A stretch of 64,000 nt of DNA from positions 1 to 64,000 of the forward strand of contig NXFV01001873.1 of assembly GCA_002803225.1 (NCBI GenBank). The letters are read 5' to 3'. How positions within the stretch are numbered: the first letter of the stretch is position 1; each line of letters starts with the position of its first letter. The DNA is from Gamarada debralockiae. Taxonomy: Eukaryota; Ascomycota; Leotiomycetes; Helotiales; Hyphodiscaceae. The notes beneath the pieces are model-generated. The model did not search any database. It worked only from the letters and a program-made list of their open reading frames with translations, and had not been told where the DNA came from. Shown one piece after another: positions 1-64,000 of this stretch. A program made the translations under genes and the position numbers.

Positions 1-731
1 TAAAAGATGATAGTGGTTTGACACCACTATGGTACGCTGCCCGGAACAGGCACGAAGATATCGTCAAGCTGCTGCTCGATATAGGCAAGGCTGATGCCAA
101 TGCAAAAGATGACAGTGGTTTAACGCCGCTTTCATGGGCTGCTCAGAACGGGCACGTGGCCGTCGTCAAGCTGCTGCTTAATACAGGCAAGGTTGATGCT
201 AATGTAAAGACTAAGGGTGGTTGGACGCCGCTGTTTTACGCTGCTGCGAAGGGGCACGAGGCTGTCATCAAGCTGTTGCTCAATACAGGCAAGGTCGATG
301 CTAATGCAAAGACTGAGGGTGGTTGGACGCCGCTGTTCTGGGCTGCTCAGAACGGGCACGAGGCCGTCGTGAAGCTGCTGCTCGACACAGGCAAGGTTGA
401 TGCTAGTGCAAAGACTGACAGTGGTTGGACGCCGTTGCTGTGGGCTGCTGAGAATAGGCAGGAGGCCATTGTCAAGCTGCTGCTCGATACAGGCAAGGTC
501 GATGTTAATGCAAAGGATGATAGTGGTTTGACGCCGCTGTTGTGGGCTGTCCAGAACGGGCATGAGGCCGTTGTTGAGCTGCTGCTTAATACAAGCAAGG
601 TCGATGCTACTGCAAAGACTAATGGTCGGACGCCGCTATCGTACGCTGCTGAGAAAGGGCACGAGGCCATCGTCAAGCTGCTGCTCAATACAAGCAAGAT
701 AGGTTCTAATACAAAGGATAACAGTGGCTGA
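1..731 (+). CDS. Ankyrin-repeat protein, 3' part (5' end outside window)
   Basis: The frame is open from the window edge, so the true start lies upstream; a TTG at 18 is not a start. It encodes seven consecutive ~34-residue ankyrin repeats with TPLxxAAxxGHExxVKLLL cores and KVDANAK loops. Ankyrin arrays bind proteins; no catalytic domain is visible here. The reading frame ends at TGA 729-731, exactly where the conserved Trp of the GGWTPL loop stands in the other repeats. Sense codons for most of another repeat follow to TAG 804-806, so the stop looks like a TGG-to-TGA nonsense change. The truncated protein may still be made. Near-identical repeat units indicate recent internal duplication. 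In fungi such arrays often sit behind NACHT or HET-type domains, but that N-terminal part is not in the window. Confidence 0.75.
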   Translation, partial: KDDSGLTPLWYAARNRHEDIVKLLLDIGKADANAKDDSGLTPLSWAAQNGHVAVVKLLLNTGKVDANVKTKGGWTPLFYAAAKGHEAVIKLLLNTGKVDANAKTEGGWTPLFWAAQNGHEAVVKLLLDTGKVDASAKTDSGWTPLLWAAENRQEAIVKLLLDTGKVDVNAKDDSGLTPLLWAVQNGHEAVVELLLNTSKVDATAKTNGRTPLSYAAEKGHEAIVKLLLNTSKIGSNTKDNSG

Positions 732-806
732 ACTCCGCTGTTGGGGGCTCCTGAGAATGGGCAGGAGGCCGTTGTCAAGCTGCTACACAAGCAACATAAG
801 TCGTAG
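732..806 (+). pseudogene. Ankyrin repeat 8, cut off by the TGA at 729
   Basis: In frame with the upstream ankyrin ORF, codons 732-803 encode TPLLGAPENGQEAVVKLL followed by a short basic tail and TAG. It matches the repeat consensus, so the original gene most likely ended at 806. Confidence 0.6.
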
Positions 807-1199
807 AGTAATGAACATAATTATAGAGGTCTACCCTACTATAACTTCAATTGCTCAACATCAACTATAATATAGTCCTCAGCTTCGCTGTCAATTTCTC
901 CTCTGCTCCTTCAACAGAGGACGATGGCCAAGCAGCGGGGGAGCGGGGCTTTTATGGATGTTTGAAAGCGGCGGCTGGCCCGTGCACCTTGCCCAACGCG
1001 ACGGATGCCAAGCCCGGAGGGGCCAACAGCACATCTCGAATATAATAAATAACGTCATTGGAATAGAGCTACCAAGGGTTGCCCGCCTTAAGGAATGCTG
1101 CCCATATGACCATCAATGGTCGTCTGCTAGAGAGAGTACCTGAAAGGAAGGAGAAGTATACTTGAGAAGGCGCGGAGTATTTTCGTATTTTAGTTCAAG
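807..1199. other. Non-coding interval
   Basis: Only short overlapping ORFs without recognisable motifs occur here. I see no RNA gene or repeat boundary. Confidence 0.5.
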
Positions 1200-1540
1200 A
1201 TGTGAGACGTAGTTCTCTATCAAGATCAATGTGAGCATAGAATCTAGAACTATTAACCCTTTTGGCGTCAATGGGAAGTGAATGTCTTGTCTAGATTATC
1301 TAGCTCTTTCTTGAGTCTAAGACATAGGGGATCACTTCCCTGTAGGCTACGTATAGTAGCTAATAAATCAGATGATGTTTGATCAACCAGGGGATTCTCA
1401 TCCTGAGCAGCCTTCCTGGCTATCCCTCTGGTGACTGTCTGTATTCGTACGAAGTCTAAGAGGTGGCCAGCCTCATTATCTTCAGGTTCTTGCTCTGCTA
1501 TCTTCTGTGGCTAGAGTCTTGGTTTAATATACTCAGCTGT
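1200..1540 (-). mobile_element. Ty3/gypsy pol remnant (RNase H to integrase linker), minus strand
   Basis: Reading the minus strand downward from about 1540 gives a mostly open stretch containing HLLDFVRIQTVTRGIARKA and later LATIRSLQGSDPLCLRLKKE. This resembles the poorly conserved pol region between RNase H and integrase of Ty3/gypsy elements. It is broken by a stop near 1275. It lies head-to-head with the plus-strand integrase beginning at ~1576, so the two are not one collinear element. The assignment rests on general resemblance and context. Confidence 0.4.
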
Positions 1541-1575
1541 CTTGCAAGCAGATGTCTTAGCTGGTCCAGGTAGTC

Positions 1576-2795
1576 GTGCTTCGGCTTTCTGCCCTTCCAG
1601 ACACGACCAGTCCTGTATCGACTGTCCTATGCATGTATCTCTGTACAGCCCTACCCGGCTACAGCCTAGCCGATCCTTATGGCCAGCTACAGTCCTTACC
1701 CGTACCGAATCGGCCGTGGGAAGAAGTCTCACTTGATTTTATTACCCAATTGCCAGAGTCCTATATAGGGACCAGGGCGTACGACTCTATTTTAGTAGTA
1801 GTAGACCGCTATACTAAAATGGCTCAGTTTATACCGACAACAACTGATCTAGCAGCCCCTGAGTTTGCTGCTCTGTTTCACGAAAATATCGAACTTGGGT
1901 ACGGCTCCCCAAGAGGAATAGTCTCTGACAGAGATACCAGGATTATAGCCAAATTCTGGGCTGAAGTCTGTACTTACTCCCTAATCAAGAGGCGCCTAAG
2001 TACTGCCTTTCACCCCCAGACAGATGGACAGACTGAGATACTGAACCGGACCCTTGAGAACTACCTACGAGCCTATACAAGCCTTGAGCAGATGAACTGG
2101 GCTATGCTACTGCCTAGTGCTGAGTTTGCATACAGCAATAGCCGAAGCTCAAGTACTAAGACGACCACCTTCATGGCCTTGTACGGCTATCATCCAGAGC
2201 TCAGGATCGATTTGGATGCCGTGGACGACATCACCGGAGGGGAGGCACCAGCGGCTCGGAACCGAGTCGGAAGGCTACAGGAACTCAGGAACAGACTCCG
2301 AGAAGAGCTTCTTAATAGTCAGGAACGACAGACCAAATACTACAATCAAAGACATCAACCTAAGCTCTTTAAACGAGGTAGCCTAGTCAAGCTTTCTACT
2401 AGGAATTTACGACTCAAAAACAAGAAGCTACAGCCTAGATAGGTTGGTCCTTTTAGGGTACTAGAAAGAATCGGTTCCCAGGCTTATCGAATAGTACTCC
2501 CAGAGAAGTACGAACGACTACATGATGTATTCCCTGTACAGTTTATCGAAGACTACCGACCCAAGGAAGGACAGCCGCTACTACCGCTCCCTGATCTCGA
2601 GGATGATACGGAATGGGAGGTAGAAGAAGTCAAAGATCAGGCTATCATCAAAGGACAGCTACACTACTTAGCCAATGGGAAGGCTGGTCGACAGAGTATA
2701 ACCAATGGGTCCCTAAGGAAGACATGGGGAATGCTAAGTAGGCTGTACAACGCTATGAGAGGCTTCAGAAGAGAAAGCAGACAAAAAAGGACTAA
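1576..2795 (+). mobile_element. Ty3/gypsy retrotransposon: integrase core plus chromodomain, degenerate
   Basis: The translated region shows a retroviral-type integrase core: RPWEEVSLDFITQLP, then DSILVVVDRYTKMAQFIP (first catalytic Asp region), GIVSDRDTR (second Asp) and FHPQTDGQTEILNRTLENYL (catalytic Glu region). An in-frame TAG at 2440-2442 interrupts the frame. Homology continues downstream through a C-terminal module ending in DVFPVQFIEDYRP, and then a chromodomain-like segment beginning EWEVEEVKDQ. In the chromodomain the frame shifts by one near 2690 (WEGWSTEYNQWVPKED is in the next frame) and a further TAG follows. Reverse transcriptase, protease and gag are absent, so this is a dead 3' pol fragment of a chromovirus-like element. 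Confidence 0.85.
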
Positions 2796-3599
2796 TTAGG
2801 AACTGTTTGTCTTTTTCCCACTGGGTTTTAATGAGGACAGTCGGAACCTAATAGGTTATTAGGGACTAGTAACTCTTAGGAGGGGGATAGTTGTAATAGG
2901 CAGGCCTAGACCCAGCTGCAAAAAGAAGCAAGGGATAGGACTCTCTTTGAGAAGAGCCGAAAACGGTTCGTAAGGGATAAGGAGGCTTATCGACTAAGCT
3001 TAAAACGGCTATGGAATCAATGGATAAAGGACAGAGATTACAGACTACCTAATCAGAGTCTAATTACTGTACGGACTTCCCTACAAAGTCCGCTATAAGA
3101 AGACCGCTGTATTCTCTCAGAGAAGGCCAAGCTTGAGTTCACTCATCAATCTACCCCTCTACTTATACTCATTAACTTACCCCCCTATTACCATCCGAGG
3201 CCCCTCTGTCTAGCTTACTCTGCCATACTGTGATCCCTCCTGCTGCCCTCCGACAGCCTAGCTGTTACAGTACCTGTCAGTGCGGCTTTACCTTCTATGT
3301 ATAATATTTTATTTCTTTATATCTCTATTCCATAGAGGGTTAAGAGAACATATGCCTTTATAGTACTCCAGAATTGCCACTAGATTTCTAAGTGACTGTA
3401 GGTGGCCAGTGCAGGCGGTATCTTCAGCCAACTACTAGGAACCTGGCTGAACCCTACCCGGCTGCAGTCTAGCCGATACATACGGCTCTTCAGCTGACTG
3501 CTGGAACACTGACTGATCAGCCCTACCTGGCTGTAGTCTAGCCGATTCACACGGCTCAGATGGCCCTACCCTAGCTGAGTTACACAGCTTAGCCTGTGG
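2796..3599. other. Non-coding transposon debris
   Basis: There is no supported gene. Two copies of a short sequence near 3450-3490 and 3522-3560 resemble 1648-1690 inside the integrase fragment (core CCTACCYGGCTRYAGYCTAG). Pyrimidine-rich stretches at 3160-3260 could be LTR-derived, but I could not define LTR ends. Confidence 0.4.
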
Positions 3600-3827
3600 C
3601 TAACAGGAACCAATCTCTTCTGCCTTTGGCAGGAACAAATCAGGCCCTACTAGCTTCTTGGCTAGTAGTTCTTTCTGAATAAGGCTTGGCTCCTTCTGAG
3701 CAGTTGCAATAAAGTCGGGCCGTCTCAAAGGCCCCTTGGCTGGGTTTAGGAGTCCTGGCTGATATTGTATAATAAAGTCGTACGGTATTACAGTCGTTTG
3801 CAAAACCGGCTTCCCCTCCATACGCAC
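3600..3827 (-). mobile_element. Ty3/gypsy RNase H-end remnant, minus strand
   Basis: The 75-codon minus-strand ORF contains YDFIIQYQPGLLNPAKGPLR, which matches the end of gypsy RNase H domains (usual form: FDFxIxYRPGxxNxxADALSRRP). The conserved ADALSR is changed to AKGPLR. On this strand the fragment precedes the linker remnant at 1200-1540, so both may derive from one minus-strand element later split by other sequence. Confidence 0.6.
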
Positions 3828-4620
3828 TTAGAAATTTCTTTATCCCTATCGAGCAAGGGGCCCAGAATCTCGCTGGCCAAAATCAGTTAGAATAATACAA
3901 GGATTCTGGAAATGGATCTTCTGCAAACTCCCTAAAAAGTACTCCGGAAGCCTGCAGACTAGCGACAGAGTGAGTGTAGGTCTTATAGAGGAAGTTTTAC
4001 TAAGGAGACGGAGGTACCTTGTAGGTCGTGAAAACAGCTGTGTGCAAAGTAAGTGTTAAAAGTATAAGATGAAGGCGATGTCTCCTAATTGTTTTTGATA
4101 TTGACATCATTATCATTCAAATTGATTGATTGATTGATTCTTACACTGATATGGCTAAAGAGCTACGCAGGAAACCACAGTATTGAATAATCCCCAGGGG
4201 AAACCTCTCCGGACAAAAACCCCTGGACCAGCCTGTCTACATGCCTGCTGCTCGTCGACGCGCCGCCGGCGTTCCAAAGACAAGATCAACCGTTAGGTTC
4301 TCCTCTTGTTGTCCCTCTGCTTGCCCTAAATCCAAGATATCCACTATTCCAAGCTACAGCAAGTATATAGGTCTACATGTATTCATGGCTCAGCAGTTTG
4401 GGTCTGTAATTATGTAGAAGAGTAAGGAAAGGCTAGCTAGAACATTGTAATCTCCAGGCCCTCACCGACCCTTCGCCCACAAATAGCCAGCACTCCTCCC
4501 TCTCCTATAACAGTGATTGTCGTCCCTAATTCGCCTAGGGAAAAGACGGCTGTATTTGAATAGCTAGCATGCTATTTATTCCTCTATATTTTTATACTAG
4601 ATAGGTGGAGTGGTACTCTA
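3828..4620. other. Non-coding interval with a (ATTG)n microsatellite
   Basis: No gene is supported. An ATTG/TTGA tetranucleotide run lies at about 4121-4140. Confidence 0.45.
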
Positions 4621-4639
4621 GTCCTTCTACAGCCTTCCG

Positions 4640-4800
4640 GACGGCCACTTGTATATTGGCGTGGGAAGTGCGTCCACGTGACAGAGCCTAGGGTGCCCAA
4701 TCCCAAGTTGAGAGGCAGGGTTTCGAACCCTCCACTGCGCCCGCCACTGACTAGCAACTCGCCGGTGGTCATCCACCACCCGGCTAATCTGTCGAACGCG
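4640..4800 (-). repeat. Possible tRNA-related SINE or tRNA relic
   Basis: On the minus strand the segment contains GGGTTCGAAACCCT, a good match to the RNA polymerase III B box and T-arm (GGTTCGANNCC). It is preceded about 28 nt upstream by GTTGCTAGTCAGTGG, which resembles an A box. The A-to-B spacing is too short for a complete tRNA and no acceptor stem can be drawn, so a SINE head or decayed tRNA is more likely. No second copy was seen in the window. Confidence 0.3.
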
Positions 4801-5126
4801 GGCTTGTGTACCTAGGAGTGTCTGCCACCACTCCCACCCCCCATCATTCAAATTAGATTCATCAATAGTCTTCAAGTCCTATTTCTTTTCAATTGAAGTC
4901 GAATCCTATTCAGCTCCTGCTCTCTAGAAGAATAGAAGCGACTCGACGTTTACTTTAATTACTACTTTAATCTTCGTTATCAAGAGTAACTTAATACCTC
5001 ATGGCCTTTGGTTATTCTCTCGGGGCACTCAGGCTATTTCATCAATTAAGTTCAACTGTATATTCGATCACTAAATTAATCTCTCTAATCTACTAAACTA
5101 CTATCTCAAACACGCTACCCTTCACG
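4800..5126. other. AT-rich upstream sequence
   Basis: No ORF or RNA is supported. It may contain the old promoter of the broken secreted-protein gene starting at 5127. Confidence 0.4.
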
Positions 5127-5929
5127 ATGCCTTCGTTATACACTCTTATCCTAGGCATAGTCTTTGCCGTGCTAGCCCTTATTCAACTCTCTACCGCATC
5201 TCCTGTCTTAGAAGAAGTAGCCGTAGACTATACTCCTCAGCCTCTAAGCCTATTACTATAGTCTCAGCTCCTACTCCAACTATACCCATCTCGGGAGATA
5301 TGTACCTTCCTCCCCTATCCTTCCTCAAGCACCCCAAACTAAATGTTTCTTCCTCACAGATACCACCAAACTCCCCTCCGCACCCACCATCAACCAACAC
5401 AACCGCGCAACTCCCACTATACCATTATCTGATAGTAAGCCTCTTTCCCGTCCCTTACTACACCTGCCTCACTCCAAGTACTTCTACCTTCAAGGCTAAG
5501 CTATACCTAACAATCCATCTCATAGACATAACAGAATTACCCTCAACCAACCTTATACTTGTCGCAGTAGCTCTAGGGAGAGGAGTTCAGAACTACACGT
5601 GTGCGACCGCAAGCTCTGTACCCGTAGTACTAGGTACAGAAGTAACCCTCTTTGACGCTATAGCCCTAGCCTCCTCCGATACCGATTGTCTAAACAGCTT
5701 GCCCGCGCTAGTAGTTTTTATACCGTTACCTAGCGGTTCCTACTTAGTAGCAGCAGGTACCAACCTCGATATATTAGGACACTATTATTTTGATTTAGTT
5801 GGGACTCTAAACTTTAACTTTTCTACTATGAATAAGATTGGATTCTTTCGAAAAACTGCCGCTATCAACGCTCCTGCTTTAGTAAACAAAGGGCCTATTG
5901 GCACAAGAGTAGTCCTTGGCTTCAGTTAG
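5127..5929 (+). pseudogene. DUF3455-like secreted protein, frameshifted
   Basis: ATG at 5127 starts a clear signal peptide (MPSLYTLILGIVFAVLALIQ, then LSTASP as a likely cleavage region), but that frame stops at TAG 5259-5261. The rest of the protein continues in another frame to TAG at 5927-5929. It shows NLILVAVALGRGVQNYTCAT and GHYYFDLVGTLNF, the two hallmark blocks of fungal DUF3455 secreted proteins (LGxGxQNYTC and GxHYFd). No convincing intron joins the frames, so a small indel between about 5217 and 5300 is the simplest reading. The family's function is unknown; members are extracellular. The gene sits in a transposon-rich area, consistent with decay. Confidence 0.65.
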
Positions 5930-7384
5930 ACAAGGCTAGTTACACAAGCATAGGAATTAGTTAAGTGTACTGGGTTGAGACAGTATAATAACGATCAAAG
6001 GGAGGAGTTGTATGACCTCGGATATCACTGTATTTGCCTATCAGAACACTTCAGGCAGATATACATATCCCGGGTATTCTTGTCGTTAGCGTCTTAGCTC
6101 TCATACGGGCAGCTGGTGCGAGAGGGGTTCGCATGACTTCGCACATTGCCCCTATCTGCCCATCCGAAGGCTTTAGGCAGACTGGCATATCCTAGGTCTT
6201 TCCCATCGTCCGGCGTCTCAGCTGCTAATCCTACAGCGGGCGTAGTCCAATTAACAAATCTTCAGGCCCCAGTAAACCCAAGCAATGCTCCTAGCAAAGC
6301 TTCGTATGATCCTGCCGGGTCGAATCAGCCTAGGGCCGCGCAATCAAGACGAATAAGAAATATGCTACGGCCAGGGGGAAACTCACTAGGAAGCTGCTAG
6401 CGCGTCGTCCTCCGGCGGCATTTGGGGCGCAGTGAGGCATTCTGCGACAAGGAGTATAGGCCAGGTCCACGGCCTCTCCGTCTCTAGAGCGTCCTGTAGT
6501 GAGGGGGGGTGATAGTGCGATAAGGTAGATCTCGAGAGGGTTTAGACGCTATCTAGCTCATAACTCAGCTAATGCGAGGCAACGGTATAAGAGGATCTGT
6601 ATTATAGCCACTCAGTAGTATCGAACAGTAGGAGGCGATCGTGGATTCTGGTTGAAGTTGCCCGCACGATATTGGTATGGCCTCCTTAGCTGCGTGGCAG
6701 ATCAGGGGAGCCTAGTAGGATAGGGTAGTCTTGCAATATGGTCACGTGATGGACGAAAAGGGTAGGAGAATGTGGTTGGATTATTAAGGTATGAAGATAC
6801 TGGAGATACTAATGAACAAACCAAGTACAGTAGTCTGTACTTATAGACAGGAATCCTCCCTATGACTCATAGAACACGTCACACCGATCAAGTGATCCTA
6901 TGACACATGACACCATGTGACACCATGTGACTCAGCAGGCAGCACTATCTGCCTAGAACCAGAGTCACCTGATTACTCATTCCAACAGGTAGATCTAGGC
7001 AAAAGGGCCGAAATGCGCATGAAGGGCGAGTACCGAGCGTCGCGAAAGTGGAAGTTTGGGGCTGTTGGAAGAAGAAGAAGAAGAAGTAGAAGTAGCGCCC
7101 AGCTACACGCGCGCCTTACTCAAAGCGGAGGGTCACTAAACCTGTGGGGCAAACCGTAGTACTAGGATAATAATACTAAAAAAAATATATCTTAAAATGA
7201 GAAAAGTTATTATAGTATGGTTTTTTATGATATTGTTGCGTTCTTTATACGTGAAAATATATAAGATAATCCTATTAGAGATCCCGAATTGGCTCTGGCA
7301 AGAACCCTTGTAAGGGGAGCAGGTCGGGTGCCTTGGCAAACTCGGCTGGGAAACTATAGCCGGGGTGCACAGGGCGCCAAAATA
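5930..7384. other. Non-coding interval
   Basis: Short ORFs at 6146-6400 and 6917-7159 have no recognisable domain. A (GAA)n run lies near 7068-7090 and a very AT-rich patch at 7170-7265. No LTR or TIR could be defined. Confidence 0.45.
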
Positions 7385-7620
7385 GGAACCGCACTATGAT
7401 GACTCGGGGCGTGCTCAGGATGCTCAGGCTCGACTCAGGCTCTACTCAGGCTCTACTCAGGCTCTACTCAGGCTCTACTCAGGGATGCTCACCCTCGGCT
7501 CAGACATGCTCAGACGTTCGCTCGCCCTCAGCTCAGGTAACAGCGGCCGCTGCTCACGTCCAGAGACTAAAACGGAACCAGCGAGGATGAGATTAGAGTC
7601 TGACTTTCCCGGTAGTAATA
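7385..7620. repeat. GCTCA-type dispersed repeat, copy 1
   Basis: A run of TCAGGCTCTAC units (about 7436-7485) is followed by GCTCACCCTCGGCTCAG. A conserved tail comes next: a NotI-like palindrome (GCGGCCGC at about 7545), CTCACGTCCAGAGACTAAAA and CGGAACCAGC. The same order of modules recurs at 50,925-51,130, and the GCTCACCCTCGGCTCA core recurs near 45,060. The shared non-coding tail argues for a dispersed element rather than chance simple repeats. Confidence 0.7.
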
Positions 7621-7837
7621 GGCCCAAGCACCGTTCTATCTAAACTGATTGTCAGTCAAAGTACTTGAACGGCTATAAACCGAAGGCACTGAAACTGAGT
7701 TCACTACTAGGGAAGCAGGTCATATCGAGGGTTTCTTACACTTGGGATACTGCGAGCCATGTCTCCTGAGAACATGGGCGGTATGGTCTCAGCCATTATT
7801 GTCTCGCTGGTAAAGCCATTCCTATCATATTCCTGCA

Positions 7838-9009
7838 TTAGCTTTGTTTCTTTGAAGGTAGTAGGGTTGCCTGTTCTAAGTATCTTTGTTGAGACTCCAT
7901 TGTTGCCAGCTCTGGGTTCAGAATACCTTTGATCTCCGAATACTCGTCTGCTCGAGAAGCTATAGCAGTACGTACTGTATAGTCTAGAATGTCATCTATA
8001 ATTTCAAGTTGTTATGCTGTGTAATAGAAATGATTGGCGTTTCTGACTGCATCCTTGCAGAGCATCAGAATTAGATCATCTTGCTTCCAATTTCTGATGA
8101 TGGCCTCTTTGGCACCATCTGATGATGCTGGCTAGGCACTGAATCTCAAATCGAATGGATCGCCGCCCTCATGGAATACTCGGCAGGCAAGCAACCCATA
8201 ACAATACATATCGACCCTGTAAAGATCATCTGGGTCGATTTCCTCCAAAGACTCTGGGGCATCCCATGGCGGTGTGAAGGGTTTTTGTCTGATGGGTCTA
8301 TCAGGGTCAAAATCTGTTGCTAGCAGCGCAGATCCAAAATCACAGAGCTTAGCTGTGAAATGGTCCGCCCTTGCCCTGAAAATGAGCACTTTTGATATTT
8401 TGAGATCCCCATGAAGCACACCGGCGTCATGCAACGCTTCAGCCCGCTTGCGATATCATATAACATACTGGTCTTGACTACCAATGTATACGATAAAAAC
8501 CTCCAAGGGGCAAAAAGTCCTCGAGCGTTCCACAATCTGCGTACTCTAATAGTAAGAGCGGTAATCTGTGTCTGTCTTCGGGGCGGTCGAAAAAGTTTCC
8601 TTCCCAAACCAAGCCAACCACGTTGGCAATGTTTTTGTGGCTTCGAGATGAGCATACCCAATTACCGAATTTCTTTGGATATACCTGCTAATGCTGTGGA
8701 GTGGTTGTCATCGTTACGGTGAAAGAAATGTTTCACAGCCACCTTCTGTCCATGAGGGAGGCTGCAATCGAGAGGATTTTCCCCTCCATACCAGTCGCCC
8801 TTTCCTGATAGGTCCTTCGCTAATCTGGCAACATTGACAATAGGAAATGCCCCATGACAGGCCATCACAGTTATACCAGACGGATTAGCGGTGATTCCGT
8901 TGTCGAAAAGAGGTATGCCATGCTCAAAGGCGAGGGTTATTAAGGAGGCGCCATCGCATTGGAAGTTATTCGATTGGTCATCAGGCTCCCTTGGCTTCTC
9001 ATCGGGCAA
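7838..9009 (-). pseudogene. Protein kinase-like gene, multiply disrupted
   Basis: The minus strand carries dispersed kinase motifs. These are GQKVAVKHFF (VAVK lysine motif, near 8740), HGDLKISKVLIF (catalytic loop, near 8400), CDFGSA (DFG, near 8345) and APESLEEIDPDDLYRVDMYCYGLL (APE and helix F; 8200-8270, motif shown shortened: APESLEE / YRVDMYCYG). The parts lie in different frames. A TAA follows KEIR at about 8662, a frameshift is needed before the N-lobe segment NIANVVGLVWEGNFF, and another before the catalytic loop. Downstream the frame of the C-lobe continues through TAG at 8132 and a TAA near 8015 to a final stop at 7838. Both downstream stops fit Gln or Trp codons altered by C-to-T or G-to-A change. 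It resembles large fungal families of orphan kinase-like proteins; no function can be assigned. Confidence 0.75.
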
Positions 9010-9689
9010 GACTCTGCAGAAACTTATCGAGACGATTTACAAGAGACATTTCCATTCTTTGAAGTATCAAGTTGAAAATATTTGAGCTGCTCCTCCAGAG
9101 CAGGGAGAAACGAGATATAGAAATTAGGCAACCATTTGGCGAAGCGCAGATGATGATGTGGCCTGCATCAATCCACCTTTTATGTGGTGTATCACATCAC
9201 CGTGAGGGTTGGCTGCTTGCGACCAACCGCCAAATTGACCCTAGACTTACATGCAATTCTACATCTCTACCATAAAGGCAGCCGTGTTGAGAGCGGCAAG
9301 ATGGAGGCCGTCAAGCAACCTCATGAAAACAGCCATTCACATGAGCAGTCGTTCCGGTGTAGACAACAACTGCTGGTGTAGTAGTCATATCAGGGGGAAT
9401 GGCTAGTTACCTAGAACAGATTGCCACCCGAATACAGTATTGAATTCAACACTTTTTGCTGCATGTCGCAGAAGAAGGCATTTTCGAGATGATGTCAACC
9501 AAGACCATTATACCCTTAGGCAAACCCTTGATCATGATCGTCGCTATTCCTGTCGCAGAATTGAAGCTGTCAATATGGAAAGAGGTCAGACGCTAGCCAA
9601 AATTGGCCTCCGCCCAAACCAGAACGAGTCACGCATGCCTGAACGAGAGTTGCTAAGCCCACGCGCAACCTTAATACAAAAAGCCAGCT
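9010..9689. other. Non-coding interval
   Basis: Several short plus-strand ORFs overlap (for example 9440-9694) but show no domain. Part of this could be the eroded 5' region of the following pseudogene. Confidence 0.4.
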
Positions 9690-9979
9690 TTTAGGATGCT
9701 GAATACGTGGACATCAGCTAGACGCTTTCAACCTTTCAAGGCACAATATCCAGGAGTTATCATTGAGCTCTCCTACTCGCAGGAGAAGAAGGATCTGCCA
9801 CATTTAGGAAATGAGTATATTCCTGGGTCAGATGCAGATATTCTCGTCGTAATTGGCATCGATGTAGAGTGGGAAGCATGAAGGCATATATTTCAGTATG
9901 GCGCCCACGCATTGGGCTAAATGATGCCGGAGAGGGAGAATTGTCCTACACAGACAGTGACAGATCAGATATTCTCTTC
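9690..9979 (+). pseudogene. Fragment of a repeat-associated fungal protein (VIIELSYSQ family)
   Basis: One frame reads YPGVIIELSYSQEKKDLPHL, then NEYIPGSDADILVVIGIDVEW, ending at TGA near 9880. The next frame continues with MKAYISVWRPRI and GEGELSYTDS to TAA 9977-9979. I recall this block pattern (V/I-I-E-V/L-SYSQ, K, Y-I-x-GS, I-x-V-V-x-G-x-D, SVWRP) from multicopy hypothetical proteins in filamentous fungi. The E with SYSQ on a predicted strand is reminiscent of PD-(D/E)XK nuclease cores, but that is only a guess. A single-base shift separates the two parts and the N-terminus is missing. Confidence 0.5.
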
Positions 9980-12900
9980 TAACACAATCCCCTCACAACT
10001 TGTTCCTGCTTAGAACAGCTAGCTTTTCCGCGACGATGCTGGGAACTTAGTTCCCAATCCTGAAGCAGCCTACATCTCTGGCTAGAAGACTTTGGTACTA
10101 AAGCTTTTGCTGCGACAATCAATGATCTTACTCAACCTCTACACATCTTATCAGAAACCTTGTTTACATTTCCTGGAGCGATCTGAGGCATAAGCGACGA
10201 GAGTTAGCCAAGGACAGGGACTATCGAGGTTCACTAAACCTTGGGTGAGGAAACGGCGTAAAGATAGTACGCTGCCAGAGCAGCTAAGTTCAGACCGCGA
10301 GGACAGGGTTCGCTGAGGAGGAGCAGAGGGCAGCAAAAAGGTCTATAAAGGACGGTGGTTCTTATAAGGTGAGTTCTTTGGAGGCAGGGGCAGAGTAATA
10401 GATACGCCCTACAAGCTTTTGTTAATTATAACCCTTTCAGTCCTCTAAACATGCTAGTGTCCACAATAGTGACATTAAAAGTACAACATCTAGAGCTCAC
10501 TCACACGACCATTATCCTTGTCATTCTCCCTGAACTCCCAAAACAACCTTCTCCACCCCTCCACCTCCTCTTTTTCATCTTCCATCTTGCTATGAACTAG
10601 AAAGACCACCGGCTGAAATCATACTCTACGAACTATTTCGGGAGTCAAAGTTGAAAGGGGTGCAGGTATGGCACCTTCTGGCCACGAGCAAGAATACAAG
10701 ACAAAAGAACACCAGGACGAAACAGGAAGGTTCAAGAGCAAGCTACGGTTGAGCCATTCCCCCACTGATCCCACTGATCCCCCCGTATCTGACACTGAAA
10801 GTATATAGCACTATAGAAGATAGAACCTTAACAGATTGGGCTACTTTAAGATAGGCGCGTCGAGTGACTCGTGGCCGTATAGCAGATGGGGCCAAGGAAT
10901 GATTTCTATGTAATAGCTACAAGTAGCTAGAGGGCAACAGGAGGGGCCATAGTATATCAGAGAAGTAGCAGTTTAGTAAAAGAGGGAATAGTAGTTGTAT
11001 TGATAGCATGGATCTTGAGTACTTATACACTTGTTTTCTGAAAAGAGCTCAAAGCTTACTTCCTAAACTTTATGGCTTATAGAGCTTGTATATATATCTA
11101 GCTCGTAGTCAAGCTTCGGAGAGTTTACAGTCCGTCCTCCACTCTAACGACCGTTTACGGCCTAGTCTTGTAGCCGTATTGCCATTCCTTCAGGTGTAAC
11201 AAGAGCCTAGCTCCTGAAGTCACAGGGGCGATTTCACATGGCGATTATTACTTGAGCCAGGCTCAACATTGTGCTGAGTCAGGAACAGTCAGCGATTAGT
11301 CAGCGGTTAGTCAGCGTACAGTCAGTTGCAGAGTCAGCAGCTAGTACAGCTAGCATGTGAAGTCAGGAGCCAAGAGTGAAGGATAAGGCATATTGACCAT
11401 ACTTGGGAAAGGCAAGCTTAAGATTTTATCATATACAAGCATACAAGTACTATGGGACCTCTTTTCAACCACTATCAATACAACCACTATTGTCTCCCTT
11501 CCCCTATTGCTACTTCTTTGATATACTGTAATCCCTCCAGCTACCTTAGCTGTTACAGGAGCCTTGAAGGGAAGGTAGGAGATATTATAAATTGAAGATT
11601 TTCAAGCTTATTTTAAACTAGCTTCATATGCACTATAGTATCAGGGCCCTTATAACTATAGGCTAAAGTGAAAATCAAAGATATCCTGATGGTGAATAAT
11701 TGAGTACTAGACCTGTAAGCCCGCCCTCGAAGCAAAGTAATTCAATTCACTATGTTTTTGAGGCAAGACTGTATAGAAATAGCTTTACTCTCTATATAGC
11801 TAATAAGTATTAATTGTTAAGAGCCAAACTGCTTCCTGGCTCGTCATCGCTTTCGCGGTCTCCAACTCATCAACTAACTAAGGCTTCTAAATGCGTCCGA
11901 ACCACAATATTACTGCTACTCTGGATACTCTTATTCTGGCGACTATAGGCATCTTAGTATTTGTCTCTTTCTTGTAAATCTACATTTGTAAGCTTGGTAA
12001 GAATATCATTTCAGATTCGGAAATTTACTAAGCAGATATGATAAGGGACCAAAGGACCCCAATTTGTGGAAGACTGACTAATTCTCTATAAACGACAAAT
12101 TTGGCCGCCGCGCCAATTTGAACTTCTCCGTAGCTATTTAAGCAAAAAAGCCGTCGCTCAAGAAACTGCATATGTTTCATGGCAACTATCACCCAGAAGA
12201 ACTCCATAGTCTAATTCAAAAATGTCCAATTGATGAATTGAACGGTTAATTAATAGTCTAATTCATGAATCACTCGGTTTGATGGTCACCATGGAACACA
12301 TACCTCATCCGAACCCATAATACCAACTGATATCACTACTCCCTGACATTCAACTACTGCGAGATATGATGAGCTTCCTAAGAAGCCTGACAAAAATCAA
12401 TCTAGAGTGAATACTAGGTAGGTTGTTCAATTCGTTTCAATGTATTCAATATTCTGCAAAGCGCCTCAACTTCGTAGCAACAAACACATATCTTCGAACA
12501 ATAGCAACGACTGCCGAAATGGGTCGAACAAATTCGCAGAAGTCTGTCAAAGCTGGAAAGTACCCCTGCTCTTTGCCTCCTTGGAATATGGCTCTACCCG
12601 CCTTACCCCCAGCATCAATGAGCTGCCTGACAATGATAAGATAAAGCGACTTGCCATCCCAGCGGAACCCAAGTTCTTCCATTCTTCCAATTCAGCCCAC
12701 AGTCTCCACTACAGTTTACTGGTCTGGAAGAGGCCCATGTTTCAAATAATCTTTAGCAAGTCCCCCAAAAAGATGTATTGCATGTCACTGGCCACTGTGA
12801 GTGCCTGGCAGAGCTCTGTTTTGTAATGAGAATCAGATGAATGAGAATAACCAGCACTTGGTTGACAAAGCGGCTATCAAAAAGCACCAAGGGGTGCAGT

Positions 12901-13200
12901 AGCTCGTGGAACAGTCAAAACTACAACCGATTCGTAACTTCTCAACATAACACAAAATCAAAAATCTTAAGAGATAATTTTGTTCGCCGCAATTAGTTCT
13001 ATATCTCATTATGCTTTTTATGTGTTTGGACGTTGTGGTCATGGTGCAGGAGGACTGATAAGGTTTTCCGCTGTTCCACGAACTACCGTACCCCCTGGTG
13101 AAGCTTCTAGATCGATTTGACTTTTTAAAGGGCCTGGATGTCCGCTTTCAATTTAATCTATAAAAATTAAAAATTTTCACGTATAAAGGCGTCTCCCTTG
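9980..13200. other. Gene-poor interval, probable LTR or solo-LTR debris
   Basis: No supported coding gene. Short overlapping ORFs at 12,423-12,826 on both strands lack motifs. Imperfect GTCAGCG-type repeats occur at about 11,285-11,340. TAGTATCAGGGCCC near 11,638-11,651 resembles a tRNA-primed primer-binding site, and the preceding several hundred bases could be an LTR, but I could not pair it with a second copy. Confidence 0.4.
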
Positions 13201-13825
13201 TACAATCACGTGCCGGAAGTAAAGGCACGATTTTTGTATGGGAAAACAGCACTTTGACTTTAAATAACTATAACTTTAAATAGTAACAATATATACTCAA
13301 AAGTTAAAATGAGTATTATTATTTAACTACTTAATTCTATATATTATTAATTCTAGAAAATAATAAGCTATATATCTTTTATAATCATCTATTGAAAAGC
13401 AAGTGATTTTTTGATGCTCCTGAAATTTACTAACAAATCTTGGATTTCGCACAAAAACTTAAGAGATTTGATTATAACCTATTAATATACTATCAAGTAT
13501 TCCGATTTAAAAATTTAAAACATAAGTATAGATTTACTATAAGTTTATTTTTATATATAAAGTTTTTAAATTAGAAGTACTATTAAAGGGCATCCTACGA
13601 CGAGAGTAAGCTAAGACCAAGGAAGAAACCCTTGATACGTTGATGGAGAGCATGCCTCGAAGAATAGCGGAAATGATGAAGAACGAGAAAGATCAACAAA
13701 GTATTAATAGAGCTTCTGATTGATATAATTTTCACTTGAATTGAGTGCGTTTTAGTTGATATATATGCCTCTGAATCGAAGGGTAGGTTTTATGGCCGTG
13801 CCTTCACTTCCAGCACGTGATTGTA
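13201..13825 (+). mobile_element. Tc1/mariner-type relic with ~31 bp TIRs and TA flanks
   Basis: The left end TACAATCACGTGCCGGAAGT (from 13,201) and the right end read in reverse (ending 13,825) match over about 29 bases with two differences, both transitions. The TA at each outer edge fits a Tc1/mariner TA duplication. The interior (about 13,250-13,580) is extremely AT-rich. Near the right end, codons in one frame read AKTKEETLDTLMESMPRRIA (about 13,588-13,660). This resembles the C-terminal SMPRR motif of fungal Tc1/Fot1-like transposases, so the element is a deleted, mutated descendant of an autonomous copy. Confidence 0.7.
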
Positions 13826-14223
13826 CCTATGCCCGAAAAGGATTTGTACTGATGACTGTACAGTACAACGAAACATTACGCCGGCAAAGGGACCTTTGTG
13901 GTGGCTAGAGCTAGAGATAAATTGAACGGTAGATATGATTGGGAATTGGGATAGAGAGTAGGGTTTGATGGATCCGGTTTCTCCACAATTACTTGCACAT
14001 TTGGAGGCTTTACTGATTAATGGCTGGTATTATGGGGCTGAACTTCGCAGGAGTTCATGGTTAAGAAAGATGGCTGCTTACGCAGATATCTTACTGCCAT
14101 GAAATTTCCATTCTGGACGGTCGTGGTGAATCAGGATTTCATAGAAAGCAAGAAATAGTAGTTCTTTTTGTACCGCACAATGCGATAGAGGACATGAAGC
14201 CTATAACAAGAGTGGACTCAGAA
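13826..14223. other. Non-coding interval
   Basis: I see no gene, RNA or clear repeat. Confidence 0.4.
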
Positions 14224-14905
14224 GTTTCTTTACACATCTCATTTTCCGTTACGGCAGATGCTCCATCCGAATACTAAAGACTAGTCAATCATACGATTTG
14301 ATCCCAGGAGTAGTTTCGCTGCACATCTCTTTTTCCGCCAAAGCGTTACGCTGCTGTTAGTCCCCCCTTTCCATGCTAATTGGCCAGCTTATCATTCATT
14401 TCCCAGTAATCAGAGTTACTCAGAAAGACTTTCGTGAAGACATGAACTAACGCAACCATTCTCGATTACCTGAGTTCGTAGCATCTGAAAGTGATCCTAT
14501 CTTACGATCGGCAAATTATAGGCTGGGAAAAGAAATACCTGAGGCGGTAGATATGCAACGAAACCAGGGCTCCTTCTGTCTTGTCGCGTGCTTAGATTAT
14601 TCCTGACTCACCAGCAGTGAAATAGCCAAAGAAAACACCGACGTGCAACGAAAAGCTCTGAATGGGGGATCTCTCGGATTATTGGCTGACCCTGAGCGGG
14701 GAGAAGAAATAGTCGACAAACATAGATGTGCTACGAAAAGGGCTTCTTCTGCTCTCTCCCCACCTTATTGGACTATTACTGAGAGCAGTTAAAGAATAGC
14801 CGGCGCTGTAGATGTGCAACGAAAGTCCTGAGAGGAGGTAAGAGCTCGATGGGCTGAAAAGGGGACACTAGCGGAGTGCTTAGTGCTCAGATATGCAACG
14901 AAAAC
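14224..14905. repeat. Array of diverged ~85 bp units (GATGTGCAACGAAA motif)
   Basis: The motif AT(A/G)TGCAACGAAA or a close variant recurs at about 14,551, 14,641, 14,726, 14,812 and 14,891, a spacing of 79-90 bp. Two further copies in inverse orientation (CACATCT...TTTTCCG) lie near 14,233 and 14,322, again about 90 bp apart. Sequence between motifs is only weakly conserved. The array ends roughly 140 bp before the stop-codon end of the downstream esterase gene. Confidence 0.6.
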
Positions 14906-15042
14906 CTCAAAGCTGGAGGTTCTCGGGTGACTTGCTGCATGGAAAAGCTCTCAAACCGAAGATTTTAACTTGGAGGGGCGTCATCACAAGCTGGCAGGAG
15001 GGAAGAGCCAAATGTGGATACAAATGTCTTACATTGCATCTC

Positions 15043-16479
15043 CTAAGCACCATCTATCCGCTCTCTAATCCTCTCAACAATGGTCTTCAACCCCTTCTGT
15101 CTCTCCTCCCTCGGACTACTCAAAAACAGCGCCGCAACAGGCCAAGCATGAATGCCTCCTTTCTCCTCCTGAGCTTCGACCCTTACCTCTGCCTTCTCCA
15201 GCAACGCAACCAAATCTCTGATCTCTGGCGCAAACACTTCTTCGGCACCGTACGTAATAAAGAATCCCTTGGAGGGACTGGCTTTCCGCCACCAGGAGAT
15301 ATCTTTGCATTTACCGGGTGATATGAGAGGGTCATGCAGCGAAATCTTGTTCCTGGCGTATTGGTGCGCGTAGTGGTGGAGATTCGTGACATCGAGGTAA
15401 TCGCTCGGCGTATTTTTGTCCTTTGACGAGACGAGCGTGACCCAGGGCGATATCAGGACTGCCATTCCTGGCACTAAATTTTGCTCAACCGCTGAAGTCG
15501 AGCCGTTGAGCTTGGCTTTGCTGGCATTCGCCAAATGCAGCAGAAGAGAAAGAATCAACGTTGCACCAGCGGAGTCGCCACTGACGCAGATATTCGAGTG
15601 GTCGTGGGTGATAGAAAGAACATGTTTGTAGCCTGCGATTGCTTGGTGGAGTTGCACTGGGTAGGATTTATCAGGGACGAGAGTGTATTCGAGGGCGAAA
15701 ATGGCGGGGTTGCGATAGCCGGAGGTTTTGAGGAGAGATAGCCAGGCGAGGAGGAATTCGAGATAGAAATAGCTAGAGCCCATGGAGAAACCGCCACCTG
15801 AGGATTATCAGTAGGCATATTTGGATGATGGCAAGTGATTCTACCGTGGGCGTAGTAAATGACAATATCTGGCAGCTGAGATTGGTCTTCGATAATCCAA
15901 AGGCCAGTGAAATCACTCTGCAAATAGTGAGCAGGAATTCAGGTACATGGCATAGGGAAATCGTGCCTTCTTTACTTCCCGCCACTTAATTGGCGATCGT
16001 AGGTATCCATGACGAAGCATTCGGAATCTCATAAATGGCAAAGAGACTGGTTTCGAGAAGAAAACTCTTCCAATATTGGCGGGAATGGAAGCAAATGCAT
16101 AACGAACACATCTAACGACGATATCTTCAAACCATGATGCTTGTTGCAAGAATGGATTCCGATATTTGTGGCTGATGAGGAGATGATCGTAGATAAATCC
16201 CAGGGGTAATTTGACGACTGAAGATCGTCAGTTGGATATCATGTGGCAAGGAGACGTGTTTGCCATTGGGTCCCAGCAAGACACCTTGTCTAACTCATTA
16301 AAACAAATCCAAATTTGAAATGTAGAGAGAGTAGAGAATGGGATTACCGTACGCAGAAATGGTAATGCTTGTAAGCCACAGCTCAGGGTTCGGAAGAAGC
16401 CAACTTGTATGATCAATTGAGGTGCCAAAAAGAACAGGAAGACGAAGCAATCGAGCCAGGAGACCTGCCCCAGGATCAT
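15043..16479 (-). CDS. HSL-type alpha/beta-hydrolase (esterase/lipase), four exons
   Basis: Exons on the minus strand: 16,353-16,479, 15,976-16,217, 15,845-15,917 and 15,043-15,797 (398 aa); all junctions keep frame and have GT-AG borders. The introns are 135, 58 and 47 bp. An N-terminal hydrophobic segment (CFVFLFFLAPQLIIQVGFF) suggests membrane or ER anchoring. The oxyanion-hole motif HGGGF (about 147-151) is built across the last intron. The nucleophile elbow is GDSAGA (Ser about 223) and the C-terminal GGIHAW supplies the catalytic His (about 364). These are hallmarks of the hormone-sensitive-lipase family (alpha/beta-hydrolase fold 3), which includes fungal steryl-acetate and arylacetyl hydrolases; the substrate cannot be told. 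The start at 16,479 gives the hydrophobic leader; an overlapping ATG at 16,495 is in another frame. Confidence 0.85.
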
Positions 16480-17043
16480 GATTCATACAAAACACTGATT
16501 GCGATTCAAATCCTCATAGCGCAATCATTTGGAGGGATATCGGTGAATGAACACGGATCAGTCGAGAAATTCGAGTGACCTGATGTTGAGGGAGTCGCTT
16601 AGTCATCGACTGTTTTAGTACTCGCCCCCCTGAAGAAGCTTCAGAGAATTGCTGATGCCGTTCCGCGGCTTCCATCAAATTTCCAAAACATTTCTTGCTA
16701 CCAGAACCTCACATTTTACCTAAATATTGTAACAGCAAGAAGAAACAAACAATTTCTACTGCTGCCACGAGAAAATTCTACATCACGTGGCCAATTTAAG
16801 GTTGGCACTAGGAAATAGTAAGCTTTGCCGATTCTGACATCGCGACATCTTCAAAATTTCAGCACCCGGGGTGAGTTAGTTGTTACTCACCATCATGAAT
16901 TCTGCCACATAAGTTGGTCCTTTCGCGACTCCAAGCGCGCAATCGGTCTTTTCAATTCCGCTTCCACAACATTCCTGGAATGAGACACGCGTTGTATTAG
17001 CCCTCGTCGATACGGAAATTCGCTCTTACGGCAACTCTCCAGG
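16480..17043. promoter_or_regulatory. Divergent intergenic region between esterase and RING gene
   Basis: About 560 bp separates the two divergent start codons and should hold both promoters. No obvious TATA box or shared operator was recognised. Confidence 0.4.
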
Positions 17044-20000
17044 ATGTCTGCACCTGCCACCACAGCAGCTCAAGCTGAGCTCATCAGGTTTGTTCATCTT
17101 CCGCCGGTATCTGGAGGACCCTTTACTGATACTGGCTCAGCTCCCTCTCTCAAGACGACATTCCGATCAAGCTTCGATGCGCAATCTGCAGCAGATTAGC
17201 TGTGAACGCGTTCCGGCTGCCGTGCTGCGATCAATCGATATGCGAAACTTGTAAGTACCACTTCAGCTTCAGACTCCGACTATCAAAATACTGATAGCGA
17301 GATAGGCCAGTCAACTCTACCCTCTACATGTCCCGTCTGCGAGCATAGCCCGGTTGCATCGGAAGACTGCAAACCTCACAAATCATTGCGAACAACTATT
17401 AAGGTCTTTCTGCGAACGGAGGAGAAGAAACGGGAGGCTTTCAGATTGAAAGAAGCCAAGGATACACCTCCAGCCACACCTGTTGAACTAGAGCCCACTC
17501 CGGCTGCTGTTCCAACTCCTCTTTCCCCGGCAGCTCCCCTCGCGAACGATGTCGCCGCAGGAGAAATCAAATCCGAACAGTCGCCTGTCGCAGATTTCGC
17601 CGAAGCTGCGCCTGCGAACCCTGAAGATGTTGAACAACTGCAAGAGGCGCAAAAGGACATCCCTCAACCATCAATAGAGGTATTATCTCTGCGGACACAG
17701 TCATGATGCATCAAGCTAACTTTATTTGAAGGAGATTGCACCTGGTCAAGAGCCAACAGTGGACACCGATGCTAACCCAGCAGGAGATGATACTACGGGA
17801 GATGAGGAAGGACAAAAAGACTTGACCGAGAGGAATACTAGTGTTCAGCCGACTGAAGAGGCGTCACAAACACCTGCTTTTGGTACTGGTTTCGGTTTCG
17901 ATAGCAGTGCCGTTGCAGGATTTCCAGGAAGCATGGGATTTGGTGGTGATATGAGTCAGATGCAGATGATGATGGCTATGCAGAATGGCATGGCCCCAAA
18001 CGCTTTTGGCAACTTTTCGATGATAGGTATGTGCCGTCCATAATGACATAATAAGCAAATTTAACAATGTACTAGGAATGCCTGGAATGAACATGGATCC
18101 TATGATGATGCAGAACATGTTTATGAATGGTGGATTTGGTGCGGGCATGGGCATGAACGGCATGAACATGGGCGGCATGGGTATGGGAGGATTCGATGGT
18201 GGAGTTGGTGGCGGCTTCAATAATGGATGGAACGGTCAACAATCATGGAATGTCGGTCCAGATAATTTCAATCATCCAAATGCAGCAGGCATGGGTCCCG
18301 GTGATTATGGAGCAAATAACTCTGGATACGCCCCTCATGCTGCAGGATATAACCAAGGTAATTATGGACGTGGAAACCATTACAATGACTACCAGAACAA
18401 CAGCTTTGGCTACCGAGGTCGAGGTAGAGGCCGTGGTGGCTACGGTCGTTATGGGTATGGTTCACATGAAGCCTCCTCACAACAGTATCTTCAGCAGTTC
18501 GGCACAGGAAACCAATCCAATGGACCAATTAGTGAGGCAGGATCGATCCCAACCGGTCCCAAGGCCGATGCTACCCCTGCTGGTAACGTTGATGAGTTTG
18601 GCAGAGAGATTCGTCAGACCTCAGAAGCGAAAGAAACACCAACCGAGTCGACTGAAATGCCTAAGGGCGACATCACACCTGCACCAGGAACCGCAGTGAA
18701 CAGTGATGGAGTTCAGGCCAATACAGACCAACCATCAGCAGATGTTGAAACAGAAGCAGCTGATCCTACTATCCTAAAACCGATCCAGACTCTTGACGAG
18801 GTTCAAGTGCCTTTTGCGTCAGGCAACCACAATGGCTACCCTAACAATTCATACCCATCCCGCGGAGGATTCTTTCATGGACGTGGAGGCAGCTTTGGAG
18901 CGATGCAACCTCCCGTAAAGCCAGTTGATGTACCGATCAATGCGCCAACCGGACCAAAGGCTATGCGCGAGGGACTGCCCAATACAAGTATTCTCAATTT
19001 GCGTGGACGAGGATTTCCAATCGCTGGCTCAGCTGGGTACAGGGTCAATGGAAGCACGAGTGTCGCTCCTGACCCTGCCGAAAAGGATGACAAAGAGAAA
19101 GAGAGAAGTAGATCAAAGTCCAGAGAACGATCCCGGTCACGCGACAGAAAGCGAAGCAGGAGCAGGGAGAGACGTCACAGACATAGGCACCGATCCACCT
19201 CTCTCTCCGAAGACGAGAGAGAGACCGAACGTCGCAGACATCGCAGAAAGGAACGCCGTCGCCGGCGCGAGGAAGAAGGAGATGATCGTGACGATACCGG
19301 TTCTGGAGAGAAGACTGTTGATGAAGGAAAGGGAGAAATCGACGAAGATCGCTCACGATCAGCTTCGCCTTCCGATTCTAAACGCTCGAGCCACCGAAAT
19401 CGCCGAGACAGAGACAAGTACCGCGAGCGGGAGCGAGACAGTGATCGAGAGCACAGATCGTCCCACAAACACCGCTCAAGCCACCGCTCTCATCGTGAGG
19501 ATAGATCCCGAAGCAGAGATCGTGAGCGAGACCGTGAGCATCGCCATCGTCACAGTCGTCGCGGATCCGAAGCTCCCGACGAGAAGGTCGACAAAGCAGA
19601 GAGTTCGGTCCCTCCCACTCCAGTCGAAGCCGAACCCCCACGCAGATCCTCAATTATATCGAACGGCACGAACGGCATCGAAATCAAAGGCGCCGGCACC
19701 CGCCGCAAGAACGCCCTCGAAGAAATCGTTATCCCGACTGGACCACGCTCCTCCCGCGATCGCCAACAGGAAAAGCAACACTCTACATCTCGTCACCGCG
19801 AAGATGAAGATCATCATCGTTCTCGGAATCGAGAGTCGGAGAAGGATCGCGCGAAGGAGAAAGATCGTCCCAAACCTACTCCGCCTACTGCACCAGCTGT
19901 CAAGAATCCTCACGAAGAGGAAAGAGAGGCGCGGAATAGGGAGCGCTTGCTCAAAGAGGCGCAGCGTATGGCTGGTTTAACTGGCTTGGCTGGTGCTGGT

Positions 20001-20144
20001 AGTCGGAAGCGAAGCCGTGATGATGACGAGGATGTTGCTAGTAGGAGGGGCAAGAAGAAAGGACGACGAGGCGGTGGGGTGGAGGAGAGTGATGAGGCGC
20101 GGATTGCGAGGTTGGAGGCTGAGAGGGAGAGTGCAAGATGGTGA
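17044..20144 (+). CDS. RING-finger protein with Gly/Met-rich and RS-rich C-terminal half, five exons
   Basis: Exons 17,044-17,087, 17,141-17,250, 17,306-17,679, 17,732-18,026 and 18,076-20,144 give 963 aa with all junctions in frame. The first three exons assemble a RING: CAIC (28-31), LPCCDQSICETC (about 41-52) and CPVC (60-63), then a conserved basic LRTTIKVFLRTEEKK. The cysteine pattern is closest to the RING/U-box of the Mpe1/RBBP6 cleavage-and-polyadenylation family, but the DWNN domain and CCHC knuckle of Mpe1 are absent. The middle is Met/Gly/Asn-rich with RGRGRG repeats. A long Arg/Ser/Asp/His-rich tract (about 615-775) resembles SR-protein tails. Likely a nuclear ubiquitin ligase connected to RNA processing; that role is inferred. 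The fifth exon has dense antisense ORFs that are compositional shadows. Confidence 0.85.
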
Positions 20145-21192
20145 TCACTCACAGGCGACTTTCAAACATTTCTCTGGGAGCTGTGTATTTTTATTTCAGA
20201 TAGGGGTGCGCTTGCTGAGCATGATAGAAGGCGCTATGTATGGAGAGTCATAGGGAGGGGTTTGATTTGCTTATGGAGTGGGTGGCTGCTTTGAGATTAA
20301 AAGCATGAGTTGCCTGGAGAGGGGCTTTGTACATCACATTACACACGATGCTTAGGCAGGTAGCATATATGCGAAGGCCTATATTTCTGAAGTCCCCTTT
20401 TGTTTATGCCATTTCCTTTTTGATGAAGTTGCTCCCGTGAAGTGAAGTGCAGGAGAGAGAAGCGAACGCCGTTGCCAAAATGCCCTTGAACAAAGTGTTC
20501 CACCATTGCTTCTGGAATACATTGCGGAAGATATGGTTTGGAATTCCCCTCAAGTAAAGGCACCGGTGAGGTTGATGAAATTGACTGAGATTGAAAGCCG
20601 CTCGCTGCTCCGATGAAGTGAAGTGCCGAAGAGATGAGAACGAGTGCCATCGCCAATTCAAAATTTACATCAGAACATGGAGGTTCCGGAAGTTGTCAAA
20701 GGAGAAACGAAAAAATCCGTCGAATTCGCTTTGAATTGGTGGAGCTTGGAGTTGTTCGTGCTGTTCCGCTGAAGTGAAATCTGCAAACGAAGTCGAATTT
20801 ATCTTGAATCAAGTGTTCCACCATCCCATCTCGCATCCGTTACAGAACCTCGCGATCCCAGATTCTGTCGGGGCAAATGAACCGTCGATGTTATTTTGAT
20901 TTGATTCAGCTGTAGAGGGAGCGTCGTTGAGAGATGCTGGAGCTGGCGAAGGAGCGAAGTTGGTCGCTGCTGCAGATAAAGGGAGCAGTCCTTCCCATCC
21001 TATGGCCGTGTCTAAGGTGTCTTGCAAAATCGCTGGTGGGCGAAACCGAAAGTTACCAAGATTGGTCGTATACTTCGGCCTCGTTTTCGAAGCTTCGAAA
21101 TCGATAGACTGATTTGCCGATGTTGTTCTGAAAGTGCTGTTGATCGAGTCTCGTATAACTATGACTGCTCAAATAGATCAGAGTGCTGTGCT
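20145..21192. other. Intergenic region with a weak long-period repeat
   Basis: GAAGTGAAGTGC or a near match recurs at about 20,437, 20,612 and 20,767, and TGTTCCACCAT at about 20,497 and 20,815. This suggests two or three diverged units of ~155-175 bp. Minus-strand ORFs across it (for example 20,404-20,661 and 20,809-21,027) have no known motif and may simply be read through the repeat. Confidence 0.4.
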
Positions 21193-21572
21193 TCAGAAAG
21201 ATTCGAATGAATAGTATTGAAACTTGCTTTGGGTACGGTTACACAGCGATGCGTCGAGTGACGACTGTACGCAAAGGGATGTTGTAGCCATGGCGTTCTT
21301 TGGCAAGGTAGTCGAGGCTGCTACTGAAAGTCATGAACCTTTCTTCAATCGAGAGGAGAATTGGACTCACCTTCAGGTCCATACCCATGCTTCTTTTCCA
21401 TGTGTGTCCTCAACCTCCCCTTCCTCTTGACGGTGTATCCGCAGCCAGGCACTGGGCAGGTCTTGGCGGGTTTGTGACTCTCTTCCTGGTGTCGCTCCAT
21501 ATCTGGTCGTCTGTTGAAGTCTTTATTACATCCAGAGTGGCTGCAACCGACTCTTCTCTTTGAGGATGCCAT
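21193..21572 (-). CDS. Small two-finger C2H2 protein, two exons
   Basis: Exons 21,371-21,572 and 21,193-21,323 on the minus strand, joined over a 47 bp GT-AG intron (phase 1), give 110 aa. The first exon encodes two C2H2 fingers: CSHSGCNKDF...H...H (about 10-32) and CPVPGCGYTVKRKGRLRTHM...H. Both have a CxxxxC spacing and a RHxxExH-type end. The short second exon is Ser/Thr-rich with no domain. Small fungal proteins like this are usually annotated as hypothetical zinc fingers; DNA binding is plausible but untested. It is related in layout to the gene at 24,365-24,952. Confidence 0.6.
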
Positions 21573-24364
21573 TTGGGAGTGTATGAAGTTGTTGTTTTTC
21601 CGGGTTATAGTTCGAATCGATGGAGAGGGACTGCTCTATCGCAAGGAGTCCATTGAAGACGTCTCCCGGATGTTCCAATTGGCATCGCAGACTATAATAT
21701 CATACAGAATATGTTTCTTGCCGACTGACGGATCAGTGTTCAAGGCCCTGACCTCCAAACCGGTTCCACGTCATGAGCCATGCTGACTTGCTGAGCGAGG
21801 AAGAGAGAGGTTTGCTGCATGGACTTCAAGCACTTCAACGTGTCACACATCCAAAGGAGTAGACAAACCTTGAAATTGATAGTCTGTGGACTTTGTTCAT
21901 AAGAAGCGACGATCTGAACCTGGGTTTCTGCGTTATCGTGGCTGTGCCAAAATGTAACCGTCCAGTCTGAGAGATGGGAAGGAGGATTCCAACAATCGGG
22001 ACGATGCGTTCATTGTTCTTCTATTGTGAGCATTCATTTCGAAATACAGCTTTGAAAATTGTGATAGGCTGTCGCGATTGTTGAACGAATGGCCAGCTAA
22101 GTGTGCGGAAATGTCGTGCGTTCAAGGGGCTCAGAGTGATAGGCGACGAACTGTTGGACCCGAAACAGCGACCCGGTTCCCACCACCAGTTATTTCGTAA
22201 ATTTCGAGGAGATTCTGCACGATTCTATCGAAGTGCTCAAAATCAGATCAGTCCTTAGCCTTCCCGGCTTTCCGGGTTTCCGGATTTTCGGATTTCCTTA
22301 CCCAAGAGGATTCTACACCTCCTTTCTGTGACGTGGAACCAAGCCTGTGATATCGCAATCTTTCCTGGCCTTTGTAAAAACTCACACCGTTGGTCTTATT
22401 AGCGCTTGGGGTGTAATCAAATCTCTCGAATTGATCGAACCGCTCAACCTTGCACATGCGCAACTTCATTGACGAGTAATCTGCGGCTTACATCCCTCAC
22501 AAGCGCGGGATTTGCCCATGAGAATGATCTTCTTCGTGTCCGGGTTGTCAATCTGGCAATCACTTCGGAGCTGTTGTAGACGTCAGTGAACTTGACCAAC
22601 TAAATCTGCTTGAGCACTGTCTGCTCGCTGCCAAGTGAGCCCGTTTGGCCACCTGTGATGCTGGAGAGGAGCAACTTTCTGGCAGTGACAACGAGGTAAT
22701 CAAGGTCATTTAGAGGTTAGTGCGCAAAGGCGGCACGAGAGGCCGTGATGAGGCCACCCCTGGCGGTGCAGCCTGATTCCTTAGCTAACCTCTTGCAGGT
22801 GGTAGTTCTGCAATCCCGTTCATCACAAGATATGGAGTTTCTGAGAGGTGTTCGTCTCTCATCCAAGAGGTGCTCGGTAGCATGTCCAGAGATTTCTGTT
22901 TGCAGACAGTGGGTTAGCCATGATGCATTACGTTGCGTCGGGTTTGCAACAGTGAAATTACCCCTGAATGAAAGGCTTACATAGGACCCCGTCATGATCC
23001 GTTTTTCACATTTTGCCAGGAGTAGCTTTGACTTGTCACACGTGCAAGCATGCTGAGGGGGTTCAATGGGGCTGATTGTGCCTCTTCGCACTATCCGACC
23101 CCTAAGCCGAAGATAAACAACCCTGTAACGGTAGATTTGCCAAATGCCAACGCATAGGGTGCTCAAATGGGTTATCATTGCTCTGATCACAATGATCCAC
23201 GGATGGCCTCAGCAGCAGGAAGCCGGAAGAGACCCCTTTGGGCAGGTGCAGGCTTGCCAGCCTCGTGTCAGTCGAGGACCAGCTTCTAGGTCTGAAACAG
23301 CGGCGAGTCCACCTGAAGAGTCTCCCATTTGCTGAGAGAGGAGCTTAGATTTCGAAAGGGCTGTACTGCTGAGTTTTCGTATCGTTGCACGTATCGCGGC
23401 CAATGGCAGGCTATATGAAAGTTCTCGAGACTGGTGGATGCTTTCCTAGGAAGGGTATTAAAAGTGAGAGGCCGTACGCCCCTTGAAATACATTAATGGT
23501 TGACCTTGGATATAATACCTAGCTTGCAATTCCCCAATCACAAGCTTCATTCCTTTCACGCAGCAAGCTACTACTGTTATGCTTCGAGAGAAGACTGGGA
23601 GAACTCCGGCTCCTAGAAATTATCGCAGAGGAACAGATCGAAGATATCTCTAGTTACAATTCCAACCCCATTGGCAATAGCAACAGGCGGAGAAACTTAC
23701 TTCCTCATGCAACACTGAGCATTCGGAATGTGTCCGATGAATTGGGAACTATCGGCTGCATATGCAGCCTGAGTCACAACGCCAGGGTTTTAACCGCACA
23801 GCACATGAACTGGGCGTTGAGATTCTGCGAGCAACCGACATGCATACGGATAACGTAGGTTGGCATCGTTCCCCATGAGTCTCGGGAGGCCGGCCAAAAA
23901 TCAGAGCTGGTGCGGATCAGGGCATGGCGCACATGCTCTACTAGGTACTTCGAAAGATTTCAAGCCCGCAACAAAAGGGTTTGTGAACCAGGGAAGATGA
24001 AGAGCACTTTATCGAGCTCAACAGTCTTTCGGATAGTTTGGATATATGTAGAATTTCAATTTGTTAAAGACAGATATGATGCTCTATATATTGGGGAACA
24101 AATTCAAAGAAACCAAATTTTAATCATCACAAAGTGATTGCCTCCCAGTACATTACCCACCCAAACTGAAAGTCCAGCTGGAATATATTATCTCCACGAA
24201 TAATCTTTTCCAGTATTCCATTCTGAGTTATTTCTCTCAGAGATCTCCCCCCTCCTCCTCGTCTCCTCCCATAGTTGAATTGAAGCGACGTTCAGGATCA
24301 TCCCTGGTTGTTTGCACACTTTCATGCCGATTCAAATATGACGAATTGTCTTGTGGTAAGCCTC
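21573..24364. other. Long gene-poor interval
   Basis: Only short overlapping ORFs without motifs (for example 22,248-22,469 and 22,717-23,190, both minus). I see no tRNA, TIR or LTR. The part just below 24,365 may include 3' sequence of the next zinc-finger gene: a minus-strand frame rich in Gln and Gly stays open from 24,647 to 24,237. Confidence 0.4.
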
Positions 24365-24952
24365 TTAACGGTTGGGACGGTAGCTGGTATTGTGGCCTCT
24401 GTATCCCTTGCAGGCTTCGGTCGAGACTTGTTGCGAAGCCGTAGCTCGAGATAGGAGTTGTCTGTAGAGGGACGTTCTGTTGGGCTTGCGATCCCACGTT
24501 CCCTCCTCCGCCGTAGAGCGAGTAAACGACCTGCTGGTCTGCCACGAATCTATCAGCAACAGCACTCAGTGTTTTTTCTTCAGGGCCGATTCGTACCTTG
24601 TTGTGGGTTGCCGAGTAATGCTGGTGGTGGAGGAGTGAAGGCTCCAAGTTGAGGTGCCTGGGGAACTATCAAGCGCACTAACCAAGATTGTCAGCACCAT
24701 ACTCCTAGCTGCAACGCGACTCTCGATAAAACTCCTACCATTGAACAGGTGAGGATGATTTCTTGCCGTATGCTCTCTAAGTCTGCTCATGCGTTTGGTG
24801 CCGGGATATGTACACCCAGGCTCAGGGCAAAACTTCATATCGCCGTGGACCTCATCTAGGTGACGATGCATTTCCGGTACCCGAGCAAAGGTTACAGGGC
24901 AGCCCTGCACCGAACAGGCAATACGAGATCTGGAGTTTGAGGACGCACTCAT
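24365..24952 (-). CDS. Small two-finger C2H2 protein, paralogue-like; 3' end uncertain
   Basis: Exon 1 (24,739-24,952) encodes two fingers with CSVQGCPVTFARVPEMHRHL...H and CPEPGCTYPGTKRMSRLREH...H. It ends in phase 1 at a GTAGGA donor just after the second finger, the same place and phase as in the gene at 21,193-21,572. Exon 2 (24,597-24,677) follows a 61 bp intron. The gene can then stop shortly after 24,597 (about 104 aa), or use a 47 bp intron (24,550-24,596) and exon 3 24,365-24,549 (159 aa). A different frame downstream (GGGGNVGSQAQQNVPLQTTP) looks more protein-like, but I could not reach it with a good splice pair. Function unknown; a nucleic-acid-binding role is likely from the fingers. 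Confidence 0.55.
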
Positions 24953-26612
24953 TGTTCTCGAGCACTGAGCCTTGGTGGTAAAATCAAAACTGAGTTGAAA
25001 AGACTCAAATGAATACGTCAGACATGCAATTCGGCAGGATCACGATTATTATATATGTGTCTTCTTGGGACATTTTGGAAGAGCCTCGTACAGAGATTTG
25101 AAACCGAGTTTTCAGGTGAATTGAGCAAACAATGTGAGCAATAGTCAAGGTTGGCCCGCCATGTACGAAGCACCAGATTTGGAAGGGATGCTGGCGATGC
25201 GCTGCTCAAAACTCGATGGGCGTATGACGTGGTTTGGCAGCCTGTACAACAAAAGGCTGCCATTTGATAATCTAGGGCTTTCATACCCGCGGCGAGAATC
25301 CCATTGGATTTGATACTGGCAATTCAAAATTCAGTCTCTCAATTCTAGAAGTAGCATGAGCTCTTGGGGAGAGCAGACAAGCCCCTGCAGACAAAGTTAG
25401 CGTGCTAACTTTGCTCTCTTAGTATGCAGCCGGTGTAGATCAAACCAGCAAGTCACAGCACTGCGGCATACCCCCAGACATCGATGTGAACGCTTGTGGT
25501 ATGTTTGGACGCTAGAGTACAGCCGCAACGCCCCATCAATACAAGGTAATCAATATTTCTACACTAATGGGAGCCCTTGCAAGGTGGCCGATAGCAGTTT
25601 GTACTCTACTCCCCTTGTCAGTCATTTTATTGAGGTTGTCTACTCTTTGGAATCGATCTCATTGATAGCTGCTTACCTTTCAATTTTCCTCCAACTTGCA
25701 TTAACATCTTCATTAGCCCCTTCTTAAGAAGCTTCGGAGTATTTTAGGACAGCACCTTCTGCCGTAAATCTTAAAAATTCTGGCCAGTAGTATCTTGGGC
25801 GACAACTTCACCCTCATTTCCTAAAATGGTTTTAGCGCAACATTATTGCCCTCCCCATCCATGTTCCTTACCCACCCTATGAAATTTCTTTGCGAATAAG
25901 CTCTCAGAACTACTGAAAACTGCCGGTAAAAGTACTCGAAAGGACGAATGGCATTATGTGGGAAAGTGAAATACAAATTGCTGGTTGAAGAAGAAAAAAA
26001 ATGCCATTTCAAGCTTCGGCTGGCGAAACAATATGGAAATACAAGCTATTTGAGTACATCAGCCACCCAAACTTTCTCTATAGGTTTGGCACTCTGCCTT
26101 ACGGATCGGGATACCAATAATCCGTGAATATTTACCTCACCAGCTCACATATTAATCAAGCGATGTATCCACCTTGCCGCGGAGCACTTTCTGAGCCATT
26201 GCTGCATTGCCCACAGCCCACGTGGCACAAAGCGGCATTCAGGCCTTAATTTGATGTTATCTTCCAAGGAGGAAGACTTCGTGACCAGTCACATTTCTGC
26301 TCAAGTCTCAATCAAGAGTCGGAAATGCTCCCGCAGCTTCGACCCCGCACTGTAGTCGGCGAAACAACCACACCTTGAAATGATCCTGAGACATATTTCG
26401 AGGAACTAAAGTGAGTCATTTCGTGCGACCAAAATCCGAATATCCTAGATGTCGGTGTCTTTGAGATCAATGGTGGATATCATGGTAGGGCTGCCGTTAT
26501 CCCCACAAGGACGAATGCACAAACTACGAGCGGCAACGACTGGGCCATGACACTATCCACATTGGTCTCCAAAGGAAGCTAATCCAACTTTGAATCAGGG
26601 CTAGAGGAATTC
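24953..26612. other. Gene-poor interval
   Basis: No supported gene. Short ORFs at 25,018-25,327 (minus) and 25,494-25,727 (plus) lack motifs. Confidence 0.4.
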
Positions 26613-26825
26613 GTAAGCGTCCACTGACGCTAAGGCTCGGTCTCATACGTCGCTCCGCTATCGCGAGCATCCCACAGCCAAAATTTGGTATGGGGGATCA
26701 CGTGCGTTAAATTTTGTTAGGGAATTTTTTTGGTAAGGGACACTTGCTTCCATAGGATACTCGCTTCCGTCCACTAGGAGCGGAGCGACGTATGAGACCG
26801 AGCCTTAGCGTCAGTGGACGATTAC
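26613..26825. mobile_element. MITE-like element with perfect 42 bp terminal inverted repeats
   Basis: Bases 26,618-26,659 (starting CGTCCACTGACGCTAAGGCT) are the exact reverse complement of 26,779-26,820. With one mismatch the repeat extends five bases outward on both sides (GTAAG versus ATTAC). The ~120 bp centre has no ORF. Perfect arms imply a recent insertion or strong conservation. No clean target-site duplication could be recognised. Confidence 0.75.
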
Positions 26826-29800
26826 CCGGTTGTATTTACTCATCGAAATCTGGGGACGCATTGATCTGCCAGCCGCGGGACCTCATACCCCTTCTCAAAC
26901 CCTTGGACTTGGGCAACCTCCTCCCAAAATCTCCGAGTTACAGGACTGCGCTAGAGTCCAGACCACAGAAAGTCCTCTAATATAGCAGTGATCTGATTTC
27001 CTCCAAATAGCCCTAACTCGAGGCAAAATTTCGCCACACAGTCTGCAAATCTTACTCACTCCGACATAAGGCTGCTACTCAAGCCCCCCATAATCAATAT
27101 CCACATCATCATTTCTGGGAATTGCTTCTCTTGAGCCTTTGCATGTTGACCTTCTCAACGACCATTCGTATTCGACTGGATAGCATATGACCAAAAGGGA
27201 AGTCTTTCGAACAATCGCGCATGCATAATTACATATGGGCCAGTGCCACAACCCAAACAGCGTATATATCGAGCGACTTCGAGTGGGTTTAGAAAGCGAT
27301 TCAAGTTGAGTGAGGGGAACCACACGACGCTCAAGATGATCAGCCGTGTCGGTAAACGGAACATCTTCAATCACACCCCCCCTTCTGTCTGAGAGAATGC
27401 AGCTGTCTCCTTCAGACTAAATAGATTCCGAAGCTCCTAAGGTACCTTGATTGTCTCTTTACTGAGCTCTTGAGATCCAGTCAAGTTGACAAGATTCGTC
27501 TGATAAAGAAGTGCCAAGCGTCTCCAAGAGCCCCAATCAGCAACTGCCCCGTGTTCCTTAGCCCCGATGGGTTTGTAGCGAGGTTTGGTTTCTAAAATAA
27601 TGGAAGTGACAATGTCAGCCCTTCATTTCGTCATTTAGCATTTCTCATCCCTTGTCAAGTCAAAGATATACTAACCAGGACACAATTCGCCTGGGCATTC
27701 TTTCCTCTCCCAAGCACTTCGAGGTGGGATAACGCTGCCACAACAGCTATGGTTCCGTCAGTGGCCACCTGTCTCGGATCGTCAAGCCTTTATTTATCAG
27801 CCGAATGGTCTCTTCTTTCTAATAAAATGTATCTGGGCTTTCAGCTATGCCGCGGAGCCCAGCTACGCTTAAGGCGGTGATGAACAGGTTCGAACTCAAA
27901 ACGGCGCTATCGGTGATTATGAATGAAAGCTAGCCTTCCCCGAGGCTAGGAATATCTCGGCTGTGCCTGGCAACTTGATCAACTATTACAGTAGCTGGAT
28001 TAGCATACAAAGTTGAAGAGAACTGAGAAGAAATCGTCAAAGGAAATGAAATGGGTATAGAGCTAGAGAGCACTTTCCATGTGGGGAATGCACAGTGAGC
28101 AAGTAGTGAGTAGACACGCGCGTGACTTGCAACCGGGAGAGAGCAAAAGGATCAACAGTCCCTATCTCCTGACCGTAATGTGGATTCGGGTTCATAATCT
28201 TTGATTTTTCCAGAGGCGTGGACAGTTGTTTTCGAATCGGTCTGAGGCCAGCTTCTCTCTTAACACGATCACTCGTTTCGTCTGGGACATGTACCACATT
28301 TAGTTTTGCAGTATCCGTGGACCCTTTGCGCCTTGCATGCGAACGTATAATATGCGTGATGTGCCACGCGGGCGAGCTCGTCCAGTCTCATAAAAAATGA
28401 AGGTTTCTACGTGATCACGTGAGCCAGGTACTCCAGCTCCATCTACTGCTCGGAGAGACACAAGATATGAAGTACATACTAATTGCTTTGCCCTGCATAC
28501 AAAGAAGATCAGCGATAAGTCTCTGCATCAAAATCAAGGGCAGTTTTTAATGATCTCGTACCGGAAGCGATGGGTTGGCCAAGTGCGGTATCGTCCTCAA
28601 CCCACTCAAAATGCTGATCCTGAAAATCTCTATAAACGCCAGATCTAAGATCCTTTGTATTGTAGGCATGTTCCATCGACATACTTATACGCCACCAGTG
28701 TTTTACATGTACGAAAGTACAAGAGACTTTGGTTGCCTTTTCGGTCATCAGTCATCTCAAGATCCCGAACATTGACTGGGAATAGCACAGTGCGAAAGCG
28801 CTCTGCATTGATAATTAAATTCAGGCCCATCTCTAGGTCAGAAGTATGTATATTCCGCATATCTTTGTGGTTGGAGGTCCAGTTGTCGTTGCGAACGTCG
28901 GAACAAACTTCCAGGGATCATCGACTCCCAGAGTCGCACTTGTGGAGAGCACTAGTCCTTAAATAGAAGTGACCTTCTCTTAGCGTACTGAGTCACCTGA
29001 TTATATCCTGCATAGCTTCCCATGAAAGATCTCAAGCTAAAACCTGGGAATAGATAAAGGATTTGGGCGCTTTAAATTCGAACTTAAGCCTCATGGCCTA
29101 ATTCCGCTGACGCCAGAAATCCGGCTAAGCGTGACCCCTGAAGCTTTAGCGACCACCCCCTGTAGAACCAAAGAAAACACTTATCAAAATTGCAGGGTCG
29201 TAAGAACTCTGCTTCTCCCGATCGTCGACCTCTACTTCACTTACTTCGGCAAACCCCTAAAAAAACCTTCTCCCGAAGCTCTGCACTCGACAGTTCTGTC
29301 GAGCAAAAGACCACAATGGAATGCTTGCTAGCACTGATACCGACAATCTTAAAACAGCCAGCCTCTACCCATTTCGCAGCTTTGAGCAGCTCCTCTTCGA
29401 CAATTCCGTCGCTCCCTGAACGTATAATTTGGGAATCAGAGAGGGCGTGCATGTTAGTTATATATGATGTCGGCGTTGGGGGTGCAGATGTATTTTGGTT
29501 GGTTTGGATGTTCAGGGGTGGTTAGGAAGGTCGTTGATATGGTGGATGGAGGTGACATTTGGTTGTTGAGAGGGATTTTGACCGAGAATGTGAGGTGATT
29601 GGGATTTGAGGAGGATTCTCGTTGGAGAGTGACTCTAGGCTTATTTGGAGCTGTTATAAGGAAGGAATGAAGAGACCAAAGACCCTACTTATGAGAATCC
29701 AGAGGTCTTCAATCAAACGAGTTGATGCGTGGCATATGGAAGACGATGGAAAAACCAGTGGCAAAGTACCCACATACCCACGTGTAATCTCTTTCCTCTT

Positions 29801-30024
29801 CCAGAATAGCTCTTATTTTCGACCAATCACGAAGAGATGGACATTAACAGCAGGACAATTGCCAATCAGTCTACCAACAGTCCGAGACTAATAATTCAGG
29901 TAACCTTGTTCGATTCCATTTCAACTGCTGACTGGGCTTACGAACTGTAGTTGGCATAATTTCAAAAGCCACTCCATTTTCAATCAACTTTTCTTCCAAA
30001 CCAACGCAACTAGGACAACCCAAG
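26826..30024. other. Gene-poor interval with unrecognised ORFs
   Basis: ORFs at 27,075-27,374 and 28,509-28,860 (both minus) look somewhat protein-like but match nothing I know, and no convincing exon chain could be built. 29,131-29,891 has plus-strand ORFs with no motif. The stretch 29,900-30,024 is probably 3' flank of the large helicase gene. Confidence 0.35.
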
Positions 30025-33000
30025 TCACGTCCCAAGCTGTGCATCACTCACATAATGAGATCCACCAGTACATCTGTAACCGCCACTTTGCTTGATCCAT
30101 CGGAATCCCATACAACAAACACCCATCTCTCTCAACTTCCTTTGCACCTGCTCTTCTTTTTTCCGTCGTTCAAGCTCCACTTGTCGCTGCCTCTCGAGCT
30201 CTCGTTGAATCCTTTCTCGCTCTGCTTTGACCCCCATCTCCTTGATTCGGGCGAGCTCGCGCAAACGCAAGAGTTCGATGCGCTCAGCTTTATCCTTGGC
30301 CTGTGCTTCTCGTAGAGCAGCGGCGGCGGCTTCTTCTGCCAATCGTCTCTCCTTATCCTCTGCAGCACGCATATCCTCTTCTTTAGCTTGGAGTCGTTGC
30401 ATAATCTCTTGGTCGTTGCGCTCAGCTGCTTTCTTGTCTTGCTGGAGCTGTTGCCATACGGCATCTGACACGCCATCATCACGGAGTTCGTCTGCTGGTT
30501 CCGGATTAGTCGCACTCTCATTCTCTGACTTCCCTCCAGGAGACTCTTTCCTCCTTGCTGCAGCGGATGAGCTGTGAAAGCTCGGAGGAGGCGGGGTTTG
30601 AAAAGAAGGCTGCGTCTGGAGTTGCTTGGTAATAGAGGGACGAGATGCAGAAGTAGCACTGTTTCTGCCTTGTTTGGCGGCCAACATGACCTGTAGACAA
30701 TTCATAGCCACTTCCTCGGATAGAATGAGCTGATCGATCTTGGTAGCATTGGCTTTAAAAACCTCTCGTGTCATACTCTTCGCCAAAGTTTCGATGTCTC
30801 GGGCATTTCCCCATTCTGGAAGCTTTGAAAGTTGTTTGATGATATCGGAGAAGATTTGACGGACAAGCGGATGCTTGAGGGATGGACAGACAATCTGGTT
30901 TTGATTGAGTTTCGCTTCCAAAATACTCAGACAGTGCTCTGGACTCAACGAGGGAAATATGATCTCATCCGCAAACCGACTACTCAAGCCTTCGTTGACA
31001 TGGAGTAAGTTGTTCATATCTTGGTCGTATCCAGCGAGGATTATGATCATCTTGCCGGCAAATTTGGGCTTCGTCATATTATCAACAAGCTCGTTGATGG
31101 CTTCCTGAGCAAAATGCCCTTCCCCGAGGCGATAAGCTTCATCTACAAACAGGACTTTGCCCAAGCCCCGTTCCAACTGTTTGATTGTCTTCGGCCCTGT
31201 CTGACCAACGAACTGTCCTATGAGGTCACTTGCTGAACACTCGACTACTTCGGCTTGGGACAAGAAGCCGAGGTCGTAGTATACCTGACCAAATTTGCGA
31301 GCTGTCGTCGTCTTTCCGGTACCTAGTTACGTGGTCAGTTATTTGCGTTGTGGGGTAGATTTGACCTCAGGAGACATACCAGGCGGACCCTTGAAGATGA
31401 AGTTCATTGGGATCTGACCTGTTGGATCGAGACCTAGAGCGCGCATTCCTTTGGCGACTTTCAGATATCCATCGAGCTGATTAATTATAGACTCGCAGCC
31501 AATGACGCCCTTAAATAAATCCTGAAGATTGATCTCCGCACCTGAAGCTCTATCGAAATCGAGGTCGAGGTCCTGAGGCTCGAATATAAAGTCGATGGAT
31601 CTGTCTGCATCTGGTAGCCTAGATTGTCGCGACTGATAGTTGCTCTTGGCCTTCGAAATGAGGTTTTCGACATCTCCACCATTTCCAAAGTTCAATCCCT
31701 TCCGAGCTCGGCTCAAACATTCGATAGCTACGGAAATAGCTTCGTCAGTTGCTCCTAAACCTTGATTCTTAAGCTTCAGTTCCAAAATCTCCTGGAGTTC
31801 TGCATCATCAAAGTCTTCAAATCGAAACGCATCAGAAAGTTGGAATCGTCGAGTCAGACCAGGGTTGACGTTTTGGAACATTTCGGTCATCTTATCTTCA
31901 TAGCCAAGAAGCAAGACACATCGATCCTCTCCGGGCACGCTTTGGACTTCCGCAACGATGGTGTCGATGACGGCGGTTTTGTAGACATCAGCGCCAGTGG
32001 CACCTCCCCCTTCCTTAGACCCAGAGGAGAGCATATATGCTTCATCGATAATGAGGACCTTGCCGACGGTAGTTTCAAGAATTGCTTTGGTGTTTGCCTC
32101 GGATTGTCCAATTACGCTGCCGATGAAATCTGAGGGGTTCTTGGCAACGACTAAATCAAAGACTGTCAGCGAACAAAACCAAGACGACTCTGTCTAAGGC
32201 GGAGATTACCTTCGCCATTGCTCAGAAGCCCAATATCTGCCAGTATGCGGCCATAAAGCTTTGCCACTGTAGTCTTTCCTGTTCCAGGCGACCCCAGAAA
32301 CACTCGGTTTAGGGATACCTCAATCAACGGCTTCTCTTGAATCTCTCGCTCATAATTAGTCTTAATAAGATCAAGCATGAAGCGAACAGAGTCCTTGACT
32401 GATTTCAGGCCTGTCAACTTCTGCAATTGTTCCCATGCCGAGCACTTGAGAATAGCTTTGGATGGATCTGGACCAATCAGGTCTTCTTTGGTGAAGGTGT
32501 AATCGTCTGGCGTGAGTCCATCGCGCCGTTCCTTCGTCAGCCGATCAGATTGGCGTGTCCGAATTTGTGCGAACAGATTCTCCAATGCTCGAGCATTGCC
32601 GAATCCATCTCGTCCCCTGCCTCTCCCCAGTCGACGAACAACAATTCTCATAAAAAGACCGTCAATCCCATCCTCGATATAAAGGGGAGATTGATAGAAC
32701 TTGTTCATCTGGAACTGCAGCATGCTCAAGAGTTCTCCATCTGCATAGTCCTCGAAGTGAAGTGTATACGGAATTCTACTCACAAATCCAGGGTTATGTT
32801 CGAAGAATTTCTCCATTTGCTTGCGGTACCCAGCAAAGACGAAGACAATCCTTCCAACCAAATTTTCGATCTCGGCAAGCAAGAAGTCCAGGACAGTCTT
32901 CCCGCCATGGTTGTAAACCTCCGCAAGCTGGTAAGCCTCGTCAATGAAGTAGACTCCACCTTCGGAGTTTTCAAGTTCCTTGAAGTGATTCTTGACCTCT

Positions 33001-36000
33001 GCAACACCTTCATGTGCGAGGCGAGCACCCGTAGTTTCAACGAAACCATCTCCTGAGAGTACTTGAAGGGATGTGAGTACTTTCGCATAGTGTCTCGCAA
33101 CTGTGGTTTTCCCTAGATAGAACTATTAGATCCACTCAAGATAGCCTGAAGATGCAAAACTTGCCAGTGCCCGGGTTGCCTAATAGCACAAGCCCAAGAC
33201 GCTCTTTCCTCAAATCAGTACCTTGTCGTATCGAAGTCTCGACCTTGGACTTGATTTTCAGGACCTGGGACTTGACCTCTTCGAGACCAATCATCTCCAT
33301 GATCTTGTCAATTGCTGGATTGCTGGCATTTTCTTGGTCCTTCTGGCGTTGCCATTCGGTCTTGGCCGGGGAGACGTTGTGGTCAATGCAGATTTTGAGA
33401 TGTTCTCGGAGTTTTTCGGTTTTATTTGGAGGCTTTCTCGGTCGCGGAGATGTTGTTAGCTTTTGAGTTGAACCTTGACTGACCGGCAAAGTTGCATATG
33501 GAGTGCTGGGACTAGCCGAGGACTGTGGAGGAGGTTCAAGTTTGACCTTATTGGCTAAATCTCTTGTCGCAACGAGATCACTCCGTAGTTGGGAAAGAAC
33601 CACCTTGCGTTCCACATTTAATTTCATATCCTTCATGTTTTGAGTGACCCGGTCAATCTCTTCTTGAATCTTGGCATATTCTTTGCGATGCTTTTGTTCT
33701 TCGGCATCTCTCCGTTGCTGGTCCTCGAGAGCCTTCCTGGCTTTCTTTTCTGCCTCCCTTCGCTCCCGTTCGCATTTCTTGCATACCAGAGGAGCTGACG
33801 CACCCTCGTAGCAGTGCCACGACTGTGTGTGACCGTTACCACATTGTTGCTTCTGAACTACCATGCATTTTATTTTAGAGTGATCAAATAGCTGATGGCA
33901 GCTACTTGGACATTTATGAATGCCACATTTCAGCATTACTCCACTAAATCAAGGAAGTCAGCTGTGTTCAATTTGATGGCAATCTTACTTATTCTTCCGA
34001 TTTGAACATACCAAGGTTCTTTACATCCACCATCAGGACAGTCGGTCTCAAATGCATCAGGTGATTTCAGAAGTGCAGTTCGATCCGGATGCTTCTCGCA
34101 TTTGATGGGGAATCCTTCGTAAACGTGACCATTCTCCTTCAAATGATCGAGGAAACCTCGCCAAACATCGCTTCCCTTCCGAGCGTGAATGAAAGTCTCC
34201 GAATTCCCGATCAGGATCAATGCGTCGCGCGCCCGAGAAAGCAAAACGTTCAAGCGTTCTTTTTGGGCCAAAAAGCCAATGTCGTGCGACTTATTGCTTC
34301 TTGTGAGTGAAACAAGAACAATATCACTTTCTTCACCTTGATAATTGTCTGTGACAAGCAGTTAGCCTTGCCTAAGCAACACTTGAACAACAAAGTGGAA
34401 TCAAAAAGGCGCAAAGAAATAAAAGCGGGTCATGCAGAAGAGCAGATGTGCTGCTTACCGACAGTTGAAATGCGGAGCGACGGCTTTGATGATTTGGTGC
34501 TGAGATCTGTTAAGAGTCCAGCCCGAACAAGATCAAACTTGTCCAGATCATTCAGAATGGGATCGTTCTCCTTAGAAAGCTGGTCCCGGAGCAATTTGAG
34601 CTGTCCAAGGTACGGCGTCAACACAACCATCTTGTCCGAGCCATATCCCTGCTGTGCAAGATAACGAACACACTTCAGGATCATTTGTGCTTCGAATGCA
34701 TTTTGCTTGGATGAAGTTGAGAGCCCATCTCTAAATTCTCGGGATTCCTTCAATTCAATCTCTAATTCAGAGTGATTGATGAACATGACGTTGTCGCGAA
34801 ATCCTCGAAGATCATCACGATGTAGTGTTGAGTCCGCGTCCGTCAAGTCGGGATAGGTCATGCGACGAATGAGAGAGGAAATTTCGGGTCTCATCCGATG
34901 TTGCTTCATTAATGTAATATGAGGAACACCTTTGTGGACCAGCCTTTCAAAAAGCGATCGATTGAGATCATAGCCATTGCCTCCCTCAACACTGAGCTCG
35001 TAGCTGCATTTCGGCCGAAGCTGTTGGTGATCTCCGATGAGGATGAGCTGCTCAGTCTGGGGTCCCATAGCTGTAAGAATATGTGCTTCTAAAATTTCGC
35101 CAGCTTCCTCGACTAGGACAACGCCGGGAGAGGCGGATTGGATGGCCGCGGAAAACTTGGCGGCGCCATTTGTTGTGCAGGCAACGATTCTCTTCTCCTT
35201 GATGATCTTTGCATCTCTTTGGCCGAAGATATGACCAATTTCAGCTTCATCGTCATTGAAATCCTGCCCAATACTACCAATCTCGTCAACGTGATCTTGA
35301 AGTATAGCTGCTTGCCATCGACTTTGGGCAGACCTCCGCATTTCTGTTGGCATTCTCCAAACTCGAAAAGCTCCGGGTGGGAGAATATTTTGGAAAGCAC
35401 CAGCGTGAGTTTCGCCCCTAATCCACCGATCGAGAAGATAAAACTCCCCAATAGCCTTTCCTCGTCGACCAACCCGCGTCATGCCACCGTCAGTTTCTTC
35501 TGGGACGGAGAAAGCCTCGAAGAAGGGGAGGTCTTCTGGAGCGAATTCGAGATAGGCCATTATGTGACTCTTGTGGGTATTTGCAGAATACCGTTTGAAG
35601 GCCTCTTGAAGTCGTGTTTCGTGCTGCTGGAGTCGGACCTCGAGTTTGTTGATTTGATCCCATTGTGATGGATTCATCTTGGAACCTCCTTGCTCGTAAA
35701 GAGTGAGCGGTTTTGTTCGAGCTGTAGATTTCCCACCAAGCCGAACCATGTCCGCGACGGGAATACCAATGTCAATCAATTCCTCGAGAAACTGGTCGAG
35801 GGCATGATTCGTAAAACAGACGACAAGAATTTTTTGATCTGTATAGTTGTGAAGTGCCTTCGCAACTAAGGCTCCGATAAAGGATTTTCCAGTTCCTGAA
35901 TGAATTTAGTGACTGATACAAGGCACAAACGTTTTGAACTCACCCGGAGGACCTTGAATTAAGCTCACTCTCTGAGAAAGGCTAGCACAGAGTGACTTCA

Positions 36001-37423
36001 TCTGGGACTCATCCAGCTTGATACTCTTCGTTGTCTGAAAGACTTTCCGGAGATCCTTCCCATCATGGTGCTGGAGGTCTTTTGTCAAAAGGGTTGGTTG
36101 GAAAGATGGTCCTTGCAGAAAAGTGTCCTCATCCCAGTGAATTAGTTCCTCTGCGAGGGGAAATTCTTTCATTTCTTGCAATCGCTTAAGGAACGGTTCG
36201 AAAGCGAACACCGCGGTATCGAGCTGGACTAATTTGATATTGCCCGCTGTTTTCATTTTGGAGAGAACATACGACAATGTTGAATCGTTCTTGAATTGAA
36301 TTGTAATCCTGGCTGGCACCTTTGACAATTCATCTTCATCTCTGTGAATAGTTGGAAATGCAACTGCTTCATCGTCCAAAAGTAGGCATGCCATATTACC
36401 ATGACGTAGAATGTGCCGATTGTGGGACAGGTAATCTTTGCGTTTCGACGGTTCAATGCTGCTCAACTGTGGAAGGTCCTTGGGACATTCAAGCACGACG
36501 CCCCAAGGTCGATGGGTCTTGCGGTCTGTCACTAGGTCTAAACCAGCCACTTGAAGATGATTGATGACAAGTCCTTTGTGACGACCGGGTCTCGCGCCTA
36601 TCAATTTCTGGAGCTCTTCTCGTATTTCGCCGACCATATCCTCTCGCAGCAGTCGAAATTGGTTGTCCACATGAACAACCCAGAGGGAAGACGCCATTTT
36701 TGGGTCTTCGAGGAAGTCGGCCGTACGTAGGAAAGGGCGCTCCTTGGATAAAAGCTCATCTGCAGTTGGCATGATGGAAATCTTCCGATGATCCTCATTA
36801 TCATTGTCGTGCCTGCCACCGGGCTTCACGTCCGCATCGAAGTGGAGGTTGCTAGATCCCAGTAGCAATGCGTGCTTGATTTTTTGTCCCAAGATTCGAG
36901 TTTCGCCATCGGCAGATTTCAGGATCGAGTCCAGGATGTCAGGTGATTTTGCCAATGCGAGATAGGGAGCGGATGCGTCGCCAGGCAAGAAGGCCAGTTG
37001 TAGCAGTAGCCAAGAAAACGTTCGAGAAGCAGGTGAATCCAACAAATGGCCTCGGAATGCCTTCGAAAAAGCGTCCCAGAAGAAAGGTGGATCGACCATG
37101 CTGACAAGAATTCGGGTGAGCGCTGTCCCAGACTCGATGCCTTTCAACGACGGCTCCTGCAGGTATTGAAGTAGCACCACAGCATGCTCATTTATGAATG
37201 AAGGAGATGTATCAAATCGAACGCATGCTTGAACTGCAGCAAGACCCTTAGGACTTGAAAGCAGTTTGTGGGAGCAAGACGCGGGATCTGCCTGAGCGCA
37301 AACGGCCTCGATGAACAGCTTGCCGTCCTTAGAAGAATTTAAAGATCTCCGATTGAATAATACATCATGGAAGAACTTGAGGAGGCGAGAAGCTCGCATG
37401 TCGTCTGTGGTGGTTGAAGCCAT
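30025..37423 (-). CDS. ZNFX1/Hrr1-like SF1 helicase fused to NFX1-type zinc cluster and three CbxX/CfqX AAA domains
   Basis: Seven exons on the minus strand (35,944-37,423; 34,459-35,895; 34,012-34,348; 33,165-33,943; 32,210-33,112; 31,380-32,150; 30,025-31,322) give 2,334 aa with every junction in frame. The intron at 33,113-33,164 has a GC donor. After a ~490-residue N-terminal region comes an UPF1-type superfamily 1 helicase. Its motifs are GPPGTGKS (I, about 491-498), LVEEAGE (II, about 754-760), GDHQQLRP (III, 781-788), QHRMRPEI (IV, 825-832), NYQGEESD (V, about 974) and LNVLLSRARD (VI, about 1005). A Cys/His cluster (CGIHKCPSSCHQLF, about 1091) resembles NFX1 fingers and is followed by a charged coiled coil. 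Three AAA modules of CbxX/CfqX type then follow, with Walker A GNPGTGKT (1340), GSPGTGKT (1618) and GPPGTGKT (1900). Their Walker B motifs are YFIDEAY, LIIDEAY and LFVDEAY. A Glu/Arg-rich coiled coil precedes a CxxG tail. Related helicases act in small-RNA silencing (fission yeast Hrr1) and RNA surveillance (ZNFX1); that role here is inferred. Confidence 0.9.
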
Positions 37424-38303
37424 CTTGCAATGGAGATTCTTTGGTCAGGCAGTGTCTGCCAGTTGATTGATTGTAAGCTCGAAAAGATTGCGCGGTGAAG
37501 GGCTTGAATGTTGTAACTCTTTATGTTGGGATGGTAGCAATCCTATTCTGGGTCAGGCAAGTCGGCGGGAAGATGGAAGCACGCAGGAAATATGAAATTC
37601 ACTTGAAGCCGGTTCTTCCACGTCTTGCCGTGGTGTTCTACCCAACGTTCATGCTGAGACGACTGCGGCGTACCACTTTTAGGTCAAAAAAACAAAACAA
37701 AAAAGCCTCGTTCCAACATATCGATTTCTTGCAACATGGGAATTTCTTGAGAGGAGAGCCTTGGAGACCCGTAGGGACGACCAAGTGTGTCGGAACCTCC
37801 GAATCTGTTTGTTGGACTTATTGAGATTTTGTTGCATGTGATTGCTGGATAGCAGCCTATAGCAGAGAAACGCGTCGACGTCGATTTTGGCTGCCTGCAG
37901 CCTATGAAACTTCAATGTTGTGGAGCCTTGCAGCCGTGTTGTTGGGTGGCTGGGTGAAGTGAAAGAAGACGGGGCGACCTTAAAGTGGCTCTGAATGAAC
38001 GAATCCATCTGATCAATCCTACGAGCGTAATAAAGGCGTTGATAAAAATATTTCAAGTCGACATCTCTTCGAATTTGGATCAGTCTTGAGTGCACAATGC
38101 TGTTTCATTAATGCGATTCTAGTTGTAGTGGTAGGACAAACATGCGATTAGAGGCCGGATTACATAAGCCGATTCACTTGCGCTACCAGCGCCTGGTGCG
38201 CAGGCAGTCACGTGGAGCAAGTAATTTAGAGGCTGTGTTAATCAATCCACTCTATTGCGGTGCCTTTTGTTGTATCAATACATTATGCAAAATGTGTGTT
38301 AAT
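37424..38303. other. Upstream region of the helicase gene
   Basis: Contains the promoter of the helicase gene and further sequence with no supported ORF. ORFs at 37,495-37,824 (plus) and 37,679-38,095 (minus) lack motifs. Confidence 0.4.
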
Positions 38304-38513
38304 CTATATCCCGCTGTTTCGAGGAGGCTTTAATGGCGATGAATGAATCGGTGTGTCGGCATCATTGTACTCGTCCATCCCGATTTCCGGATAGTGCAAG
38401 TCAGCAACAGGTTCCAAGAAGATGCTTTCTCTGCCGGAAGTAGATATTGCTGTAGATGTTATAGCAGAGTACTTCGCATTGGAAAGAAGGTTACTTGACC
38501 CCTCCCACGGAAA
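38304..38513 (-). pseudogene. Orphan C-terminal coding fragment
   Basis: A minus-strand frame is open from just after a stop at about 38,514 to TAG 38,304-38,306. It reads like a natural acidic C-terminus (ESIFLEPVADLHYPEIGMD, then EYNDADTPIHSSPLKPPR). There is no ATG at its head and no acceptable upstream exon. The neighbouring 38,643-38,917 element may have separated it from the rest of its gene. Family unknown. Confidence 0.3.
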
Positions 38514-38642
38514 TTAGTCCGTGGTGGCGGGCGTCCGTTGACCCCAACGAAGAAGGCTTGGGGGCATCCACGTACCTGCCCGTCTGCCCTCAGCAAGCTC
38601 CAAACTGCCAATATGGCAATATAAACTTCTTGTTCTTAGATT

Positions 38643-38917
38643 CACCAGGGGATGTACTAATTGATGACGGATTTGTCAACAGCCGAAAACACTAAAAATT
38701 GAGCTGTATAGTCTGTGTTCTTCTTAATTCTCTACAATATTACCATATATCACTCTTAATTGGTGTTCCCCTTTGATTCTACGACTCTCTTACACCTATC
38801 TAGCATCTCACCAATACGCGCACGGACTTCTACTATAGTACTAGATACGTAAGAAGGATCATTTATTTACGCGTTTTTTGGTGCCAAATCCGTCATCAAT
38901 TAGTACACCCCCTGGTG
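38643..38917. mobile_element. MITE, 275 bp, ~35 bp TIRs, ATT duplication
   Basis: The left end CACCAGGGGATGTACTAATT and the right end read in reverse (CACCAGGGGGTGTACTAATT) are nearly identical and continue through GATGACGGATTTG. The trinucleotide ATT stands directly outside both ends (38,640-38,642 and 38,918-38,920), which fits a target-site duplication. The centre is AT-rich and non-coding. The element is probably mobilised by a DNA transposase encoded elsewhere. Confidence 0.75.
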
Positions 38918-39033
38918 ATTCCCTGGCGAGAGTTAGTCAGCAAACGGATTATCGGGTAAAGCCTGCCGATTTGTTTTCCTTGTGAATTAATAATCGCCAT
39001 CGCCAAATTGTTAGGTACTCTTAATGAAGAAAG

Positions 39034-41228
39034 TCAGGCCTGCCACTCGGATTCACGTACAGATTGAATTAATGACCTGAAGGGTGTCCAGAATTTGTTG
39101 TCGCCAATCATCGCTCTTCGATGAAGCTGGCTTGTTTCGAAGGCATATACAGGGATGAGAGCTGTTTGGAAGAGGGAGTATCTGTGTAAAGTCGGTGTCT
39201 CAAAGTCATGATACTCAGAATTTGTCCAACTTACAGTGTATACCATGCTCCTATCCTCGTGTGCTCCTGGTTGTTCCAGATGTCCTCGATAGACGAGATT
39301 GTCAACAAAGCTTAATTCAAACATCGATCGAACGTTTGGAATTCCTCCAGGAAATTGTCAGGATAGTCATGCCGAGCGTACAGTGCTTGCTTGATCACAT
39401 ATGGACTGTACATGGTGATTTTGAAGTTGCAATACTTATGCATCAAAACTGCGTGACAAGTGTGGTTCTTCGGTGGAACTTGAGCGTCGTCGGCAAAATA
39501 CGAGGGCGGACTGTACCATCGGCCGATGAGTTGATCGTTGAGATTGATGAGTTCCTTGCGGTCGGAAAGGGGTTTCTATGTGGTTCTGGACTGTATTCGG
39601 TTTGTGGCCAAGTAGAAATTTGCATAGAATCGGATGCCTGTCTGTTTTGTGGTCTCCTCCGTTGGAGTCGGGTCCTGCTGCGAAGCTACTGTGAGTACCT
39701 TGAGAAGGAGTTAGCAAATCTGTGGTTTGAATTTGGGCCACGACAATTTACACGTTCAAGGGCCAGTGCGACGTTCATCCCGCCTCCAGGCCACAAAATT
39801 GGTCGGCCGAAAGTTATCGTGGCTCCCAGATCAAACACCCCGAGGTACCACTAAACTCTGCGCCTGATCTTCATCCTCAAGGGCTGTATTTTCCATCCCA
39901 GAAATTTTTGCAAAGGCCGATGCCCATTGCCATCCCAGACGCCAGACCAAGGTAATTGTATCCACTGTTTGGCTTATTTCTGTTCTGCGGGTAGTTTGAC
40001 ATTAACATTAATGCCTGAACTCTGGTCAAGTTACCACTCTCCAGGTAGCTCCAGTGCATCAACGACTTTGCTTAAGCAAATAACAGCAAATCCGAAGTAT
40101 TCGTCACGCTCGCGGTAGAAAAGATCCAAGCGCTTCAATAACGTAGGCGAGGATCTTCCAACCGTTCTCGTTGGAGCGTTCGATAACTTCGGAATACTGT
40201 GATCGAATGGTCGGTTCATGAACTATGGGATAGTTGACATTGTAGATCCTGAAATATGCATCAATCATGGTCCTAGCTATTTGGCGGTTGAGAATGGATT
40301 GCTCATAAAGAAGCACCGGCCTCGTTGCATTTTCCGACGCTACTCTAGAAAAACGTAACCTCGCTGCTTTACCTCGCCGTGCCGAGTAATCTGCGGTAGA
40401 TGGGTCAATCACCCTTACCATGCTGCCCTAGAAGCTATCCCGAGATAACCACCCTCGTTCTCGTTCACAGTGAAGATGCCATGCCATCAATGACAGCAAA
40501 TCCATCGTCACCGTCGCTCGCAATGGAGCCAAGTGGAGGCTGGCCAGATTTGGATGCTTCAGTTGTTGAAACGTATTGCTCGCCCCATTCTAAATCATCT
40601 GCTACGATGTGCCATCAATGATGTCGAATGGGTGACTCTCGTCTTCCGGCGTGGCGAGAGTGCTGGGGCGACAAGCTCAAACTCATCACGACCAGGCAAG
40701 AAGTTATTCTCTAATGATCTATGATCAAGATACTCCGGGACAATCACGAACGAGGTGCCAACCGCAAAAGGCTGTGGAGTTACAATGAAGGCGTTGAAAT
40801 CGAATTTTTCGAGCGGGGAAGGGTTGACTTCTGGATGGAGGGGAAAGAAATTATGTCTGCGGTGCTGTAGCAGCGCATCCGTGATGGACGAAGGGAAGGG
40901 AGACTCCAACTGAGTCTCTCTCACAAGAGACTCTCTCCAAAAGTCTTTCGTATCTTTCAGCACGCTCTTCTACTTCAGTCAGGTGCCTGCCAAACAAATT
41001 ATTAGCAAGGAACCTCGGGGATGATATGACTGTGAAAAGTCGTAATAGCGTTCTGTTATACTTTTCGTACAAACAACGTCTGTTGGCACTCAAGGTATGT
41101 GCGCAAGTAGGTAACGCTCTATTGCATCTTAATTTCCTAAAACATTCCTTGTAGGCTTGATCGCTTGCAGGGGCTAGGGTATCTGGAATTGTGATATTTC
41201 GATGAGCTGTGGTTTGTGGCTTGTCCAT
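39034..41228 (-). pseudogene. Zn2Cys6 transcription factor, decayed
   Basis: From 41,228 downward: a zinc-cluster remnant (YKECFRKLRCNRALPTCAHT, then LSANRRC), a probable intron ending in TTTGGCAG, and the linker/coiled coil HLTEVEERAERYERLLERV. Next come pieces of a fungal_trans middle region (MIDAYFRIYNVNYPIVHEPT near 40,240; GNLTRVQALMLMSNYPQNRN near 40,020; KFLLGHKP-equivalent near 39,620). The first zinc-cluster Cys reads as Tyr (TGC to TAC) and a later one (CAHC) reads as Thr, so the cluster cannot bind two zincs normally. The middle region lies in several frames with stops in between. It was once a GAL4-type regulator; its target is unknown. Confidence 0.7.
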
Positions 41229-43372
41229 GGTGGATTCGTGCCTCTAGCAGGTTTGCATGCCGGGTTGGATGTAGATTATAGTAATTAATGGCTAGATGTT
41301 AATAAGAAGAGAAGATTTCAATGACAAGGTGAATTGGACTGAACAAAATTCGCGAGGTCACATGAGGCACGTCTGTTTGGTAGCGAGTGAGGACATTGCA
41401 GGGCTTGTTCGCTAAAATATCGGGGAGCATTGTTGAGTCTGTCAAGCTCACCTCGATGATCTTCGAGACTTTCTGCTCCTACACCTGTGAAGAAAGACCC
41501 ATCGATACAACAGATTCTTGCACAGATCTGAGATAGTGTATCTTTGCCTCTTTCACAGACTTTGTGGCAAGTCTCCCGTTCTTACGCCTCTCTAAGGGAC
41601 GCAATCTCCCCGGGAACAATACGAAGTAGCACGTCACTGACATTTTGATGAGGATGAAGTTGGTGATTTGCCATTATTGTATGCTTACCGGCGGCGAGCA
41701 ATCGAGACCCCGAAGTATCGCAGTTCCTGGGACCCCTCCCGTTCCTCGATACGGTCGATCCTCACTCTCCAGCCGTACCTCGATCTACAACGTTAGGTGA
41801 TTGGATGCAGTCACTTGATGGGATAAGCGGAGGAATGAGGTCGAATACTTCGAGAGGTACAATCATATGGCAAGGGGGACGTGAATACCAGCGATAAGTG
41901 GTGATCGCTTCCATGTGCAACCAAAGTGGCCTTCGCGGTGAAGTCGCTGGTGAAATTGTACTCTCGCGAGAAAGGAGCATTCATCTATGACTACGCACTT
42001 GGTGGGCTTGAAAGAAAACCGTCATAGGTTGAAAAGAAAATACATGGCAGGATGCTGATGCTTAAAGGTCCTGCTCGCACCAACATCGTTCCGGATGAGT
42101 TTACAATATCTCATGAAGTCCACACCGAATACGCCTGCGAATGGAATAAGCGGGTCTTCTGCTGACGTTGGAAGAGCAAAGCATCATAGTCATCCAAGAA
42201 ATGCTTTTTGAGATGAAGAGCCAGCGGTTTGAGATCGGCGATAGTGATGGTCAAGGACTTCCGGTTGGCCACCAAGCGGGCCAGCCAGCAGAAACGAGTG
42301 CTGAGCTACACCAGAACTTGAAGGTTGCCCAATATACCGAGAAACAGTTCACTGCTCCACTCATCCATGGCTTCTCCAATGGCCTCGGCGTTCCGTTGCC
42401 GCATACTTGGCTACCCATCTATTTATAACTTCATTCCACGTACGGAGATCTAGCATCAATATATTCTGTGCGACATCTCGAGCGGCTGGTAAATGCTAAA
42501 GCCGCCGGCATCTGTTTAAAGTTTTATTGTTCCGAAAGAAGCACCAATGAAAGCGTTTCGTAGATTTTCACTGTACCGGGAGAGTCCCGTGCGTCGGCTT
42601 TCCTGGCCGGGACTTGGCAACCACAATCAGCCTTTATTTCTTTAATCTAGTTGAACTACAAAACAGCTATTTTTGTCTCCAGAATAAATGAATACAAAAC
42701 AGCTGACGACAATCGGCGTTGTCCGTTGTATTGAAGTTATTCCAGCTTGGCACCGCAGTGTCCCGGTTACTTCAGGTTTCTGAGGCGCTGAGCAAAGCAG
42801 GATATTGGTGATCTTTCCTCAGTTCAGAATAGTAAGACAAGATCAAAGGATCTCGAAGGACTAAACAAAGCCATGGAAAACTTGAATATAAGCATCTCGC
42901 ATCTCGCATTTCCTCGAACTCGAACGCAGCAAACTCACGCGTCTCGATAGGCTCATCAAGCGGCAAAGTTTTCCTCCCCATCACAAGGAAGGATCCTCAA
43001 AATTCCGAGCCAAGACTGCACACCTTTCTATCAATATAATTGAGCGGAGGCTCTGAAGCCACGATCATTTCACCGTTGTCCAGGCGCCAGAATGTCTTCC
43101 AAGTCATGGTTAAAAACAAGCTTTCCGGGGAAGGGAGATCATATCTGCTGACACTGAAACCTTATTTCTTCGGAATCAGGAACGATAAAGATAACGCCAT
43201 CAGAGCTCCCAAGCTTGAGGCGTTCGATGGTTCTCGTATTGTGCTTTAGGCTGGGTTCGTGGATTTTCTACCCATAGATCCCATATATTGTGCGGGGCAA
43301 GTTTTCCGCCCACTGCGCACGCACTGGAACGCCATCAATTCTCACATTCACACCTCGGAAATATCCAGAACT
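41229..43372. other. Gene-poor interval
   Basis: No supported gene. ORFs at 41,762-41,980 (minus), 42,168-42,428 (plus) and 42,772-42,984 (minus) show no motif; the last has a coding-like composition but no partners. Confidence 0.4.
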
Positions 43373-43380
43373 ATATAAGT
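43373..43380 (+). promoter_or_regulatory. TATA-like box
   Basis: TATATAAG lies about 110 bp before the ATG of the DUF4360-like gene, a usual distance for a fungal core promoter with a short 5' UTR. Confidence 0.4.
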
Positions 43381-43489
43381 AGGGCCATAGATCAGTCAAT
43401 GCCATCTACTTTTCCGTCCTCTCCCGACAGCATTCACTACCTTGTTTCCAAGTCTCAAACTTTCTTCACGCTAATATACGTCAATCGCC

Positions 43490-44232
43490 ATGCTCTTCAG
43501 CCTCCTAATCGTCGCCTTTGTGGCCATAGCAACCGCCATCCCCGCCCCCGCGGCACCTTCCATCACCCCCAACATAACCGAAGTCTACATAAACAACATT
43601 ATTTACGGCGGCACTGGCTGTCCTCAAGGCTCATTGGGTTCTTTCATCTCCACTGACCGACAAACGTTTGTCCCCTTCCCTAGATTACCATTTGTATACG
43701 ACTAACGCTTGATCCAGATTCACTTTGATCTTCGATGACTATGTCGCCTCTATCGGACCAGGTGTGGCAATCACCGAGAGCAGACAGAATTGCCAGCTGA
43801 ATATTGACCTTGAATATCCTAGCGGTTTCCAATAGTGCGTCTTCAGCCAGGTGTATAGAGGTTTTGTGGAGCTCGATGCTGCCGTCACTGGCACGCAGGA
43901 AGCGACATATTACTTTTCCGGGGGTAAGTACCATGTCTCCTCCCCTCTTCCCTTCCTTCTTCCCCCTTGCCCCATATTGACAAACAACAGAATCTGCACA
44001 AACGTCTACCTCAACCACTTGGACCGGTCCCATCGACAGCGACTACGAAGTGATCGAAAACATCCTACTGACCTCCGTAGTTTGGTCTCCGTGCGGAGCA
44101 CCCGTAGCCTTGAATATCGATTCTCAAGTCCGTCTTTCGACAACTTCAACTACGGCTTCTGGTGAGATTACGGATGATTCTGTGGATGGGAAGATTACTT
44201 TTGTTGTCGGTGTTCAGTGGCAGAAGTGCTGA
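43490..44232 (+). pseudogene. DUF4360-like secreted protein with one internal TAG
   Basis: Exons 43,490-43,665, 43,718-43,923 and 43,991-44,232 splice cleanly over 52 and 67 bp GT-AG introns and would give 207 codons. The N-terminus is a signal peptide (MLFSLLIVAFVAIATAIPAP). Family blocks are intact: IYGGTGCPQGSLGSFIS, FDDYVASIGPGVAITESRQN, TYYFSG, SVVWSPCG and a terminal VGVQWQKC with conserved cysteines. The only lesion is TAG at 43,833-43,835 (codon 98), where relatives have Tyr. All else, including splice sites and the natural stop, is conserved, so inactivation is recent, or the base is a sequencing error or a read-through stop. DUF4360 proteins are small, extracellular and of unknown function. 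Confidence 0.75.
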
Positions 44233-45480
44233 TCGCGGCGCAATGATGGAGGCTTGGAAGGATTATTTTCATTGAGAGAGGCTGTTGGGTCTGTGATGAA
44301 ACCCTTTTTGGTATTTCGGTTAGTGTTCGTGGTTCAGATCTACTTGTCGCGTTCGGAAATCGGCATGGGCAGGCGGTAGACCTTCAGTCGGCTAGAATCA
44401 TTATATGCAGGGCCTTTGTTGTGCTGGATGGCATCTGGTGATGGGGAATTAGCAAAAAGCAAAATTTGACGTGTTTTCAAAGATCAAGTCCCATTGGGTG
44501 TCGATGATTTGATCGCTGTTCACAGATCATAAGTCACATTACTCATTTCCATGGTCAGCAGCAGTTGCGAGGCAAAAATATTCATGTCAAGAGTGTTCAC
44601 GTACTGGAAAGTAATTCCCAGTCTTTTACCGAATCCGAGTGTCCTTCACCAGTTTCGCTGCCAGGTCAAAATCGTGGAAAAGCCGTGACGGAGCCTGGCT
44701 TTCATATGATACGTGTCCCCTTTCCCAAGAAGGCGTCTGGCTGTGTGGGATCGTCAAATGGAGAAGCTCCAAACACTGAAAAGTACCACACCCAATCCTC
44801 TTTCATCTGATGACCTGACTCCACACCCACTAGCTCACATATTGCTCACCGTTCCATATTATCTTCTCTCTATTGCCAGTCTTCCTAATTACCCTTCCCA
44901 CGCACATGTTTTTTTCTTTCCATATGGCCGACAAAACCAATTCTCCTTCGCAACAGCCTTAAGTGAACCCCTTTAAAAGAGAACTGCGGTAATCTGACAC
45001 AACATTTTTTTTCTTTCTCCCAAGGTCGGTTAGTCAGTCTTGCTGCTTTGCTCAGGCGCTAATCACCCTCGGCTCACCCTCGGCTCACCCAGCTCACCTG
45101 AGCAACCTGAGCAGTCCCTACTGCACACTTACGTCGTTGATATTCTAACGACTTAGTCAATCAGGCTGGATATTGACTTACGGCCTTATTATATTATTTT
45201 TGGCAAGTTTTGACGATTATCACAGGAAGCCTGAACAGCTCCCAAGGATCCCGAACTGGACCCTTATCAAAATAGATCTGCATTATGCTATGGATTATTG
45301 CTTATGTTTTATCCAAGATAATCAAGCGGATTAGGGGACAGAGACATTGTTAATAGGATACGTCTATCGTCACGTATTTGTCACGATCTGCCCTATAGCT
45401 TCCTAATTATGCCAGCAGGATTCTGACGAGGACTACAAAGACCTTAAATATCGATTTTAAGTTTAGTATTACACGTACTA
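44233..45480. other. Intergenic region with GCTCA-repeat fragment
   Basis: No gene is supported. A short tandem CACCCTCGGCTCACCCTCGG followed by CTCACCTGAGCAACCTGAGC lies at about 45,065-45,110 and shares the core of the repeats at 7,385 and 50,925. The 45,110-45,480 part is AT-rich 3' flank of threonine synthase. Confidence 0.45.
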
Positions 45481-47312
45481 TTAGCTATTTAACTTCTTGT
45501 TCACCTCCTCCACGATAATCATCTTTATGCCGTCCAACCCGTAGCGCTTCTGTACATGCATAAGTCTTCTTGGAAGATCCTCCAGTCCAACAAATTGCGA
45601 GGGCAAGACATCTTTGAACTGAAATCCCTTCTCCTTCTCTAGTGCCATCTCCACAGCATGACTAAACTTGGCTGGGTGTGCTGTTGACAGGGCCACGTTA
45701 TCCACGCCTGGCGCCGCCTTGGCTGCTCGCAGCGCCGCAGTCACGCTAATGGCAGAATGCGGATCTATAATATAGCCTTTCGAGCCTGGAGTGTCGGACC
45801 ATCTGTAGACATCGCGAATAGTGGCTACCGTCTCCGCATCCGAAACCCGCTCTGACATAAAATCCGCTTTTGCCGCATCCAGCACTTTCTTCTCCACGCT
45901 AAACCCTCCTTTTGTCTTAAGGTTCGTCTGCCACTCCTTGACCTTCAAACCTGCCGCTTGTTTTCTCTCCTGCACACCCATTATATCGGAGCCGTAGACA
46001 TTATACGCGATGAACCATAACAGCCGCTCAAAGTTGCTGCTCACGAGAATATCCATCGCTGGGGACAACGTCTCTTTCACGCCCTCGGTATGCGCCTTGA
46101 CCACATCTTCTATCAGGCCCCCTTCTGCGGCAGCACTGTGAATGGTGTGCTTCTCGTAAGCGCCAGTCTTCCAGAAGCGGTGGAGGATGTCGTTCTCGTT
46201 TGTGGCGATGATGAGTTTCGACATGGGGAGGCCCATTCGCTTAGCAAAGTATCCGGCCAGAATATCCCCGAAGTTCCCTGTGGGGACAACAAAACGGATA
46301 TGACCAGTCGATGGATTCAATATGCCGGAACGGATGAGCGAAAAGTAGGATGCGAAGTAATATGTTATCTGGGCCAAAATTCTCGCCCAATTGATCGAGT
46401 TGATCGCAGCGAGTCTCAGGGTTGTATTTGCCAAGGGGTCGGCGAAGAGAGCTTTCACAAAGTCCTATTGCATCTCGTCAACATGTTGTCTTTGGTAGAG
46501 GGAGAAGGATGGTGTACTTGACAATCATCAAACGTCCCATCGACGCTTAAACAGTGTACTACAGACGGTATAATTAGCTAAGCTCAAAATCGGTGTCCGT
46601 AAAGCGATAACTCCAATAGTACGCACAACCTGAGTATCAGAACACCGGATACATACCATTCTCATCCGTCACCGTCGTCATCTGCGCCTCCTGCACTGGG
46701 CTAACCTTCCCGGTCGGATACATGATGAACACCGAGACATCTTTCTTGCCTCTCAAACCGTATATCGCGGCTGATCCAGTATCACCACTTGTGGCTCCGA
46801 TGACTGTCAAGTGCTCGCGATCTTTCCCCGTCTTGCCCTCATTCCGCCTGACAAGGAAGTACTCAAACAGATTCCCCAAGAATTGTAACGCAACATCCTT
46901 GAACGCAAACGTCGGTCCGTGGAACAGCTCTAGCAAATGGATCTTCCTGTCGCTATCCAGCGTTACCGTGGGTGTTACGTCTGGCACCCTGAAAGTCGCA
47001 TACGATTTTTGTATGATGTGCTTAAGCGCGGCGGGCGGGATTTCGGCTGGCGAAATGTATAGGCTGAAGACTTGGAATGCGAGCTCTTCAAAGGGCAGAT
47101 TAAGCCAGTCGTTCTGCCAGTTTGGTGGTAGAGATGGAATTACTTCAGGGATGAATAATCCATGGTCAGGCGCAAGGCCTTTGAGAACAACTTCCTCGAA
47201 GGAGAGCTGCCCATCGTTAGCATTTGTAGTTGACTTGGAAAGGAGGTGGATTTACGCCACTGGAGCCTCCACGAGTGCTGAGATATATCTGTGACGGGGT
47301 AGGTGAAGCCAT
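45481..47312 (-). CDS. THR4: Threonine synthase, four exons
   Basis: Exons on the minus strand: 47,256-47,312, 46,657-47,206, 46,518-46,558 and 45,481-46,464 (543 aa), all with GT-AG introns (49, 98 and 53 bp; the first carries a perfect TGCTAAC branch site). The enzyme converts O-phosphohomoserine to threonine with pyridoxal phosphate, the last step of threonine synthesis, in the cytosol. The N-terminal YLSTRGGSSG is the usual fungal/plant start block and is completed across intron 1 by LSFEEVVLKGLAPDHGLFIP. HGPTFAFKD holds the PLP lysine (about residue 122), and GATSGDTGSAAI and VPTGNFGDILAGY are the cofactor phosphate and substrate loops. Length agrees with yeast Thr4 (just over 500 aa). 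The gene is transcribed divergently from the zinc-finger/exonuclease gene. Confidence 0.95.
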
Positions 47313-47514
47313 TGGACTCGTTGGTTGAAGAATGGGAATTCTTGACAGAGACAGAATTTGCGAAGAACAGCTCCGACGTCGGGCCCGCTGACTGGGCGTC
47401 CGCTCGGGGAAGCGTTACTCCGGTTTACTCACCAATCAGCTGACCCCGCGGTCTTGCTACTTCAACGATGAACGCAAATCTCTTACCCGATACAGTTTCT
47501 CGCTGATCAACAGA
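47313..47514. promoter_or_regulatory. Compact divergent promoter region
   Basis: Only about 200-330 bp separates the threonine synthase ATG from the zinc-finger gene (first in-frame finger at 47,515, first intact ATG at 47,643). No TATA box or GCN4-type TGACTCA was recognised, though TGACTGG lies near 47,390. Confidence 0.35.
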
Positions 47515-47642
47515 ATGCAGTATCGTAAACGACCAACGCAATGCAGACACCCGGGGTGTGGCAAGATTTTCTCCAGCACGCAGAGCGCAAGGGTTCATTT
47601 CAAGAGAATTCACTTGGGTCAACGGGATAAACAGCCAACACA
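47515..47642 (+). pseudogene. Extra N-terminal C2H2 finger, out of frame with the main gene
   Basis: ATG 47,515 opens a frame with one full finger (CRHPGCGKIFSSTQSARVHF...H) and the HLGQR linker typical of this array. The next finger then loses register: CAECARSYPPSG should read as a finger but the frame is displaced. A deletion of a few bases near 47,650 would explain it. The main ORF resumes in the other frame at ATG 47,643. Confidence 0.5.
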
Positions 47643-50336
47643 ATGCGCAGAATGTGCCAGATCCTATCCTCCAAGTGGGAAGCCACGAGACATTATAAAA
47701 CGGTGCACTTGGGTCAACGGCCGCTAACGCAATGCGAGTACTCGGGCTGCGGCAAGGTTCTGTCCTCCAAAAAGGTCGCGACAAAACATTATAAAATGGT
47801 GCACTTGGGTCAACGGACTCCGAGCGAACAGCCAATGCAATGCGAGTACCCGGGATGTGGGAAGATTTCAAGCTCACGTGGCAATGCGAAGAAGCACTAT
47901 CAATCCAAGCACTCCGTTCAACTATCTCAAACGCAGTGCGAGCACCCAGGATGTGGCAAGATGTTTTCAGGAAAGGTCCCAATGAAGTATCACTATCGAG
48001 TCAAGCACTTGAGCCAACCGAAGAATCCAACCAACCGTCCAACGCAATGCGACTTCCCAGGATGTAGAAAGATATTTAGTAGCAAGCAAAACCAGGGTTA
48101 CCACTATCAAACAACACACTTGAGCGTTAGCAAGAAGAGAATCACTCCCTCCGAGAGGCTTCCATGCACGTATCCCAGATGTGACAAGTCGTTTGTCAAC
48201 AAATACACTTTGAAGCATCATTACCAACAATTCCACGTTGCAAGAAGCAGTTTTCGCTGTGATCACTGCGAATGGGAGTCTCCCGAAAAGCCATCCCTTC
48301 TTATCCACCTTTTAAGGGCCCACGATCAGCGTCAACTTCTCATTGTTCCGCCGAAGCCGGGTATAGAGATTTCGGAATTGAACTCTTTTCTCCAATTTCG
48401 AGAAGAAGAATCACATAAGGCCGCACAAATGGTAGCAACTATAACCCAGGAGTCGAATTTTTCCGGCAAGACAAGTGGACAAGACCCATCACTAACCCTG
48501 CCAAATATAGATCCTCAACTTCGGAAATCTGAGGGAATTTCCGCACTCACTATTAGAGAGAGAAATGACCTAAGCTGTAAGAGAGTTGCTTCATCTAAAG
48601 GACAGGATTCATCTTAACATATTCTAGCACAGTGCGCTATTTACTGGTTGGACAAATCAAAGATCAATGCCCCATGTATTGGTCCAATGTCGACCAGAAG
48701 AGGATCCGAAACAACATTTCCCCCACCATCCGACGAAGGCTGTTTTTTCGGCATGACGCTGAGCCTCGACACGGCGCTCCTTGTGCCCCATTTGCGCGCT
48801 AGAATGCCAAACAAACTCTTGTACTGCCTAAAACTCTCACCCAGGTGCCTGCATTGTGATACGATGAAATCCATTATGGTACGGGGAGCTCCTAACGCGA
48901 TTCAAGTTCTATCAACAATTCAGACAAACAAACGGACTTGTCGAGCCAAAAACTGTCCGCGTTCACCGTGGCAAGATGTTGGAATATACTGCGATATGCA
49001 CTATATGATAATCCCGTATCTTAACAATTTCACTTTTGGACGCGCATCTGGACCAGTCAAAATGTCAAGAACTTTGATAGAGAAGCTGGATGGCCGAAGC
49101 GTTCTATACAAAATGGCTCATCAAGTTTTTATGTGGCAAACCTCTGATTTGGCAGAAATTCTGTTAGCTATTTTGAATCCAAATCTAGATGCTCCTAAAA
49201 TATATGCTGTGGATACGGAGTTTTATCAGCCGAAGATGGGTGGAGCGATCCAGATTACAGAAGTGGCGTTCGTTGATATCAAAACTGGCCAGGTCGTTGT
49301 CAACGCTGCCTTCAACGACGATCAGAGGGCAATGGATGCGTCCAGGAAGCTGAAGCTCAAGTCATTCAAGTTTAACGCTAAGGAGAAAACATCGACAGCC
49401 AAGCACATTCGCCAAGTCCGCACTACCACTGACATGGTACAACAACTTAAAGACTGTCACCTCGGGCCGAATGATAAACTCGTGGAATACAGCCTTTATT
49501 CCCAATCTCTTCTTGATGTAAGGAATTTACATCTACTTCTTGAGCAAAGTGGCTATAAGAGCCAGGACCTTCTCTCAGCAAGCAAGGGTTACGCAGTAAT
49601 TAGGCCAACTCGGGATTTTCTTGAACAAGCAATGAAACTCAAGACCTGGAGTCTACCTTTCCTCTTTCGAATCCTCTTTCCGCAGGATCCCCTTGTTGAT
49701 CAAAATCATTCCGCGGTAGCCGATGCAATACAGCTGGCGCAGATCCTTCGACTGTTAGCCGAACTATCGAAGTCACCTAAAGAGCGCAATCTACCTGAAG
49801 GCCTGCTTCAGGGCTTCGAGAAGCTGGTATGGCTAGACAATAATCCTATACCAGGTAATACCTTAGATTATTACTTCGGATCCTTTGGACACGCAGCTGG
49901 CCATGCTACTGTTCAAGTCCAGAGTGGAGAATCAGATGAAGAGGTAGATAAGGAAGAGATTAATGATGAGGAAGATGCGTTCATCGAAGCCATCAGAGCC
50001 ATTAGAGATATCGGGTCTCAAATCGCGCGAGAAGTTTTCCTTAGCGGTTTGGAAGAAGATTCCGAGGCCCTTGAAGCGAACGTTTACAGTACAGACGAAG
50101 ATGCTGGAGAGGCAATCGATGATGTAATGTTGCATATTAAAGAACGCAACACTCGCTCTAAGACAAAGCGCAAAGTGGAACAATCTAGTGTTTCGCAGCA
50201 TTCCACAAAAGACGTAGGGCTACCAGGAATAGGGGTGAATTGCAACGCAACTAGTCATCGGATTTGGAAGCGGATGCCGCCGGAGGAATCGGCGAAATGT
50301 ATACAATGGACTCGAGTAGCAGTCGCAAATGTGTAA
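47643..50336 (+). CDS. C2H2 zinc-finger array joined to a DEDDh exonuclease-like domain
   Basis: The ORF ending at TAA 48,615 and the ORF beginning about 48,628 are in the same frame. A consensus 51 bp intron (48,577-48,627: GTAAGA donor, CTTAAC branch, TTCTAG acceptor) removes the TAA, giving 880 aa. Residues 1-~215 carry a half finger, then fingers with CEYSGCGK, CEYPGCGK, CEHPGCGK, CDFPGCRK, CTYPRCDK and CDHCEWES, mostly joined by HLGQR-type linkers. After a low-complexity stretch and a CxxxxC...CxxH pair (about 416-436) comes an RNase H-fold exonuclease signature. This comprises VDTEF (Asp 507, Glu 509), LLDVRNL (Asp 608) and HSAVADAIQL (His 672, Asp 677), the four DEDDh residues in order. 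The C-terminus is acidic then basic. A nuclear 3'-5' exonuclease recruited by the fingers is a reasonable inference. If the intron is not used, these are two adjacent genes. Confidence 0.65.
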
Positions 50337-50820
50337 TCTAAACTTTAGACTCGGTTCGCGGTATTTATGTGATCCTCGCTTTCCATTATTATATTGTTTT
50401 TATTTTTATATAGCAACCCGTAACAGTTCTATCGCAGCATTATTGCTGCCGCTACTGGCGAGAACTTCGTTTTGTACACGCAACAGGTTCAAAGGCTTAC
50501 ATTTTTTAGGAAAAGTGTTTGAGAGTGTGTTAAGAGTTGTGTGTAATGACTTTATGATAGATGGCTTGTATAGATTTCTATTAGCCAGCGGGTGAGCATT
50601 GGAAATTCGCGGAGGAGGAAATATGCGCTAAAAATTACGCTAAGATGATCCTCGGCTCCGGGAGTACGCATTATCATAAACTGGAATCCCTCTTATCATC
50701 CCCCAGGTTCCTGTTGTTATGAGAACCCTAATACTGAGGTGCATGTGGCGCTAGTCCAAAATAGGCTTTGTCAGCTTCCATTCAAAATCTCTCCCCTTTC
50801 TTCCGTTCAACTCTTTTACT
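50337..50820. other. Intergenic 3' flank
   Basis: AT-rich sequence after the exonuclease stop codon, with no motif-bearing ORF. Confidence 0.4.
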
Positions 50821-50842
50821 ATATCTACAACCTGACTTCAGG

Positions 50843-50915
50843 ACCTCGGCCTTCTCCAGCTCTTCGGACTTCCCCAGCTCTTCGGCCTTCCCCAGCTCTT
50901 CGGTCTTCCCCAGAT
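50843..50915. repeat. 18 bp minisatellite
   Basis: About four copies of CTCTTCGGNCTTCCCCAG in tandem, immediately before GGCTAAGGAT tandem units. Confidence 0.7.
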
Positions 50916-51135
50916 GGATGGCTAAGGATGGCTAAGGATGGCTAAGGATGGCTCAGGCTATGCTCAACTGATGCTCAGGCATGCTCAGGCATGCTCACCC
51001 TCGGTTCAGGTATGCTCAGGCTCTGCTCAGGCATGCTCACTCTCGGCTCAGGTAATAGCGGCCGCTACTCACGTCCAGAGACTAAAACGGAACCAGCAAA
51101 AGAAAAAGTCGAGTATGACTATTTTGGTAGATTCC
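50916..51135. repeat. GCTCA-type dispersed repeat, copy 2
   Basis: Tandem GGCTAAGGAT units are followed by GCTCAGGCATGCTCA-type units, GCTCACCCTCGG, and the conserved tail with the GCGGCCGC palindrome, CTCACGTCCAGAGACTAAAA and CGGAACCAGC. Module order is the same as at 7,385-7,620, on the same strand. Confidence 0.7.
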
Positions 51136-51864
51136 ACTCAACAGAACCCCACTTTTCCATCGTATATTGCATTTGAATTTCAGCCCTGCTCACGTCAAAT
51201 CTCCGATCTGATCCGGGGTCTCGTCAATATCTGCATCATCAAGTAAATGCTGATAGTGTCTCTTCATCTGCTCTTCCAGAAAAGAGCGTGGCCCGGGAAT
51301 GGTGTTGGCAGACGTCGAGGCCGTGGTCACCGATGTCAGTCAATTTATCACGCCGCGATTCCCCACTCGACACTTCAAGAAAGCCAACTTTGTGTATTAC
51401 AGGTTATCTAATGAGTGTGGTAGTTCAATCTGCCTGGCCTTGGAAGGAACCCCCTTGCCCGCTGTGCTTAGGTAAGAAGCTCCTCTTGAGAACCTATGTA
51501 TGTTAGCTCGGGGGTTTGAAATACAGTTCAAATATGACTAAAATACCTGAGATAGCTCTCCTGGCAAGAGGAGAAGTGGAATTTTGAATCTGTTATGTCT
51601 CGAAGGGCAGTGCAGTTTTGTTTATCAAAGCAAGTAGGCCTGTTATGTAAATGACCATAACAGCATGCGAGGCATTAAAAGCATGAAAAGGTTTACAATC
51701 ATTAATTTTTAGAGTCTAGCTCGCATGTTAAATAAGTTGTCTGCTCAAAACACAAACAATTCCAATAAACAAAGATTTGCTACCACAAAAGATAAGTTAT
51801 CCACCTCATATGCAAAGACCTAAATCAACTGACCCACTCTAGCACAACTAATCCTATCCAGATA
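51136..51864. other. Intergenic region with one unassigned small ORF
   Basis: A 58-codon plus-strand ORF starts at ATG 51,299 (MVLADVEAVVTDVSQFITPR) and ends at a stop near 51,475, overlapping a possible GTAAG donor. It could be an orphan first exon, but nothing downstream continues it. The rest is AT-rich 3' flank of the P-type ATPase gene. Confidence 0.3.
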
Positions 51865-54800
51865 TCAAAACTTCTTCCACTTTAGCTGCATTGCAATGGC
51901 AATCACTGGTACCACGCTGACCACCTCTCCCAAACCCGCATACTGCGGCGGGATTCTGATGCCTGGAAACGCCCCGGCAGCCAGGAGTACCGCGAACAGG
52001 TTGTACACGAAGCTCCAGGTGAAGTTGAACACCACTCTCCTATGGAATGCGTTCGAAAGATCCATTAGTGTGATAATACCATAGAGAGAAGGCCGCATAA
52101 TGACTGCGTCCGCAGCGCTAGCAGCCACTTCCGTGCCTCCATTCATGTGCACGCCTATGCTGGCTTGAGCTAGGGACGGTGCATCGTTCGTGCCGTCCCC
52201 GCAGAAGAGGACTATTGCTCTGCGCTTCCGGAGATTGGATCTGAGCTTGGATTTCACGTATTCCTGTTTCTGCTTCGGCGTACAGCGGGCGAGGACGTTT
52301 GTAGGTGGGATTCCGAGCTGGCTCGCAACGGATTGAACGGATGAGTCGTTGTCACCGCTAAGGAGAGAAATTTCGATGTCGCGCCTGCGGAGCTCGTTGA
52401 TAGCGGAAATAGTATCTGGACGGAGGCGATCTTGGAGTCCGTATACTGCGACAAGCTTCTCTTTTACGGTCACGCAGAACAGTGACAGTCCTGCTGCTAG
52501 GATCTCGCGGACGGGGGGAAGGTCTTGTACGTTTAGCCAGTAGGGATTCCCTGCTCTCACAGAGAGGCCTTTCCATGATGCTTCAATGCCTTTTCCGGGG
52601 TGAGAGATGATGCGATCGACGATTAAGGGCTCGGTTTCTAATGAACGGAGATGGGAGGCGACAGCTGTGGCGACAGGGTGCTTGCTATTCGTCGTTAACC
52701 CGAGGATGAGGGAGGGGCCATAAATAGAGGACCCGTCTATAAGTTCTTGGGCAACGACATCTAGTTTGCCTTGGGTAAGAGTTCCAGTCTTGTCGAAAAT
52801 AACATGAGATACTTTCCTCGCAATGTCGATTGTCTCTGCCGTTTTGAATATGAGGCCGTATCGTGCACCTACCCCGCCGGCAATGACGACTACCATCGGC
52901 ACAGCAAGGCCAATAGCACATGGACAGGAGACAATGAGGACAGAGACGGCATAGGTCATGGCACTGATGCAGCTGGTCGTTATGCTTTGGTATCTGACAG
53001 CTTTCTCAACCACAACCCAAACCACAAACACTACCATCGTAACTCCAAGTATCGCGGGAACAAAGTAGCTTGCGACGCGATCCGCCAGCTCTTGGACTTT
53101 AGGCTTGGAAGATTTTGCTTCGTGAACCATGGCACCGATGGTCTTGATAGTATTCTCGCAAGGTAGCCGAGTTACTTCGACGTTGAGAGTGCCAGAATGA
53201 TTGACTGAACCCGCCATAACAGAGTCCCCGCGGCGTTTTGGTACCAATGCCACTTCGCCAGTAACGAGGGACTCGTCAAGTTCGCTTTCCCCGATCATAA
53301 CGACACCGTCTGTGACGACAGCCATATCGGGCAGAACCTTAAAAATGTCGTGATATTGAAGAAGGCGCGAATCAATTTCCTTCTCTTTTCCGTCGTCATG
53401 GTCGATGATAATGGCAGTGTTGGTTTGCAAAGACTCGATGGTAATTGACTCGACAGCTCTTTGGCGGGCAAATGCACTCACGGTACGACCAACCATGATC
53501 AGCGTAACGAGAAGCGTGCTAGTTTCGAAGAACTCGCCAGTGACCAGAGACTTTCCAGTAGCCAGATATGCGTAGGCCATGATCGAGTAAACATACGCGG
53601 TGGTGGTGCTCAGCACGATCAGAAGGTCCATTTCTATCATTCGAGAGAAGGTGAGGGTTTTGATGACGCTGACATAGAATGGTCTTGCAACGACACCTTG
53701 GACAACAGTAGCCAACGCCAAAGAGACGGCTCCGTAGAGTATGTCGTGCTTTGGTAACTGAGCCCATGCGAGAACCAAGACAGGAATTGTACAGGCGGCT
53801 GAAAATAGCATCATGAAGAATGACTTCCAGAGATGCGCTCTACCCGAGACAATGAGAGGTGGAGATGAGGGCGGAGCAAGCTTGGTATACTGGAAGAAGG
53901 GATCTGAAAGCAATTCCCTGGCACCGATTGTCTTGGGATGGTAGCTCACCCGGATCTGATTTTTGTTGATAATTGTCAAATCGATCACTGAAAGTGGCCA
54001 ATGGTCGGCATAGTCCTGCGCATTTCCTTCCACAATCAATTCCAGCTCTTCTCCTACATGCACCATCTTCGTGCACGTAAATCCGGTCATCTTCTGTAAG
54101 GCACTGGCGATATTTTCGGCATCGACGGAGTCGGATGGTCGTAGATGGAATTCTGCATGCGCAAGGAGAAGACTCGTTTTCACTTGCGAGACTTCAGGTA
54201 AAGAAGTGAGGAACCTGAAGAGCTTGTTCTCGCAGCCCGTACAAGTCATTCCTTGAACTTGTAGTGTGATGCGCTGAGTGCCAAACAAATCCCTTTCTAC
54301 GTCGATATCATCTGCTTCTGAAGTGAAAGCCGACTTAGATACGGAATCGGTGGCTTGAAGACTTTGTGAGGCCGGGGATGACTGAATATCAGTATCAGAC
54401 TCACATGAGACCACATGGCCCGTGCAACAGTCATTCTTCGAGCATTCGTCCACAGCTTGGGGGGAAGTTGAAATACTGGTTGAGCAGCTTCCACGGCAGC
54501 ATTCGTCCTTACTAGCAGGTGTATCTTTGTCATATTGTCCAGGCCCGTCGCTATGGCCATGCCTCCCTCGGCATTTTTCAAGCTCGAATCCAATGTCTTC
54601 TTCCACTGTATCTTGAGTCGGGCTGCGACAGCAGTTCTTCGAACAATCACCCACTTCAGATTGTCTTGCTGTAGTATTGTCGGTAACCTGAGTAGCAGGG
54701 TGTTCACTGTAAGAGGGCTTCTGTGCATTTTCGTCCTCAGAATGCAAATCTCCGCGGATATCCTGTATAGGTGACTTGGAGCATTGGCGATTACAGCAGC

Positions 54801-54936
54801 TCTCTTCAGAATAGTGTTTGGTGCTTGGTGAGTTCATGTCGGGTATGAACTTCGCGGTCGTGTTGGCGATTGCGGCGTGGTTCCGTGAAGTCTCCTCGGT
54901 TGTTGATATATTTCGCTGAACAGATCTCAAAGGCAT
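51865..54936 (-). CDS. Heavy-metal P1B-type ATPase with Cys-rich N-terminus (Pca1/CrpA-like)
   Basis: Single-exon gene, 1,023 aa. It pumps Cu(I) or Cd(II) across a membrane using ATP. Residues 1-200 contain repeated Cys pairs (ESCCNRQC, CSKNCC, DECCRGSC, KNDCC), the pattern seen in Saccharomyces Pca1 and Aspergillus CrpA. One HMA domain follows with GMTCTGC (229-235). The ATPase core has TGE (559-561), the membrane metal site SCPCAIGLA with CPC (671-673), DKTGTLT (Asp 715 is phosphorylated), the P1B-specific HP dipeptide (753-754) and GDGTNDAP (913-920). Hydrophobic segments near 371-390, 400-420, 434-452, 474-490, 625-645, 660-690 and 970-1018 agree with the eight-helix P1B plan. The Cys-rich leader with a plasma-membrane Pca1/CrpA-like layout suggests detoxification rather than Ccc2-type Golgi delivery; this is inference. 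Confidence 0.93.
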   Translation of the reverse strand: MPLRSVQRNISTTEETSRNHAAIANTTAKFIPDMNSPSTKHYSEESCCNRQCSKSPIQDIRGDLHSEDENAQKPSYSEHPATQVTDNTTARQSEVGDCSKNCCRSPTQDTVEEDIGFELEKCRGRHGHSDGPGQYDKDTPASKDECCRGSCSTSISTSPQAVDECSKNDCCTGHVVSCESDTDIQSSPASQSLQATDSVSKSAFTSEADDIDVERDLFGTQRITLQVQGMTCTGCENKLFRFLTSLPEVSQVKTSLLLAHAEFHLRPSDSVDAENIASALQKMTGFTCTKMVHVGEELELIVEGNAQDYADHWPLSVIDLTIINKNQIRVSYHPKTIGARELLSDPFFQYTKLAPPSSPPLIVSGRAHLWKSFFMMLFSAACTIPVLVLAWAQLPKHDILYGAVSLALATVVQGVVARPFYVSVIKTLTFSRMIEMDLLIVLSTTTAYVYSIMAYAYLATGKSLVTGEFFETSTLLVTLIMVGRTVSAFARQRAVESITIESLQTNTAIIIDHDDGKEKEIDSRLLQYHDIFKVLPDMAVVTDGVVMIGESELDESLVTGEVALVPKRRGDSVMAGSVNHSGTLNVEVTRLPCENTIKTIGAMVHEAKSSKPKVQELADRVASYFVPAILGVTMVVFVVWVVVEKAVRYQSITTSCISAMTYAVSVLIVSCPCAIGLAVPMVVVIAGGVGARYGLIFKTAETIDIARKVSHVIFDKTGTLTQGKLDVVAQELIDGSSIYGPSLILGLTTNSKHPVATAVASHLRSLETEPLIVDRIISHPGKGIEASWKGLSVRAGNPYWLNVQDLPPVREILAAGLSLFCVTVKEKLVAVYGLQDRLRPDTISAINELRRRDIEISLLSGDNDSSVQSVASQLGIPPTNVLARCTPKQKQEYVKSKLRSNLRKRRAIVLFCGDGTNDAPSLAQASIGVHMNGGTEVAASAADAVIMRPSLYGIITLMDLSNAFHRRVVFNFTWSFVYNLFAVLLAAGAFPGIRIPPQYAGLGEVVSVVPVIAIAMQLKWKKF

Positions 54937-56536
54937 TATCGAAGCACTTATATCCAGTCTCTCTCGAAATGGCGCTTGGCATGCCTGGAAGTATCTTTGG
55001 AACCAGTTTCAGGAACCCCGGTGGAAGAGCCTCGACGGTTCCCGATTCTCTTCGAACAATAGGTCTTTGTGGATATAATTTCAGAGAACATTAGGGAATG
55101 TAGAAGAAGAACTACTTTCACTCATGAAACACTCCTTCTTGGAACAATTCCCCGCCGTTCGTGACACACTCTCAGGAACCACTTTAACAATCGATTCGGA
55201 TTATTCACGCGTGGCCACAGCAGCTACCGGTTTGCTGCATAACGGGAGGAAGCCACCCACTTGTGACCATTCTGGGAGACTTGGATGCCGCAGATGAATG
55301 ATAAGGGAGAATACAGCATGGTTCGATGTTCAACGACAATGGGACGCTGCATATGCATCTGAGGTCGTCCTGCAAGGCTCCGTACCTGTCCCTAGCCTTT
55401 TTTGAAATGATCGGCACATGGTTGGACAACATATTTGACCCCATCACTGCCTCCCGATCCTGGGGAGAAGGATAGCTTATCATGGTGTGGCAGAAAGCTC
55501 TTTCCAGGGATGAGGACAGATGGATCGTGACTGCTATCTTTCGCGCATTCTTTTCTCGCCACTTCGATGAGGCATGATTCTGTTTGGAAGCTTTAGAATG
55601 CAGTGATTGGATTTATGATTGGTGGAGTTCGCACCATCACAGAAATCCTCTGCTAACTGAGATCCATCTCGCAATAGAGCCCCCACGGTCGCGCAACGAG
55701 TGCGTTTTCCGTACGGCCGTCACATTTGCAACAGCCTCGAAATCTATCGACATCGTGAGCATCATAAACCGACCGTAGTGGAATGTTAGTATTGCACCGA
55801 ATTTTGTGTTGGAAAGAGAAAGAGCCGATGGCATGTCGTGTTGGTGTGGTCCACAAGAAGCCAAGGACCGACTTCGCTGCCTGCGACCAGGTCAGGCTTC
55901 ACAGGTTCAGCCTTCCTATTCACCCTTTCTTCCAAAATTTGAAGGCAAATGCCATAGTAATCCGAAAGCCATGCCTAGAATTGGGGGGCGGGGGATTGGG
56001 GGGCATTTTGTCAAGCAAACGTTACTAAGCTCGCGAAACATGTCACGTGATATGCAACCAAAGGGGCTCTTGATCGATGCCTTAAATTAGGGAACTTCTA
56101 CTTGATGGCTGTATTAATTTAGTGGCTATCAGTTCTTGATGTTCGTCTTTCGGATTGATCAAGAAGGGTGTGCCTTTTCAATATAGTAATACATTTCGGA
56201 AGATTTGAAATGCCAAAACCTCATGTTTTTCGAACCGGCATATATTCATGAGACCCCCCCCTTTTATCTAGGCAGCAAGTATACATGAAATTTTTTGAAG
56301 ACGTCTTGCGAGACAGAGCAAGGGGATTTTGTCGCTGAATATACCAGGGCAAAGGTCGCAGGCCCCAGCCACACTTCGTTGCTCGGCGCGTGTGAGCATC
56401 GCCGTCGAGGAAGCAGGCGGGAGGGCAAATCATATGGTGGTGGTGGGAACTAATATGAGCTGGCGAGCTTATTTGTATCTGAGTGACCAGAGTGGGGTGA
56501 TTGTATATGCATATAGTATCGAGTGATAACGAGTCC
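54937..56536. other. Intergenic region between ATPase and Zn2Cys6 gene
   Basis: It contains the ATPase promoter and the regulator's 3' flank. Short ORFs at 55,205-56,090 have no motif. A minus-strand ORF at 56,221-57,264 is an out-of-frame shadow of the regulator's last exon. Confidence 0.45.
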
Positions 56537-59383
56537 TCAACCCCCGGGAGGGGCCGGATTCTTAGCCCAACCTTCAATGTCCGGGAAGAACTGGTCTTCT
56601 TGAGTTTGTTGATCCCTGCTGGCCGTATCCCTCGGAATACCATACATTCCATCGAGCGGTTCCACATTGAATGGAATATCAGATGTCCAATCAGAAGCCG
56701 CGATGAAGGAGCTCGGGTCTGCCTGATACATTGGGTAATCGGTTGCCTTATTGTGACTGGTGGAATCCGCTTGACGGTAAGGGACTTGCATCGTATTTGA
56801 GCTGGAGGAGTCACTGGATGGTGTATTGCCAGCCAGGAAGGAATCGATGTTAAAAGGAGACCCGCCAGAGACGGGATTGGGATCGGCTGGTACGGGAGGG
56901 TTGGATAATGCCAAACCGCGGGACTCGAGATGACTTTGCTGTATCTGTTGACGGCGAGTGTTTTGATCCAGGTTTGGTGATTCATCGAGGGCGCTGTTGG
57001 CTGGCGGGTTCCAATTGGGAAAACTCGGATGTACATGCTTTTCGCGCAGTCCTTCTGGAGGCCGGTGAACCTCCTTGGTATCTTGCGCTTTGCGAGGTAA
57101 AATGCCCATGAGCGGCGCGAGACCCGCCGAGTCGATCCGACCTCCCTTGGCCATTGACGATAGACCGCATAATCCCTGAATAATGGTATTGCCATCTTTC
57201 TTGGTGTATGATGTCGCCGCATTCGAAAAGTAACGCAGATCGTCAACTGACATAGGAGCACCACCCCTCGAAGGATTTAATCCATTAATTGGAGTATTCG
57301 GTATTCCACCTTTCCCAGTAGGTATCGAATGAGTTCTGATCCCACTACTTTCAATATCTATCTCGAGTTGAGTAGTGAAATGATTTGTAATGGAGTGTCG
57401 GTTTCCGATAGCTTTCATAGCAGCCAAGAGGAATTCCAGATTAGTTATGCTTTGTGCGTGGCCCTCTTCACTCCTCTGGTCCTGAATGAAAACTCCAGCT
57501 GCAACATAGAGACAGAATCCCATCCATGAGTTCATCTGAGATTCGTATGAGCTTGGGTCGGAGCGTTAGGGTGTGCAAACTTACATTTGATGCGTCCAGA
57601 TGACTAACGAGGCGCATAGTATTTGTGATCTCCTCGGCCGCCATAAGGCTGCGAGTTCGACTCTGACGAATAAAGCTCTGGGGCAGTTTGTTCTTTTCAG
57701 CTGTCAGGACAGCGGCTTGGTGTAGACAGATAGTTGATGCATGGATATTCATGTGGAGGAAGACAACATTCATGTCTCTAAGACCTCCGGGGAGTCTCAA
57801 ATGATCAGGCAGAAACATGAACGTGTTAGATAGCACATTATCCATCTTCCTGTGCCTTTTCCAGAATTCCCCGTTTGCAAGATCCTCGGGATGCTCGTCT
57901 GGACCGCTCTTATGTAGGTGCTGGAAGTTATGGCCAAAGAGGCAGGCCGATAAGACGACTCCGCCGAAAGGAGAAATCCTCGATGCTCCCTCGGGGGTCA
58001 AGGCTTCTGCGAGGGGGATAGTCTCTTCTGCTATTCCGCTCTCAAACGACTCTTCCGAAGCAGGGAGGTTTGTTCGTATCTAGGAAGCTGTCAGTGCTGT
58101 GCTCTTCACCACATAAAAGCAACGAACCTCGTTCTCGTTGATGATCATTGGCCAGCCTGTACCTGAGCTAGCCCATCGATCACCATAGAAAGCAGCCCAA
58201 AAGGTACGACGTCGCTCTTCCAACTCGATCCAATCTTTCGCAGGAGGTAAAATTCGTTTGACACTTTGATCTTCGCCATCCAAACCCTGCAGGCCAAGCA
58301 TCTGCGCAAGTCGGGTCATTCTTCCAGTACTCATCCAAGCGCGTGTGAAGTATGTCTTCTTTGCCTCGTAAGTCGCGATTAAATGCCAAGTTTGGGCAAA
58401 ATGGATAGTAACGAACGTCTCTCCATGGCCCTGTTCGAACTCAGCAGCCATAAATGCTGTCCAGGGATTCAATACAAACCTTCATCTCGGCCCCTTCAAC
58501 GTATTTACGTGCTCGTTCATATAGCACATCTTCGTACTGCATATATTTATCCGACACAGAGGCGGCTGTCGCCCACATGGCATAACGAAGACAAACTGGG
58601 GGTTGCATATGAGGGGGGAGGTTTAAAGACGCTAAGTATCGATATTTGTGCATCATGGGCATGGTAGGGTGGAATATATCGAAGTAGACCTCATGTCTGC
58701 TGCTGTCAGTATAGGAACATATTGATTCTGGAATGGAAGCATACAATTCGTCGATCATTTCTTGGGGTGGCAGAGGTTCTGAAAGTCCAAGGCTGATGAG
58801 CTCTTGCGAAAAGAAATCCCCTTCAGGTAGGGCATTCGGCGCAGGTTGAAAGTCGAAAGCAGACAGAGGTATATTGAAAGATTCGTCAAGCATTCCAACA
58901 TTTCCCATGTCCACATTCATATCCATTGTAAAATTGTTCCAATCGGGGTCGGTGGTGTGAACAGCTGATGCGCTTGAGGTCGCACTTCCCTTTGTAGTCT
59001 CGGCAACAAGCTGCGTTTCTACCTGGGCTTTTGGCGGTTAGTCGGATCTCTAGGCACAGAGTCAATGATCGTGTACCTAATCTTGCCTCCAGTTCCTTCA
59101 TATTGCGCCGCTTCGAACCTAGATTCCTCTTTCGTTCTGGATATTCGCATTCGTGCCGCAACCTCGTACACGTCCCACATTTTGGCTTGACTCGGTCGCA
59201 CTTTAATTTGCGTTTGCGACACGATACGCAAGATATGGTTTTCTCAATGGGCGCAATTGGCTTATCGTCTCCTGGGTCAGGTATCGCTGTTGATTGTTGC
59301 GGTCCGTTTGAGCTGCCTGATAGCGACGAGCGTGAAGATTCGGGCTGGCACTCGGCCATGGCATCTTCTGGTGATCCAGACAT
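56537..59383 (-). CDS. Zn2Cys6 transcription factor, five exons
   Basis: Exons on the minus strand: 59,077-59,383, 58,480-59,027, 58,128-58,430, 57,585-58,079 and 56,537-57,535 (883 aa); the four introns are 48-49 bp and keep frame. The binuclear cluster is CVSCRKRKLKCDRVKPKC followed by GTCTRLRHEC (Cys 52, 55, 62, 69, 72, 79). A basic linker and short coiled coil (KRRNMKELEARLAQVETQL) follow, as in dimeric GAL4-type regulators. The middle region (HPTMPMMHKYRYLASLNLPP, then ARAWMSTGRMTRLAQMLGLQ-like and ELEERRRTFWAAFYGDRW) is a fungal_trans domain. The last exon is a low-complexity acidic/Pro/Ser tail ending in FFPDIEGWAKNP, a likely activation domain. It lies between the metal pump and oxalate decarboxylase; its targets are unknown. 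Confidence 0.9.
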
Positions 59384-60420
59384 GAGCGCAACGCCAAGAG
59401 CGGTAGAAATATGGATTTATATCATGAGGTTTAACAATGATAGTGGCAAACTCGTACTTGGTTGATCAAGATAACAGGAATCCATTTTTGTTCTTCACGT
59501 AGAGTCTGGGACGGCTTACCTAACCCTCCGCTAATCCCTGTAGATTATCATAGGGCCGCCAACCTTTTGAGGTTAGCGAACGCGCCAGGGCAACGTCACC
59601 GCTCGTAGCCTTGTGGGACGCGCCAAAGCAGGCATCTCAACGCGAAAACACGTGGAAATCCACGAACTTTGTCATCCTCAATCATGTCGAGGCACCTTCT
59701 CGTCTGCTCTGCATAAGACGGGACGACGGTGACTCAGGCCGCATTAGCCCTCTGAGTCAAGCAGCTGACTGTGACACAGACATACCCCAGTCTACAATAA
59801 TACTCGACTGTCTCGTCGACCAAACAGATCAAAGTCGGACACTCTACGGGACGGAATGGTAGGTTACGGAATCAGTTACAGGTAGTTCTGTATTTGCTTA
59901 CGCTGATAGACCCTGCGCGAACCTGGTTCTAGACCGCTCTGTACATAATCAGAGGCCTTCTGAAGTGTCGAGCAAAGCAGTCAAGCCCTTCAGCTGCCGT
60001 CTTTGCAAAACCTCCACCGCTCTTCGCTTGAAGATGAAAACGAACTCCAAACAATGTATCAAATTGACTTGGTCCCTTTGAATGTTTTTATTAGAACGGC
60101 CCTGTGACATCGAAAGTCGCCACGGGATATTGCGGGTGCGCTAAGGAGAGCCGAGGTCCTTGAGATTTCCTATGTGGGGTTCTTTATGTGGATGAAATCG
60201 ACCTAGGAAAATCAGATATAGGGTCTGCGGGGGTGTGGGGAATCACATCGGAGAAAGTTAGAGTACGTTAAGTATCCAAATTTCGCATTCGAATTTATTA
60301 TAACACTGTGTGTAGATCTTGAATTCAAAGAGGGCTGATGTTATGAAAAGTGCGCAATGAAGTTTGGGCGACAACAATAACAACACATATATCCCTCCAC
60401 CCAACCACACCGACATCAAA
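59384..60420. other. Intergenic region
   Basis: Upstream of the regulator and downstream of oxalate decarboxylase. No gene or repeat is supported; 59,611-59,862 is an ORF without motifs. Confidence 0.45.
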
Positions 60421-62110
60421 TCAAGAGACAATATCACCTTGAACTATGTACTGCTTCTCCTTCTTGAACTGCGATACCGTCGAATTTGTCAAGTTCAGAG
60501 TGTCCTGCACGATTTGAGGTGGTGTTAATCCAACCCACTGCCCGAGGGACATGTCTATGCACAACAGTCAGCCTCATGCGCCCGATATATTCAGAGACAC
60601 GCCACTCACCGGAAAAATGATCAGCCTGCAAGACCTCTATAAAAATAACATCATCTGTCCCGGTGTTCTCAACATAATGGGTCATCGACTTCGGGATATA
60701 TCCGCAGTCTCCCGCATGGTAATCGAAGGTTCTCGCATCTCCCTGTGCAGCATAAATGCTGATTCTCGCGTTTCCAGCGACAAAGAAGTTCCACTCGTCG
60801 CTCGTTGTATGCCAGTGGATCTCGCGCATGGCACCGGGCTTGATCGTTACGACTGCTGCAGAGAATGTACTTGCGATAGGGAAGATCGTTGGGTCGATGA
60901 CCTTTATGCTACCACCGGCGGCTTCATGTGTTGGTGCTTGTTTCGATAGATGGTAGCTATACGAATTCTCGAGAGGGACGATTCCTGCCGAACCAACAAT
61001 GTTCTGTTTTGATATGTCCGCAGGGGCTTTTGTTCCTGGGAAGATGAACAGTTCCCCGGGGGGAATGTTGGACCAGGCCGAGAGAGGAAGCTGAAAGTTC
61101 TTGGAAAGCACTTCCAACTGTCATCCTGTTAGTAAAGCGCCAAGATTGGAAGGGATTATTGACTAACAGGATTATGGGCGAATGCTTCAGACGCCAAAAA
61201 GGTGTTGTCCTCCGAGAAACTTCCGTCGTCGAAAACCAAAAGGAACTCAACGCCTCCTGCCAAGCCTTGGAGCGAGTGTGGAACTCCTCTAGATTGAGTG
61301 TAAGTCCGATTAGATTCGTCCGGAGGAGCATGCTTCACTTACGGCGGGAAGAACCACACATCTCCAGCATTCAGATCATCAACAAACGTCTGACCTTCTT
61401 CGTTCACGGCTTCCACTCTGACGCTTCCATTCAGAACATACGACCACTCTGCTGCCTTATGCCAATGGAGCTCGCGATATGCACCCTCTTCTAGTCGCAT
61501 GTCTACGCCTGCCATTTCTGTGGCAACTGGAATCTGGTCGGTATTCTGCTGTCTTGACCAACCGGCCCTTCCGAGACCCAGCTTGTTATGGCTAAGTCCC
61601 AGAGGCCATTGTGCATTCGACACATCCCCGTGATCGGTTCCGGGTGGTGCAAGTTTGTCTGGATTCAGCACATCATATCCCTCTGTCCTGGGCCCAGGGT
61701 CCGTTCCGCCTTTCTACATCAAGGGGGAGTCAGTCATGGCTTCATTTGGAGTGTTTTGGAGCATTTGTTCCCGAGACATATTTCGAGAGAGCTCCAGAAC
61801 AACACTGGTATAGGAAATTACGAGCTCCAATGTTATTACTTACTGTTCCCCGGATAGGTTGCGGATTTGTGACTGTATTGAAGTCGAGGTATGGTCCTAT
61901 GTTTGCGGCTTCAGTTTGCCCGGCTGCCAATTGATAGTCGATGTTGTCTGTGTCTTCGTTTATGACCGTATTGGCTGGATTGTAGCCCAGGAGGGAGGTT
62001 GGCGCTGCTGCTGAGGATGTGCCCGTAGCGGCAAGTGGAGCTGCCAGAGTAAGGCACTCCAAGCTTGCAACTGTAAACAACAAGCTTGCAAGAACGCCGA
62101 TTCGAGGCAT
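60421..62110 (-). CDS. Secreted bicupin oxalate decarboxylase, five exons
   Basis: Exons on the minus strand: 61,844-62,110, 61,343-61,713, 61,168-61,288, 60,610-61,117 and 60,421-60,554 (466 aa), GT-AG introns of 130, 54, 50 and 55 bp. Manganese-dependent cleavage of oxalate to formate and CO2, outside the cell or in the wall. An N-terminal signal peptide ([20 protein letters not shown]) is followed by a Ser/Thr-rich stretch. Cupin 1 has HWHKAAEW (from about 172) and FFPPGVPHSL. Cupin 2 has HWHTTSDEW (from about 344) and [14 protein letters not shown]; each supplies three His and one Glu to Mn. The flexible lid between them reads SEDNT (about 238-242). Its Glu is the proton donor that makes these enzymes decarboxylases rather than oxidases (SENST in Bacillus OxdC). 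Length and layout match fungal Odc proteins. A TATAA lies about 110 bp upstream. Confidence 0.93.
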
Positions 62111-63046
62111 TGCGACGGAAATCCGTCAATTGGGATTCAATTAAAGAGCTAGTTTAGAGCTGGAAGAAGTCTTTGGCCAAGTGCCTAGAGGCGAATGAGG
62201 GTGGGAAACTCGGGACACTCTTATACTCCCACCTCGACCTCTTCGAGCTGCCTCCCGTGATCACCAGCTCGTAGCACCTTCATTTTTCAAGCTCGCTCTG
62301 TGGATCAACTCTCCGGAATACAAGCCCAATGTGTAGTAGCATTGAGCTCACCTCCCCTGGTTATTGGACTTTCTGCATGCCCATGTTCGCATCACCAGCG
62401 GGATATTTTCTTGGCAACCGCAAAGACACCGAGAAAAAGATCGAGATGACGATATTTCCACACCAAATATATCGTCTTGGCATTTCTTATTTCGGTGATT
62501 GCTCGGCAATAGCCTGGGTTTATGTGGAGGTCGGATATACCCCGCGCAAGTCATCGTGAATAATGCGGGGTAGGACATGGGAGAGAAGGCAACGGAAGCA
62601 TTCAAGCGTGTTTGGACTCTTCTCCTTGGAATTGAGCATCGACATTAAAAGCTTCATCCAATTAAGCTTCTGGAGAAATTCGATGACGCGTTGGGGTCGC
62701 GGCACAACCTGCCCTTTATCGCCGTCAAACCACGTGTGGAACGTTGGAGGCAACCCGAGATCACCTGCAGCTAGCCAATGGAACCAAATGCCCATGCGCC
62801 AGAGGCGACTCGGGAATTTGTTGCGACCTATTATTGGGGCCTGATGGATCTTATTTTATCTAGATGTCAAAGACTCTGCCATTACGATCTCGGATGTGAT
62901 TCGCGATGTTCGGTTTTTCGAAATACCCGTTGTTTCCCCATATTCGCTTGGATTCCCATTCTCGATGCAAAGGGTTGCGAATCTCGCCCAATCGCAAAGC
63001 GCCTACAACTACCGCCCCCTGAACAATCTATTTTAGGGATTGAGGA
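62111..63046. other. Intergenic region
   Basis: Holds the oxalate decarboxylase promoter and the 3' flank of the next gene. ORFs at 62,348-62,844 on both strands show no motif. Confidence 0.4.
62221..62226 (-). promoter_or_regulatory. TATA-like box of oxalate decarboxylase
   Basis: Minus-strand GTATAAGAG ends about 110 bp before the ATG at 62,110, the same distance seen for the DUF4360-like gene. Confidence 0.4.
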
Positions 63047-64000
63047 TCAGTGACCCCATTCCATCATATTGTCGTTATTATCAGAAAATTTGAAAGTGCC
63101 AGCATCGAAGTTCCACAGGTCAGGAAGGGTGCCAGTGAGGTTGTTGTGGAAGTGATTATCCCATAATTCCTATAATATGCCGATGTTAGCATTGTCTATA
63201 TTGAAGCTTAAAGTTTCTCTCCGTCCGGTGTTTAGGAATGAGACTCGGCTTACCCAGTCAAGCTCGATGGGCGCGTCGATTATGTCTTCGACAACTCCAA
63301 ACGAAGGCTGGACAGCGCCATGCTCAGCTGGACGCCAGGGTGGCGGAATCACGAAGCTGCTCAGCCATGGTGAAGTATCGCCAGTTACCTCCGGGCTGCT
63401 TGGCGAGTTTGGCACAGTTCGAGACAAATTTCTCTCTACATTCGCGTCAGCAATTATGTTCTTTCCGAGGAATGACGTCGATATTATACCTGAGAAAGAT
63501 GTGCTATGAGAACTGCCTGTCGACATTTGAGTAATTGGTGACTGGTCTTGACTTGTCCTGGTTGCTAGTCCAGCGCCTCTTATTCTTGACAGAGTTCTCT
63601 TCAAACCTTTCGCAGCTTTCAATGCGTCCTTCGAAGAGCGACTTGCCTCATCCCAGATTCGATACGATCCATCCAACACCTGTAACATCTCCTCGCGAGT
63701 CCATCGTAGCGGGACTCCATTCACACCCGTTTCCGACGATGTATTGACCATGCTTTGATTGAGATGCACGCAGATCAACATGGCTGCCAACAGAAAGTCG
63801 TGGGTCATCAGGGACGAAGTCTTCCACTTATGATTGCAGAGAATACTATTTGGTCTGGACTCTTCATACATGAAAGACTGCGACTGCAATATCCGCATAG
63901 CTGCATCTACACATGCTTTCACCGAATACCAGTGAGAATAATTTGGTGATTTTGAAGGAACGAGGTATTTGCGGTGGAGCACACAGCGGGCTCGCTGGTA
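63047..64000 (-). CDS. Zn2Cys6-type transcription factor, C-terminal part (gene continues beyond window)
   Basis: The minus-strand frame is open from the window edge (64,000). A GT-AG intron at 63,170-63,253 joins it to a final exon 63,047-63,169 ending in DNNDNMMEWGH and TGA. A second intron of exactly 54 bp (63,436-63,489; GTATAA donor, TGCTGAC branch, TAG acceptor) is possible but does not change frame. The visible part begins with RARCVLHRKYL, then YSVKACVDAAMRILQSQSF, then a helical stretch with HDFLLAAMLICVHLNQS. This is the usual late section of the fungal_trans domain of Zn2Cys6 regulators. The Ser/Pro-rich end probably serves activation. The DNA-binding part lies outside the window, so specificity is unknown. 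Confidence 0.75.

What the first reader, a model, noticed from the sequence alone, without database searches (positions are those of the whole stretch)
30025..37423. One polypeptide joins a ZNFX1/Hrr1-like RNA helicase, NFX1-like zinc cluster, three CbxX-type AAA motors and a coiled-coil tail
Seen: all six SF1 helicase motifs, a Cys/His cluster, and three separate AAA modules each with intact Walker A and B, in a frame-consistent 2,334-residue model. Known: Hrr1 and ZNFX1 relatives act in small-RNA silencing and RNA defence; CbxX/CfqX AAA proteins (rubisco activase CbbX, EccA, SpoVK) remodel protein complexes. Inference: a self-contained machine that could couple RNA unwinding to remodelling of a bound ribonucleoprotein complex. 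Similar fusions may be annotated in other Pezizomycotina, but I know of no defined function.
Basis: partly seen in the sequence, partly recalled or inferred. Interest (0 to 1): 0.8.

Follow-up and report, generated by a model that had tools for sequence, protein, structure and literature searches.

The report
Fungal RNA helicase with three motors
One very large fungal protein joins an RNA helicase related to the human antiviral protein ZNFX1 to three protein-remodelling motors and a tiny, highly conserved end piece; the design is old and shared by many fungi, yet its job is unknown.

Summary
On the minus strand, 37423 to 30025, seven exons give one open 2,334-residue protein: a ZNFX1-like N-terminal part, a complete SF1 RNA helicase, a Cys/His cluster, three CbxX-type AAA modules with intact Walker A, Walker B and arginine-finger positions, a coiled coil and a short tail. 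It is not a gene-model accident: 118 of the 120 best homologues carry all seven tested segments in the same order, in Ascomycota and Basidiomycota. Among solved structures the helicase is closest to human ZNFX1.

(2) The same genome has a separate canonical ZNFX1 with an RZ finger, so this is a paralogous variant. (3) Pore loops differ: AAA3 is CbbX-like, AAA2 partly, AAA1 not. (4) The AAA trio also occurs without the helicase.

Best reading: an RNA-surveillance or antiviral machine in which RNA engaged by the helicase licenses an AAA assembly to remodel a bound protein. That function is inferred, not shown.

The parts
30025..37423 (-). whole coding gene, 7 exons, 2,334 aa
36854..37411 (-). 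residues 5-190: all-helical, possibly ARM-repeat-like N-terminal domain (predicted)
   Evidence: AlphaFold2 model of exon 1, mean pLDDT 85.1; weak ARM-protein matches by Foldseek
36044..36805 (-). residues 207-460: ZNFX1-like region before the helicase core (PT.DE...PFLR, FRLLRED)
   Evidence: alignment to 9q9z from residue 207; exon 1 model, Foldseek 9q9z E 2.8e-6
34131..36025 (-). residues 467-1045: SF1 helicase core, motifs I, Ia, II-VI (spans introns 1 and 2)
33772..34100 (-). residues 1056-1142: Cys/His cluster, ZNFX1 post-helicase type (spans intron 3)
   Evidence: most of its Cys/His positions kept in 106-118 of 119 sequences, His1128 not; aligned to ZNFX1
32538..33309 (-). residues 1297-1536: AAA1, Walker A/B and Arg finger intact, pore loop not CbbX-like
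31615..32435 (-). residues 1571-1824: AAA2, intact motifs, partly CbbX-like pore loop
30760..31521 (-). residues 1856-2090: AAA3, intact motifs, CbbX-like pore loop
   Evidence: Foldseek best 3syk CbbX 9.3e-13
30139..30480 (-). residues 2184-2297: long-helix (coiled-coil) segment
   Evidence: two long helices at high pLDDT
30040..30126 (-). residues 2302-2330: conserved C-terminal Cys-Trp-Tyr-Cys-His module, three short strands
   Evidence: 115 of 120 homologues by a strict pattern; mean pairwise identity 0.70, highest of 13 regions by a small margin; pLDDT about 86-93
33113..33164 (-). intron 4, GC-AG, inside the AAA1 P-loop codons

Best explanation
It is a ZNFX1-type RNA helicase in which the NFX1-finger and RZ-finger half of canonical ZNFX1 is replaced by three CbxX-type AAA modules, a coiled coil and a new C-terminal module. 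Most likely it works in RNA surveillance or antiviral defence: the N-terminal and helicase half engages aberrant or viral RNA, RNA- and ATP-driven changes reach the AAA trio, two chains (2 x 3 AAA) or some higher oligomer build a CbxX-like ring, and the pore loops of AAA3 (helped by AAA2) pull on a protein bound to that RNA, so the RNP is taken apart; the tail recruits or recognises a partner. Shown: gene structure, domain content, conserved catalytic motifs, unequal pore loops, conserved tail, deep conservation. Inferred: RNA as ligand, ring formation and its 2 x 3 make-up, remodelling, tail function, defence role.
For: Closest solved relative is the ZNFX1 helicase core; the papers seen place ZNFX1 relatives in RNA immunity and RNAi (PMC11959080 abstract and section 1.1; PMC9276528 passages); the anti-phage helicase MkoA is the best PADLOC match, 250 bits (first model). 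All three AAA modules keep Walker A, Walker B and Arg-finger residues across 119 sequences and resemble CbbX and EccA1. The host has RNAi genes: RdRP, Piwi, RNase III matches. At least ten species among the 120 best hits carry two copies (read off the names), and the genome holds broken or truncated family copies; that such turnover is common in defence genes is recalled, not tested.
Against: No expression, binding, genetic or virus data. Fungal helicases of this kin also serve endogenous silencing, so defence is not required. Helicase-less AAA-trio proteins exist, so the trio can work without the helicase. AAA1 lacks a CbbX-like pore loop, so the trio may not thread protein. The helicase and AAA cores are highly conserved, with no sign of the fast-changing receptor surface expected in an arms race. 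The second Piwi locus (C1049) has an inner stop in one of its three pieces, so only one clean Argonaute-like locus was seen.
Confidence: 0.42

Rival explanations
1. Switch, not motor: the AAA modules act as a nucleotide-gated oligomerisation scaffold, as ATP binding activates RNF213, and the output comes from the coil and tail recruiting a partner.
For: AAA1 pore loop is conserved but not CbbX-like; the tail is the best-conserved region, narrowly; RNF213 is activated by ATP binding rather than hydrolysis (PMC12075652, abstract and passages).
Against: All three modules keep Walker B and Arg-finger residues, whereas in RNF213 only two of six units can bind and hydrolyse ATP; the tail is not an RZ finger by Pfam.
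Confidence: 0.25
2. Housekeeping RNA control: an Upf1/ZNFX1-like factor that clears proteins from the fungus's own mRNAs or silencing transcripts, with no defence role.
For: Deep conservation across Ascomycota and Basidiomycota; Sad-3/Hrr1-type helicases are tied to endogenous silencing (PMC5384783 passages).
Against: Copy number varies among species and broken copies exist; the genome already has a canonical ZNFX1.
Confidence: 0.25
3. Gene-prediction artefact: neighbouring helicase and AAA genes read as one.
For: Many database entries carry only the AAA half, and no transcript was seen; the homologues are themselves predictions.
Against: The zinc cluster and AAA1 share one open exon; 118 of 120 best homologues have all seven segments in order; junctions are clean in most of 119 rows; a second contig has the same exon layout.
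Confidence: 0.02

Closest known systems
Human ZNFX1 (PDB 9q9z, helicase core)
   Different: No NFX1 finger over the Pfam cut-off, no RZ finger; carries an AAA trio, coil and new tail instead.
CbbX (3syk), EccA1 (9lur), SpoVK: CbxX-type AAA
   Same: AAA fold and motifs; AAA3 pore loop DLIGQFVGQTGPKT against CbbX DLVGQYIGHTAPKT.
   Different: Three modules in one chain, 27-32% identical to each other, below the NCBIfam equivalog cut-offs; fused to a helicase.
Mokosh helicase MkoA (PADLOC)
   Same: Helicase residues 464-1044 match at 250 bits (first model).
   Different: The match covers the helicase only; the PADLOC library is of anti-phage systems, the window's gene is fungal.
RNF213
   Same: Giant chain with AAA units and a small Cys/His module (passages).
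   Different: Dynein-like six-unit core and E3 module; no sequence kinship was tested.
Canonical ZNFX1 in the same genome (C635)
   Same: Helicase half 30% identical over fused residues 202-1112.
   Different: Uninterrupted 1,938-residue frame with many Cys/His fingers and an RZ finger, PF20173 at 88 bits.

Membership tests
ZNFX1 | SF1 helicase core closest to ZNFX1 | tested here: met
   among solved structures: 9q9z 300 bits against 116 for NAM7
ZNFX1 | ARM-type N-terminal fold | tested here: inconclusive
   twelve helices in residues 5-187; exon 1 model's best hit is 9q9z (2.8e-6), armadillo proteins only at E 0.1 or worse
ZNFX1 | array of NFX1-type zinc fingers | tested here: not met
ZNFX1 | C-terminal RZ finger | tested here: not met
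   own tail and a composed tail give no PF20173 match; the C635 control gives 88 bits
ZNFX1 | dsRNA binding | not testable with these tools
   needs protein
CbxX/CbbX AAA | AAA core with Walker A, Walker B, Arg finger | tested here: met
   three modules
CbxX/CbbX AAA | aromatic-hydrophobic-Gly pore loop | tested here: inconclusive
   AAA3 yes, AAA2 partly, AAA1 no
CbxX/CbbX AAA | score above the NCBIfam SpoVK, CbbX or EccA equivalog cut-off | tested here: not met
   397.7/368/364.3 bits over 3 stretches against 422.95/459.25/466.65
CbxX/CbbX AAA | hexamer | not testable with these tools
   needs protein
Hrr1/SAD-3 | phylogenetic placement with Hrr1/SAD-3 | not tested
   no Hrr1 or SAD-3 sequence was obtained
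Mokosh | MkoA helicase homology | tested here: met
   250 bits
Mokosh | MkoA with its partner gene in a prokaryotic locus | not tested
   window is fungal; partner not searched

The most novel reading that the evidence does not exclude
A single-chain RNA-immunity machine of fungi: a ZNFX1-type helicase senses foreign RNA and switches on an AAA assembly of two chains (2 x 3 modules) that strips or unfolds RNA-bound protein such as a mycovirus RNP, with a new class of Cys-Cys-His C-terminal module as substrate or partner receptor; the AAA trio is a mobile effector cassette that fungi have repeatedly detached from the helicase.
Probability: 0.17. Interest if true: 0.85.

Novelty: new variant of a known kind. 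Interest (0 to 1): 0.52.

Why it matters
More than a hundred listed fungal proteins, and probably many more, belong to this family and are named only by transfer ('NFX1-type zinc finger-containing protein 1', 'stage V sporulation protein K', 'CbbX'). Those names hide that it is neither: it joins an RNA helicase of the ZNFX1 kind, central to animal RNA immunity and inheritance, to CbxX-type motors. The near-invariant, unnamed tail gives a precise handle for finding partners. If the AAA part acts on RNA-bound protein, it would be a way of RNA surveillance that needs no Argonaute or E3 ligase on the same chain.

Tried and rejected
Gene-fusion artefact: rejected (single exon across the join, homologues, clean junctions). 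First intron-3 choice: rejected because it replaced a conserved Cys by Trp. Tail as RZ finger: rejected by Pfam, though both hold a short Tyr-x-Cys...His stretch. Bacterial origin of the trio as a unit: the one genome-contig scan (2 peptide patterns, 490 stretches, 12 loci) gave 10 loci of Bacillota-type bacteria with a single CbxX module each, none with a helicase match at E 1e-5 among the frames of 100 aa or more in the DNA held, one weak archaeal locus (L054), and one 'Deltaproteobacteria' contig (L043) that carries the whole gene with matching exon breaks and is read as mis-binned fungal DNA. This does not exclude a bacterial trio, since both patterns came from AAA1. Tail outside the family: 816 of 1,163 candidates passed; of the 120 listed, 112 hold an AAA segment of this family and an end tail, 6 more have the family's linker and an end tail, and only P0121 (zinc cluster, then three tails) and P0124 differ, so the search shows little about other families. 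Order of AAA1-3 in the tree: not read, the tool warned of long branches meeting.

Literature: ten answered searches (two of them were on Mokosh) gave no paper that describes this fused architecture in its listing; the library holds only open-licence papers, so this is weak evidence of absence.
Full report
Observation. The gene lies on the minus strand. I rebuilt it from the bases: seven exons, six introns, start at 37423, stop ending at 30025, 2,334 residues, no inner stop. My first attempt gave 2,340 residues; alignment to homologues showed Trp where 112 of 119 sequences have Cys, and a better third intron (34011-33944, GTATGT...TAG with a branch-like CTGAC) restores the Cys (113 of 119 with Cys at that column). 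Five introns are GT-AG, intron 4 is GC-AG. Exon 4 runs from the zinc cluster through the linker into the AAA1 P-loop in one frame, so the two halves are joined by continuous coding sequence.

It is one protein elsewhere too. A whole-length search gave 2,126 proteins at E 1e-3 or better among 7,991 scored candidates (capped). Of the 120 listed, 118 are longer than 2,200 residues (the others are 1,840 and 2,050), and 118 carry all seven tested segments (two N-terminal, helicase, zinc, AAA1-3) in the same order; P0030 lacks the N-terminal two and P0117 the zinc segment. Identities listed run from 48 to 67%. Names show, by recalled taxonomy, Leotiomycetes, dermatophytes, lichen fungi and many mushrooms. 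The homologues are predictions, not transcripts. At the six exon junctions, rows with an insertion number 0, 4, 1, 3, 1 and 3 of 119, and rows missing three or more of the eight flanking residues 3, 0, 8, 1, 0 and 0 of 119; the rest are clean.

Anatomy. Pfam finds AAA_11, AAA_12, three AAA stretches and two AAA_lid_6 stretches. Among solved structures the helicase half is closest to human ZNFX1 (9q9z, 300 bits, E 2.5e-88; NAM7 next at 116 bits; corrected model); the match starts at residue 207, before the helicase core, and runs into the Cys/His region behind it. The NF-X1 Pfam model stays below its cut-off on the corrected sequence (14.0 against 22.7 bits). An AlphaFold2 model of exon 1 (mean pLDDT 85.1) has twelve helices in residues 5-187, then a mixed region; its only Foldseek match under 0.001 is the ZNFX1 helicase core (2.8e-6), followed by weak matches, armadillo proteins among them. 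The AAA half is closest to CbbX and EccA1 by sequence and AAA3 to CbbX by fold (9.3e-13). The three AAA modules are 27-32% identical to each other.

Conservation (first model plus 118 homologues; corrected model plus the same 118). Helicase motifs and all three Walker A, Walker B and Arg-finger positions are close to invariant. The pore loops are not alike: AAA3 consensus DLVGQYVGQTGPKT is like CbbX DLVGQYIGHTAPKT, AAA2 DFIGSVLGQSESNT lacks the aromatic residue, and AAA1 has a conserved but different TTGSRLANDGVAG. Mean pairwise identity, 800 sampled pairs: helicase 1A 0.67, RecA2 side 0.68, AAA1-3 0.66/0.68/0.60, zinc 0.58, region before the helicase 0.48, ARM-like 0.42, helicase insert 0.40, linkers and coil 0.25-0.38, and the last 29 residues 0.70, the highest of the 13 regions, by a small margin and over a short stretch (772 of the 800 pairs usable). 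The tail thus stands as conserved as the catalytic cores although the 200 residues before it are among the least conserved.

The tail. The pattern C..[GA][FY].[WC]....Y.C.[GA]G is found in 115 of 120 full-length hits by a strict pattern; of the five missed, P0069 has it with one more residue between, P0054 and P0109 are cut off before its end, P0006 and P0088 lack it in their predicted ends (listing). The final His is kept in 115 of 120 by a looser pattern. AlphaFold2 on exon 7 (66 sequences, mean pLDDT 82.9, pTM 0.44) gives AAA3, a disordered stretch 228-276, two long helices 288-401 and three short strands at 410-427 with pLDDT about 86-93. Pfam knows no such family. Two returned proteins carry three copies in a row (P0121, P0122). 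In the same genome a diverged copy lacking the first Cys sits in an unrelated small predicted protein on C968, whose relative P0124 was also returned. Cys, Cys and His suggest a metal site; that is inference.

Relation to canonical ZNFX1. Contig C635 of the same genome holds an uninterrupted 1,938-residue frame with a ZNFX1 helicase, many Cys/His fingers (by eye) and a C-terminal RZ finger (PF20173, 88 bits, cut-off 27); it matches 9q9z somewhat better (352 bits over the 1,620 residues tested) than the fused protein does (300 bits over 938 residues). The two are 30% identical over fused residues 202-1112. So the window's gene is a paralogous variant in which the finger half has given way to AAA modules. 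Whether Hrr1 or SAD-3 groups with either was not tested. A paper on Mucor, read in passages, reports that N. crassa has SAD-3 and two more distant possible paralogues (PMC5384783).

The AAA trio. In a tree of 57 AAA modules (16 fungal proteins, 9 bacterial modules) AAA1, AAA2 and AAA3 each form one group containing ascomycete and basidiomycete rows (support 100/99 each), so the trio is older than that split or was passed on whole; the tool warned that long branches meet, so their order is not read. A search with the trio alone gave 7,220 of 7,997 capped candidates; of the 120 listed, 101 showed no helicase or zinc segment by BLAST (57 trio only, 44 trio with tail), 9 kept the zinc cluster and 10 part of the helicase. 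Many are exon pieces or split models. In a tree of 48 trio sequences (20 homologues and the window for the fused form; 27 picked rows without helicase, one of which, P0306, keeps the zinc cluster) the two labels change 7 times, at least 6 forced by well-supported branches. Some of these are probably truncated models (P0241 and P0254 lie beside fused rows), so 6 is not a count of real losses; but a 100/100 group of six (P0336, P0345, P0347, P0348, P0358, P0359) has N-termini of its own and no tail, and looks like real helicase-less proteins. One from Nannizzia (P0356) ends in a Nab2-type CCCH array (zf-CCCH_2 58.7 bits). The trio therefore seems to be a module that can be paired with different parts.

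Surroundings. The genome (54.3 Mb, 1,112 contigs) has RdRP matches on 5 contigs, Piwi on 2, one of them with an inner stop in one piece, and RNase III on 5 contigs, three with two domains close together as in Dicer (C791, C448, C710). Other family remains: broken trio on C71, a truncated piece on C845, a broken second canonical ZNFX1 on C825.

Mechanism. What is shown is the anatomy and its constraint. The inference runs: ZNFX1 relatives bind or act on foreign or silenced RNA (PMC11959080 abstract and section 1.1; PMC9276528 passages); CbxX AAA proteins remodel protein (recalled; CbbX is a red-type rubisco activase, title); three AAA modules per chain fit a two-chain ring (inference); and a tail under strong constraint suggests a fixed partner or substrate contact. 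A switch-like AAA, as reported for RNF213 (PMC12075652 abstract and passages), and a housekeeping role are the main rivals.

Novelty. The fused proteins are in public databases under borrowed names, but ten answered literature searches listed no description of the architecture; genes with such names appear in expression or proteome lists (Magnaporthe, Inonotus, Aspergillus fumigatus, Fusarium; passages seen), and whether those genes are fused was not tested. A survey of Ustilago maydis helicases does not mention ZNFX1, NFX1 or Hrr1 (term search of the main text). I rate it a new variant of a known kind.

Noticed in passing
L043 5817-13410 (NYXK01000109.1): A contig labelled Deltaproteobacteria MAG carries the whole fused gene with the same exon layout; probably a mis-binned fungal contig.
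   Followed up: partly
window 35943-35896, 33164-33113, 31379-31323: Three of the six introns sit inside P-loop codons (helicase, AAA1, AAA3). Not tested for meaning.
   Followed up: no
G000:C635, locus L039 1713-7529: Uninterrupted canonical ZNFX1 frame with an RZ finger in a fungus; [quoted passage not shown]
   Followed up: partly
G000:C968:5770-5859 (-), locus L012: Small predicted protein with a diverged copy of the tail motif; relative P0124 of 494 aa.
   Followed up: partly
P0356 (Nannizzia gypsea), C-terminus: Helicase-less AAA trio followed by a Nab2-type CCCH finger array.
   Followed up: partly
G000:C71, C845, C825: Broken or truncated copies of the fused family (C71, C845) and of canonical ZNFX1 (C825).
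   Followed up: partly
window 1561-2442 +: Open frame that looks like a retrotransposon integrase (by eye only).
   Followed up: no
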